From Branchiostoma floridae (taxonomy: Eukaryota; Chordata; Leptocardii; Amphioxiformes; Branchiostomatidae), in contig NC_049980.1 in NCBI RefSeq assembly GCF_000003815.2, positions 16,568,021-16,632,020 on the forward strand: a DNA stretch of 64,000 nucleotides, given 5' to 3'. Shown piece by piece: positions 1 to 64,000 of this stretch. Each line of letters opens with the position of its first letter. The first letter of the stretch is position 1. Both the position numbers and the translations under genes were made by a program. The notes beneath the pieces are model-generated. The model made no database searches and was not told where the DNA came from. It worked only from the letters and a program-made list of their open reading frames with translations.

Positions 1-328
1 GACATGTTCGTAGAAAAAATCCTCTGTAGTTGTAAATATTACATTTGAGTTCACAATACTGTTATCCTAATATTAGTCCTACCCCTAGACAATGAATTTC
101 AGCCTCTTTCCTGCTACACAAAGAAGATACTGATAACACTAGTTAAGCCAAAGAATTTTGTACTATACATTTTGGACATTTTTTTCGTGCGCAAATTTTT
201 CACATGCACAAAGCCCAAAGCCAAAAACTGTTAACTACATGATTGACAAAAATACATGACTAGACACAAGCATATGTTCCTGCAAAATATTATTTGGTTT
301 CATAAATAAAGGTTTTGCAATATCTCAC

Positions 329-3300
329 CTGCCATGTAAAAGGACACTTGTGAGATTTTTACTTTGAACATGAAAATCTGTATGTGTATAACTATATATA
401 CTATGATCATGTAATCACTACCAAGAATTGTCTACAATTTAATCTTTGAAAATGCATGATTCATGTAACATGCTTTGCAGGCACAGCTAGGTATTACATA
501 AATAGAAACCCCCGATGATTGTTTGGGTGCGTCAAATCACAGCAGAACATTGAAATCTGTAATTTGCATGATGCATATACATTTACATGTAATCTCGAGG
601 ACAATACGTATGAGTTATATTTGTCAGACAATATCCAAAGGTATAGCAGAATGCTCTTATGAATTTATGTAGCAAGTACCTCTAGTACAGAATTTAGATT
701 TTTAACAGGATTTTGTCTACAATGTTGAAACTGAGACAAGTCACAACACTATTTATGACTGCATTGTTTCTATCTAATTATCTGATTTTTCAAACAGTTT
801 GATACTATATTGTATGGCCTCTCATCTCTATGATTTTGTAACTGCAGATGTCTTGCAAAAAACATTGATGTAAGATCTTTTGTCTACTTTACAACCATAT
901 GTGACCTGGAAGACTTTCAACCTTGAAAATCACAATCAGTACAAAAATTTGGTACATTTACAATCACTTGGCAAAATAGCAACTTGAACTTGCCCATCTA
1001 ATCTAATATTGCCCTGTGGCTGTTCTATAATTAACCACATTACTTCTGGGTTAGCCCCTTCACAAAGGTGCAGTTCACCCAATCTTGAAAATTGTGGACT
1101 AATCAAGCGAGAGGTTTTAAAAGGCTCTTTGCTGACTCATGCAGTGCACAGCCAATCCAAATTTGGCACATGAACAGGCCTACAAGTTACACCAGGGACA
1201 GAATGTTGACGTGCGTGGCAAATTGGCTTGAAGCTTGCTCACTTGACCCACTGAGTCGCTTACAAAACAAAATTACATGCTGCAAGAAAGATGCCACCTT
1301 TTTCAATTGAATTATAATAATCTTAGTCTCACTCTTGCTAAGTCTTCTTACCTGGATAATCTTCCGACAGATGTATGGTGTAAGTTTTCCTGAAAAGAAA
1401 CGTTTAGGACAATATAAGATATTTCTCAGATACTAGATACAATTTGTACATGAAACAAAAGGGTCTTTACCAACACCACTGGCCATTACTTCCTGTTCCC
1501 AGGCTCATTTTAATTACTAACAGACCTGCCATGCACAGGCTAAATACCTGGAAAGCAACAACTGGAACTACAGTGCTAAAAATAGCATGTCTGCCCAATA
1601 CCATGTTGTGAAGCTGTAGTACTTACCCTTCATTGTTGTTGGAGTAGTTGAAGGTGATCAAGTTTTCTCCCTGCTCAAAATCTGAAAGCAAAAGCATAAT
1701 TGTCCTCTTGAATAAAGGTAGGGAGGCCCACACCCAAATTTTATCACAATTACCATTTTTGAAAGGCTGGAATTTTTATTTGTGACATCTATTTGTCATT
1801 TTGTATAGATTTCCTTGTAGTACTAAGGCCCACTTTACATTACGCTTTTCGCGTTAGCGGTAAATTTCCCGTTATCGGGACGCCGCTATCGGCACCTCTT
1901 TAGACACACCGCCCGGAAATCTGACAGGACACCCGCGGCGCGCGGTGGAATGTAAAATCTTGGTGAAAGTCTACCCGTAAAGATCGTGGTTCTTTTTAGC
2001 TGCACGTTGTTATATTGAACAAACGTTAATTTTTTGTTTGCGTACCGCTACCAAGTGATTGAAAATTCAAATACGTGACTTGCATGAGAAATACAAGTCC
2101 CTGACTACGTTGTTGTTTCGTTGACACTTCCGGTAACTTCGACCACAAAATTTTCGATAAAAAAGCACTTAAAAACCCTTTCAAAGCGAACTGTTTGATA
2201 GAAGATCCCTTTCTTTCAGTGATGACCTGCTAAATTATGGCTACGTACTGAAATAACCGTGAATATACGCACAATTCCTGCAGGTATAATAACTACCTCG
2301 TACGTAAAAACTCAAGCTGCCAGCAGTTCATGTGGCGGGAATTTCCCCACCAATGTCATAGCAACGGCCACCACTGTCATAGCAACGGCCAATCGGAGAC
2401 GCGTAATGGGATTACTTCATACAAAATTTGCAGAGATAGCGGCTTCTGGTTTCGGTACAACGTAACGATGTATTGCAGGAGAAAATATTCGGAATCGAAC
2501 TTGTATATTTTTTTACAGGTCTTCCACGAAAATTGTGCAAAAGTAGGTCGTCCAAAAATGTGAGAATGAGACTATTTTTCGCTGACATCCCGCCTGCTTT
2601 GAAGGTTGACTGCAGACCCGATTGACGTAAGAGCCTGCGTAGGTGGCCATTACGGAAAAGGCAGGCCGTGAAAACTATTTTTTCTGCGTAGTTCGGGTTG
2701 ATTTTTGGGTTGACATTCATTCTACTAGTATATAAAAAAGTAACTATCGGGAGACTGTTTTCTTATCACTGTATTCTTACCCAGCGTTATGAACATGATC
2801 GCTGCTGGCAATTTTCCTCCAATGTTTTGCAAATCTGAGTTTCTGTACCCACCATTTTTTCGCGCCATATGCTAATAAGCGCGCGCTTTATGCTAAACGT
2901 CTAAACCCTGACTCCCGCTAACGCGAGCCCGACGTGTTTGCTTTATACGCAGTTTGGCGTTGACGGGGACTCCCGCTGAGCCTACGGCCGTACGCTTCGG
3001 AGTGGACGGGAGAAAATTTGACGATAGCGGGACTACGTTAACGGGAACTCTCTTTACACGGGGCTCCCGCTAACGCAGTCCCGCTAACGCCAGTCCCGCT
3101 AACGCGAAAAGCGTAATGTAAAGTGGGCCTAAGTAAGTTTAGTATGTCCTGAAAATTTCACCCTTCTACGATATCGGGAAGGTCAAAAACTTTGTCATCA
3201 AACATGCTTCTGAGAGCATTTTTGCCCCATAGTTAAGCATTGAATTAACAGTGTCAGTGACCTAAAAATGTGATTTTTTTATTTTAAGTCGTAGAAAGAT

Positions 3301-6300
3301 GCGATTTGCACCATTTGATAAGGCTTTGGACCAAACACCATAATCAATAAGAAAAATGTCAATTTTAGACTGATTTATGCAAATTTTATGCAAATTAGGT
3401 TCACAGTATAGTTAATGATGTAGCATATCTAAGTCATATTATTAAAGTAATTAAGGCTTCCAGCGCACTTGATCAATTATGAATCCTATGTACCCACCAC
3501 ATACAATAATCTTATACATTATGAAGCTTCTGTGAAACCCCTAAAGCGCAGTATGTGCAGTTAAAAATGCTTATTTGTATTATGGCGCCCCCCTCCCCCC
3601 TACATGCTTAACACAGACCACTTAAGATATGGGAATATTTTCAGTTGTCAACATACTACAAAGACGAAACTTCATACCATAACAAAAAAGAACAAGTTTG
3701 TATAAGCTGTCAACTCTATTTATTCCTACCTTCAACTGTATGCATTTCATGACCTTCATAAATCATTACATATGCATATTGTACATGGTGCCCCCCTCCC
3801 CCTTGGCATAGGAAAACAACATCTTAGCCCTGACATTCACAGTTTGAAGGGTGGCTGGGATCAGAATGGTGGAGAAAAGTACAAAACCACAAGTTGAACA
3901 AGTACAGCATAATTAACTATGCATTTTATGACCTTAATAAATCATTATATATGCATATTGTGCATGATGCCCCCCTCCCCCTTTACATGTAGGAAACAAC
4001 ATCTCAGCCCTGACATTCACAGTTTGAAGGGTGGCTGGGATCAGAATGGTGGAGAACAGTACAAAATCACAAGTTAAACAAGTACAGCATAATTAACTAA
4101 TGCATTTCAGGACCTTAATAAGTCATTACATATGCATATTTTACATGGTGCCCCCTCTCTCTTGACATAGGAAAACAACATCTCAGCCCTGACATTCACA
4201 ATTAAAACTGTGGCTGGGATCAGAATAGTAGNNNNNNNNNNNNNNNNNNNNNNNNNNNNNNNNNNNNNNNNNNNNNNNNNNNNNNNNNNNNNNNNNNNNN
4301 NNNNNNNNNNNNNNNNNNNNNNNNNNNNNNNAGTACAGCATAATCAACTATGCATTTTATAACCCTATATGCAATAAATGAAATGAAAAGCTGACAGTGG
4401 AATGTCAGCCTCAGCATCGTTTCTCCTAACGGCCGTGAGAAGAATGCCATCTTCATTATATGCTACAGAAGCAAGAGGTAAGTAGTCCTCAACATCATCA
4501 TGTTTTTTTATGTTTTCTTTTACATTTTGTTTGCTGTCACTGTCAGAGAATAAATCCTGCCAGAGTCAATGGTGTTCATCCCCAATCGGGGTAGTTCAGC
4601 CCAAAGCTGAAATTCCAGTTCCAGGCCTTTCATTTCTGATACTTTGCAATGGTTTGTGACGAGTTCGCTTTATTATATTGTCTAAACAAGCTGTCTTTTC
4701 TTCCATCTTCCGTCACAATCACATGCTTGTCTTTTCTTCTTTCTTTCATGATTCCTCTTCCTTGTAGCTTTGTCTTAGTTGTCCTTCTTTCAAAGGTTCT
4801 TCACAGTGTTTTCATTCCTCTGTCCTTTCCTGGCAGTACACATAGTTTTTAGCACAGAGTTTTTCTTGTCGTGCCAGCCAGGTGGCTGGATTATCATGCT
4901 TTCACCTTACCATATTGTTTCGTCATGTATTGTAGTTCTTCACTGATTTGCTGTACAGTACTCAGTGCGACCACCAATTTGCATTTTGAACCAAAACTTT
5001 TGCAGTGCAGAAAATTGTGTCCAATCCTCCAAACTCATGTAGCCAACAGAGCAAGATGCTGTGTCTGTCATGAAGTTGTTTTGTTTGAAATGATTCAATG
5101 TTTCTTGTATGAATGACTTCTCCTTTATCTTTGAACTTGACACTGGAATATTGTAGCTCTAAAAGGTCAGCTTAGCTGTTGTCGTTTGGGTAGATTCCAG
5201 CAATATATACCTGTAAGTGTAACATTAAAACAAAATCTTTACCTTCCAAACATAGTCATATCTTATTCCAGCATGACTAAAAGTACTAAAATTAAAATTA
5301 TTAAAATACAATGAAAGCATAAATTTCAAGTCAAAATTGTTTCAAATTCTATTTTGATGGGTAATGGATCCCGTCTCATCTTGGTTCACAAAACTTTATT
5401 AGAGTCTACCTCATACGTTGAATCACATACACCATGCTACGAAGCCCCCCTCCCCTTCAACCATGCTTGTCAACATAGGCACATTGCGTGAAAAATTCAA
5501 GTATATCGATGTCAAATATCATAAGATAAATCTGAACCCCACATCCTTCCTAAAATTCATATTTTGCTACCAAGACTGCGTTAAAAAAACGATAGTTACC
5601 GAAAATTTCCGCGTTGAATCACCGTCCGTGAGGGGGGAGGGTCGGCCGGGAGCCGTGAATTGGGTCACCGAAGAATTTTCCGCGGCCTTTCGGACGGCAG
5701 CTCGCAAACATTTTTCAACGGAAATACATGAAACTCCGTCAGTATGTCCCCTGATATGTTATCTGTCGACTGTAAAATCATATTTTCCGAAAATTAAGAG
5801 ATGTCAAAAATACAGCGAAAATACGTCGATGTATTCTCATCCACTTCGCTTTGGGCATGGAACTTCCGCGGCTGTTCAGTGATGAAGGGATATGACGTAA
5901 TCCTGACTGTTGGCTTTACAAAGATCACTTCTGATTGGCTGTATTTGTATTTACCGCGAGGCGCCGACGAATCAAAGAAAGAGTTACATTTTCGCCTGGT
6001 GCGCGGGTTGAACCCGGAAGTGCAGGACGCAGCGATGAAAACTGGGTCACGGGCGGGCGGCGCGTAAACCATGGGCGCGCGGACACTTTTTATCGATTTT
6101 TAAACTGAGATATCATTAGTTTGCGTTGCCGGAGAAATGTGAAAATAAGTGTGCTAGATAAACTTTTGACGCTTATTCAGAAAATGCTATCGAAATTGCC
6201 GTGAGGGACGCCAATAAAGAGATATTTGTTTCTAAACATGCCACATCTGTTACCGAGAGTAGTGTGGGCCTCCCTAATAAAGGTTACATCACAACATCTG

Positions 6301-7938
6301 GCAAGGTAAGGTAAGGCTTGGCATTGAAAACAGATATAATCTATCTATCTATAACGTACCGGGTATATGAAGACTCAAATAGATAGATGTCACAAAGGAG
6401 GTTACTGTAAATGCAGAAATGTTCGCGGTGGATTAATGTTCGCGTTTTTCGCGGTGGCCACTTAACCGCGAATTTAAAACCACCGTGAACATTTTTTCAT
6501 GGTAGTAAGAGATTTCAGTGCATCCTGCTACCGCGAAATTAAAACAACCGCGAAAAGTTCTTTTTCCCGCTACCGCGAAATTAAACCCCCTCGAAATTAA
6601 ATGCTACGGCCGCGTGGCGCGTTGGTACACCCGATCCCTCGATCTCGGAAGTTAAGCAACGCGCGGTCCGGATAGTGCTTGGATGGGGGACCAACCAAGG
6701 ACGTCCGGATTGCTGTAGCCTCACGAAGTTTTCCACGAAATCGTCTTCCGGGAGGGACGTAAAACGGGGGTCCCGTGCTCGAGGAGGTACCTCGACCACG
6801 TTAAACAGCCTCATTACTCATACTTGGGGTACCTACTGGCTGGCAAAATACACCAGATGATTATTATTATTTACAGTATCCTCCTTGATGTCACCCTATC
6901 ATAGTATCATAAGTTGAAGTTTATACAGCCAGACACAGCTAACTGTTGACAATTTGCGCATACACCAATTTACACCTCTCTTCTATCATTAGCTATAACA
7001 CCTGTAGAAACAGAGATTTACACTACTCAGCTAAGGCCGCTTTAGACAGACAAGGAAAAACTTCGCACGACTGTTTTGATCCTATGAATACCATTCCCAG
7101 AGACGTCGTCAACAACAACAGTCGCAGGACTATCTAAAGGGGGCCTGAGACTGAACTAACTGTCCTCTATTCTGTTTCTAATGGTTTACAGATGTGGTGT
7201 GGCTATCATGGCTATAACCACATGTGGGCAAGTTCCTGTTGTCCTTTAACTAATAAAACACATTACCACACCAGGCAAATCATGCCAGGTGACACAAGGA
7301 TGGGAAAAAAATTATGGACGAAGCAACCTAAAATCTGTCACATCTCATGTCATCTGCTTAGACATAGGTTGTTTGCAAATCTATGATTTAAAAGTGTGTA
7401 TCGTCCGATTTGATGACTGTTAGTTTTGCTGTAGTGCAAGAAATTATGATCCGATGAGCTATGACGACACAACTTGCAACATGGCCTTGCTAGCTAAACT
7501 ACATAAGTGTCCAGTACGCGTCCAGTACGACTCTAATACATCTAATACCATATGTTGCAAGGAAAAATATCTCTATTTGGATCGGTTGCAAAATAATTCT
7601 CATCAGTTTTGTAAATATATTTCCCACGGGTTTACAGTAAGTTAACGTCACATTTTGTACAAGCAGCCTGTAGCTAGCAAATTGTTACCCTAACTTAGTC
7701 TTGATACAGTCGTTAGAGTAGTTGAAGATTTAATACTCTGTGTAAATATCATGCCTGATTATGATATGTAGGAATCAAAAAGGTCGTGGTCCTAGACCTA
7801 CCCCCCCCCCCCCCGCTCCTTTCAAAACGTAACAAAAAGCACCTTTAGTTTACCTGAAAAAGGGCATGTTGGGTCGTCTTTGCATGCACCTATAACACAG
7901 CGGATGTCGGCCCGCAGCATCTGGTACCTCCTCGACAT
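329..7938 (-). CDS. Unrecognised gene, 5' exons (possible RWD/E2-like fold), continues past left edge
   Basis: Exons on the minus strand: 7938-7854 (ATG at 7938-7936 in context AAAATGTCG), 1681-1627, 1389-1352, and less surely 377-329. The first three join in phase (leftover bases 1, 2, 1) with good acceptors (TTTGCTTTCAG, TTTCTTTTCAG) and donors (GTAAAC, GTAAGT, GTAAGA). The reading starts MSRRYQMLRADIRCVIGA and runs on through FEQGENLITFNYSNNNEG and KTYTIHLSEDYP. A hydrophobic-strand pattern ending in a YP motif recalls RWD or ubiquitin-conjugating-like folds, but I do not recognise the family and assign no function. Exon 377-329 keeps the frame (YPDFHVQSKNLTSVLLHGR) but has a weak pyrimidine tract. 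The gene is divergent from the MEI1-like gene. Its 6.2-kb first intron is largely transposon DNA. Confidence 0.55.
1827..3129. mobile_element. 1.3-kb PIF/Harbinger-type element with 34-bp perfect TIRs
   Basis: The ends are exact inverted copies for 34 bp, beginning GGCCCACTTTACATTACGC, and are flanked by direct TAA (1824-1826 and 3130-3132), the TWA duplication typical of PIF/Harbinger. The subterminal right part is rich in CCCGCTAACG-like repeats. Open frames inside (for example minus 2720-2412) show no recognisable transposase or Myb-like domain, so it is probably non-autonomous. It is nested about 100 bp inside the left end of the larger element. Confidence 0.8.
3741..4370. repeat. ~180-bp tandem repeat, 3 or more copies, with assembly gap
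   Basis: The phrase GACCTTNATAAATCATTA recurs at 3751, 3930 and 4111 (spacings 179 and 181), each followed by TATGCATATT, a C-rich run and GTGGCTGGGATCAGAAT. A run of exactly 100 N at 4232-4331 interrupts the next copy, so the true copy number is unknown. A more degenerate relative of the C-rich part is seen near 3585. Confidence 0.8.
6405..6876. mobile_element. MITE with CTGTAAAT ends, interrupted by a 5S-type SINE
   Basis: The left end CTGTAAATGCAG (6405) and right end ATTTACAG (to 6876) are inverted and flanked by TA, as in Tc1/mariner-like insertions. The left arm is rich in TTCGCGGT / ACCGCGAA inverted words that can fold back on themselves. The right part is replaced by the 5S-derived SINE at 6603-6872. 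Confidence 0.5.
6603..6872 (+). mobile_element. 5S rRNA-derived SINE
   Basis: From 6603 the sequence follows 5S rRNA: GCTACGGCC start, GATCTCGGAAGTTAAGCA, and the pol III C-box-like GCTTGGATGGGGGACC, ending TTGCTGTAGCC near 6720. A non-5S body follows (GACGTAAAACGGGGGTCCC, GAGGAGGTACCTCG), then an ATT-repeat tail. This is the layout of a 5S-headed SINE rather than a functional 5S gene; the head differs from 5S consensus at many sites. A tRNA-headed SINE at 59.36 kb shares the body. Confidence 0.7.
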
Positions 7939-8533
7939 TTTGTTTCCTCGATACCCTCTCAGATTGTTCGTTTATGCAGGGGAAATCATAGTCAGATCTT
8001 CTCAATGTTTTCCTCTTCGCGGAAACACTGGACTGTCATTTCCGGCATAACAGCACATAAACGCACAAAACGTGATAGAAAAGTACCGAAATTGACCTAA
8101 CACCGACATTATCAGCAATAATATTGCAATTATCTGGTAATTTAGATGTAAGTGATTTTATTAATTAACATAATTTAATTTTTATAGTATCGTTTGATAG
8201 AAATATTGGAAAGTCTAGGTTACGTTTAAATGCGGTTGTCAGATGCTAACGACGTCATCTAGTTCAAAGGTCAGCAAAAAAACCGCGAAATTTTAAGTTT
8301 CACTGTCGTACAAAATATGTCACTGATTATCCTGAATGTTTAGCGAAACTTTCCGGAAATTCTACAACATTATCATTTCTGTATTTCTGCAAAGTTGATG
8401 ATTCAGAAACGACCTTGAGAGGTCACAAAGATGGCGCCGGAGGTCGATGGTGCAGGTCTCTTCTTGCGTTGCCTAAAAGTTGTAATGTAACGACTAACGT
8501 TAGCTTTCTTTGTTGCTTCACGTCAGTGTAGAA
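7939..8533. promoter_or_regulatory. Shared divergent promoter region
   Basis: About 0.6 kb separates the ATG of the minus-strand gene (7938) from the MEI1-like ATG (8534), so any proximal promoters lie here for both. GATGGCGCC at 8430, near the plus-strand gene, resembles YY1-type sites that often sit at transcript starts. No TATA box is evident. A run of 14 or more C lies nearby at 7800-7814. Promoter use is inferred from geometry only. Confidence 0.4.
8431..8490 (+). other. Possible upstream ORF of the MEI1-like gene
   Basis: A 19-codon frame starts at an ATG in strong context (AAAGATGGCG) and stops at TAA 8488-8490, 43 bp before the MEI1-like start and in another frame. If the transcript starts upstream of 8431 it could dampen translation. 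Neither the transcript start nor use of this ATG is shown by the sequence. Confidence 0.25.
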
Positions 8534-11500
8534 ATGGACGGGCGATATGGAGCACTTTTTACGGATTTCCATGCGGAACATGACCCAGTTTGGCAGGTTC
8601 AGACCGGAGTCAGCACGACAGTGTGTCTGGTGTGCATTTTGGAGACCCTGGAGGATCCTCAGGCACTCGTCATCAAAAAGTGTGCATTTCTCTCGCAAAT
8701 TACGAACCTGCTGAAGACTCAATACAAAGAATCACTGGCGGAAATGCTGTTCATGGATGACAAACTCGCCATATCACTGATGACTACTGTTTTACAACTT
8801 CTGCCCTCGGATAACGAGAACTTGGCAGTGACGGTGGTCGACACGGCAGCCCAGTTGTGCTGTCTGTTGAAATCCGAGGAGCTAGCCTACTTCGTTCTGG
8901 AGCAGGTTTCCACACAAATCCTCCAACTTGCCAGTTTTCAGAGCAGTTTACCCGGACTTGTCTTGTTAGGGAGGCTTCTGAACGGAATTCCTACCCTGGC
9001 ACAGAAGATGGGACACGACATGACGTTGGTAGACTATCTGGTCAGCGGTTTGGACTATCCTGACAGGAACGTCAAGTCGGCCATATTGTTCGTCCTGGCG
9101 AAGCTTTGCACGTCCGTGGATGACGTGAACCATCCTGACTGGGTAGCATCCATGAGGCAGATTTCTCTCAGCCTGTTGCCTATTCTGGTGAAAGAAGAGG
9201 CTACAGATGTGCTGACCAACGGTATGGGACTCTTGTTGACCCTCCTTGACCACCCAGACAACGCCAGAGTTTTGGTACAGGAAGTAGCAGTGCCACCTGA
9301 ACAGGATGTCCGAGGAAGAGCTACACTGTGTTCCTCCTTGAGGAAGATGGTAATGGCTCCAGACACAAACATCCAGGTAACATAAGGGTAATGTTCAATG
9401 CTTGACCTTAAGCTACAGTGTTACAATGTCTCTGGAAGATTAACAATTCTGAAAGGTATTGCAACATAAAAAACATTGGATTTTAGATAAGACTTCTTCA
9501 TACCTCATGATTAGTGTCTGCATGTAAAAAGAGACATTAGGTCTGACACCATCATGCCTAACAGGAAGAATACACCATTAGCAAAGTAGTCAACCTTGAC
9601 TTTCTGGATATTATGTTAGATTTTCCTTATGTCTTAAAAAGAAATAGAATATTGATATTCATTCAATTCTAATGAAGAATTTGTTTGTCTTTAACATTTG
9701 AGATTGCTGGTGTGAGAGCAGTGTCAACCATCCTCCAGCACATTTTGGATGACAACCTGGAACCAGACTATGCCAACCTCCTTCTGAATGGGGACATTGC
9801 TGAATTCCTGTTTGAAGCATTAGCAACCACAAGTGAACAGTTGCTGAGCTCCATATTCCAGAGCCTTCTGATGTTTGCAGACTTTGATGCCTTCTTCAAG
9901 AAGGGCCACACCCTGTACGGGATAGATGCTGTGGTGAGAGGTGTCCAGCAATCCCTGAAGTCTGCCACCACTGATGTACAATGCTGCGGTTTCCAACTTC
10001 TGACAAAAATCCTGTCCAACCAGTCGTCCAACACCAGCCTTCTGAGTAACTCGGCAGGATACCAACAGTTTGTGCAGCTGTTTGTCTCAGGCCTGCAGAC
10101 CTGCAATGCTGACTTAGTGGTTGATGTGCTCCCTACTGTGTCGGCATTTCTGAGGAGAGATCACCAGCCATCGCCTGTGCCATATGCAGACCTCCAGAAA
10201 GTGTTAGCCTTAGTGGTCACTAATATCAAAGGGTGGCCAATGATGCAAGATTCTCCAGTGTGTGATATATTGGTGAAGTCACAGACACAGTCCCATATGG
10301 TCGGAAACAGCCACATGTCAAAAGTGCAAAAGCTTCTGCAAGAAGGACTTGAAGTATTTCACAGTGCCTGCAATCTTGCGGCAGCATGCAAGGAAGACCC
10401 GCTGGCTGATGAGTCAATATTTGCTCCTCCAGAGTCCCAATCTTCTGATGGTAGTGGCAGATCTTCCAGCACCAAGGTTGAAAGTTTCCTACAGTTCCTC
10501 TTCCAACAAACAGATGAAGTTTTCCTCCCACTAGTCATGCAAAACCTTCAGTACATTACAGATAGACAGGTCTTTGTACACATTTTCTCCATCCTGAATC
10601 TGCAATATCAGCTGATACCTGATGCAATGAGTGCTCTGTCTTTCAAGCTTGTATCTTCATGTTTCCTAAGGCTGTCATTGGAAGTGAAGGCAAAGTTTTG
10701 CACAGGAGACTGTGGTGACAAGCTGCAACAAGCTGTAAATATCTTCATCAGAAAATTGCTGTTGGGACTTTTGGTAATAAAAACAGAGAAAGAAATTGCA
10801 TGTCCTGTTGTGGAAGAAGAGAATTTCCTGGCCAAAGAGCTTTTGCCCATACTTGCCCACATCAATGGTGAGCCACAGTCCCTGTTGACACTGTTAATGG
10901 AGAAGTCAGATCTGGAGAACACAGATAGGGAGTGTCTGGTCCATAAAGTACACAAAGCTTGTATGGCTATACTGTATTACTCATATCTGTACAATGACAG
11001 GCTGGTTGATGAGCTGTCTCTTCACAAAGCTCTGTTAGTATGCTTAGACCAGGAACCATTGACATTGTTTCCTCTTTACACAATGAAACATTTCATCTTT
11101 CTCTTGGCAATATCTGCTCCATTGTCTGACACAAGTTACTTGGACACATGGTCATCACCCTTGACACAGTTTTTGGCTGGAGTCAAAGAACCACAGATGC
11201 TGTACACTCACCACCAGCATCTGTTGGAATGGTGCTTCAGGAGTCCAGAACTGGCAAATGTGATGGGTGCTGTGTTCTTGGAATCATGGCTTTGGAACAA
11301 AAGGTGTGCAGACAAAACAATGTGCAAGACTGGCATATATCAAACACAGGAAACAGAGAATGAGTTTCTCAGTAAGCTGTTGATGAACAACTCTACTGCA
11401 AGCTCATGTCTTATAAACCTTATCGGACGGGGAGGAGGGGAGGTGGTGACACAAGCTCTGGATATCTTGCAATCCATCGTCTTCAATGCACCTGCGGAAA

Positions 11501-13757
11501 ATCCATGTTTTCAGATATTGTTAAACTACAAACTGCCTAATATCTTACTCAAGCTGCTGTCATCTTACGAGATTGAAGTGGACCACAATGTTGCAGTACT
11601 GTTGCAACTTGTTTGTCATGGCCAGGCATATGATCAAATAACAGATAATCTGAATCTCAAACTAGTCCATCAGGTTGTTAGTACGATCACAAAGTACGCC
11701 ATCAGTGGTGAAGTGCTCCTGGCTAGCCTGAACTACCTCACAGTCCTTCTTGTGGGCACATCTATGAGGAAGGACACTCGTCTACTAGCTATTCTGCTGT
11801 CCAACGATGCCATCCTTATGCTCATGCAGGACCTACTGGCTGGAAGTGTGTTCAGGTACATCATTCACCTGTTTTAATCCCTGTCCATGGTGCTGAAGTA
11901 AGAATCAATCCGTTTCAACAGATCAGATTCTATCTTGTGCTTATTAATACTAGGTTTGCAAGTAGAGTCAAACCTGTGAAAGGGAACAAATGAGTCCATG
12001 TTTTGTTAGTCCCTTGGATAATCTTTCCCACTGACACCAGCATTATCCTGTCCATAGTGACCACCTGTTCACATAGATCAGATTCTAGCAATCCACTGAG
12101 TAGTCTTCTTGGGCAGTTTTGACTATAACTTTCCTGCAGTTTGCAGATACCAGTAATTCATTGGTTTCCTTGAAGTTTTAACATAATGACACGTAGTTGT
12201 ATTGTAGAACCAGCTTGCACATCTTCATTCCAGGCAGGATACAGTATCAGAAGACCAGGCCATGAGTTTGCAGAGCTGTGCCCTACAGTTACTTGGGTCT
12301 TTAGTACAACTTCAGGCCCAGTTCAAAGTGACTTGTGACTACAATGTCCTTGTGCAAACAGGTACTGCAACATATCATTATAACAGACTGACCTCCTCTA
12401 AGCCTGTTTAAGGGATTCATATGAAATCTTGTTACCTTTGAATGAAATACTGTTGTTTTGGGCTCATAGTCAATGTCATTTGTGAAATGTCTTTTTAATT
12501 TAGCTAAATACTAGATAATGAAGTCAATTATCTAATTTGAATGTGTACAGGGTATGTATTTTCATTGAATTTGGTGTATAGAGTAGGGCTGTTGACATAC
12601 CTGCATGATGCAACCGTAGAACTATTTTTCTTCTCCCTGATCCAGAGCTGTTGCTAGACATCCTGACTTGTGACAGAACACTACTCCAGCTGATCTGTGC
12701 TGTGTCCTTCCTGGCCTCCATGTTCCACGTGTCCCTCCAGTCTCCTGTAGCCAGGCTGGACCTGGGAATCTCCTCACAGCATCTTGCTCGCATCTTTCTG
12801 TCACTGCAGGTAAAAATTTCATCTTCTACTGAAAGTTTTTACTTTTTATAATACTCACATACATTGTACTCCTATCTGGTAATCGTGTTATTCTGCATCA
12901 GGCTAGGGTTAGATGTCCTTGCAGGTAGGTGTGGAGGCCTGATGGCAACTCACCAGCAGCTTCTGTGTTTTGGGTTGGTACTGTGTAAATTGAGGATGTG
13001 GAGGTCTTCCCTGATGTTGTCAGTCCATCTCTTACGGGTTGTTCCCATCGATTTTTCCTCTATGGACACAAATCTTGAAGAAGATGCTAGTACACAACAC
13101 AGGCTATGAATTTCGTTCTGCATATCTTTTTATAGTTAAATGACTAATTTTTCTTTCTTCTATATGCCATAGAACATTATGGTCGTGGAAGAAGAGCTTC
13201 TGCGCTGTGCTGTTGTCAACTGCATGTCTTGGCTCCTCGCGTACACCCAGCCCGGAGACCAGGCCCTGGTGGATCACATAATGAACCAGCCCTGGAACCA
13301 ACTGCTGCTCCAAACTGTGATGGACCTTCACAACAATGACACCGTTCCACCAAGCTTGGTGGCTTTACTTACTCTTTTCCTAGAGCATGGGAAACCAGGA
13401 CCAGTCACCCAGAAACATGTTGACAGAATCGTTAAGCAAGCAGTCCTTAAAGACGTCTCGCAAGGGACAAACTCTGCCCTTAATGTAAAGTTCATTTCTG
13501 CCACTGCTAAGTGCACTGATATAGAGATATCATCAACACATAGAACTGTGGTTAAGGAGTTTGTAGAGAAGTTTCTGAAGGAGCAGGCTGTTGGTTCTCA
13601 GGAGACAGTAGTCAGGTTGGTAGAGGTGCAGGATGTTATGTTGTGCTCATCTTGGATCAATGCCACATTCCAGCAGAGGCTCAGCACTGAGGAGTTGTCA
13701 GGGCTGCTACAAGGTGACAACCAGCACACAGAGAAGGGATCAAGTGAAGAGTGTTAG
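8534..13757 (+). CDS. MEI1: MEI1-like meiotic double-strand-break formation protein
   Basis: Five coding exons: 8534-9376, 9703-11855, 12234-12361, 12646-12809, 13173-13757. All four introns are GT-AG and phases match, giving 1290 residues with no internal stop. The product is almost wholly helical, Leu-rich HEAT/ARM-like repeats with no membrane segment. The N-terminal stretch VCLVCILETLEDPQALVIKK is a family-like signature, and the length is close to vertebrate MEI1 (about 1270). MEI1 (plant PRD1) is known to act in the nucleus of meiocytes with the SPO11 cofactors that start recombination. The ATG at 8534 (GAAATGG) is the only one near the start of the frame. Exon 2 is 2153 bp, very long for this gene. 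Identity rests on motif and length, not on a search. Confidence 0.72.
12900..13060 (-). mobile_element. Non-LTR retrotransposon (LINE) 3'-end fragment
   Basis: Read on the minus strand, the fourth MEI1 intron gives TTRKRWTDNIREDLHILNL, a pattern typical of the region just after the reverse-transcriptase domain in many LINE ORF2 proteins, then a stop within about 15 codons. Only this short piece is recognisable, so it is a dead fragment. Confidence 0.45.
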
Positions 13758-16170
13758 AAGTTCAGTTGTTGTAAACAGTGCTATTTCTGTGTAAATTCTA
13801 AACAGCCTAGGTGAGGAATGAATTATTTAAAATATGTACGAGGTTATACTTCTGAGATAAAGCAACTGTTGCTTCATGTATACTTTTTTTGCAGTCTGGC
13901 ACCTTGCCAAAAAGGGTTGAAAAAAAAAAATAACTGGAAGATACATAATAGTATGTACATACTTATATATTCCTAGGCAGAAAGACACTATAGATATTAT
14001 ATGTCTTCCCATGCGTATTGCCTGGCTATAGTTATATGTTCTTATTGTTGTTCTTATGTTCTTACTTAATTGCTCACTGATGCTAAGGAGAAATAGACAA
14101 ATTGTGTCAGTTACAATATGCTAACATGTTGCATTGATTTTACATGTAGATAACAACTTCCTGGCGGATAAAATGATATTATATTGTTCATGTCAATCAT
14201 CCTCTATCAATGGCATTGGGTCATTTCATACAATTTCACAGTGCAGAAAAATCAAGCCATACTACACAAGTCATGTAAAGTGTTACATATCCACTCACTT
14301 TATTCTTCAGCTGGCACATCATTCTGAGTCTGAATGGGACACTGCACCAAAGACAGGCACTCCAAAATGCACAATAATGTCCCACAGCAATGATGTTTAC
14401 ATTCACATAGTTTCTTGCACATTTTGCAATAGTTTCTTTACAAGAAATAAGACAATGTGAAGAAATAGCAACTTCTCGTCACATACCTCTGAGTCAAAAC
14501 ACTCAAGTGACATACATGTACATGTACACGTATTCCCATATCAAACATGGTTACTCAGATGGACTGATGAGGCTCTTTCAGGGTTCTGAACTTCTGTTTA
14601 CAAGTAGTCTCAACCTGCACAATATAGTCCTAAACTGTGGGTTAAAGAGTTACACATAATATCAAAGCCATACATGTACGGGGAGCAAGTGCTCTATACA
14701 ATCTTACAGCATTTGTGCTAAATAACAGGGTTGCCTGTTGGGTTAAATGCTTTCCATTTAGTGTACATGACATAACGCAGTTTGATCAATTTCATCTATA
14801 GCTTTTAAGCCATTGTCAGTACTATAAAACGGCTTTGAAAGAGTTAAATTTGTAGAAGTTGAGAAACAAAGTACAAATGTATCAAGAGATCTGAAACGTT
14901 CAGTGGATGGTATCATTTTAGGTTGGAGATTGAGTGTGAGTGCAAGTAAGGCTCACAAATGCAGTATTTTGAATTTTAAGTCTGAGAAATATGGCAACAT
15001 GCCAATGTTACATGTAGGGCTAACACAAGTTAAAATTTTCATTTACAACAAAAATGAGTTGGCAGAAATTACAACCGAATAACTGCAATTGCCCCTAAGT
15101 AATCAGACTGACTAAAAGGACCAGCATAAATGATCAAGGGAGTCCCTTTAGTTTCTATATCAGTTAGAACCAATCATCTTGTATGGAATGCTTCATAGCT
15201 TGTAACAATCCCAAAATGCAGCTTGTCTCCGAGGAAACAACATGAAATTTCTGTCAACTTAATTAGTGACCACCTGCAAATCTCTAATGAGACTCCAGAT
15301 CAAAGTTTAACAGTTTAGGAGAAATTCGTTGAGTGCATTGCAATGTTAGCTTTATACTTGTGCAATAGATTAATGGGAGGGCCATCATTTACAGAGATGA
15401 CAGCGGCATTCAGTAAATTACCCATGCAGTCACCTTTCCTATGCCTCATGTCATTATCATCAGCCATGCACTTTCATCAGTCACTACTAGTGGCAGTATG
15501 ACATAGCATTGATATCCTCTTACAAAAATAGTACATCTTCCATGTCAGGAGTCCATAGTTTTGCCCCCTGAACACACACAGGTTCCAATTTTCAGGTAGA
15601 GCATTTGTGAAAAATGCTGCATTATCCCACATACAAGGTTTTGTGCCACCTTTCCATCACTTCAGCATTGCTTAGTGTGGAAACCAAACATGACAACAGT
15701 TAACAACTTTTTCCTTGCAGCTGTTAAAATTTAACATTTCCACGAACTACGCAAGGACTAAAGCAGCACATTACAAAATAAAGAGTGCAAAAGACCAGAC
15801 TCCATGAACAGAAGGCATTGACCATAAACTTAATGCTAACATTTATACATTGTTCTGCAAAACTTGCTTTCAATTACTTTTCAATTACTAACAAACACAA
15901 TTAACGTGCAGCATTGTTCAGTCTCCAGACATGACAAAAGTACATGTACATCTGATGAATTATACTACAAGATGTTACAGATGTAGGGTTTCCATTTGTT
16001 AAGTGAAGATGTTAAACAGTCAACTCTCTCCTGATTTTAGATTATTGTCCAATCTTCCAGAGGTAGAAACTGACGAAAGGGTAGAACAACTGTACTGAGG
16101 AGTTTGTTTTCCATTGCGGTGGGCAAGTTTGTCAAATTTCAAAAACTCAACAAGTCCAGACTACGATACT
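13758..16170. other. Intergenic and probable UTR sequence, no gene seen
   Basis: AT-rich sequence after the MEI1-like stop. It probably includes the MEI1 3' UTR and possibly a long BTBD1/2 3' UTR on the other strand. Open frames here are short, composition-driven and lack flanking splice logic or recognisable motifs. Confidence 0.5.
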
Positions 16171-16171
16171 A

Positions 16172-17005
16172 CAGTCAAACCTGCCCAAGACGACCACCCG
16201 GGGGACCGGACAAAAACGGTCGATTTGGACAGGTGGTCGCTGAGAAGAGTATCGACTCAAAACATGCCCTATGCGAAGTATAACGGTTTCCGTTGTGTTT
16301 AATGGCAAATAGCAAGCACACTGCACGCACGCAAAGAAGCGAGGTATTTAATGTCAAATACAACACGCACACGGTAAATTGTAAATTTAACCCCAGCTTT
16401 TATACAATACAGTATAATATTTGTACATTAACGTTTTAGACAGTAAGGGAACTTTGATGCTGTCAGTAACCATACAAGCCTTTATGCGTCGCTATGTTCT
16501 TGATCGCCGTATCTGAAATAACTACGGTGCATCTTTCGAATTCTATGCCCGGTACGTCCCAATAGCGTACTTACCCAAGGGTGAATGCACAGTACAGTTG
16601 GACAAAAGCACTCACACAGATCTTCCTTTAAAAGGTATGAGCTACACAGATCTTTCTTAGAAATTTCCTCCCATATTACAGTAGACTGCCCCATTGACCA
16701 CCCATTGACCGCCGCAATCTTTATTCTAAACATAAATGGCAGTCAATCCGACGCAAACTGGTCGATTTTGGCACAAAATCGCGCTAGTTATCATCAAAAA
16801 TCGATGAAAACCTCAATTTTGAAAACGATGCGGCGGTCGTTAGGGGCCCAATTTGGGCCGGTCGCGGTCGCGTTGGCCAGGTGGTCGTTGAGAAAAGGTC
16901 GCTTAATGCTTACGTCAATAGGAAAAAAAATCGGGACCGAGAAAAAGCGGTCGAAATGGCCAGGTGGTCGCTGAGAAGAGGTGGTCGCTCGGGCAGGTTT
17001 GACTG
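16172..17005. mobile_element. 834-bp Tc1/mariner-type MITE (full length)
   Basis: Begins CAGTCAAACCTGCCC and ends with the exact inverse GGGCAGGTTTGACTG, flanked by TA on both sides. CAGT ends with a TA duplication are typical of Tc1/mariner/pogo elements. Subterminal copies of GGTGGTCGCTGAGAAG occur near both ends. No transposase frame is present. A truncated second copy lies at 44041-44470 and a short degenerate one at 39179-39300. Confidence 0.75.
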
Positions 17006-18687
17006 TATATTCTTCCTTGTGTGTTTGAGGAAACATGTAGTACATGTTTTGGTTGTTACATAATTTCTTCATGTAGATGTATCAAGTTTGCACCTGGCAT
17101 AATTCCAATGAGGAAATCTGAGAATTATGATTCAGTGTCAGTTGACAGAATAAAGCCCATGGTTTAGTTTTTGTTGTTCTTCACAGACCTGTCTCTTTGT
17201 TTTCCGTTTAGTACCATTGGTAGACACATACTTTAAACATAATTACATCTTGCAGCAATACTCCATGTTTTGAAAAACATGAAATTCTATGTTGAACAGG
17301 TATCAACAGGTAACATTACCTTTTGACCATCACCAGCATCTAAAGACACTAACAGGCTGCTAACAGTCCCTCAGTCTGCATCACACCTATATACATTGTA
17401 CACTTATTCCTTGCATTGTGTGCATTGCTAAGAAAACAGATAATAACTCTTCCCTGTGTGCCACCTTTCACACATACAGACCACCTATCCCTAGTAGACA
17501 ACAAAGACGCACACATCTTTGCACAGGTGTGTATATATATATACATGTATGACTATGATAATTAATGGGAGAAGGCATGGTTATCTTCTAATTTCTATGG
17601 TTGTAGATACAGTATGGCTGATAATAGAGGTACATGTAAGGACCTATGTAATAGTACAGACCTTCTGTTATGTCATCAAATCAACTTGCCTACATGTAGG
17701 ACAGAATCCCAATTCTCAACAAGTGGCATAGGCCGGCAACGGCACACGCCGTGAAACTTCACGTAGTGGGCAACACTAAACATGAGTCCAATTTCAATGC
17801 TCTCCCCTAGGGCCTGTGTAAACTGTCTTGTGTCCACACAAGACCCGTACTAGACGTCACTGACTGAAGACTGTACACGTGCATTTTTTGCTGTAGACTC
17901 AGTTTGAATAATGACGTTAGTATGCGACTTTGAATCATTGAAGGATCTCCAATAACAGACCTAGGGGTAGACTTAAACAAAAAGAGAGTCCCAAATGCAC
18001 TGTATTTACTGAAATTGGCATCAGTATGGGCATTTTTCAGACGCACAAAAATTTTCTAGATTCCCAAATATCCATTCAATTAAGACATTTATCAGAACAT
18101 GATCAAACTTTTTGGAGCTCTCCTCTGAATCACTATCTTGCAAAGCTTGTGCCTGCTAGATACAACAGAGATGACACACAACCAAGTAACGTGACACTGA
18201 GAAACCAACAATCAAAATTCTTCACATTTAAACAAAGTGAAAACATTAACCTGGTAGACCAACCTGTGTTGCAGCCCTTACCATTGCATGGTTGTCTGAC
18301 ATATGAATAATGTGCCATGGTGCTATTTTCAATACAGGAAGTGTGTTCAGACTCATTCACTGAGATACTACATTTGGAGTAGCAGTTTAACATGATGCAA
18401 CAATGTGACACAACATTATACAAGTATGCACCGAGACTGACAGTCAAAACTGCTGCATTCTTAGCTTACCACTTAACACAACACTGTTGAACTACTTAGT
18501 GATACTATATGGTATTCAATGAAATATACAAGCTAAACAATGCAGCTCACTCATGACAATAATACATGGTTTACTTGACAAGTAAACTGTTATAGACACC
18601 AGATGGTCTTCCCAGTCCCACAACACTAACCACTTGATGAAGCAGTCCCGACCTGGGCACACCCTTCATAGCGTCTATCTTAGTCCC
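17006..18687. other. Probable BTBD1/2 3' UTR and intergenic sequence
   Basis: No coding exon recognised. The part just left of 18688 lies downstream of the BTBD1/2 stop on the minus strand and is expected to include its 3' UTR. A TA-rich microsatellite is at about 17525-17550. Confidence 0.4.
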
Positions 18688-21600
18688 TTACGTGTAGAAG
18701 ATGATTTCTGGGATCTGTCCATCCTCCACTGATGTCCCGTTGTTGTTGCCGGCAGCGTACGTGAACTGGAAAATGACCTTACCGCTGCTTGGCGACTCGT
18801 GGATGACCTTCCGCATGCCTTTTGTTCCATAATGAGAATCAGGACCCTGTAATACAAGAAATGTAGGAAGCAATTCTATATCAATATCTATATCAATATT
18901 TATTTCTATATCAATAAAGATCTGATTGATTTTGATTGACCTACAATCACTGAATGATTTTCCTGAGGGTCTGCATGGGGGGTCCTGACAACGCTTTACG
19001 CTAAATTCAGGACGGTCGACTACGTTTTACGTTAAATTCCGAAGGCTGGCAACGCTTTACGCTAAATTCAGAAAGGCCGGCAACGGTTTACGCTAAATTC
19101 TGAAAGACTGGTAACACTCGGCAAGGGCGGGGGTATGCTCCGCCGGGAAGATTTTGAAATTTTGACTCTCTGAAACACCATTTCCTGCATTTTGAGGGGA
19201 AATTTTGGCTGGTAGACAAAGCTAATTTAAATGGCATATCTAATTAAAGATTCCCAGGGGTTTAGTGTAAGCCACCCAACAGATTTTTTTTACCATGCCG
19301 AGCGCCGAAGGGGCGAGGCGTCGCAAGGGAAGTTGTGAAATCCTGACACCCTGAACCGCGATTTCTTATGTTTTTCTGGCTATCATATAAAGCTGAGTTA
19401 AATGACATTTCTATCAGCAAAAAGGTGTTTGAGTTTGACATGTCACATCCCCCAACATCATTTTCAGAATTTCGAGCGCCGAAAGCGCGAGGCGGCGCAA
19501 GGGAGGACCATGAACATTTTGAAATCTTGACCCTCTAAAATGATATTTCCTGCATTTTATTTTTGATGGGCAAATTTTGCTGGCAGACTAAGCTAATCTA
19601 TAACTTCAATGACATTTCTATTAGCAAAAAGGTTTTCGAGGGCGAGGCCACCGATACAATTTTTACCATGTCGATGACCGAATAGTCGCAAGGGAGGTCC
19701 GGCAAAATTTTGAAATCTTGATCCTTTGAAACGCAATTTCCTTTGTTTTGAGGGCTAAAATTTACTGGTAGACTACGCTTCGACTTACGAAATTTGGGAG
19801 GCCAGACTACGATTTACGGGTAATTTTTAGGCTAGATTACGTTTTACGTAAAATTTTTGGGCTAGATTACGCCTTACGTGAAATGCAATGGCTACGCTTT
19901 ACAGTAAATTTTCCATCCTCACTACGAATTACGGGAAATTAAAAGGCCTGCCTACGCCTTACGGAAAAGAGCATGCAGACCCTCTTTCCTATCTTACCTT
20001 GAGAGTTGCACAAGCGGTGTAGCTGACGTTGGGTTGGATCTCCACAGGTTCCTTAAACATCACGCGGAAGGTGGCATCTGAGCCGTCACAGCTGAACCCA
20101 GTATCGTTCTGCCCCAGCACAGTCCCCGAGTCTGTCTGGATAATCTGAGGGAACAGACAAAAAGCGAGATGTTCTAATAGAGAAGTCTTGGACAATAGTC
20201 AGGCTTATTGCACACTTCAAATCTTGATACAGTTTTGACATCAGTCATAGACAGAGGGCAGGACTGACAAATATAGAATACATCATTGTATGTCCTTGCT
20301 TTTTTCATTTATTATAACATTGGGTTTCTCACCAGTCTTAATGCTACGGGTTGACCGTTCAGCATATACACCCTCATGACTTCCACGATAACTTTACATT
20401 TCATTGCTCCTGAAATCTGCCTGTCTTTCACAACCTCAACATACATGTACTTTCCTCAGAGAACACTGACCTGGATGTTGACTTGGTAGTCAGTGGGTCC
20501 ATGAATGGATCCATACAGACCAAACCCAACAACAAAGATGTGTCTGTTCACCACAAACCTACAGGAACATAAATAGGCATTTCAGCATGTTTCAGCAAAA
20601 TGTCACTCCATTCTTTAACATTTGCTGCAATATTCTACTATATTTCTAGACACAAATATTGACATGAAGATATGAATATTCAATAATGACTGGAATATTG
20701 CTTGAGGATATATTATGAAATACACAAAAATATAAGGAAGTTCATAAATGACTAAAAATTCATGAGATAACACTGTAACTTTTGTAAATATTTCCACTAT
20801 ATAAACTACTGCAATTGCACAGTACTATTTACTCTACAAATGTTTTCTATTTTGACAAGAAATGGTTAGAAGTGAGCTGTAGAATTGTAGTCGTGCAGCC
20901 TGGGCCACAAAGCCATTCCATGGGTTATCCCCACATGTATGAATGTGACTTGTGCACAAAGTTGTACTGACCTGATGCGATCAGAGGTCCCACTGTACCC
21001 CCAGCGACTCTCCACCTGCTGGAAGCGGTTGATGGTCTGCTCCTTCCCTGTCAGACAGCACCGCGGTGAGTCCAGGAATTCCACCGGAGGTTTGGGGTTC
21101 ACCGTGAAGTGTAGAAATAGACTGACGACCTCTCGGTCCGTCAGGATCCCGGACTGCGCCGGACCGGAGGCAAACTCTTCGATGGTCATGAGAGGAAAGC
21201 GGATGAGGCGCAGGGCCTGTCCCAGCGCACGGCGCTTGTTTTCCGGGGTGGCGGCCAGCTGCTGTCTCTGGCACTCGTGCTCGGCCCACCTGACAACGGC
21301 GACGAATAACTTGCACTCGCGGATTCCCAGGGTGTCTCGCTCCAGGACCACATTCAGCGTGTCCAAGTCAATGTCCACGAAACCCTCCGCTGCAAGAGCT
21401 TCTGAAGTGTTCTTGTCAATCGTCTCCAGGCAAAGCTGGGCCAGTTGTGGCTCATCAAACAGACGGGCCTGGGTCAGGAGCATGAAGGCGTTGTCGCTGC
21501 TCAAATTCTTCTTAAGAAAGTCCACACATGCCGACTCTAAGGCAGGAACGGCATACTTTTTCGCAGTATAAAGCGTAGTCATGACAGTTTCTGGTCCAAT

Positions 21601-22677
21601 CTGAACTTCGTCGGAATAAAGGAAACGTAGGAGAGCAAGGAAAGCAGCAGGCTCTACGTCTGGCAGCTCTACTTCAGCTGAAGTGGTGGCCATGCCCCCG
21701 TTAAACATGGCATCAAACACTGCACTACCAATGGCCAACACAAACTGCAGGAGAAGGGAAAGAACTCTGGTTATGTCTCTTTTACATGTAGACAAGATAA
21801 AGCATTCCTATAATTGTACTTATCTGTTTTAACTGTAGCTAACAGAACCGTATTTGACAGACGACAAACAAAAAAGAAAAGGAACACCTTAATTTGAATG
21901 ATTGACTTTGTTCCAGGTATACAACTATCCTATGCTATAATACTCAGATCTAAAAGAAGAAAAACACATATTCATCTAGCTAGGTAGGTACATGTTTGTT
22001 GCAATTTTCTGATTCTGAGACACAATATTACTTTACAGAAGTGACTACAGTAACATGTAAATGACAGACATACAAGACTGCTCCCAAATGTAAAAACTTT
22101 CTTATTGGTAATGTCAGTGACCCAAGCTGTCATCACATAGCTTTCCATGTTTGGTATTTCCACCTCTTGCACGGTTGATTAGCGATAATTGTCATGTCTC
22201 AAGTTATATTTTGGGCAGTATTTGTCTGTTTGTCACTAAGATAACTCAAGAACCTGCTGGATGGACTGGTTTTAAATTTTGCATGTGAGTATGTTGTAAC
22301 AGAAACTGTAAAATATTGGATTATAGGCTTTCCTGGCAGCTTTCCACAGTACAATTTCCTGTTTCTTCCACCCATTACAAATAAATGAAATCATCTTCTA
22401 CAATTATATAAATATACAAGGCCCGACACTAACAGGCTTTGTGGCTTTCAACAGACATACTCCAATAGTTTTGATAAATGTGATAGCTTCTGGAGGGCTC
22501 AAACTGTGTTCTAATATCATCAGTGTCTCATCTGTTGCCTACCTTGTGTGCAGGGATCCTCTGCATCCCTTCACCGCGGCCCACGATGAAGTGCACATCG
22601 CTCATCACTTCATTGTTAAACATGTAGGCAAGTCTGTCCTTCACTGTGGTCTTGCTAGCCTGCCAGTTGTACATGGG
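18688..22677 (-). CDS. BTBD2: BTB/POZ domain protein, BTBD1/BTBD2 type
   Basis: Five exons on the minus strand: 22677-22543, 21744-20972, 20558-20471, 20144-19998, 18846-18688 (stop TAA). All joins are in phase and give about 433 residues. Order: BTB domain (MYNWQA..., [47 protein letters not shown]), BACK domain ([29 protein letters not shown]), then a PHR domain ([35 protein letters not shown], ending [11 protein letters not shown]). This wording is that of vertebrate BTBD1 and BTBD2 rather than BTBD3/6, so it is probably the single pre-duplication orthologue. The family are cytoplasmic-body CUL3 adaptors reported to bind topoisomerase I. The true N terminus is unresolved: the first exon seen starts with an acceptor (TTTGCAG) two residues before MYNWQ, and an upstream exon may lie in the 23.85-kb gap. 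Confidence 0.9.
18965..19984. mobile_element. 1.02-kb element with 13-bp TIRs, subterminal motif arrays and internal tandem repeats
   Basis: The left end GAGGGTCTGCATG is repeated inverted at 19972-19984 and flanked by direct TTTCCT (18959-18964, 19985-19990). Both ends carry runs of a CTACG-n-TTACG-n-AAATT type motif (about 4 left, 7 right) in the same orientation. The middle has four degenerate copies of about 185 bp, marked by GAAATCTTGACCCTCTGAAA-like words near 19155, 19335, 19520 and 19710. No protein is encoded. It lies in the last BTBD1/2 intron, 11 bp beyond the donor of exon 4. Confidence 0.7.
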
Positions 22678-22689
22678 CTGCAAACAAAC

Positions 22690-24133
22690 ATGCAAACATT
22701 AGCACACTTGTCAACAAACATATCATATTTCTCGTCTATTTTCGCCCTGTATTGTAACTCATGTCAGAATGGGAAATTGTCTGTGCATGGTCACACATGG
22801 CATCAGAATAAAACATCATACAACATGGAATCTATCCAAGCTCATACCTCCTGCAACAGTGACCCAACAACTCTCACCAAACTTCTGTTACTTATGCTGG
22901 TATTGTAGGTATTGTATTGTATTGTACAACAGTATTCTTCCACTTTCACTGATGTCACAATTCTGTAGCACAGTAATAACTAGCAACACATTGGAAATGC
23001 AAAATTCACAAAGTCGTCAATTTACGAAGGAAATATCACAATCAAAAGCATGAGAATATAACAAACACAAACATGTCAAGATCTTTTTTTGCCAGGAACT
23101 GTCTGTTGTATGCTAGGTTGTTAGTTGTTACAGACACAAGTTCATGTGTTGGCTTGCACTGTTGAATCACTGCCAAGAAACTACAGAGGAAATGGGCATC
23201 TCTATTTCTGTTACATTGCTCACCCAGTCCCCCTAAATGATGAAATCAAATTAAACCAAGGAAGACCAACTCCTACCAGACTTAAGTCAACTTAGATTTG
23301 ACGAAGCTTGTATTACATTTACAATGTACATTTAGCAACAGTTGCATCCTTGTAAAGTGTACAAATGTACATCACCATTGCTCTACTGGATATTGACTTT
23401 ATTGTACATCATGTGTATGAACAAACTAAAGTCTATAGGTATAACTTTCAGGGGTGTATGAAATATCTAATTTTGCTAAGAAAGAAATATCATGTAGATA
23501 TCATTACCATTGTATTAAATCTCAAACGTACTATTCTTAAATTTGTAATGTTTAAGTTAGTCTGAGTATTACCTTTGAGTCTATGACAGCTGTCAATGTG
23601 CGCTGTTTTACAGTGTACAGGTAACGTTTACTGCACATTAGCTACATGTGTGTGCTGTTTTACCTTGATATGTGTGTAGTTTGTGCTTCTTTGTCTGACT
23701 GTATGCTATATATGCTGTTTTACCTGGATATGTGTGCTGCTTTACTTGAATAAGTCCTGTGTATGGTGCTGTTCTTCAAGGATGTGTGCTGTCACTGTCA
23801 GTATCAATAACTCCTGTGGTAGGTTTATGGCATGATCGCAACAANNNNNNNNNNNNNNNNNNNNNNNNNNNNNNNNNNNNNNNNNNNNNNNNNNNNNNNN
23901 NNNNNNNNNNNNNNNNNNNNNNNNNNNNNNNNNNNNNNNNNNNNTATGTGGATTGATTTGATTCATTGCTTTTAAGAAACACCAGTGCTTTCCAACTTCT
24001 TTAACTGTACATTTTACAGGAAAAAATTATGCATTCTTTCTACTTATCAAATTATGTATCGAAGTACTATGGAGACACCTGGAATAAATGTGTCCATTAT
24101 CTGTTTTGAGTTTTTTTATTTTATTTATTGTAG
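22690..24133. other. Intergenic sequence with gap; possible missing first exons
   Basis: Between the first visible BTBD1/2 exon and the first visible DUF6589 exon, which are divergent. No coding exon is recognisable. A degenerate short repeat (TGTGCTGTTTTACCTGGATATG-like words cut into about 50-bp steps) spans roughly 23600-23760. A run of exactly 100 N at 23845-23944 could hide the first exon of either gene. Confidence 0.4.
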
Positions 24134-27100
24134 TCCACGGTTTGAAGACAGAGGCAACCCTCCAAGCACGTCGTCCAACATCTATCCAACCAGTCCTCCA
24201 AGCACGTCCAACATCTATCCAACCAGTCCTCCAAGCACGTCCAACATCTATCCAACCAGTCCTCCAAGCACGTCCAACATCTATCCAGCCGGTCACAACA
24301 ACACATACTTTCCATCCCCCATGTACCAGTTTTCACCTTACGTAAATCATGGCATCTCCTCTCCACTGTTGCATCCTCCATCTCCAGCCTACCATATGTC
24401 ACCAGGAGTAAATGCCCAGTTTCATCAGCCATCGACCAGCTATGCCCAGCCAACTGTTAGCTTACAAGCGTTTCAACAAATGGAGGACAAGCTGAAGGCA
24501 CAGCTATCAAAGATGAACACACTTGTTGAGGAGCAACAAAAAGAGATCCATGATTTAAAGACTTACAGTAAGGCCAGCATCGATGCTGTTAAAAACACAG
24601 CCCAAAAAGAAGTCAAGTCACTTGTGATGAAGGATACCATTTTGACATACAATGCAGAGACTGCAACTGACATTGCGAATATGACACCACAGTCCATGAA
24701 AGAACAGGTGAAAGAGGAAGCACCAGTTTTCTTCGAGCTCCTAGAAAACTGCATCAAAAGCGATGTCCCTGGGGACAAGGACACCTCAATGTTGGCATTT
24801 CTCAATCTTTGTTCCATTGCAAACAACAGAAGCAAGCGTGCCAATGCCATACAAATGATCACCACCCTGTCACTCATCTCGAGGTCAACAAATGTGCAGG
24901 TATGTTTGCATTGATACTTAAGCATTCTTGAGATTACATAAGATTGTTTAACCCAGTGTTAATTTGTGTCACTCAGTCAAGACATTTTGTATGTTTCTTT
25001 GTCATGTGGCATGTCACTTTCTTTGAACAAAAAACAGATGCGTACATGTATTTCCAAATCAGGGTTATGAGGGATTCAAAATGTATTGAAATCTTTTTTT
25101 ACATTTCCAACAATTATTCATCCCTATGTAGGGGTGGGTACCGGTACAGAAAATTCGCGTCCAGGTCCGGTTCAGGTCCAGAGGATCAGGTCCAGGTTCG
25201 GACCTGAACCTGATGCAGTATGACTCTAGTATGACTCATACCAATGGCCCATTTCACTACAAAGAAATCTGTGTGGTAGAGTATTAGACTAACACTGGCA
25301 TTTTAAAATTCTACAACGCTAACTGCACTTGTAGGATTGGCTGTAAACTAAAACTTGGTAGAAATTGCTATAAACTTTACTTCACTCTTGTTATTTTCTT
25401 CCACCTGCAAGCGCCAAAACGTGTGAATGCCTGATAAAATAATCTGTTAATTTTCTAATCAGCCCAACATCCGGTCCTCCTAATTTTTTCTGGACAGGTC
25501 CAATAAGAAAAAAAAGGGATTGTACCGGTACACTGTACCCTGCCTAATTCCTATGTAAACCATTGGCTGTTTTTGCAGGTCATCTCCATGCTGAATTCCA
25601 TGGGTGTTGCCAGTTCCTACAAGGCAGCATGGAATTTTCTGTCCAACTTTGCTGAAATGCAGGGGGCAAAGCACCTGGACAACAGCAAGCCTTGTATTGT
25701 CTTTTTTGACAATGTTAACATTCTCAAAAGAGTGGGACATGTGAGGATGGGTGAGTCCTTAAATTGCACAAAACAGTTGTTTCACTTTAAATAAACTATG
25801 AAATGAATTGTAAAACAAGTTGTACTGTCAGATTCTATACTTTATTCTTGTGAATAGAAAGGACAGAATATTGCTAGACTGATGATTATCTCATTACCTG
25901 TATGTCTGTTTGTCTAGGGAAACAAAACGAGATGTTTAATTGGACAAGCCGGTTGGCAGTTGTGGTAGAGCATGAAGATCCTTCAGCCAGCAGAGAACCC
26001 CAGGTAACACAGGACATCTTCATTCATAGTTATGTTCGAAATGTGCTAAGCAGATACATGTAGTAGATTGAAACTGTCATATAATATGTATAACATAGTA
26101 CACTTTATTTACAGTTTGTGCTTTATCATAATCTGAGCACAAGACCAACTACCCTTTAATAAAAAACAAACATTGTGTCAATGTGTATCTTTCACAATAA
26201 ATTACATTTTGGCTATTTATATTTCAATTTGTAGGGCAAAAGAGAGGACCTGTCTGATGCAGACATACTGGCTGACAGCAATGACATAAGTGACCTCAAA
26301 AGCAGATTAAAGAATCAAGTGAAAGCTATAATAGTTGAACATTTCCCAAGCTTCCATCAGTTTAAAGACAGTGTAAGAGCTCCATCCAGCCCCTTGCCAG
26401 TTAAGAAAAGTAGCATCACCCCGCTGCCACTGATGGACAAGGATGAGTCGAAAAAGGATGATACAATTCAGATTCTGCTCAAATTTGCTGAAGAGCTACA
26501 GCTGTCTGACAACATAAAAGACCAGGTACGATATGTAAACATGGAGTCCCAAGTGTGGTAACAGAACTATCAAACATGGACAATGATAACAATAGTAGTA
26601 GTGTTGACAGTAATAACAATGTTTATGGAAATCTATTCATTATATAATTGTATACTTTTTATGAGATGTATCAATTACTTATACATGATGTTTGCCCATC
26701 GGGTGTCAATGGAGATATGACTTCCGAATCTACGGAACTTATACATATTACCTTATAAATGATACATTGGTTTTGCTGCTATTAGGCAGTCGTCGGCGAC
26801 CAGGCGACTTGCAAAAACATCCGTGGAGGACGAGGATGGAGAGAAGGCGAGGAGGATCCTGTTCAGCTGTTACAGTGGGCAAAGGAGAGTCCAGGTAATG
26901 TATTTCTTCTATGCTTTTAAAAAACAATCACAGTACATGTATTATGTTGCTAAGAAGGAAAATGAATATCTTTATGTGTATTGCTGACTCACATAATATT
27001 TGTGTATGAACTAGTGTGTCCTATTCTGCATAACAAATGCTACTTTTGATAATAGGGGTTGTAATTGCTCAAGTGTACAATAATAAATTGTTTTGCTAAC

Positions 27101-28580
27101 TTTTTTTGATTAACAAATGTCTCCCCCCCACCCCTTTTGTTTTTTTCATAGGTGACTTTCACTTTGTGTGGGAGGCCCTGAAAACAGCTACGCTGTGCTG
27201 CTGGGGCCTGGCCACAGAAGCAGGCTCTCTCTCACAGATAAGGGTTGCCATCAACCGGATGCGGGCGGACAAGGAGTGTAAGAACTTTCAAGTTTCTGAC
27301 GAGTTCTTTTGCCAAAGAGGAAAGGACACATCCTAGCTGCCCTCACAGTTTTCCTCGGTCTGGAGTCACCTCAGGAATCCTACAACTGCACCTCTCCCCA
27401 TGACTTTGACTCTATAGCTTCAAAGTTTGTTACAGAAGTAGTGTTTCCAGGCCAGTGGACTGAAGACAGTGACCAAGTGCAGACCAGAGCACGCTTCATG
27501 TTGTACCTGGGACTGCTCTACCTGGACTTAAGGACAGCAGTAAGGTAAGTTGCTTCTGTTACCTACAAGTCATTTTTTAAATCAATAGTATGTACAAGAG
27601 CTATGTACAAAGTGACAAGGAGTAGTACAATAACACAAATGTACTTTGTGATATCTGTATTGATGTGAATGGGATGATGTATGATAAATACATGTCAATT
27701 TGTTTTGAAAATGTTGTCCTGATCCAGATACCAAATGGGTGAGGCTGTAATCCAACATTGGAAGGTCTGGTTTGAGCTGTTTCTGGGGACAAAGAGGAAC
27801 AACTACGCATGCGAGGCTGCCAACCTTCTCGCCAATCTGAAGGCTGACTGGTCCCCGTATATGGCCTACATCCACACCCACAACCGCTGTGTGAACATCA
27901 CGGGAGAGGAAGGCAAGGGCAAGCCGATAGACATGCTTGGAGAACACCACAACAGGTACATGTTATTATTTATCTTGTATTGTACAAGTGTATGATTTAC
28001 TTGCTGTGAGTAAATGTTGACTATTTGACTTTGAGCCTTTAACCATAACCATACAGTCAAAAGGACACTTATTAATATTAATGCGTGAACTTTTAACCTT
28101 CACAGGACCATCAAGCAGACATGCCGTGCAGCTGGGGGACGACTAGAGTTCAAACACGCCCAGGACATAAGTCTTTCTGTGCAGCTGTTTGACGCCGCCA
28201 AAAACTTCGCAGACAGCTTGTGTTCTAAGAAGACTACACACCACACAACGACATCTGCAGAAGTGGACATTCAGTCAGTAATGACAACAGTCTTAAAACA
28301 CGAAGTGTATCACAACAAACCAGGGAGGAGCTTGAACCCTGAGTGGTTGGACCCACGAGCTGTTGCAAGAGAGCGACTGTACGACAACAAATGGCTGGCA
28401 AACTTTCTCACTCGTGGAAAGCAGGACATCTCTGACGATACAGAGCCACCTGAGTCCCCGGATGCTGATGACGGAGAGACAGACGAGGACAGCGCCGAAC
28501 AAGTTGAAGTCAGAGACGAAGAGGATCCTGAGTGGGAGGAAATCGAGGACGCTGACCTTATCAACTTAGACCTAGCATAA
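24134..28580 (+). CDS. DUF6589-type transposase-like protein (one frameshift)
   Basis: Exons 24134-24899, 25579-25750, 25918-26003, 26235-26525, 26786-26894, 27152-27544, 27728-27955 and 28106-28580, all in phase except for one lesion: a base appears missing at about 27300-27320, where DEFFCQ must continue into KGHILAALTVFLGL one frame back. About 840 residues plus an unseen start. Order: Pro/Ser/Thr-rich tandem repeats, a coiled coil (EDKLKAQLSKMNTLVEEQQK), then a core with VISMLNSMGVASS, CIVFFDNVN, VVGDQATCKN, DFHFVWEALK and HILAALTVFLG, and an acidic tail. The FDN, GDQ and DFH motifs fit the DUF6589 family as I know it, found in fungi and invertebrates and thought to be transposase-derived; the Asp residues may be RNase-H-like metal ligands (inference). 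It is convergent with the RecQ-type gene. Confidence 0.65.
24158..24291 (+). repeat. 33-bp coding minisatellite, 4 copies
   Basis: Four successive 33-bp units encode PPSTSNIYPTS (the first has one extra TCG codon, the last reads PAG). The period is a multiple of three, so the frame survives copy-number change. It forms the low-complexity N-terminal part of the DUF6589-type protein. Confidence 0.9.
25131..25549. mobile_element. 419-bp hAT-type MITE in a DUF6589-gene intron
   Basis: Flanked by a direct 8-bp repeat CCTATGTA (25123-25130 and 25550-25557), the duplication length of hAT elements. The ends GGGGTGGGTACCGGTACAG and, inverted, AGGCAGGGTACAGTGTACC are imperfect TIRs, with CCGGTAC shared near both ends. 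The interior has tandem GGTCCAGGTTCGGACC-like words and no coding capacity. Confidence 0.65.
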
Positions 28581-28649
28581 GGTTAGTACTCTTGTCTCTT
28601 TCATTTGTACATGTACTACATTCGCTCATGTACAAATGAAAGAAACCCT

Positions 28650-28842
28650 AGGATCACACAATGAAGGTCCTGCAGGAGTACTGTCCAACAGTGCAATAAA
28701 AACCCAAGCCCAAAGCATCCAGAAAGGTGAACATAGAAAGATGTTTCAAAAGTATCCACGATTTAGTATGAAGAAAATAGCACCAATCATTCTCAACAAT
28801 ATTGGCGAGAAGTTTCCCAAACCTATCATTAAAAATAATTAG
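28650..28842 (+). pseudogene. Inverted, decayed copy of the RecQ-gene 3' end
   Basis: The plus strand reads GPAGVLSNSAIKTQAQSI, then KKIAPIILNNIGEKFPKPII and a stop at 28840-28842. The minus strand just beyond (29071-28847) reads GPAGVISDSAI-IS-IKTQAQSI and DIAPFILDKIEQEFPEPII. Similarity is visible in the DNA too (GGTCCTGCAGGAGT, AAAACCCAAGC, CAAAG-ATCCA). The two stop codons face each other 4 bp apart. It has no helicase domain and is probably non-functional, unless it serves as 3' UTR of the DUF6589-type gene. Confidence 0.7.
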
Positions 28843-28846
28843 CTAA

Positions 28847-29125
28847 CTAAACATTTGTCAAATCCCCAAGGGCCCTTCTTCTTCTCTTGATGATAGGTTC
28901 AGGAAACTCCTGTTCAATCTTGTCAAGAATGAATGGTGCTATGTCCTCTGAAACACCTTTAACCTTCTTACACAGGTCTTCCACTGTGTGGATACTTTGT
29001 GCTTGGGTTTTGATTGAAATAATTGCACTGTCGGAAATCACTCCTGCAGGACCAACATGTGCAATCCTCATGTCGTCTTCAAAAAGCTCATTCCTCAGTT
29101 CGTACAGGCTTTTTTCCAGTTTTTT
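28847..29125 (-). pseudogene. RecQ-gene C-terminal extension beyond a premature stop
   Basis: In the same frame as the helicase and directly after its TAA, the reading continues KKLEKSLYELRNELFEDDMR and on for 92 codons to TAG at 28849-28847. A facing inverted copy preserves much of the same peptide, which argues that this was once coding. The stop sits in an A-rich stretch (GATTAAAAAAAACTGG), so it could be a genuine mutation, a polymorphism or a base error. Confidence 0.6.
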
Positions 29126-31629
29126 TTAATCGCCTTCCTGTCTTTTCTTTTTTCTGGTCGCAGCTGCCCTCTTTGCTGTCTTGTGGACCCTGGGATGCAG
29201 CAGGTACGCTCCCCGTGGTGCTGTGGCCTCCTCCTGGCAGACAGAGCAGCAGTGGTCTGTGTCTGCCGCCTGACTGCCAAGTTCCTTCAGCATCACAGCG
29301 CGGATGCAGGACCGCTTGGCCACGAACTGCTTCAGGCAGTCTTCAGCGTCTTCCTCTTCCTTACACTTGCCAGCAAAGACGACAGCAGTGGCTGGCTCCC
29401 CTGACCTCCCAGCCCGGCCAATCTCCTACAGAAGTAAAAGTACAGTAGCATTAGCTTAGACTTAAGTTTCATTGCTTTCAAAACGTTGTAAAATATATAG
29501 AGAGTGGCTTTGTTTGAGATCTTACCACTTTTGATGTAATACAAGTGAGCATGACCTGATAATTAAACCGATGTAAAATAACTGATAAAGGAAGAAGCAC
29601 ACTTCCATGGAAAATACCCAGATTTGCTAAGTTTAACATAGCAGAAGCATGCATATTGTATTATGTCTTCTATTTGGTTGGTATCATCATGAATTATGTA
29701 TGAGATTCTCACCTGGTATAGCTGGCTCATGGACTTTGGCAGGCCATACACCACAACACAGGAGATGTCAGGGATGTCAATGCCCTGAAATTGTTATTGT
29801 AGAGTTTTAAGAAACAGGAATGTTTTCAGAAATATATATTTTTGTACAATAGCTAGAAATTAGTACATGCAAAATAATGTGTTTGAAAATATGGCAAATT
29901 GTTTGCCAGCATGCAGTTATAATGTCACTTAATGCTGTTAATTAAGAACCATTATGTACACTTACCATCCCAAAAGCCACTGTAGCCACAACTACCCTGA
30001 CCTCGCCATCCTTGAAACGTTTAAGGACTTTGGCCTTGAGGTCAGGGCTCATGGAACTGTGGAAGTAGGCCACGGATGCTTTGAACCTGTCTCCCGCATG
30101 GGCCTGCAGCATCTTCCACACATCCATGGCCTGGTTTCTTATAGGCACATAGATAAGCTGCTTCTCGATGGCCCGTCCATCTTTCCTTAGGGCCTGCAGT
30201 AGTCCCAGGAAGTCCTTCTGAAATTACCAGTTATTACATACGTGCGTTAAGTAAACTGTGCATTGAATAAGTGCAGATACAAAATGGTTTCCATAAAGAT
30301 ATGGTATGCACAGTTGTCATGTTTTTCATATACATGTATCTGTTAATGTAATATGAGAAAAGATAGGTGAATTGAAGTGTTTCAGTTACCTGCATTGCGA
30401 TCTTTTTCTTGGAGACCAAGAAAAGATTTGGTCTGTCGAGACTCCCACTGATGTGGATGTTCCCTTCCCGAAAAAGAAGATCCTTCTTGATGCCTTCCAC
30501 AGCATTGGGGGAGGCAGAAGCTGTGAGGGCCATGACTGGGGTGTTGAGACAGTGGGCCCTCAGTCCGCCTATCTGTGCAAATGCTACTCTGAAGTCGGGA
30601 CCCCTGAAACAGATTGTATATACAGTACTATTAGAACTATGCCAAAACTTATTATGTCTACACATAGGCACATCTAGATAGAGGCAATACAGTTGTAGTA
30701 AATCATTTAGCAACCTGTTTAGTTTTAACAAAATTGCTACACACCCTTTCTCTGTCACTTGAAAGAATTAAATCATTCTTACCACTCAGGGATACAGTGG
30801 GCTTCGTCCACGACAAGGGCACACACAGGTCTAGTTGTGGTGAAAATGCCCCTGCCCTCTCCCACAGCAACTTCTGGGCTGGTGTATACTATAGAAAAGT
30901 AATGAGAAAAAAATTATAAGCAAAAATATACCTATGTTTACGAGTATTTATGTAACTGTAACTTACAGATTTCTGTGGTAAATTAAATCTGTATAACAAG
31001 GTTCAAGATAAAAGAGAAATGACAGGACCGTGGCTACAATATATTTTGTTATTCTTGTCTAGCAACTGGTGTAAATAGGATAACTTGAAATAAAAAGGAA
31101 GTACAACAAGTGTGATACATACCTAGTTTGACCGACTTGTCTGCCACTGTGTTGATGTCGTTCGCCGACTTCAAGTGAATTGCCTTGTATCCCGTTGTAG
31201 TGGTGTACCGGGCGATCTGAAATGAACGGTAAGTGTTCTCATTATTTATCTTCAGCGCTTCCGCAGAGTGAAGAGTCTCTTACAATTCGAGTAAACATTC
31301 AGTTATCCTTGGTTAGTGAGGGAGGGGGGCGTAACTCAGGTCCGCCGCCGGTAGGCATTTTATGGAGATATATACAATATAAAATTTACCTGGTCATCGA
31401 TGAGTGCTGTCAGGGGACTGATGACAATCACAAATGGCTCGTCAGAGTCCAGGCACGACGGAATCGCCTGGAAACAGAACGTCTTTCCAGCTCCGGTCGG
31501 TAGCCCGACAAACACGTCTTGGCCATTTAAAATACCCAAAACAGCGTCTGCCTGGCCCTGTCGCAGTGTGTCGTACTCGAAAACATCTTTGCCAACACGG
31601 CAAACGCGGTCCATCAAATTGGCTTGCAT
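29126..31629 (-). CDS. RecQ-family ATP-dependent DNA helicase
   Basis: Seven exons on the minus strand: 31629-31390 (ATG at 31629), 31216-31123, 30888-30783, 30603-30390, 30217-29966, 29784-29713 and 29425-29126. All phases fit, giving 425 residues to the TAA. Helicase motifs in order: LRQGQADAVLGILNGQDV (Q/0 motif), Walker A GLPTGAGKT, FVIVISPLTALIDDQ (Ia), VVDEAHCIPEW (II, DEAH), MALTASAS (III), VRVVVATVAFGMGIDIPD (V) and YQEIGRAGRSGE (VI), then a Cys cluster (RSC...DHCCSVC) like the RecQ zinc module. RQC and HRDC domains are not seen. It unwinds DNA 3' to 5' by family knowledge. The small size, neighbour and broken tail fit the multicopy RecQ-like genes of invertebrates rather than BLM, WRN or RECQL, but this is inference. 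Confidence 0.85.
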
Positions 31630-33060
31630 AGCCACCAGAGTAAATACAAGTAGTTACCAGATTAAACACGCAGTCATCAAAATAAACACTGTCAAAATGG
31701 ACCGTTACTTTGAAAATTTCATGTGACCTTTGACACTTCCGGTCACATGTGACAGGATCGTCGCTCCCGCTTGGACCGTCACGGGCGAGTCGGAAAGCAA
31801 TAAAAGTGTTATTTAGCCACTTCGCACCTATCAGATAGCGATTAGTGGAGATCAAACAAGGCACCGGGATACCACAGACTCCGACGATCGCGTGCTGTTC
31901 CCTGGCCGGTTATATTCCTCTGGCCGGCTTACTCCTCTGATTTGTTACATTTCTACGATTTTTCCAGCGATCCGGAGTCTGGTAGAGACTAGAGTTCATC
32001 TATCTTTTAACTGTCCCGTGTTCTGTGAAATAGGTGGGGTTTGTGATTTTAATGAAACGTAGACTTTTGGTGATTTACTAATTGGCAAGCGCTCGGACAA
32101 ATTGTGGCAACAGTTTGAAATAAACTTTCTTTCGGTCCCGTCGTGAAAACATTTTCCACTGCATTCAGTATGCAATACTTAATTATAATAAACAGTCTAA
32201 CGTGGACAAATAGCTTCTTATAACGACCTCTCTATCTCTAATGGATAAGCGCTTATTCTTATCTTAGATATGGCGGATCTTTATTCGAACTCAGGTAATT
32301 TTCCATCGAATATATATTTGGATTTGAAACCTTTGTAGCATATTGGCTTACCATGATTTGTAGACGATTTGTAAAATAATTTTTGACGTACATATCCTCT
32401 CTTTAATTAACAATGTACATATATTCTTATTGTCTACAGGGTAATTGGTGTTCCATAAGAGGGAATATCATGAAAGTTGGTGTAACCAGCTCTTCTTGCA
32501 ATTATTTACCATTTTGTATTGTTGACACAGTAAAACGTTCACCTGTAAGGGATGTGTGTGGATGTCCAGTTGCTTCAGCCTCAGCCAATACTTAGGTACA
32601 AGAACACTGATACATCCATATCTATTTGGAATACCCCGAGTTTTGCCCTACTAGCTAGGTTACACGAATTTCTGTGTGCACTAAGGATCGGTGTTTTTAC
32701 AAAAGCGGTTCTATATGTTAATATTTCAACAGGGCAATTGTCAGTGCCCTTTGCCTCAGATCTCAACAGAATATAACATTGTAGACTTGACATATGCATT
32801 ATCGTGTTTAAGTAGGGCCTTAGGGAATAACGCAGTCTGAATGAGGGTTTTGATACCGAAAGCGGCTTTCTGTGCCTTTCAAGACAGTTGATTTAGCTAA
32901 AGAATAACTGCCTGACGAGGACAGGCCTGGATAAAGAGCGTCATTTGGAAACTTGATGTTCCTGAAAGTCCATCCCAATTTTTTTAAAACCACCACTTTA
33001 GTTTTCTTTAGTATTGAATCTTCCATTTCATGTCCAGTGCACGCAAACAAAACACGCTTC
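31630..33060. other. Upstream region of the RecQ gene
   Basis: No coding exon recognised. Includes an imperfect inverted pair, CAGACTCCGACGATCGC near 31873 and GCGATCCGGAGTCTG near 31968, enclosing repeated CTGGCCGG words, which looks like a small fold-back element. A minus-strand frame at 33098-32820 reads protein-like in places (CTGHEMEDSILKKTKVVVL) but has no start or splice support. Confidence 0.4.
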
Positions 33061-33064
33061 TCTA

Positions 33065-33258
33065 CGTCTACGGCGACAGTGGTGTCCTGTCTGAACATGC
33101 ACCTGCATGATCATGAGTCGTGGGAAATTCCCTGACGAGGTGACGGCCCAAAACCCCCACGCCTCTACGGCGACAGTGGTGTCGTGTCTGAACATGCAGC
33201 TGCATGGTCATGAGTCATGGGAAATTCCCTGACGAGATGACGGCCAAAAACCCCACGC
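33065..33258. repeat. 97-bp tandem duplication
   Basis: CGGCGACAGTGGTGTC begins at 33071 and again at 33168. The following 80 or so bases, including GTCTGAACATGCA, GGGAAATTCCCTGACGAG and ACCCCCACGCCTC, are repeated with few differences. Confidence 0.85.
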
Positions 33259-33284
33259 CTCCATACATGATCGTAAATGCGCGA

Positions 33285-33675
33285 TTTTATTTTTACAAAA
33301 ATGAATTTATGACGATTGTGAATTAAAGAAATGTGGGATTTTTTTTAAAATTGCAGATATAACGACAGTGAATGAAAGACATGCGGGATTTTTTTTTTCG
33401 AATGCCAATATGACGACTGCGTATGAAAGAAATGCGGGATTTTTACGAATGCGATTAGGACGATTGCGAATAAAAGAAATGGGGGATTGTTTACAAATGC
33501 AATTATGACGATTGCGATCGAAAAATGTGTGATTTCTTACAAATGCAAATCTGACGACTGTTAGTGAAAGAAATACGGGATTCTGTATGGATGCAATGAC
33601 GACGACTTTGAATTAAAGAAGTGTGGGATTTGTTACAAATGATGACGATGGTGAATGATGAAGACATGTGGGAAA
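33285..33675. repeat. ~48-bp degenerate tandem array, about 7 copies
   Basis: Units carry TACAAATGCAATTATGACGA and end in GAAAGAAATGCGGGATTT. The GGGATT word recurs at 33335, 33385, 33436, 33483, 33529 (variant), 33577 and 33625, spacings 46-51. Divergence between units is high, so the array is old. Confidence 0.8.
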
Positions 33676-35925
33676 GAAATGCTACTAGTTATAGCAGCAC
33701 CCCAATGAGTCCACACAGTATAGTCAGGACCGTAATTGAACTGAACATAAAATGGACATGCAAGAGAATGATTTGTTTTTCCGGTCATTATTTTGATCGC
33801 AGCTACCAGTAGTCTACCAGAATCTGGTACCGATGATGACTAGCGTGTATGTTGGTTGACAAAGACATTGAGAAATGATTGTTTCTAATAGAAAATTTAC
33901 GGGTGAGCAGTGACGCTTGTACGAGGGAGTTTCAAACTCTGGCGGCATGACAAATCCCCGGTGAGCTTATCTAAAGGTGCCCTCTCACTGCACTTGCGTC
34001 ACTGCGGGGTTTGTTCACTGCGTTACTGTTTTGCTATTTTCTCCGATATATTTCAGAATTTAGATATTGCGTAATACGTAAAAGTATGAAGACGACAATT
34101 TTACGCTATATTTTGAGATGTTGACAGCAGAACTTGCAACAGCTAGACAAAGATTAGCCTGGATGTCAGACGGCTTCCAACTTCTCGGCTCAAGGGCTAA
34201 CATGTAGTCTCCACCAGACTGACTACGCTGGCTGTTATAGGGAGAATACTTTGCCTGGGAAGTTTTGCTACCAGAGGCTTTGGTCGGCCGCGTAATCCCA
34301 ACCTGATTTAACCTAATAGCGTGTACTGATTCCCCTGGCCAATTTCCCGATTTTATTGCCGAATTTCACGATCCCTGGACCCACGTAGGAAGGTGTAGTC
34401 TACCCAGCATGCTCCGACTAAAGAAATTCTACAACAGACCCCCCAGTTATATTTTACAGATACGTTGATATGTTTATCTTTTTTTAGCAGAAGTGTTCTT
34501 GATGCAGGTGCCTATAGAAGAGTCCATCCTCACACAGGGAGGGGCAATCGTTTAAATGCAATTCTGGACAGGGTGATTATGCGAAGTCCGTTCTTTGATG
34601 AGAGGAGCTGTAATTGAACGGGTCCAGTTTACATGAAGATAGCGCTACAATACTCCATTACCCTGCGAGAGAGTCATTTTGCTAAATTTAATTTTGGACT
34701 GGAGTGCTTAGGCAAAGTCCATTTTATTTTAGAGAAAGTGTTTCTAAACCAGTGCATTTCACATGTGGATGCTGGCCAATGGAAGAGTCCATTCTCGCAC
34801 AGTTAATTTTTAGCCTGAATAAATCTCGCTTAATCTGATTAAATCTCGCTGTATAGCAGCCCGCCCAACATCCGCCGGCCCCCTAGAGGAGGGGACAGTT
34901 ACAGCCCTGGACAGCGGAGTTTGCGTTGCACAGACTAAGTTAATTTTTGAGCAGAAGGATTATTGAACTGGTCCACTACATTGTAGTTGTCGACACATGT
35001 CACAAGAAAAGTCCATTCTCTTTTTAAAGATTCAATCTACGAATTTGATGATAATGCATAAGGAACTTCTTTGGTAGGGCTCATGCATAGTCCATTTTTA
35101 ACCGGAAGTGTTTTTAACGTCAATATTAATATTTATGTTAATTTATCCCGCATAAATTACTCACACGCAAACCTGTATATATATTTGCTGCAACAGCTAA
35201 TATTTAACTCTAGTTGCTCTAGCGACTCTAGCCACAGTCAAAGATACAAGTATAGCTGTACTGATGTCCAACAGTTATGTATCTAAATGTTTTAACTTTG
35301 TGATTTTCTTTTCTCGTTGGAAACAAACTCCCTCAACGATAGATTTGATGAGAAATTCGCCTAGTGCATGTTTTGTTCAGTTTTGACCTCTGACCCTCAT
35401 ATGCATACAAAACAGATTTTAGTGTTAGGCTGCTTTAGTTTACCGCATTGTAACGCCAAGAGGCCGGAAACAAAGGTTTAATGAAAGAAGTTTGCAGTTA
35501 AACCAATTTCAGAACAACTGAATCTGTATTTTTTTCAATATTCAATACTATACTATCATAGTTTCCAAGTTTGTACCAGAAAGTGTTGCTAACTCCATAA
35601 CAAAGTACTGTACTTACTCACGTTACTGAAATTTTTACGTTAGTTTTATGTTTGTGTTTTTGGTGGTGACAGCTTAAGTAAAAAATTAAAACTATTGTTT
35701 TCATTCCTGCCCAGTATGTGAATACGATATTTTTAGTTTTACACTCCACTTTCTTCCTTCTGCAAACTGCATCATGAAATTGCAGTTTTATCTTGATATT
35801 GTGTTTGCAGCATAAATATCAATATCTAGTTGTAGAAAATAGTGCTACTGCAGCTAGTATGCAGTTTTATGAGTTTCATATGTTTTAACAAAACATTTTT
35901 AATTTACTTTTCAGGGTCTAGAGTC
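33676..35925. promoter_or_regulatory. WTAP upstream region and probable 5' UTR
   Basis: No coding exon is recognised. The first coding WTAP exon begins with an acceptor (ACTTTTCAG, ending 35913) 12 bp before the ATG, so a non-coding 5' exon and the promoter should lie upstream in this interval. Their exact position is not visible. Confidence 0.35.
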
Positions 35926-38900
35926 ATGTCTGAGGGTGACCCTCCACCCAAGAGGGTAAGTTCTCTGGAAAAAAAAATCATATTTAATAAATCTATACAA
36001 GCCACAGTTAGGCCAGATATAATCTCAAAACAGATCCTACGGTAGCGATAGTATCAAAAGCAACCAGAGGAGTGAAGCTTGGCTACCTAGGAAATGGCAA
36101 ATGTACACCTCTTGACTGACTACTTTCCTTGGCCGGTTTAGAACTATCTTATGCCATGGTAGGATCTGCTTGGAGATTAGGCCAGGTAGTTTTTTTTTTT
36201 TTTCAATTTTTAAAGGTTTAACAAACCTGTATGGAGAGGAAAAAAATCACATGTTACGGTACACCAGAAGCTGCCATGACAAAATACATGTAGCTGTCAT
36301 TAAGTAAAATGCAGTAGTGTATTTTTATCACCACAGAAAAAGAAAATCAATAACTTAATTTTGTTTGAGACCATACTTTGTGTAGCCTCTGACGTTAGTG
36401 GGACAATGGTCACATTTGTCTTTACTTTCTTGTCCCAAGCGTATAGGGCAAAGATTAAATAGAAGTAAAACTTGCCAACATACAGAAAGTATGTAAGGCA
36501 GCGTCTTAGATTAGTTGGCATTCATACTTATTAATCAGTGGTGTTTATTTTGATCTTTAATCTCATAGAAGTAAATAATCAGCTGAATATTCTATTATGT
36601 TATTATTTTACTTGTTCGTAGCATCTCATTTTTGTTAAGATTATAACATGGATGTTAATGTCTTTTTCTCCAGGTGAAACTAAGTGAAGAAGAAGTCAGG
36701 AAACTACCCAGAGATGAGTTGGTGAAAATGTGAGTAAAGCCAGGTCTTAGTATGAAAATAATGATGATGAGATTTTCATACATAGCAATTAAGCTTTTAA
36801 TGTTCCTTCTCTAAGACTAAGAGACTTAAAATTCTCCCAAGTGACCTTTCAGTGTATTTGGCAGTGTCCATTTCCATTTTGATAGCTCTTGGGCCACACA
36901 GTTGTTCAAGTACTACAGTAGGAGTTTTTTTCCTTGATCAGATATTAATCTGAAACACAGGCCAAGGAAGGTAGATGAATTATTGTAGACTTGGCCTCAG
37001 TGTTGTCATTAGATTTAAAGCTGACATTGTTTTTGGAAGTATGTAATTGTGGTTAGTGAAAGTTTACATACATAATTTGACACAGTCTTAATTTGTTTCC
37101 CCACAGCTGGTCGGAGCAGAATGCCTATGTCCAGTCTCTGGAGACTAAGAACAATGCAGGGCCCAGCTCAAGTACTGAATGTGAGTATCTAGAAATTTAG
37201 ATCCTACTGTGACATGTGGAAGTGGGTTTTAACCATTCACATAGAAGTTTATCTTACACCGGTCATGACTAAGAAGACAGTCACTACCTACAGTATATCC
37301 AAGATCATTGTGCCATTTCTGTATTTGTATCTTATTGCACAATGGATAACCGCACACCTCCGTTAATTGCACAGAATCCCCAAATCCCAAACCGGTGCAG
37401 TCCAGCTGGATAACTTCACATTATTGCACCATCCAGATAATACATTGGCAAAGGGTGTGTGCAATTATCCGGATCCTCTACAGTGCTTAGAAAATATTTC
37501 AGCTCTTTGTTGCTTATTGTCTGTCCTGACGTTGCCCCACCCCCTAACCTCCCCCACCCCAGGTGAAGAGCTGACGGGTCTGCGTGAGTCGGAGGAGAAA
37601 CTGAAGCAGCAGCAGCAGGAGTCGACCCGGCGCGAGAACGTTCTCGTCATGAGGCTCGCTACCAAAGAACAGGAGATGCAGGAGATAGCTGTAAGTTCTG
37701 TACTGCTGAATACGCAGGCTGCATTCTCAACTGTAGGTCTGTGAAAAGAAGACAGCTAGGAACATATGAATATGTCACAGTAGAGATCACAATCCAGTAG
37801 AATCGCCGATTCTCCTAGAAGAGATCGCGATCGGAGATGGTCCTAGGTGAGATTCCGATCGTGATCTGTACTAGGAGAATCGGCAATTCTACTAGAACAG
37901 ATTGCAATCGGGAGCTGTCCTTGGACAAACTCCGATCCAATCTCTAATGATGCTAAGATGTAGGAAACAGCAATACTTTTCTTGATAAACAATGATTTTA
38001 TTTAGTATATATATAGGAAAACCAGAAATTCTGCTGTAGTATCAAGAAAAAGCCACCAGTGACACACAATCGACCATGCTCTTCCTGTCCCCAACATCCA
38101 CTCACATACCACAAGTATCTTATCATATCATATTATATAGAGTTTCAGTGACAGGCAGGATAATGCCTATGAGCTTCTTCAGCAAGTGTCCATGGTTAAC
38201 ATTGAGTTTGTGAGTTTGTGTTAAGAAAGGCATGTACTCTACACCCCTCTATTGACCAGCTTTGACTTGAAGGTGTTGACGGTTTTGGCTGCAACAACAT
38301 CAAAAGTATCATCACAATCCAAGGGCCTTTTTGTCATGTTCTAACTTTGAAATCATTCTTTAGTTACAAGGAAATGTATATTCGCAATGACCTGATTTTT
38401 CAGTAGGGAGGTCACCATTAAAGTATAATAACCCCAATTATGTCAAGACTTCCAGTAACATCTGTATTCCCCACCCCCAGAGTCAGATCCAGGAGGTTAA
38501 ACAGGGTCAGACCCCGGGGACAGCACAGCTGCGCACCATGCTGCTGGACCCTGCTGTCAACCTGCTGTTCACTCGCATGAAACAGGAACTCACGGACAGC
38601 AAGGACAAGCTGGAACAGGCACAGAACGAGCTCAGCGCCTGGAAGTTCACCCCGGATAGGTGAGACTGGGGAGGGGGGTGCTCAAGAGAAGGTCTCAGTT
38701 GTGCCACCTTGGTTGCAGTACTCATGTGAATTGCTAGGTGGTGCATACGTCCAAAGCAAGGCATACAAAGTCCAAATTATGTTGTACCTTTAGGGCATTA
38801 TCTTTTCCAATTCATAAGACACACTTTTTGAATACAATTGTGAAACTGCAGATGTTAGCTTATACTATTATAGAGCATATGATTGTGAACAGTTTTCTCC

Positions 38901-40943
38901 TATAGACCAAAATTTGTTTTGACAGGAAAAACAAGTGGGATTTCCAGTTAATCTAAAAGTATTTCAGACCTTCAGACACTTTCTGACTTTTACTTTAAAC
39001 CTTGGGTAAAGCCCAGGGCTTGATATACTGTAAAGTTGTGTATTTTTGCAGTAGGAGTGGAAAGGAGGTTTTTGTATTGTTTTGAGTTGGCAGAAAAACA
39101 AAATATTCCTACCACAAATTTGTCAAGAAAGCAAAAGTAGAAGATAAGACCACTTCAAATGTTTAAACATGTACAGTACTGTCAAACCTGCTCAAGAAGA
39201 CCACTAAGAAGGGTTGAACTGGTGGTCATATAAGCTAGGATTCTTAATGCTTGTGTCAATAGGAAAATTATCTTAAAGGTCATTTGTATAGGTTTGACTG
39301 TTCTTGACTTCATTTACAAGTTGTTTCTGCTTGCCCCCCTCCCCACACCGTGCCACAGCCAAACAGGGAAGAAGCTGATCTCTCGGTGCCGGATGTTGAT
39401 CCAGGAGAACCAGGAGCTGGGGCGGCAGCTGTCCCAGGGGCGCATCGCTCAGCTGGAGGGGGAACTCGCACTGCAGAAAAAGTACAGCGAGGAACTCAAG
39501 TCAAGCCAAGACGGTAAGGGAACAATGGTAGAATCCAGAATGTTGGAAACTTTAGAAAAGACTTTCTGTGAAGATTCTGTAACGTTACTATGTACCAAGT
39601 TCCCCAAAGTATTGCATGATATATTTTATTGATTCTTTGTTTCAGGCACAAACAGTAAGCCCCTGAACGCCGGTATAATTTGTTCCTTTTCTAAACGGTC
39701 CAACATTTGGTCCACTGATTTTTTCAGGTCCGTTTTTTCTGACAAGATAAACCTGTTTTGTGCCGGAACACCATACATGCTGATGGCTCATCCATTGTGT
39801 TCCAATATGTGAGGAACTTAAGCTATAGTAACTAGCATAAAATTGTACTGTAATCACCTATCTCCACTACCTGTGACCTTCTCACACCCCTCTCTGCTCT
39901 GTAATTGTTGAGAGAATTGATGTGATGTGTCTGTCTCCTACAGAACTGTAATTGTTGAGAGAATTGATGTGATATGTCTGTCTCCCACAGAACTGTAATT
40001 GTTAAGAGAATTGATGTGATATGTCTGTCTCCCACAGAACTGTAATTGTTAAGAGAATTGATGTGATATGTCTGTCTCCCACAGAACTGTAATTGTTGAG
40101 AGAATTGATGTGATATGTCTGTCTCCCACAGAACTGAACGACTTCGTGATCCAGCTGGATGAGGAGGTAGAAGGTATGCAAAGTACAATCTATGTCCTCC
40201 AGCAGTCTGTCTCCCACAGAACTGTAATTGTTGAGAGAATTGATGTGATATGTCTGTCTCCCACAGAACTGAACGACTTCGTGATCCAGCTGGATGAGGA
40301 GGTAGAAGGTATGCAAAGTACAATCTATGTCCTCCAGCAGCAACTGAAGGACTGCCGCCAGCAGCTCGCTCAGGCTCAACAAGAGCTGTCGAACGCTCGG
40401 ACAGAATTGAGCCAAGCCAAACTCATGGATAGGACAGAAAGGACTCTGGAGGCGCCCGCCGAGTCAGCCCTCGCCACCACGGAGGGCCTCGGCCCCCGCC
40501 ACAACCCCGGCCACGCTTGTAATAGCCTGGCCAACCACTCGTCTACCACCGGTAGTACCGACCTGCCCGCCAATAACGGCGGTCACGTCTTGACTTCCCT
40601 GCGCACCAAGACAGAGCCTAGCGAGGAAGTAGAAAGCAATTCGTGCAAAACGAGCCAAAATGCTGCCGAATTGACTCCCAACTCGGACCCCCTCCCGGAG
40701 GGGGCGCATAAACACGAACAGAACCAAGTCCTGACCACCGCTCTCTTGGAGGAGGTTTCCAACTCAGATAGTAGTCCTAGTCAGACTTGTTTGGAGGAAA
40801 AGACTGCAATATCCCTTGACGGTCTCGCCAGTAACGAACCCAATTCGATCATTGGAAGAGACCTTAGCTCCCCCGAACAGACTTCAGAGCATAATGGCGT
40901 CCCCGACAGCGTTCCTCGTATATACGGTCAGGGAACCGCGTAG
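35926..40943 (+). CDS. WTAP: WTAP, adaptor subunit of the m6A RNA methyltransferase complex
   Basis: Exons 35926-35955, 36674-36729, 37107-37180, 37563-37690, 38481-38659, 39359-39513 and 40267-40943, phases consistent, 432 residues (human about 396). The central coiled coil is nearly that of vertebrate WTAP: TGLRESEEKLKQQQQES, VLVMRLATKEQEMQE, LEQAQNELSAWKFTPD, CRMLIQENQELGRQLSQGRI, LQKKYSEELKSSQD and ELNDFVIQLDEEVEGMQST. A Ser/Thr/Pro-rich tail of about 190 residues diverges, as is usual. In the nucleus WTAP anchors METTL3-METTL14 in speckles with VIRMA, HAKAI and ZC3H13. The last exon has an alternative acceptor at 40132 that would add 45 residues in frame, caused by a 135-bp tandem duplication. 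Confidence 0.95.
36019..36180. mobile_element. ~160-bp hAT-like MITE in WTAP intron 1
   Basis: Inverted ends TAATCTCAAAACAGATCCTA and, from the other side, TAATCTCCAAGCAGATCCTA. The word GGCCAG flanks both sides as a likely part of the target duplication. It shares ends with the MITE at 56573-56757. Confidence 0.6.
37793..37896. repeat. Long hairpin (43-bp arms) in WTAP intron 4
   Basis: The arm at 37793-37835 and the arm at 37854-37896 are inverted copies matching at 38 of 43 positions by eye, separated by an 18-base loop. Arms are built from GATCG and CTAGGAGAATCGGC-type words. A further partial copy of the motif follows to about 37950. Confidence 0.8.
39179..39300. mobile_element. Degenerate ~120-bp Tc1/mariner-type MITE remnant
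   Basis: Begins CTGTCAAACCTGCTCAAGA and ends TATAGGTTTGACTG, the inverted ends of the 834-bp MITE at 16.2 kb, with GGTGGTCAT inside. It lies in WTAP intron 5, ending 58 bp before exon 6. Confidence 0.6.
39898..40131 (+). repeat. 47-bp tandem array of 3' splice-site sequences
   Basis: GTAATTGTTGAGAGAATTG recurs at 39901, 39948, 39995, 40042 and 40089, exactly 47 bp apart. Each unit ends in TGTCTCCCACAGAACTG (first one CTACAG), which is the acceptor and the first five exon bases of WTAP exon 7. The array therefore carries several splice-acceptor copies upstream of the real one. Confidence 0.9.
40132..40266 (+). repeat. 135-bp in-frame duplication of the WTAP exon 7 start
   Basis: Bases 40132-40266 comprise a first copy of the exon start (AACTGAACGACTTCGTGATC to CTCCAGCAG) plus one more acceptor unit; the exon start then recurs at 40267. 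The shift is 135 bp, 45 codons, and the duplicate has no stop in frame. Whether the upstream acceptor is used cannot be told from DNA. Confidence 0.85.
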
Positions 40944-42424
40944 GTTGGACTGCGCTAGTCGCGCAGAGTCGTTCCAAATATTTGTCCGAAGCTTCAATGT
41001 TGTCCAGGTGCTCTGTCCTGCGTACGAGATTGTTTGTGCCTGTTGATACTATCTATTCACCTATATTATGTTGGTAGCTGGACACAAAACCTGAGAGAGA
41101 TAAAAAGTATTTCTGTGCTGCAAGCTGTCGTAATAAGAGTAGCAGGTACACTTTATAGTTGTAAAAAGGACCCTGTTTATCAAAGAAAAAAGTCTCTTTG
41201 ATTCTTTCTGTGAACGCTATGGTAACTCTGTGCACTACTGTAAATTTGGTAATGATCGTTTTCCTGCTGATGTTTCCTGTGATCTTGTTCATCATCAAGC
41301 ATCCTCGGCACTGCAACAATTTTTAAACAATTGGAAACAATCTTTTTCACCAAAAGTCCAGGAAAATTGGTAACCAAGGCCATTGGTATCCGAATCGAAA
41401 GGCATCGTAAAAAGAAAACCTATATGTCCCAATGGAGATCACTCATATTTCTGTTATAAGTCATAAGAATATGTACTTTACAAATGGAAGAATGTCATAA
41501 AGTAGCTTTCCAGATGTTTCGTTTGACCAGCGAAATGGCAAAACTTCCCGTTTCCATAAGAATATGTTCTTGACGAATAGAAAAATGCAACACTTTTTAT
41601 TGAGTGGTACAATACTGCAAATCTCATTGCTACAGAGATAATTTTTATTGGAGGGAGTACTAGACTGTATCAAACAACAGGTCTCATCTTACAGGGTACA
41701 TTTTCTTTCACAGGTATTAAGAATAGCGGACCAAAACAGAACAAAAATTGGACTCAATTGCTTCAAAATGAATTCAATGTGTCCATCCTTTAAAAATTGG
41801 CAGCTTTTCACAACTTGACAACTGTAGAAAATGTTCAGTTATGACCATTCTGGCTAAAAATGTTAAACCCTGAAAATATCCTCTCTGTATGTGAATGTAT
41901 GGTATCTTTCTTCAACATGTTTCGTTTTTAACCTTACAAAAGACAAAGAGATTTTGACTCAAAGAAAAGCATTACAGATATAACTGATTGCTGTGGGAGG
42001 GGGGTGGTACATTAAACAATGGTTTTGAACAAGGTCATAATGTATGTATGTATGTACAATTTTGCCAACACTTTCTATCTGTTTTCAGTGTATATTCTGG
42101 ACAAATTTGATCTCAATCACCTCTGTGAGTTGATTGCTGACCCCTTTCGCTTCAGGTGGGGTAAAAAGCAACTCTCGTATGTAAAAGAGCTTATTAGAAC
42201 CTACCCGAACGCTTAAACAGACATGTTACGTTGGTGCATTTATATGTTTTCTACTGGGAAAAACCCAAATCTTGACAACAAGTCGCTCAGAGACGTGTCT
42301 ATAAATTTTGGTTGCAGTTTTCTTGGAGGCTGACGTCTTTATGAGTTCCAGGTGTACACACGTTAAAGCCAAAGCCTCGGATTCTTGTGGTCCTGAAAAA
42401 TAAAGTTCACCTAATTCTGCAGAA
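40944..42424 (+). other. Probable WTAP 3' UTR
   Basis: AT-rich sequence after the WTAP stop. AATAAA at 42399-42404 is a candidate poly(A) signal. A short exon-like frame at 42092-42216 (acceptor TCTGTTTTCAG, then YILDKFDLNHLCELIADPF to a stop) is unrecognised and may be a retroposed fragment. Confidence 0.45.
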
Positions 42425-42728
42425 CAACGGTTTCTTTGTCATCTTCCTGTGTACATGGTCATGGTTGCATATGAGAAGTTATTATCATGTAGGTAATTAT
42501 CAAGATGTGTGACAAAAATCTGAATTCTGAAAGTTATTTAAGTGATTTGTATACCCAATGACGTTCTATTAGCGGTACCGCGGTATATCTTTATTTATCA
42601 TTATCACAAAGAAGTGAAAAGAAGTCGAATTCACTATAGATGGTATTTCACTGCACTTGGGGCACCGGTGCGGCACTAGGGAGTTCGAACAATTACTCAA
42701 CAGATTTGTGTATTTGGTTGTCGTCTAA

Positions 42729-43098
42729 GGCCTAGGAAAAAAAATGTTGTGTTTCCTGTTTCCCTACCTTCCCTAGAAAAACCTGCCGACCCTAGACTTT
42801 TTTTTGGGTGGGCAGTGGAGTCACATAGCTTCCAGTTAGAATTTTTATTCAGCCTGCTTCCTATTGAAGTAAAACAGTCTGCTTGTCCTATCTATTGTGC
42901 ACAAAATCAAAGTTTGACATTGAAAGACAAGTGTCCTCATGCATTTCAGTTTCCTTTGTTCAACTGTATTGTAATATGTATCACTAGATTTTTGGCTAGC
43001 CTAAAAAAAATTACAAAAAAAAAAAAGATATCCCCTACCTACCGACCCTAATTTTTTCAGGACTGAAACAGGAAACACAACATTTTTTTTCCTAGGCC
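42729..43098. mobile_element. 370-bp Harbinger-type MITE, 34-bp perfect TIRs
   Basis: The ends are exact inverted copies for 34 bp, starting GGCCTAGGAAAAAAAATGTT, flanked by direct TAA (42726-42728, 43099-43101). Just inside are CCCTACC / GGTAGG words, again inverted. The TAA duplication and GGCC ends match the 1.3-kb element at 1827, but the rest of the TIR differs. Confidence 0.85.
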
Positions 43099-43101
43099 TA
43101 A

Positions 43102-45426
43102 GTCATACTTTTATTTAGTACACAATAACTGAATTATAAACAATCATCAAAAATTACAAAACAGTGCCGCACTGAACAAACCTTGCAGTACCGCACACAT
43201 GTCCCAAGTGCAGTGAGATACCACCTTTTAGTAGAATATTATCTTTGACTTGGTTGACATTGTAAATATTCCATGTATTTGTCAACTATCATGACATTTT
43301 GTTGGGACCTGTAGCTAACCCAGTGGGTATATATGTGCCACAAAGGTCTTCATTATTCCATGCTACCATCATCTGCCAAGATGGAAGTATGCCTACAATT
43401 ACATATTTATGACTTTTGATATCCAAAAAAGGGCTTACTGTATGCAGATAACCCCATTTGTAACTTTAAAGAAAACACTTCACCAAAAATTGAGATCTTT
43501 CCTGTTCAACATTAAGAAAAAAAGGAAAACTTTATGAGCCAACAGGTTAAAATTTACAGATTTTAGACCTTGTCAATTAACCAAACACGTGTTTTATCTT
43601 CTGCCACTTGTCTTCCGGAAACTTATTTGAATACATGTACATGTGTAGGAAGGTTAGACAACAGTTTACATTAGCAATGGACTATCAGGAAGTATTGGAG
43701 AGAGATAAATTTCTTTCAACTTTAGAAACTGAGAAACATGGCAATGCATTTTTTTAATTCGTTGAATCTTATTCAGTGAAGCGGATATTCTATTGTAGTA
43801 TTGGATTTGATTTGCATTATTGCACATAATGAACATAGCCACCACTCTAGTTCTTGTACTGTGGTAGTCTAATGGTAACATGATCTCGATCTTCAACGTA
43901 TGGTACATAACAAAACATAGTTCAATACATTGATAAAATAGCGAAATGTATAGTCTACAAGTCATGAATTTTTAAATCCAAGTTGGTCTTCTTTTTGTAC
44001 TACCTTTCCCAGTTAGAGAGCTCGATTGTTCCTGTGAATACAGTCAAAGCTGCCCAAGACGACCACCCGGGGGACCGGGAAAAAGCGGTCGATTTGGACA
44101 GGTGGTCGCTGAGAAGAGTATCGACTCAAAACATGCCCGATGCAAATTATAAATGGTTTCCGTTGTGTTTAATAATAATGGCAAATAGCAAGCACACTCA
44201 CGTACGCAAAAAAGCGAGGTATTTAATGGCTCAAATACAACACGCACAATGTAAATGGTAAATTTAACCCCAAGCTTTTATCGAGCTTTTATACGATACA
44301 GTGTTTTAAAGCTCAATATCTGTACAATAACGTTTTAGATGGAACTTTGATGCTATCAGCTACCCAGATGATCGCCGTATCTGAAATAACTACGGTGCAC
44401 CTTTCGAATTCGATGCCCGGTACGTCCCGATAGCGTACTTACCCAAGGGTGAATGTACAGTACAGTTGGATGTACTTCAGGACTGTTAATCTACAGAAAC
44501 TAGTTGTATCTGGGTCTAAATTTCATGATGTAACTGGGTCTAAATTTTATGAAATGTGACGTTAATGGTTTTTTAAACGATTTTAATCTGTCATTGCACT
44601 TCTTTTTAATACCTTGCGCCCTCCTGGAGAACAGACAAAGGGCTGTTCTAGGTTTTTAGCCTGTAACATATACATGTATGTATTCATCTTGTGTGAAATA
44701 AAGATGATTTTTAACCCCCAGAACAAGTTGCAGGACGCCCTCCGGAGCTCCAGTCACAGAGTAATCATATTTCAACTTCATGAAAGGTTGAATTGGTTGA
44801 ACATCTATCATCTATGAGAGATAGAAGGTTTGTTTGCATATTTCCAATTACAGGAAATGATGAGATATTGCTGGAATGAGTTGGAATTTCATTGCCGTCC
44901 GTTCCTTGTAGTTCTTGGCTGACGTTTTGCTATCATGCTGTGGTCTAAAAGCGACTGCTTATGATCAATACCAGCAGTACAATTGATATCCCCAACATAC
45001 GGTGGTTTTCATTGGTCAATTATTTACCATTTTTGCTACCGTGGTAATTTTGTCTAATCAAAAGTTACCTTAGACTGATCGACGTGTCAATCAGTGCAGT
45101 GTCCCATGCATCTGGGTGAAATGTAACCTTACGTCGATGTAAGGTAAACATCCAGGTAATAAGATATGCCAAAAAGTAGTTACTCAAGCAACTGGATATA
45201 ACGTTTTGGAATCGGTCAACTTTGTTCAAATTTGATTAGTGTGGTATCATATTTGATTGGTCATCTTTGAATAACTTAATATCAAACAAAAGTAAGTCGG
45301 TGGAAACGAATTATTCCTATAAAACTTATGAATGATAGAGGTCACTGTATGATAAAGCAGTTAGATCAATACTGCAGCTTTCATTAATTCCGCTAGAGGT
45401 CACTGCTGCACTGCTGACGAAAGAAG
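43102..45426. other. Intergenic sequence; holds one truncated MITE
   Basis: No gene is recognisable. Apart from the MITE copy at 44041-44470 the sequence is AT-rich single-copy in appearance. The last 60 bases before 45427 have a weak resemblance to the 3' half of a tRNA (GGAGTTCAAATCTGACC), not enough to call a tRNA or SINE. Confidence 0.4.
44041..44470. mobile_element. Truncated copy of the 834-bp Tc1/mariner-type MITE
   Basis: Begins CAGTCAAAGCTGCCC after TA and follows the 16.2-kb copy closely (GACCACCCGGGGGACCGG, AGGTGGTCGCTGAGAAG, TACCCAAGGGTGAATG) until about 44470, where similarity stops. The right half and right TIR are absent. Confidence 0.75.
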
Positions 45427-48400
45427 GTTCCGGGTCGGAGTTCAAATCTGACCGGAGTTGGCGGAAGGGTGGTGTAATAGGCCGGAAGTGCGCTGTTGTC
45501 TCCCTAACTTTTGCTCCCTATGGCTTGGTGATCGTTATAGCTGAGCATAGATTTGTCGTATTTTCTGAAAAGCCCGTGGGTTGTATTGTTTTTGTGCGAG
45601 GAGTAGTTGGTCGGCCAGCGAAACCATTTTTGTATTAGTCCGCTGCAACGGTGATGCGGTTTTTTCGCCTGATGACCCAAATAGCGGCGTTTTTCATGCG
45701 ATTTCGAAGAAATGACGTCATCGGAGATTGCAAAAAAGTTATCACATGGAATTTTTTTATTTTCATTTTACACAAACATGAAGAATTTAGCTTCTCTACC
45801 ACGTAGGCCGTTATCCTGGGAAAATTCGTTTTTTCCAAGCAGCTTCGATAAAAAAAGTGTTAAAGAATGATAGTTTTCGGGTCCAAAATTAAAATTTTAC
45901 TACATATTCTAACCAAAATAAAGAGGCAACATACGGTACCAATAGGTTTGTCGGAAAGAGACAGTAAACGACTTTCCGCCATATTGATTAAGTTTCGCGT
46001 CCTACGTTTACTAGCGGAACTGTAGCCCTTCAGCCTGAGGCTGCCCGCCAACCTCCGAAATCGTAAAAGAAACTCCGGTCCGATACCTTAATAGGGCGGC
46101 GCTTGTACCTTATATGACGTCATAGATGACGTAATTTCGACGCATTTTAAAGTTTCCATCAGATGTCGTTATATTGTGTAAAAAGAAACACCGTTTTTCA
46201 TTTTTCTAGTTAAAAAGTCAGCATATTCATGTACAGGCCCTAGGCGCCCCCCTCCCCCTTTTTCACCCCCCCCCCCCCCCCCCCTTAGAACTACCATTAC
46301 GGGCAACTTTAATCGATTCTTTGCGGGCAGAATTTTCCAAAATCATATCTTTCTCTATGTCATTTGATTGGAGCCGACCTCTGTCGTTCACCTATCGCAT
46401 ATGTTCGCGATGCCGTGCATTAGTATGACTTAAATGGGCATTAAAGCTGAAATCTTGGTGCTTTAAGCCCTAACTTAAGGAGAAACTGGGTTTACTGACT
46501 TTCGGTTCATAGTTCCTTAACGCGGGGATCTTTTTTTCTTTCGGTGGTATGTAGTAATAGCCTATTAAAAGCACTACACATCTTTGCCGCGCTTATTCCA
46601 ACTGCCCGCTTCTAGCGCCGACAATAAGATCCAGTTTGTGCTTTGCACTGTGTAAGAATGCATTCTTGCACACATTTGGGGCGCATTGTGCTTCTTAAGG
46701 GGCCGTTCACGGCGAAGTAGTTAAGAGTTTGGTGTCGGACGCGTTTGATTCTGAAAGTGTGAGATCTGGTCTACTGCTCCATGTCAAAATCTGGCACATT
46801 CTTCATTTTACTTACAAGCGACGAACTTAAAACGCGACCCCCTGCTGTTTTCCTTGAGCAACCTCTGACGTCACTCCGTGACGTCAGCGATGCCAACTTT
46901 TAAAGACGGTTTTCTACCGATGTGTAGCACCGAAACGACGGAGAGTGCACATACTTTCCCGGACAAGTTTATGGGCAGACTTTGCACCCCATTTATCCGT
47001 TTTCAGAAAAGCGATGTCAGAAAAAAGCATGTTTTTTAATGTTTCTGTATTAAAACGTACGTTCAATATGCATCTAGGCTTGATAGCCTCAAAATACAGT
47101 GTTTTTGACCTGACTTTAAACCGCTCCTGTGGGAAAAGTAACCATCGGAGACAAACCAAATTTGGATATATGGTAGATATGAACTTTTTAAGTAATAAAA
47201 ATACATATTGAGAAAAAATGTCCCTCTTAAGGTTCCGGGTCGGAGTTCAAATCTGACCGGAGTTGGCGGAAGGGTGGTGTAATAGGCCGGAAGTGCGCTG
47301 TTGTCTCCCTAACTTTTGCTCCCTATGGCTTGGTGATCGTTATAGCTGAGCATAGATTTGTCGTATTTTCTGAAAAGCCCGTGGGTTGTATTGTTTTTGT
47401 GCGAGGAGTAGTTGGTCGGCCAGCGAAACCATTTTTGTATTAGTCCGCTGCAACGGTGATGCGGTTTTTTCGCCTGATGACCCAAATAGCGGCGTTTTTC
47501 ATGCGATTTCGAAGAAATGACGTCATCGGAGATTGCAAAAAAGTTATCACATGGAATTTTTTTATTTTCATTTTACACAAACATGAAGAATTTAGCTTCT
47601 CTACCACGTAGGCCGTTATCCTGGGAAAATTCGTTTTTTCCAAGCAGCTTCGATCAAAAAAGTGTTAAAAAATGATAGTTTTCGGGTCCAAAATTAAAAT
47701 TTTACTACATATTCTAACCAAAATAAAGAGGCAACAGACGGTACCAATAGGTTTGTCGGAAAGAGACAGTAAACGACTTTCCGCCATATTGATTAAGTTT
47801 CGCGTCCTACGTTTACTAGCGGAACTGTAGCCCTTCAGCCTGAGGCTGCCCGCCAACCTCCGAAATCGTAAAAGAAACTCCGGTCCGATACCTTAATAGG
47901 GCGGCGCTTGTACCTTATATGACGTCATAGATGACGTAATTTCGACGCATTTTAAAGTTTCCATCAGATGTCGTTATATTGTGTAAAAAGAAACACCGTT
48001 TTTCATTTTTCTAGTTAAAAAGTCAGCATTTTCATGTACGGGCCCTGGGCGCCCCCCTCCCCTTTTTTCACCCCCCCCCCCCCCCCCCCCCTTAGAACTA
48101 CCATTACGGGCAACTTTAATCGATTCTTTGCGGGCAGAATTTTCCAAAATCATATCTTTCTCTATGTCATTTGATTGGAGCCGACCTCTGTCGTTCACCT
48201 ATCGCATATGTTCGCGATGCCGTGCATTAGTATGACTTAAATGGGCATTAAAGCTGAAATCTTGGTGCTTTAAGCCCTAACTTAAGGAGAAACTGGGTTT
48301 ACTGACTTTCGGTTCATAGTTCCTTAACGCGGGGATCTTTTTTTCTTTCGGTGGTATGTAGTAATAGCCTATTAAAAGCACTACACATCTTTGCCGCGCT

Positions 48401-51400
48401 TATTCCAACTGCCCGCTTCTAGCGCCGACAATAAGATCCAGTTTGTGCTTTGCACTGTGTAAGAATGCATTCTTGCACACATTTGGGGCGCATTGTGCTT
48501 CTTAAGGGGCCGTTCACGGCGAAGTAGTTAAGAGTTTGGTGTCGGACGCGTTTGATTCTGAAAGTGTGAGATCTGGTCTACTGCCCCATGTCAAAATCTG
48601 GCACATTCTTCATTTTGCTTACAAGCGACGAACTTAAAACGCGACCCCCTGCTGTTTTCCTTGAGCAACCTCTGACGTCACTCCGTGACGTCAGCGATGC
48701 CAACTTTTAAAGACGGTTTTCTACCGATGTGTAGCACCGAAACGACGGAGAGTGCACATACTTTCCCGGACAAGTTTGTGGGCAGACTTTGCACCCCATT
48801 TTATCCGTTTTCAGAAAAGCGATGTCAGAAAAAAGCATGTTTTTTAATGTTTCTGTATTAAAACGTACGTTCAATATGCATCTAGGCTTGATAGCCTCAA
48901 AATACAGTGTTTTTGACCTGACTTTAAACCGCTCCTGTGGGAAAAGTAACCATCGGAGACAAACCAAATTTGGATATATGGTAGATATGAACTTTTTAAG
49001 TAATAAAAATACATATTGAGAAAAAATGTCCCTCTTAAGGTTCCGGGTCGGAGTTCAAATCTGACCGGAGTTGGCGGAAGGGTGGTGTAATAGGCCGGAA
49101 GTGCGCTGTTGTCTCCCTAACTTTTGCTCCCTATGGCTTGGTGATCGTTATAGCTGAGCATAGATTTGTCGTATTTTCTGAAAAGCCCGTGGGTTGTATT
49201 GTTTTTGTGCGAGGAGTAGTTGGTCGGCCAGCGAAACCATTTTTGTATTAGTCCGCTGCAACGGTGATGCGGTTTTTTCGCCTGATGACCCAAATAGCGG
49301 CGTTTTTCATGCGATTTCGAAGAAATGACGTCATCGGAGATTGCAAAAAAGTTATCACATGGAATTTTTTTATTTTCATTTTACACAAACATGAAGAATT
49401 TAGCTTCTCTACCACGTAGGCCGTTATCCTGGGAAAATTCGTTTTTTCCAAGCAGCTTCGATCAAAAAAGTGTTAAAAAATGATAGTTTTCGGGTCCAAA
49501 ATTAAAATTTTACTACATATTCTAACCAAAATAAAGAGGCAACAGACGGTACCAATAGGTTTGTCGGAAAGAGACAGTAAACGACTTTCCGCCATATTGA
49601 TTAAGTTTCGCGTCCTACGTTTACTAGCGGACTGTAGCCCTTCAGCCTGAGGCTGCCCGGCAACCTCCGAAATCGTAAAAGAAACTCCGGTCCGATACCT
49701 TAATAGGGCGGCGCTTGTACCTTATATGACGTNNNNNNNNNNNNNNNNNNNNNNNNNNNNNNNNNNNNNNNNNNNNNNNNNNNNNNNNNNNNNNNNNNNN
49801 NNNNNNNNNNNNNNNNNNNNNNNNNNNNNNNNNNNNNNNNNNNNNNNNNNNNNNNNNNNNNNNNNNNNNNNNNNNNNNNNNNNNNNNNNNNNNNNNNNNN
49901 NNNNNNNNNNNNNNNNNNNNNNNNNNNNNNNNNNNNNNNNNNNNNNNNNNNNNNNNNNNNNNNNATGTCATTTGATTGGAGCCGACCTCTGTCGGTCACC
50001 TATCGCATATGTTCGCGATGCCGTTCATTAGTATGACTTAAATGGGCATTAAAGCTGAAATCTTGGTGCTTTAAGCCCTAACTTAAGAGAAAACTGGGTT
50101 TACTGACTTTCGGCTCATAGCTCCTTAACGCGGCGATCTTTTTTTCTTTCGGTGGTATGTAGTAATAGCCTATTAAAAGCACTACACATCTTTGCCGCGC
50201 TTATTCCAACTGCCCGCTTCTAGCGCCGACAATAAGATCCAGTTTGTGCTTTGCACTGTGTAAGAATGCATTCTTGCACACATTTGGGGCGCATTGTGCT
50301 TCTTAAGGGGCCGTTCACGGCGAAGTAGTTAAGAGTTTGGTGTCGGACGCGTTTGATTCTGAAAGTGTGAGATCTGGTCTACTGCTCCATGTCAAAATCT
50401 GGCACATTCTTCATTTTACTTACAAGCGACGAACTTAAAACGCGACCCCCTGCTGTTTTCCTTGAGCAACCTCTGACGTCACTCCGTGACGTCAGCGATG
50501 CCAACTTTTAAAGACGGTTTTCTACCGATGTGTAGCACCGAAACGACGAAGAGTGCACATACTTTCCCGGACAAGTTTATGGGCAGACTTTGCACCCCAT
50601 TTTATCCGTTTTCAGAAAAGCGATGCCAGAAAAAAGCATGTTTTTAATGTTTCTGTATTATAACGCAGGTTCAATATGCATCTAGGCTTGATAGCCTCAA
50701 AATACAGTGTTTTTGACCTGACTTTAAACCGCTCCTGTGGGAAAAGTAACCATCGGAGACAAACCAAATTTGGATATATGGTAGATATGAACTTTTTAAG
50801 TAATAAAAATACATATTGAGAAAAAATGTCCCTCTTAAGGTTCCGGGTCGGAGTTCAAATCTGACCGGAGTTGGCGGAAGGGTGGTGTAATAGGCCGGAA
50901 GTGCGCTGTTGTCTCCCTAACTTTTGTTCCCTATGGCTTGGTGATCGTTATAGCTGAGCATAGATTTGTCGTATTTTCTGAAAAGCCCGTGGGTTGTATT
51001 GTTTTTGTGCGAGGAGTAGTTGGTCGGCCAGCGAAACCATTTTTGTATTAGTCCGCTGCAACGGTGATGCGGTTTTTTCGCCTGATGACCCAAATAGCGG
51101 CGTTTTTCATGCGATTTCGAAGAAATGACGTCATCGGAGATTGCAAAAAAGTTATCACATGGAATTTTTTTATTTTCATTTTACACAAACATGAAGAATT
51201 TAGCTTCTCTACCACGTAGGCCGTTATCCTGGGAAAATTCGTTTTTTCCAAGCAGCTTCGATCAAAAAAGTGTTAAAAAATGATAGTTTTCGGGTCCAAA
51301 ATTAAAATTTTACTACATATTCTAACCAAAATAAAGAGGCAACAGACGGTACCAATAGGTTTGTCGGAAAGAGACAGTAAACGACTTTCCGCCATATTGA

Positions 51401-54400
51401 TTAAGTTTCGCGTCCTACGTTTACTAGCGGAACTGTAGCCCTTCAGCCTGAGGCTGCCCGCCAACCTCCGAAATCGTAAAAGAAACTCCGGTCCGATACC
51501 TTAATAGGGCGGCGCTTGTACCTTATATGACGTCATAGATGACGTAATTTCGACGCATTTTAAAGTTTCCACGTTATATTGTGTAAAAACAAACACCGTT
51601 TTTCATTTTTCTAGTTAAAAAGTCAGCATATTCATGTACAGGCCCTAGGCGCCCCCCTCCCCCTTTTCACCCCCCCCCCCCTTAGAACTACCATTACGGG
51701 CAACTTTAATCGATTCTGGCGGGCAGAATTTTCCAAAATCATATCTTTCTCTATGTCATTTGATTGGAGCCGACCTCTGTCGTTCACCTATCGCATATGT
51801 TCGCGATGCCGTGCATTAGTATGACTTAAATGGGCATTAAAGCTGAAATCTTGGTGCTTTAAGCCTAACTTAAGGAGAGACTGGGTTTACTGACTTTCGG
51901 TTCATAGCTCCTTAACGCGGCGATCTTTTTTTCTTTCGGTGGTATGTAGTAATAGCCTATTAAAAGCACTACACATCTTTGCCGCGCTTATTCCAACTGC
52001 CCGCTTCTAGCGCCGACAATAAGATCCAGTTTGTGCTTTGCACTGTGTAAGAATGCATTCTTGCACACATTTGGGGCGCATTGTGCTTCTTAAGGGGCCG
52101 TTCACGGCGAAGTAGTTAAGAGTTTGGTGTCGGACGCGTTTGATTCTGAAAGTGTGAGATCTGGTCTACTGCTCCATGTCAAAATCTGGCACATTCTTCA
52201 TTTTACTTACAAGCGACGAACTTAAAACGCGACCCCCTGCTGTTTTCCTTGAGCAACCTCTGACGTCACTCCGTGACGTCAGCGATGCCAACTTTTAAAG
52301 ACGGTTTTCTACCGATGTGTAGCACCGAAACGACGGAGAGTGCACATACTTTCCCGGACAAGTTTATGGGCAGACTTTGCACCCCATTTATCCGTTTTCA
52401 GAAAAGCGATGTCAGAAAAAAGCATGTTTTTTAATGTTTCTGTATTAAAACGTACGTTCAATATGCATCTAGGCTTGATAGCCTCAAAATACAGTGTTTT
52501 TGACCTGACTTTAAACCGCTCCTGTGGGAAAAGTAACCATCGGAGACAAACCAAATTTGGATATATGGTAGATATGAACTTTTTAAGTAATAAAAATACA
52601 TATTGAGAAAAAATGTCCCTCTTAAGGTTCCGGGTCGGAGTTCAAATCTGACCGGAGTTGGCGGAAGGGTGGTGTAATAGGCCGGAAGTGCGCTGTTGTC
52701 TCCCTAACTTTTGCTCCCTATGGCTTGGTGATCGTTATAGCTGAGCATAGATTTGTCGTATTTTCTGAAAAGCCCGTGGGTTGTATTGTTTTTGTGCGAG
52801 GAGTAGTTGGTCGGCCAGCGAAACCATTTTTGTATTAGTCCGCTGCAACGGTGATGCGGTTTTTTCGCCTGATGACCCAAATAGCGGCGTTTTTCATGCG
52901 ATTTCGAAGAAATGACGTCATCGGAGATTGCAAAAAAGTTATCACATGGAATTTTTTTATTTTCATTTTACACAAACATGAAGAATTTAGCTTCTCTACC
53001 ACGTAGGCCGTTATCCTGGGAAAATTCGTTTTTTCCAAGCAGCTTCGATCAAAAAAGTGTTAAAAAATGATAGTTTTCGGGTCCAAAATTAAAATTTTAC
53101 TACATATTCTAACCAAAATAAAGAGGCAACAGACGGTACCAATAGGTTTGTCGGAAAGAGACAGTAAACGACTTTCCGCCATATTGATTAAGTTTCGCGT
53201 CCTACGTTTACTAGCGGAACTGTAGCCCTTCAGCCTGAGGCTGCCCGCCAACCTCCGAAATCGTAAAAGAAACTCCGGTCCGATACCTTAATAGGGCGGC
53301 GCTTGTACCTTATATGACGTCATAGATGACGTAATTTCGACGCATTTTAAAGTTTCCATCAGATGTCGTTATATTGTGTAAAAAGTAAACACCGTTTTTC
53401 ATTTTCTAGTAAAAAGTCAGCAATCNACGCGTCCGACACCAAACTCTTAACTACTTCGCCGTGAACGGCCCCTTAAGAAGCACAATGCGCCCCAAATGTG
53501 TGCAAGAATGCATTCTTACACAGTGCAAAGCACAAACTGGATCTTATTGTCGGCGCTAGAAGCGGGCAGTTGGAATAAGCGCGGCAAAGATGTGTAGTGC
53601 TTTTAATAGGCTATTACTACATACCACCGAAAGAAAAAAAGATCGCCGCGTTAAGGAGCTATGAACCGAAAGTCAGTAAACCCAGTCTCTCCTTAAGTTA
53701 GGCTTAAAGCACCAAGATTTCAGCTTTAATGCCCATTTAAGTCATACTAATGCACGGCATCGCGAACATATGCGATAGGTGAACGACAGAGGTCGGCTCC
53801 AATCAAATGACATAGAGAAAGATATGATTTTGGAAAATTCTGCCCGCCAGAATCGATTAAAGTTGCCCGTAATGGTAGTTCTAAGGGGGGGGGGGGGGTG
53901 AAAAGGGGGAGGGGGGCGCCTAGGGCCTGTGCATGAATATGCTGACTTTTTAACTAGAAAAATGAAAAACGGTGTTTGTTTTTACACAATATAACGACAT
54001 CTGATGGAAACTTTAAAATGCGTCGAAATTACGTCATCTATGACGTCATATAAGGTACAAGCGCCGCCCTATTAAGGTATCGGACCGGAGTTTCTTTTAC
54101 GATTTCGGAGGTTGGCGGGCAGCCTCAGGCCGAAGGGCTACAGTTCCGCTAGTAAACGTAGGACGCGAAACTTAATCAATATGGCGGAAAGCCGTTTACT
54201 GTCTCTTTCCGACAAACCTATTGGTACCGTCTGTTGCCTCTCTATTTTGGTTAGAATATGTAGTAAAATTTTAATTTTGGACCCGAAAACTATCATTTTT
54301 TAACACTTTTTTGATCGAAGCTGCTTGGAAAAAACGAATTTTCCCAGGATAACGGCCTACGTGGTAGAGAAGCTAAATTCTTCATGTTTGTGCAAAATGA

Positions 54401-56534
54401 AAATAAAAAAATTCCATGTGATAACTTTTTTGCAATCTCCGATGACGTCATTTCTTCGAAATCGCATGAAAAACGCCGCTATTTGGGTCATCAGGCGAAA
54501 AAACCGCATCACCGTTGCAGCGGACTAATACAAAAATGGTTTCGCTGGCCGACCAACTACTCCTCGCACAAAAACAATACAACCCACGGGCTTTTCAGAA
54601 AATACGACAAATCTATGCTCAGCTATAACGATCACCAAGCCATAGGGAGCAAAAGTTAGGGAGACAACAGCGCACTTCCGGCCTATTACACCACCCTTCC
54701 GCCAACTCCGGTCAGATTTGAACTCCGACCCGGAACCTTAAGAGGGACATTTTTTCTCAATATGTATTTTTATTACTTAAAAAGTTCATATCTACCATAT
54801 ATCCAAATTTGGTTTGTCTCCGATGGTTACTTTTCCCACAGGAGCGGTTTAAAGTCAGGTCAAAAACACTGTATTTTGAGGCTATCAAGCCTAGATGCAT
54901 ATTGAACCTACGTTATAATACAGAAACATTAAAAAACATGCTTTTTTCTGACATCGCTTTTCTGAAAACGGATAAAATGGGGTGCAAAGTCTGCCCATAA
55001 ACTTGTCCGGGAAAGTATGTGCACTCTCCGTCGTTTCGGTGCTACACATCGGTAGAAAACCGTCTTTAAAAGTTGGCATCGCTGACGTCACGGAGTGACG
55101 TCAGAGGTTGCTCAAGGAAAACAGCAGGGGGTCGCGTTTTAAGTTCGTCGCTTGTAAGTAAAATGAAGAATGTGCCAGATTTTGACATGGAGCAGTAGAC
55201 CAGATCTCACACTTTCAGAATCAAACGCGTCCGACACCAAACTCTTAACTACTTCGCCGTGAACGGCCCCTTAAGAAGCACAATGCGCCCCAAATGTGTG
55301 CAAGAATGCATTCTTACACAGTGCAAAGCACAAACTGGATCTTATTGTCGGCGCTAGAAGCGGGCAGTTGGAATAAGCGCGGCAAAGATGTGTAGTGCTT
55401 TTAATAGGCTATTACTACATACCACCGAAAGAAAAAAAGATCGCCGCGTTAAGGAGCTATGAACCGAAAGTCAGTAAACCCAGTTTCTCCTTAAGTTAGG
55501 GCTTAAAGCACCAAGATTTCAGCTTTAATGCCCATTTAAGTCATACTAATGCACGGCATCGCGAACATATGCGATAGGTGAACGACAGAGGTCGGCTCCA
55601 ATCAAATGACATAGAGAAAGATATGATTTTGGAAAATTCTGCCCGCCAGAATCGATTAAAGTTGCCCGTAATGGTAGTTCTAAGGGGGGGGGGGTGAAAA
55701 AGGGGGAGGGGGGCGCCTAGGGCCTGTACATGAATATGCTGACTTTTTAACTAGAAAAATGAAAAACGGTGTTTGTTTTTACACAATATAACGACATCTG
55801 ATGGAAACTTTAAAATGCGTCGAAATTACGTCATCTATGACGTCATATAAGGTACAAGCGCCGCCCTATTAAGGTATCGGACCGGAGTTTCTTTTACGAT
55901 TTCGGAGGTTGGCGGGCAGCCTCAGGCCGAAGGGCTACAGTTCCGCTAGTAAACGTAGGACGCGAAACTTAATCAATATGGCGGAAAGCCGTTTACTGTC
56001 TCTTTCCGACAAACCTATTGGTACCGTCTGTTGCCTCTCTATTTTGGTTAGAATATGTAGTAAAATTTTAATTTTGGACCCGAAAACTATCATTTTTTAA
56101 CACTTTTTTGATCGAAGCTGCTTGGAAAAAACGAATTTTCCCAGGATAACGGCCTACGTGGTAGAGAAGCTAAATTCTTCATGTTTGTGTAAAATGAAAA
56201 TAAAAAAATTCCATGTGATAACTTTTTTGCAATCTCCGATGACGTCATTTCTTCGAAATCGCATGAAAAACGCCGCTATTTGGGTCATCAGGCGAAAAAA
56301 CCGCATCACCGTTGCAGCGGACTAATACAAAAATGGTTTCGCTGGCCGACCAACTACTCCTCGCACAAAAACAATACAACCCACGGGCTTTTCAGAAAAT
56401 ACGACAAATCTATGCTCAGCTATAACGATCACCAAGCCATAGGGAGCAAAAGTTAGGGAGACAACAGCGCACTTCCGGCCTATTACACCACCCTTCCGCC
56501 AACTCCGGTCAGATTTGAACTCCGACCCGGAACC
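45427..56534. repeat. 11.1-kb array of ~1.8-kb repeats: five direct, two inverted
   Basis: Units begin GGTTCCGGGTCGGAGTTC at 45427, 47231, 49039, 50839 and 52626 (spacings 1804, 1808, 1800, 1787). The fifth is cut at 53425. After a single N at 53426 the same unit continues on the other strand: a partial copy to 54737 and a full copy 54738-56534. Copy 3 contains a 232-N gap (49733-49964). Copies are nearly identical. Each has a C run of variable length (19, 21, 12, 14 and 11 in copies 1, 2, 4, 6 and 7) and perfect TGACGTCA palindromes. The 60-67-residue open frames recurring in each unit start at TTG or short ATGs, match no family I know, and are probably not genes. Confidence 0.95.
46108..46122 (-). 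promoter_or_regulatory. CRE plus TATA-like motif in repeat unit (copy 1)
   Basis: On the minus strand the unit reads TGACGTCATATAAGG, a perfect CRE/ATF palindrome joined to a TATA-like word, with a second half-site TTACGTCATC just upstream. The same motif occurs in the other complete copies. An ATG in context AATATGGCGGAAAG, YY1-like, lies about 130 bp downstream. Promoter function is a guess from motifs. Confidence 0.3.
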
Positions 56535-56572
56535 TTATTAGCCGTCTTGCATTGCATCCAAGTTGGTTGCTC

Positions 56573-56757
56573 CTAATCTCCAAGTAGATACTTCGGTGCC
56601 ATAAGATACTAGTACTATCAAAGCAGGCAAAGGAGTATAGCCGACCAAAGAGAGTCAGACGGGCATCGGAGACACACTAAGGCTTCACTCCTCTCATAGT
56701 CCTCTGGCAGCTTTTGATACTAGCTTATGCTACCGTAGTATCTGCTTTGAGATTAGG
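56573..56757. mobile_element. ~185-bp hAT-like MITE
   Basis: Inverted ends CCTAATCTCCAAGTAGATAC and, from the right, CCTAATCTCAAAGCAGATAC, with GGTTGCTCC as a direct repeat spanning both borders (an 8-9-bp duplication). Same family as the MITE at 36.02 kb in WTAP intron 1. Confidence 0.7.
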
Positions 56758-59360
56758 TTGCTCCATGGTTTTGCAGAAAGGTTTTTGTTTTTAGCCCAGG
56801 TATCTAGCGGACAGCCAAGTAAACATTGGCAGAAATTTGGACAAAAATAATGTTTTCACAAACTACACGCCCAATGCCAAAACTAACAATGTATTAGCAT
56901 TTGTCTCTCACAAAGCAACAAAAGTAACGTTAGATGAGGCAATTTTTCATATGTGTTACAACGCTGTCCACAGATTATTGCAAACAATAATCATAAATGT
57001 ATGGAATCATATCAGAGTTATGACATTTATTGCTATTTGCTACGATCTTTTCTCTTTGGGAACCGGCCTGAGGTATTGTTGAAATTACTGGTTTGGCAGA
57101 AAAATGACTAGTTACCAGGTAAATAAGTCGATCTGTGGGGAATAGTCTAATTGGAAACTTGTTATTTGGAGTAATTGACCCAATCGGAGACACAACTCAT
57201 TCTACAAGCTTATGTCTACTCGTTGCCGGGGTGGAAAACATGCTTCAAATGTATTTGTGCAGCCTAAGACTCTACACGTAGAGGAGATATGCAGCGTTTA
57301 TATATATATAGCTTAGAAAGCTCAACTACACCTCGCGGTGGTCTGACGCGATATGCCAAATCTGTGTCTTCCCTCGGTAGGGGCAAGAGAATCTGATATC
57401 GGCTACTACATCGTTACAACTTGTAAGTTATTCATGCAAAGTGCAGTGTCTATCTTTATCTTTCTAGCTTTCATACCACTCTCATCCTCTGTTCGGCGAC
57501 CTGTATGCCTGCAGGGACAGAGATACACCACAATATCATTACCACTGCAATATCCCAGCCTTACCTAGGGGAGGCGAGCCGTAAGTTTGCTGATTTTCAC
57601 TATTACGCACGAAAAAAGAACTGAATTGTTCCACCCAATGAAAGTTGGATAGCCAGGATACCAAAATCCTCCCACGGCATCAACATCAAATACCAACTAC
57701 CACTGCGCAACAGTCCACTCATATAAGGCCTCGCCAAGCACAAGTTGGTGCTCACGTATTCCTCCACGGCCACGATTGAATCTGAATGAAAAGATTTTAA
57801 TTTGATAAACATCACTTTGAAAAGTTTTGACGCATTATATAGTGGTGGAAGAATTGATCCTTGAGGATCGTTTGAGTATTGGTGTGGAATGATGCTTGGT
57901 CTAACGAGACGTTGTTAAGGATTCGGTGCAGCGTGTCTGAAATCCCACCAGGAGCTGACCCAAGCCTACCAGGAAATCTTTCGGCTCAGTGGTCAATTTC
58001 CTGCCCAAAATAGGATAGATGGTTGCTGTCGAATGAGCTGCAGTACAGGTAATTTTGAATGATCGATGGCGAAACAGTCTGGTAATTTTGAAGCCGCCCG
58101 AAGATAAGGTATAAACTAAGTAACAGCCATTCTTTGCGCCAGTGGCGTTACCCTGCACGCCAACCCCCCGTAATGTCTCTGTTCGTCTTTTCGGGGATGC
58201 TGGGAGATTCTACAAGATCAATTATCCTTTTAGACATTAGATTTCGCCCCGGAAAAGACACTTATCATTTGGTTCCACATCAACGACAAGGGCTTTGCCC
58301 GACCGCACAGTCAATTAATTCAAAATTCTTTACCAAACTTGTGGGGATACGATATGGTGACGCAGAATTAAGCTTAGCAATGATAGATTGCTCGCGGCCA
58401 AACATTTCCTTCCACGAACTGTTTTAATCAACTATGTCATTAATTTGTTAATTGGGTAATGACTGAATGATTCCATATGTGTAAGTATTATTGTCAGCTT
58501 AAATCTAGCTCAAACGTCAGTCAAGGGTTAAGTCATCCAGCGCTTTGCTAAAACGCACGGAGTACAAATACCGTGAACAGACATATACTGTACATCTATC
58601 ATTCAAAAGAAGACGAGTTTATATCCCTGAAGTAGAAGCACTATCATCCCGTCTTTCCGGAAGCCAGCTGCCCGTATGCTGCTGGGTTCAGGTATCCATC
58701 GGCGCCCTGACGCCTTACCAGTGACGTCTGACTTTGTGCGAAACAACCTGCCCACAATTCAGGTGCTCCCTCATGGCTTAACTTGACACAAGGTCATAGA
58801 ATACATAAAGACGGTTTAAAGTTGAAAGATTTCATAGCTTCCCCATGTCTGCTGGTGTCAGATGCTTCAAGAGACGAGGGATAGTGGAATTACTTCATGA
58901 ATATCGCTGTATAGAAGGTAGAATGTGGACGATGGAGGTGGAATAATTTTACCAGTTGAATGGAGGATTTTCCAGGAAGCCCGGAAGTCAGTGAACAGAA
59001 AATAATTATAATTCTAAAGTCGTTGAGAGGTGGGTAAGTGAGGATAAAAAAGAACAGGGTGAGTCCGTGCCCAGACAGATATCTGCAGCTGATGTAATAA
59101 ACAAACCCAGAACAGTTTTCCCCGGCGTGAAACATTCCTGGAACTGTTACAATATTCACACCAGAAGATCTCGTAGTGTCACCCCAACATGAACCTCTGA
59201 TCTTATCAATGCAATTTCACGGCGATGTAGTTTTGGTGTTGCAAATCTTATCTCGAGATAATGCCCATGTTATATCATCACATTGTCAACTTGTTCACAT
59301 AAGAATGGTTTGTAAGGACAGATTTTGCTTAAATTGTTGGAACGCAGAGACAGACAGACG
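56758..59360. other. Intergenic, no gene seen
   Basis: Open frames are short and lack recognisable domains or coherent splice structure. A TA run lies near 57300. Confidence 0.4.
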
Positions 59361-59530
59361 GAGGGGTGTCCCTGTAGACCAACTGGTAGCTAGCAGGCTC
59401 ACGATTGAGCTCCGAGTTCTATTTAGGCCCCAGTTCAATCCTGGGAAAGGCATCTCGGTTGGGGCTGTACCTGAAAGATACGTAAAATGGGGATCCCTTG
59501 CTAGAAGAGGTACATTGAGCACGTGTTAAG
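59361..59530 (+). mobile_element. tRNA-derived SINE
   Basis: A-box-like TAGCTAGCAGG near 59389 and B-box-like AGTTCAATCCT near 59432 give a tRNA-type pol III head. The body that follows (TACGTAAAATGGGGATCCC, AGAAGAGGTACATTGAGCAC) matches the body of the 5S-headed SINE at 6.74-6.81 kb. The copy ends near TGTTAAGGG, followed by a C run. Confidence 0.55.
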
Positions 59531-60692
59531 GGACCGGAGGGTCTACTACCCCCCCCCCCCGAAAAAAACGCTATTAAATCTCATACTAAAACAGCCAGGA
59601 TACTTGCTACCCTACATGTATGTGCCACTAAGCATCGTCGAGGTCTGAACGAACGAACAAACAAACAAACAGACAGACGGATGAACACACAAATACACTC
59701 AGTATGCATGGGAAATTGCCACTTTTATTCAGTGACGCATTAATAGTCTGTGTACCGCTAAATCGATTAATTGTTCCCATTTTTAGACGTACATGTACAA
59801 CATTGATGTAATCTCCAATGACAGTAAATCTGCCCTCTTCAATGATTTTGAAAAGTTGAGACTAAGCTGTGCGACCTGGGAGAGTTAATTTTGTGTGATA
59901 GGTCATAGAGGCATGGCTTGAAAATAGTCTACGTTTGGGGCTTCCGTGCCCTTGATGGACCAATCTAGTTGAACACCTGAACCGCGTCCGGCATTATAAG
60001 TAATGACTATGGAATGGCTGGCTTAGGATGTAAGGTGACCACGCTGTCATGAATATTTGGATGTCACCTTTCGATGACCTTCTTTATTCACATTCAAGGA
60101 GGAGTCCCAGGAGACATATCTAACTGTTTACAAATACGTAAATTCGTGTACGCCAACTAATGATTAGAATTTAGAGTCTGTAGTATAAACAATACTTTAA
60201 ACGTAACAAGTACTTTTATGTAAGCTAATCCATTTGTACCCACGTCTTTTTGTTTGTATAGTTGATCATGACTTTAAGACAGTAGCCGTCCTTTTGCCGT
60301 AACTAACCAGATATCACGATGTACATCGCACATTATACCGATATCGCAGTACCTTGTGAAAGTAAACTGAGTATGAAGGCATACGGTTAAACAATATAAG
60401 GTATCCAACACCTCTTCTTTGTACATCTGCTGATTCTCAGGCGGGGCGTGTGAGTCGTCTGGCTGACCCTGTTCACGTTATGTGTGCTCACTCAACATCC
60501 AACGGCGTGAAGGTCATACAAATTTCGGCTGATGTTCAACTGCAGTACCGACAATTCGCCATGGATTGTCGGGGTAATGAGGCGTTGGGTGCAGGGTGAT
60601 AAGGTGACGGGGAGGAGAGAATAGACTGAGAAAATGAACGGTGTATTGTTAATTATTAGTGTATCTTGGTATGCAACATATTCATGTTAACA

Positions 60693-60800
60693 GGATGGAA
60701 CAGACGAGCAGTTTTAAAAAGACCAGGTATAAAAAGCCAGTGTTACTGTCCTTGGTGCTGAAGGACTACTTGCTGGGTTACAGACCATGCACAGCTTTTC
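60693..60800 (+). repeat. First copy of a ~105-bp dispersed duplication
   Basis: GGAACAGACGAG, CTGTCCTTGGTGCTGAA and CTGGGTTACAGACCA appear in the same order and similar spacing at 63049-63160 (GGAACAGACGAG, CTGTCCCTGGTGCTGAA, CTGGGTCACAGACCA). Confidence 0.65.
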
Positions 60801-63048
60801 CTCGGAACGATTTCACCTTATGGCCCCATCCCCGGCCATGGCATCGTCCACTAATAGCTGAGAACATGACATCGCCCATAACGGCTGTGACACCCCCTCC
60901 CAGCAATAGCATCGTCCACTAACAGCTGTAATCCACCCATTACGTGATAAACAAGCTATAATACCATCTGTTGGTAAGCCGACATAGTGCCTTACCGAAT
61001 AGACCGCTGCAATCAACAATATGCCGACGTGGATGCGTCAATCCGTGACTTAAGAAAGTAGAACCAGCGGTGCTTCTTCCTGTTATCATAGGGTATAAAG
61101 GCGCGAAGACCTTGGCATCGTGAAGACAATATGAGTATGGAGGTGTCATATGTGGCCTCTTATCGTCATTTCATCTTTTCCCCAAGGGCTGCGACCGCGC
61201 GCTACCTGCCACTAAGTGAACAACGATCTAAAAGATTGCTCAACGAATTTAAGATCGATTTTTTACACATTCTTGTGCTTTGTAGTCTTTTGAATTATAC
61301 TTTTATATCTTGTATCATATTGGGACACATAACTGCCGCTTGCTGCTGTTTGGTCGCTCAGCAGAGGCTCAGTGGCCGTTAGTGGAAAGGGGCCTGAAAT
61401 CCGTGGATAACCAATGTAACATCTTTTGAAAAAGAACAAAAATGAGCGTCTGATTTTAACATTAGGAGCGTTCTCTTAACATTTTGTTCTTTCGAGTGAG
61501 TGAAACAATTACAAAACTACTCAAAGTGAATCACAGAGCATTATATTGCGCGTAACGCGTGAAAAAGTGGACCCTCATACGGAATAGGCAAAGACAAATA
61601 CTCATCGTGGCTGGATCATTCATTTTATATGCTACAAATTTAGCAACAAGTGCGGTAAGTAATTTTGCGGTGAATAGGTCGATATACATGATTGGTACTT
61701 GTTGGGAACGAGACCTGCATTCGCCGTTTCTTCCCGTGGGACGAGATCAACACTCTTTGATCGATCGTGCCGTCATATCCGCTTCCGGGCAAAGGCCCTA
61801 TATCATTCCATTACGCTGATGTGATTGGCTGGGGCTCCCCAGCACCCCTGATTTACAAAACCTTTACGCTGTCACTGTCCGTCTCAGCAGTATTCCTGGT
61901 TTTGAAAACTACAGGAAACATCTATCTTTGCTATTTTTCTTCACGTAAGAAATATTTCTATGTCCGATGCTGGTGATACGGAGAGAAGCATATCATTTGT
62001 CCCGCACTTCCACTTTATTCCTGTTCCGAGCACATTAGCATCAAGCGCTCTCCCATCGTCCATTTGTCTCAGATTAATCCCTTAATGACATCTCGGTCAA
62101 ATAATGAATTGTCTCCTTTTTTCGGAATTTTACAGTGGGCAAGAAACTAAAATGGCTGCCATGTATTCGTGAGCTGTTGCGTAAAAGTACCCTGATGGCT
62201 TAGGGATACTTTAGGACTGTGTTTTAGTCGTCTGCTCAGTTTCAACGAGAGAATGACAAGTCTGTAAGAACGAGAATCGTGCTGGTGCCTCATCTTTTTT
62301 ATTCACCTTCCCTATTCCATAGAATGTACCTTAGAGTGGTAGTCTGGTTGATCAGTCCTCTCTGAAAATCCCAAGCATACTGACAAGAGAATAACGAAGT
62401 CGTACTATAAGATGTATGTTCATGACAAACCAGGACCCAGCAGAGTTATGACCCCCGACCCGGGTACTGTCTACAATCGTCCCAGACGGACTATCCTGGC
62501 GCATGATAAACTCCTATAGCCCTTGGAAAACAAGACTTTCCTGCGGGGGAAGGTTGATGATGCCAAGGACGCAAAGTAAGGTTCATGATTAGGAATGAAA
62601 AAAAATTGCATCACCAGAGGAGCTCTCCATAGAATACGACATTATTCAAAGGATAAAGTGGACACTGAATCACTTCGGTATGCCTCTCATCTACTTTTCT
62701 CTATATATTTGTGCAGTCATTAGACCCGCCTATCAATATGGCCACGCGTGTTACCACGCATGTACAGTCGTTGGAATTTATATTGATTCGAATGCTTATC
62801 GACGTAAACGACGATCCCCTTGAGGCGCCATATAGGTCATTATGTCTGCATGTCACAAAGGTCAAACAAATAAACCAATAACAAAAAATAATTACATTTG
62901 CAGACTTCAAAATTCAAGCACTGTTTCAACTGTCGACGTGTCAAGAGGTGTGGTTTACCTTTCCATTAATTTATTTTGTATACACATACATATCACACTT
63001 GTCATAATCGTCGGTAATAAAGTCTATCATCATAAAGACTAGAGATTG

Positions 63049-63160
63049 GTGGAACAGACGAGTAGTTAAGGATCAGACAAAAACCGCCCAGTAGTGCTGT
63101 CCCTGGTGCTGAAACACTACTCGCTGGGTCACAGACCACAGTTGCTCCTTTTCGGAGCGT
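63049..63160 (+). repeat. Second copy of the ~105-bp dispersed duplication
   Basis: Counterpart of 60693-60800, about 2.36 kb downstream in the same orientation. A frame through both gives similar peptides (VLLSLVLKDYLLGYRP and VVLSLVLKHYSLGHRP), but this copy has a stop just upstream. Confidence 0.65.
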
Positions 63161-64000
63161 TTTTGCTTTGATAAAGATATAAAGAACTCCTGATAAAAAA
63201 AACCGAGATGTTTATATCCACACAGTTTTCTTTGTAAATTGCTTTGAAAATGATTACAACACACCCACACATGTCCTTCAAACATTTCACTGCTGAAGTA
63301 AATAGTGCACTTCACTTGTCTCCACAGGAGGTCGCCCTTTTCTCGGGGGAATAGATGGAATTTTCACGCTTTGTGCTTTTAATGAATTCTGACCTTCAGT
63401 TGGGTGAAAGTGAGCGAATGACATTTCAAAAATTATTATCCACTACGTGCCCATACCTAATTCTGTCGGCTGTGGAGCGGGCTAAGGCTCGCCAGCGGTT
63501 TTAGTCTGGTAAGGATTTGCCCGTGATTCGGCATTCTGTATGAAGACAGTGCGCCTTATTGCACATCACCGGCGCTGACATTTGAGAGCAAGCCCCAGCC
63601 TAATTTATCCGTTTGAGAAGGGGGAGAATCCGGCTGAGCGTCAGGTCTGTGTTGTTGGTGTGTCTGCCACCACCGAGGGACTCTGTGCCCGTGACCGACA
63701 CCCCCGTGTGGGACGTACAGCGGGACGGCCGGCTAAAGTGTTTCACCGCATCAACAGGCAGACCTTCCTGCCCTCCTAACTAAACTGCTTTTCAGCGGCG
63801 TCGGGAGGCGCTCGTCAGATTTCCACGCACGTCAGCTCGGAGCGGCGCGCAGATCCCGGCGCCTCGGGCGTGTGTTAACGGTGCATATGCAGGCGTACTG
63901 CTGATAGGACATCGCCACCTCCGTCAGAATGCGCTGATACTGCCGGTACGGCTCTGCTAGATGTACAGACACACACGGAGCCAGGTGCACAGGGCGGCAG

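Follow-up and report, generated by a model that had tools for sequence, protein, structure and literature searches.

The convergent DUF6589 and RecQ helicase genes found in the window (the whole 64,000-nucleotide stretch analysed, C2:16568021-16632020) are best explained as a decayed AcademH-like cut-and-paste DNA transposon, with DUF6589 as its DDE-type transposase and RecQ as an accessory helicase, a reading to which we give a probability of about 0.87. We infer the catalytic roles of both proteins. The original prediction of a two-gene mobile element is supported by copies that have the same inverted repeats and 8-9-bp target duplications, retrieved from a genome of 513 Mb in 431 contigs.

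Structure and limits of the element

In the window, a multi-exon DUF6589 gene encoding a putative DDE transposase (23946-28580, + strand) faces a RecQ helicase gene (28847-31629, - strand). The distance between their stop codons is 266 bp (28581-28846), which confirms the convergent layout and the spacing of about 270 bp proposed at the outset. The DUF6589 gene was delimited by its translation, splice sites, PF20231 match, motifs and a genome scan in which the window scores twice; its exons lie at about 24134-24899, 25580-25751, 25919-26002, 26235-26526, 26787-26896, 27154-27546, 27729-27956 (the exon matched by PF20231, 4.2e-14) and 28107-28580. The RecQ gene was defined by its exon map, by comparison with a copy on contig C17 and by the RecQ domains of its relatives; its exons lie at 31629-31390, 31216-31121, 30889-30782, 30602-30390, 30217-29966, 29784-29713 and from 29425 downwards. 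This copy of the element is broken, since both genes are interrupted: DUF6589 lacks its 5' end and has a frame break near 27300-27340, and RecQ has a premature stop near 29126. The C17 copy does not have this stop, and the main RecQ exons of the two copies share 94-97% protein identity.

The inverted duplicated segment predicted at the 3' ends is real. Located at 28594-29068, it consists of a 419-bp imperfect palindrome centred near the RecQ stop (28650-29068; 65%, E 1e-20) and of a second palindrome of 53 bp (28594-28646), both detected by self-BLAST. It is also present in the C17 copy, to which it gives an inverted match, and self-BLAST did not detect it in the relative on C298. Therefore, it is seemingly dispensable for the DUF6589-RecQ unit. 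Three other features were observed in the window: an apparent small nested element in DUF6589 intron 1 (25129-25545), with ends GGTACCGGTAC...GTACCGGTACACTGTACCC and CCTATG flanks; two copies of a 91-bp segment, 97 bp apart, after which come seven tandem units at intervals of 46-51 bp (33067-33629); and a frame with a BTB-BACK domain (20866-21807, - strand).

Comparison with the C17 copy gives the limits of the element. Over about 8 kb in all, the two sequences are 99.1% identical at 27957-31991 and 97.4% identical at 23979-27416; the homology starts at 23946, stops at 31991 and gives way to divergent sequences beyond. Homology to a copy on C7 also stops at 31991-31992. The right terminal inverted repeat consists of the last 17 bases, GAGTCTGGTAGAGACTA, of the right terminal region (31887-31991, - strand), and the element thus extends beyond the limit of 31629 first given to the pair. 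On the other side, the C17 copy extends about 1.3 kb past the start of the window homology, to a left end where the inverted partner TAGTCTCTACCAGACTC precedes tandem repeats of about 81 bp, after which there is a run of N. These subterminal repeats (L041) could be multiple transposase-binding sites. In the C17 copy, a probable first coding exon lies 5' of the sequence kept in the window, and the start at 24134 originally proposed for the DUF6589 gene has to be moved further 5'. It is the only other long copy of the window family that we found; its DUF6589 gene is partly lost and its flanks show no matching target duplication.

In the window, the left end of the element coincides with a 100-N assembly gap (23845-23944), where the left terminus and the probable first coding exon are missing. 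Compared with the whole window, the terminal 109 bp matched only themselves and, at chance level, 16 bases at 34205-34220, without any partner. The inverted repeat is not visible in the window because the left end falls in this gap. By the rule derived from other copies, the right flank GAGTTCATC (31992-32000) is expected to be one copy of a 9-bp target duplication, and the left junction inside the gap is predicted to read GAGTTCATC then TAGTCTCTACC.

Mobility of DNA carrying these ends

The ends of the window element also bound deletion derivatives and short copies. For instance, in an 800-bp derivative on C7, the left terminus is fused to 713 bp of the right end, RecQ exon 1 being among the sequences kept, and the whole is flanked by the target duplication GCCATATAT. 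Another, on C6, is 612 bp long and has an 8-bp target duplication. To these two we added 20 short copies, picked from terminus matches showing both ends or parts of both. The perfect 17-bp inverted repeat is found at both ends of the C17, C7 and C6 copies and of 15 of the 20 short ones. Exact 9-bp duplications flank 14 of the resulting 22 copies (among which L051 and L052 are not independent, being 11 kb apart with like flanks), exact 8-bp duplications flank three, and 9-bp duplications with one mismatch flank two. In the last three, the duplication is absent or unreadable: one has a flank of N, one has an end that was not found and one shows three mismatches. Common outer ends and target duplications, which the original prediction had proposed to seek at other loci, were therefore both found there.

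Furthermore, the terminal 132 bp gave at least 63 matches in the genome (from the best 40 of 834 candidates scored), and the exact 19-base terminus occurs 868 times, its reversed control giving no occurrence. Among 100 listed termini, 25 neighbouring pairs are inverted and less than 3 kb apart, 15 of them spanning 185-215 bp, and two other neighbouring pairs are not of this kind. DNA carrying these ends has thus been mobile. In addition, 33 places match only the first RecQ exon (query about 2-67 or 19-96) with 36-46% identity; other families may have left there non-autonomous derivatives that retain RecQ exon 1, as the 800-bp copy on C7 does.

A second family is represented by an 11.5-kb element on C1 and C7, 98.8% identical over two main blocks. 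If CACGCTC...GAGCGTG are taken as its ends, each copy has, by eye, its own 9-bp flanking duplication, TGGTTGGTT or CGGTACCTT; both duplications end in TT, so that they could also be read as 7 bp by placing the left end two bases outwards. It encodes convergent open frames, one of 1266 aa for DUF6589 with ankyrin repeats and one of 708 aa for RecQ with RecQ zinc-binding and RQC domains. Hence, unlike the broken window copy, some copies have long open frames. Inside DUF6589 (L043:1835-5632, L049:1936-4524), the ankyrin repeats occupy about residues 754-840 of 1266 and separate the first D motif (near 438) from the second (near 894); other families instead carry a C2H2-like finger, located in the C-terminal part of DUF6589. 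A third family, on C9 and C10, is 99.6-99.8% identical in two blocks and has a common right end, GAATGGTACCCAGGCTAA. No left end was found in the DNA examined around its copies, and it was excluded from the solved elements. The flanks differ between copies in both families whose ends were examined, the window family and the second one.

These data bear on two other explanations. The short terminal-repeat elements could be moved by an unrelated transposase, the gene pair being present in a copy by accident. This would fit with the recovery of only two long copies of the window family, both broken, against 868 termini. However, the second family has different ends, and these likewise enclose a convergent DUF6589-RecQ pair and are flanked by 9-bp duplications. 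Moreover, every frame longer than 160 aa at 23946-31991 contains exons of one of the two genes, although a third gene could be present in spliced form. We therefore consider an accidental association unlikely. Even less probable is that two neighbouring host genes were copied together by segmental duplication, as might be proposed from the 97-99% identity of the C17 copy over about 8 kb and its lack of target duplication. Indeed, the 17-bp inverted repeat where this identity ends is also the limit of short copies flanked by 8-9-bp duplications, the terminus is found hundreds of times in the genome and, in two families, copies do not share their flanks.

Pairing and history of DUF6589 and RecQ

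The interpretation as a two-gene transposon was also examined at the scale of the whole genome, where merged hits gave 47 DUF6589 clusters and 76 RecQ clusters. The input comprised all 55 hits of the DUF6589 scan, 97 of 102 RecQ hits and 13 of 33 hits of a further search; the five omitted RecQ hits lie inside clusters already counted and the 20 others omitted overlap or adjoin RecQ hits. RecQ is found within 15 kb of 23 of the 47 DUF6589 clusters, against 0.2 expected at random. Among these 23 pairs, 19 are convergent, four are on the same strand with RecQ upstream and none is divergent. DUF6589 and RecQ thus recur as a unit in this genome. The convergent pairing that the original prediction had suggested recording at other loci is common, but 24 clusters have no RecQ match within 15 kb, which is evidence against a strict two-gene unit.

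At least one unpaired DUF6589 cluster may be an artefact: C9:3203492 has 1198 N in the middle of the element and is a 99.6-99.8% identical copy of a paired element. Seven unpaired hits lie in frames of at least 1000 aa and may constitute a second lineage devoid of RecQ. In the one examined, a frame of 2762 aa (L081:785-9070, in C6:26072000-26081999), DUF6589 is associated with a GDSL esterase and with a weak match to CXC (Tesmin/TSO1). Conversely, 53 of the 76 RecQ clusters are unpaired; some are weak matches to exon 1 only, and others are presumably host RecQ genes.

The history of the two genes was compared in 19 of the 23 pairs, over 71 columns for DUF6589 and 181 for RecQ (179 residues for the C16 RecQ). 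The four others (C17:4.13M, C7:19.62M, C9:3.06M and C6:14.88M) were left out, their DUF6589 part being deleted or unmatched. DUF6589 and RecQ protein distances are strongly correlated in Mantel tests, both with all 19 pairs (r 0.93) and with 14 non-redundant pairs (r 0.89), with p 0.0001 in each case, the minimum possible with 9999 permutations. The two trees share the clades C9/C1a/C298/window (support of only 0.55 in the DUF6589 tree), C298/window, C10a/C18, C10b/C11a (0.76 in the DUF6589 tree) and C16/C6a, as well as the ankyrin group and the same-strand trio. C7a is placed differently in the two trees, and the window group has the ankyrin group as its sister with DUF6589 (0.97, on 71 columns) but the same-strand trio with RecQ (0.95). 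The match between trees that had been proposed as a check is thus obtained for distances and not for the deepest branches. This disagreement is evidence against the two-gene unit; it possibly results from an old exchange of one gene or from error on 71 columns.

Placement among known transposons and putative role of DUF6589

Transposons carrying a helicase have already been described. AcademH (Kojima 2020, as cited in PMC10045372 and PMC10799480) is presented there as an Academ (DDD/E) transposon with a helicase; its target duplications are quoted as 9-10 bp (PMC10045372) and the title of the cited paper reports it from animals and fungi. Like AcademH with its helicase, the window element has RecQ inside its termini, and the commonest duplication in the window and second families, 9 bp, is within the range quoted for AcademH, whereas three of the 22 copies have 8-bp duplications. 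Our assignment is based on helicase and duplication length, and we accordingly use "AcademH-like" rather than AcademH, a membership that homology of the transposase would define.

The XPG nuclease is the mark of AcademX. A genome search for XPG_I retrieved six places, none of them near DUF6589, and a link to Academ through XPG was rejected. One of the six, on C15, has a 386-aa frame on a contig without a DUF6589 match; this frame resembles a FAM120-type host protein. Among the viral contigs, 17 pattern matches included no relative.

Kolobok transposons were also considered. KolobokH is described as carrying RecQ and as found only from fungi, and Kolobok-1_CCri as having RecQ on the complementary strand. 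Like them, the window element combines a DDD/E transposase, here a putative one, with RecQ, in the same orientation as in Kolobok-1_CCri. However, Kolobok target duplications are given as 4-bp TTAA (PMC9587614), and a RecQ-carrying Kolobok of either layout is hardly credible here, since the length and sequence of the duplications (8-9 bp, non-TTAA) exclude this identity. KolobokP, reported in three Branchiostoma species, also combines two genes on opposite strands (PMC9587614), but its second gene is a His-Me finger nuclease and the element has long terminal direct repeats (LTDRs), whose solo copies are described with duplications mainly of 3-4 or 4-5 bp (PMC9587614).

The window DUF6589 contains the motifs FFDNVN, VVGDQA and MLGEHHN. 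Patterns [FY]DN[VI] and GD[QG] were found in seven and nine, respectively, of 19 scanned stretches, many of which cover part of the gene, these patterns being loose enough to give chance matches too; the E motif falls within a block in which 19 members align. Such recurrent D, D and E motifs are compatible with a DDE active site. A PDB profile search with the C-terminal part of DUF6589 gave eight matches up to E 10 (best 0.028), all to zinc fingers or to chains named forkhead.

In the proposed AcademH-like transposon, the DUF6589 protein would bind the terminal and subterminal repeats, excise the element and insert it into target DNA; a 9-bp stagger at this step would account for the 9-bp target duplications. 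RecQ, from what is known of RecQ biochemistry, would probably act on the ends or on repair intermediates, unwinding them to allow completion of excision or gap filling. A broader and rather doubtful proposal is that the whole of DUF6589 forms a transposase superfamily separate from Academ and still uncatalogued, which would have largely co-diversified with its own RecQ and would carry lineage-specific modules (C2H2-like finger, ankyrin repeats, CXC) in or beside the catalytic core.

With AcademH and KolobokH in print, the layout is less unusual than it was first thought to be, and the main gain is the likely function of DUF6589, of which we found no mention in the literature searched. A likely function can thus be offered for a Pfam family of unknown function, whose members may be listed as host genes in genome annotations. 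Furthermore, these results warn that some RecQ-like genes in such genomes are transposon genes. Finally, natural gene pairs, with long open frames in one family, are now available to investigate what makes a RecQ helicase necessary to a cut-and-paste transposon.
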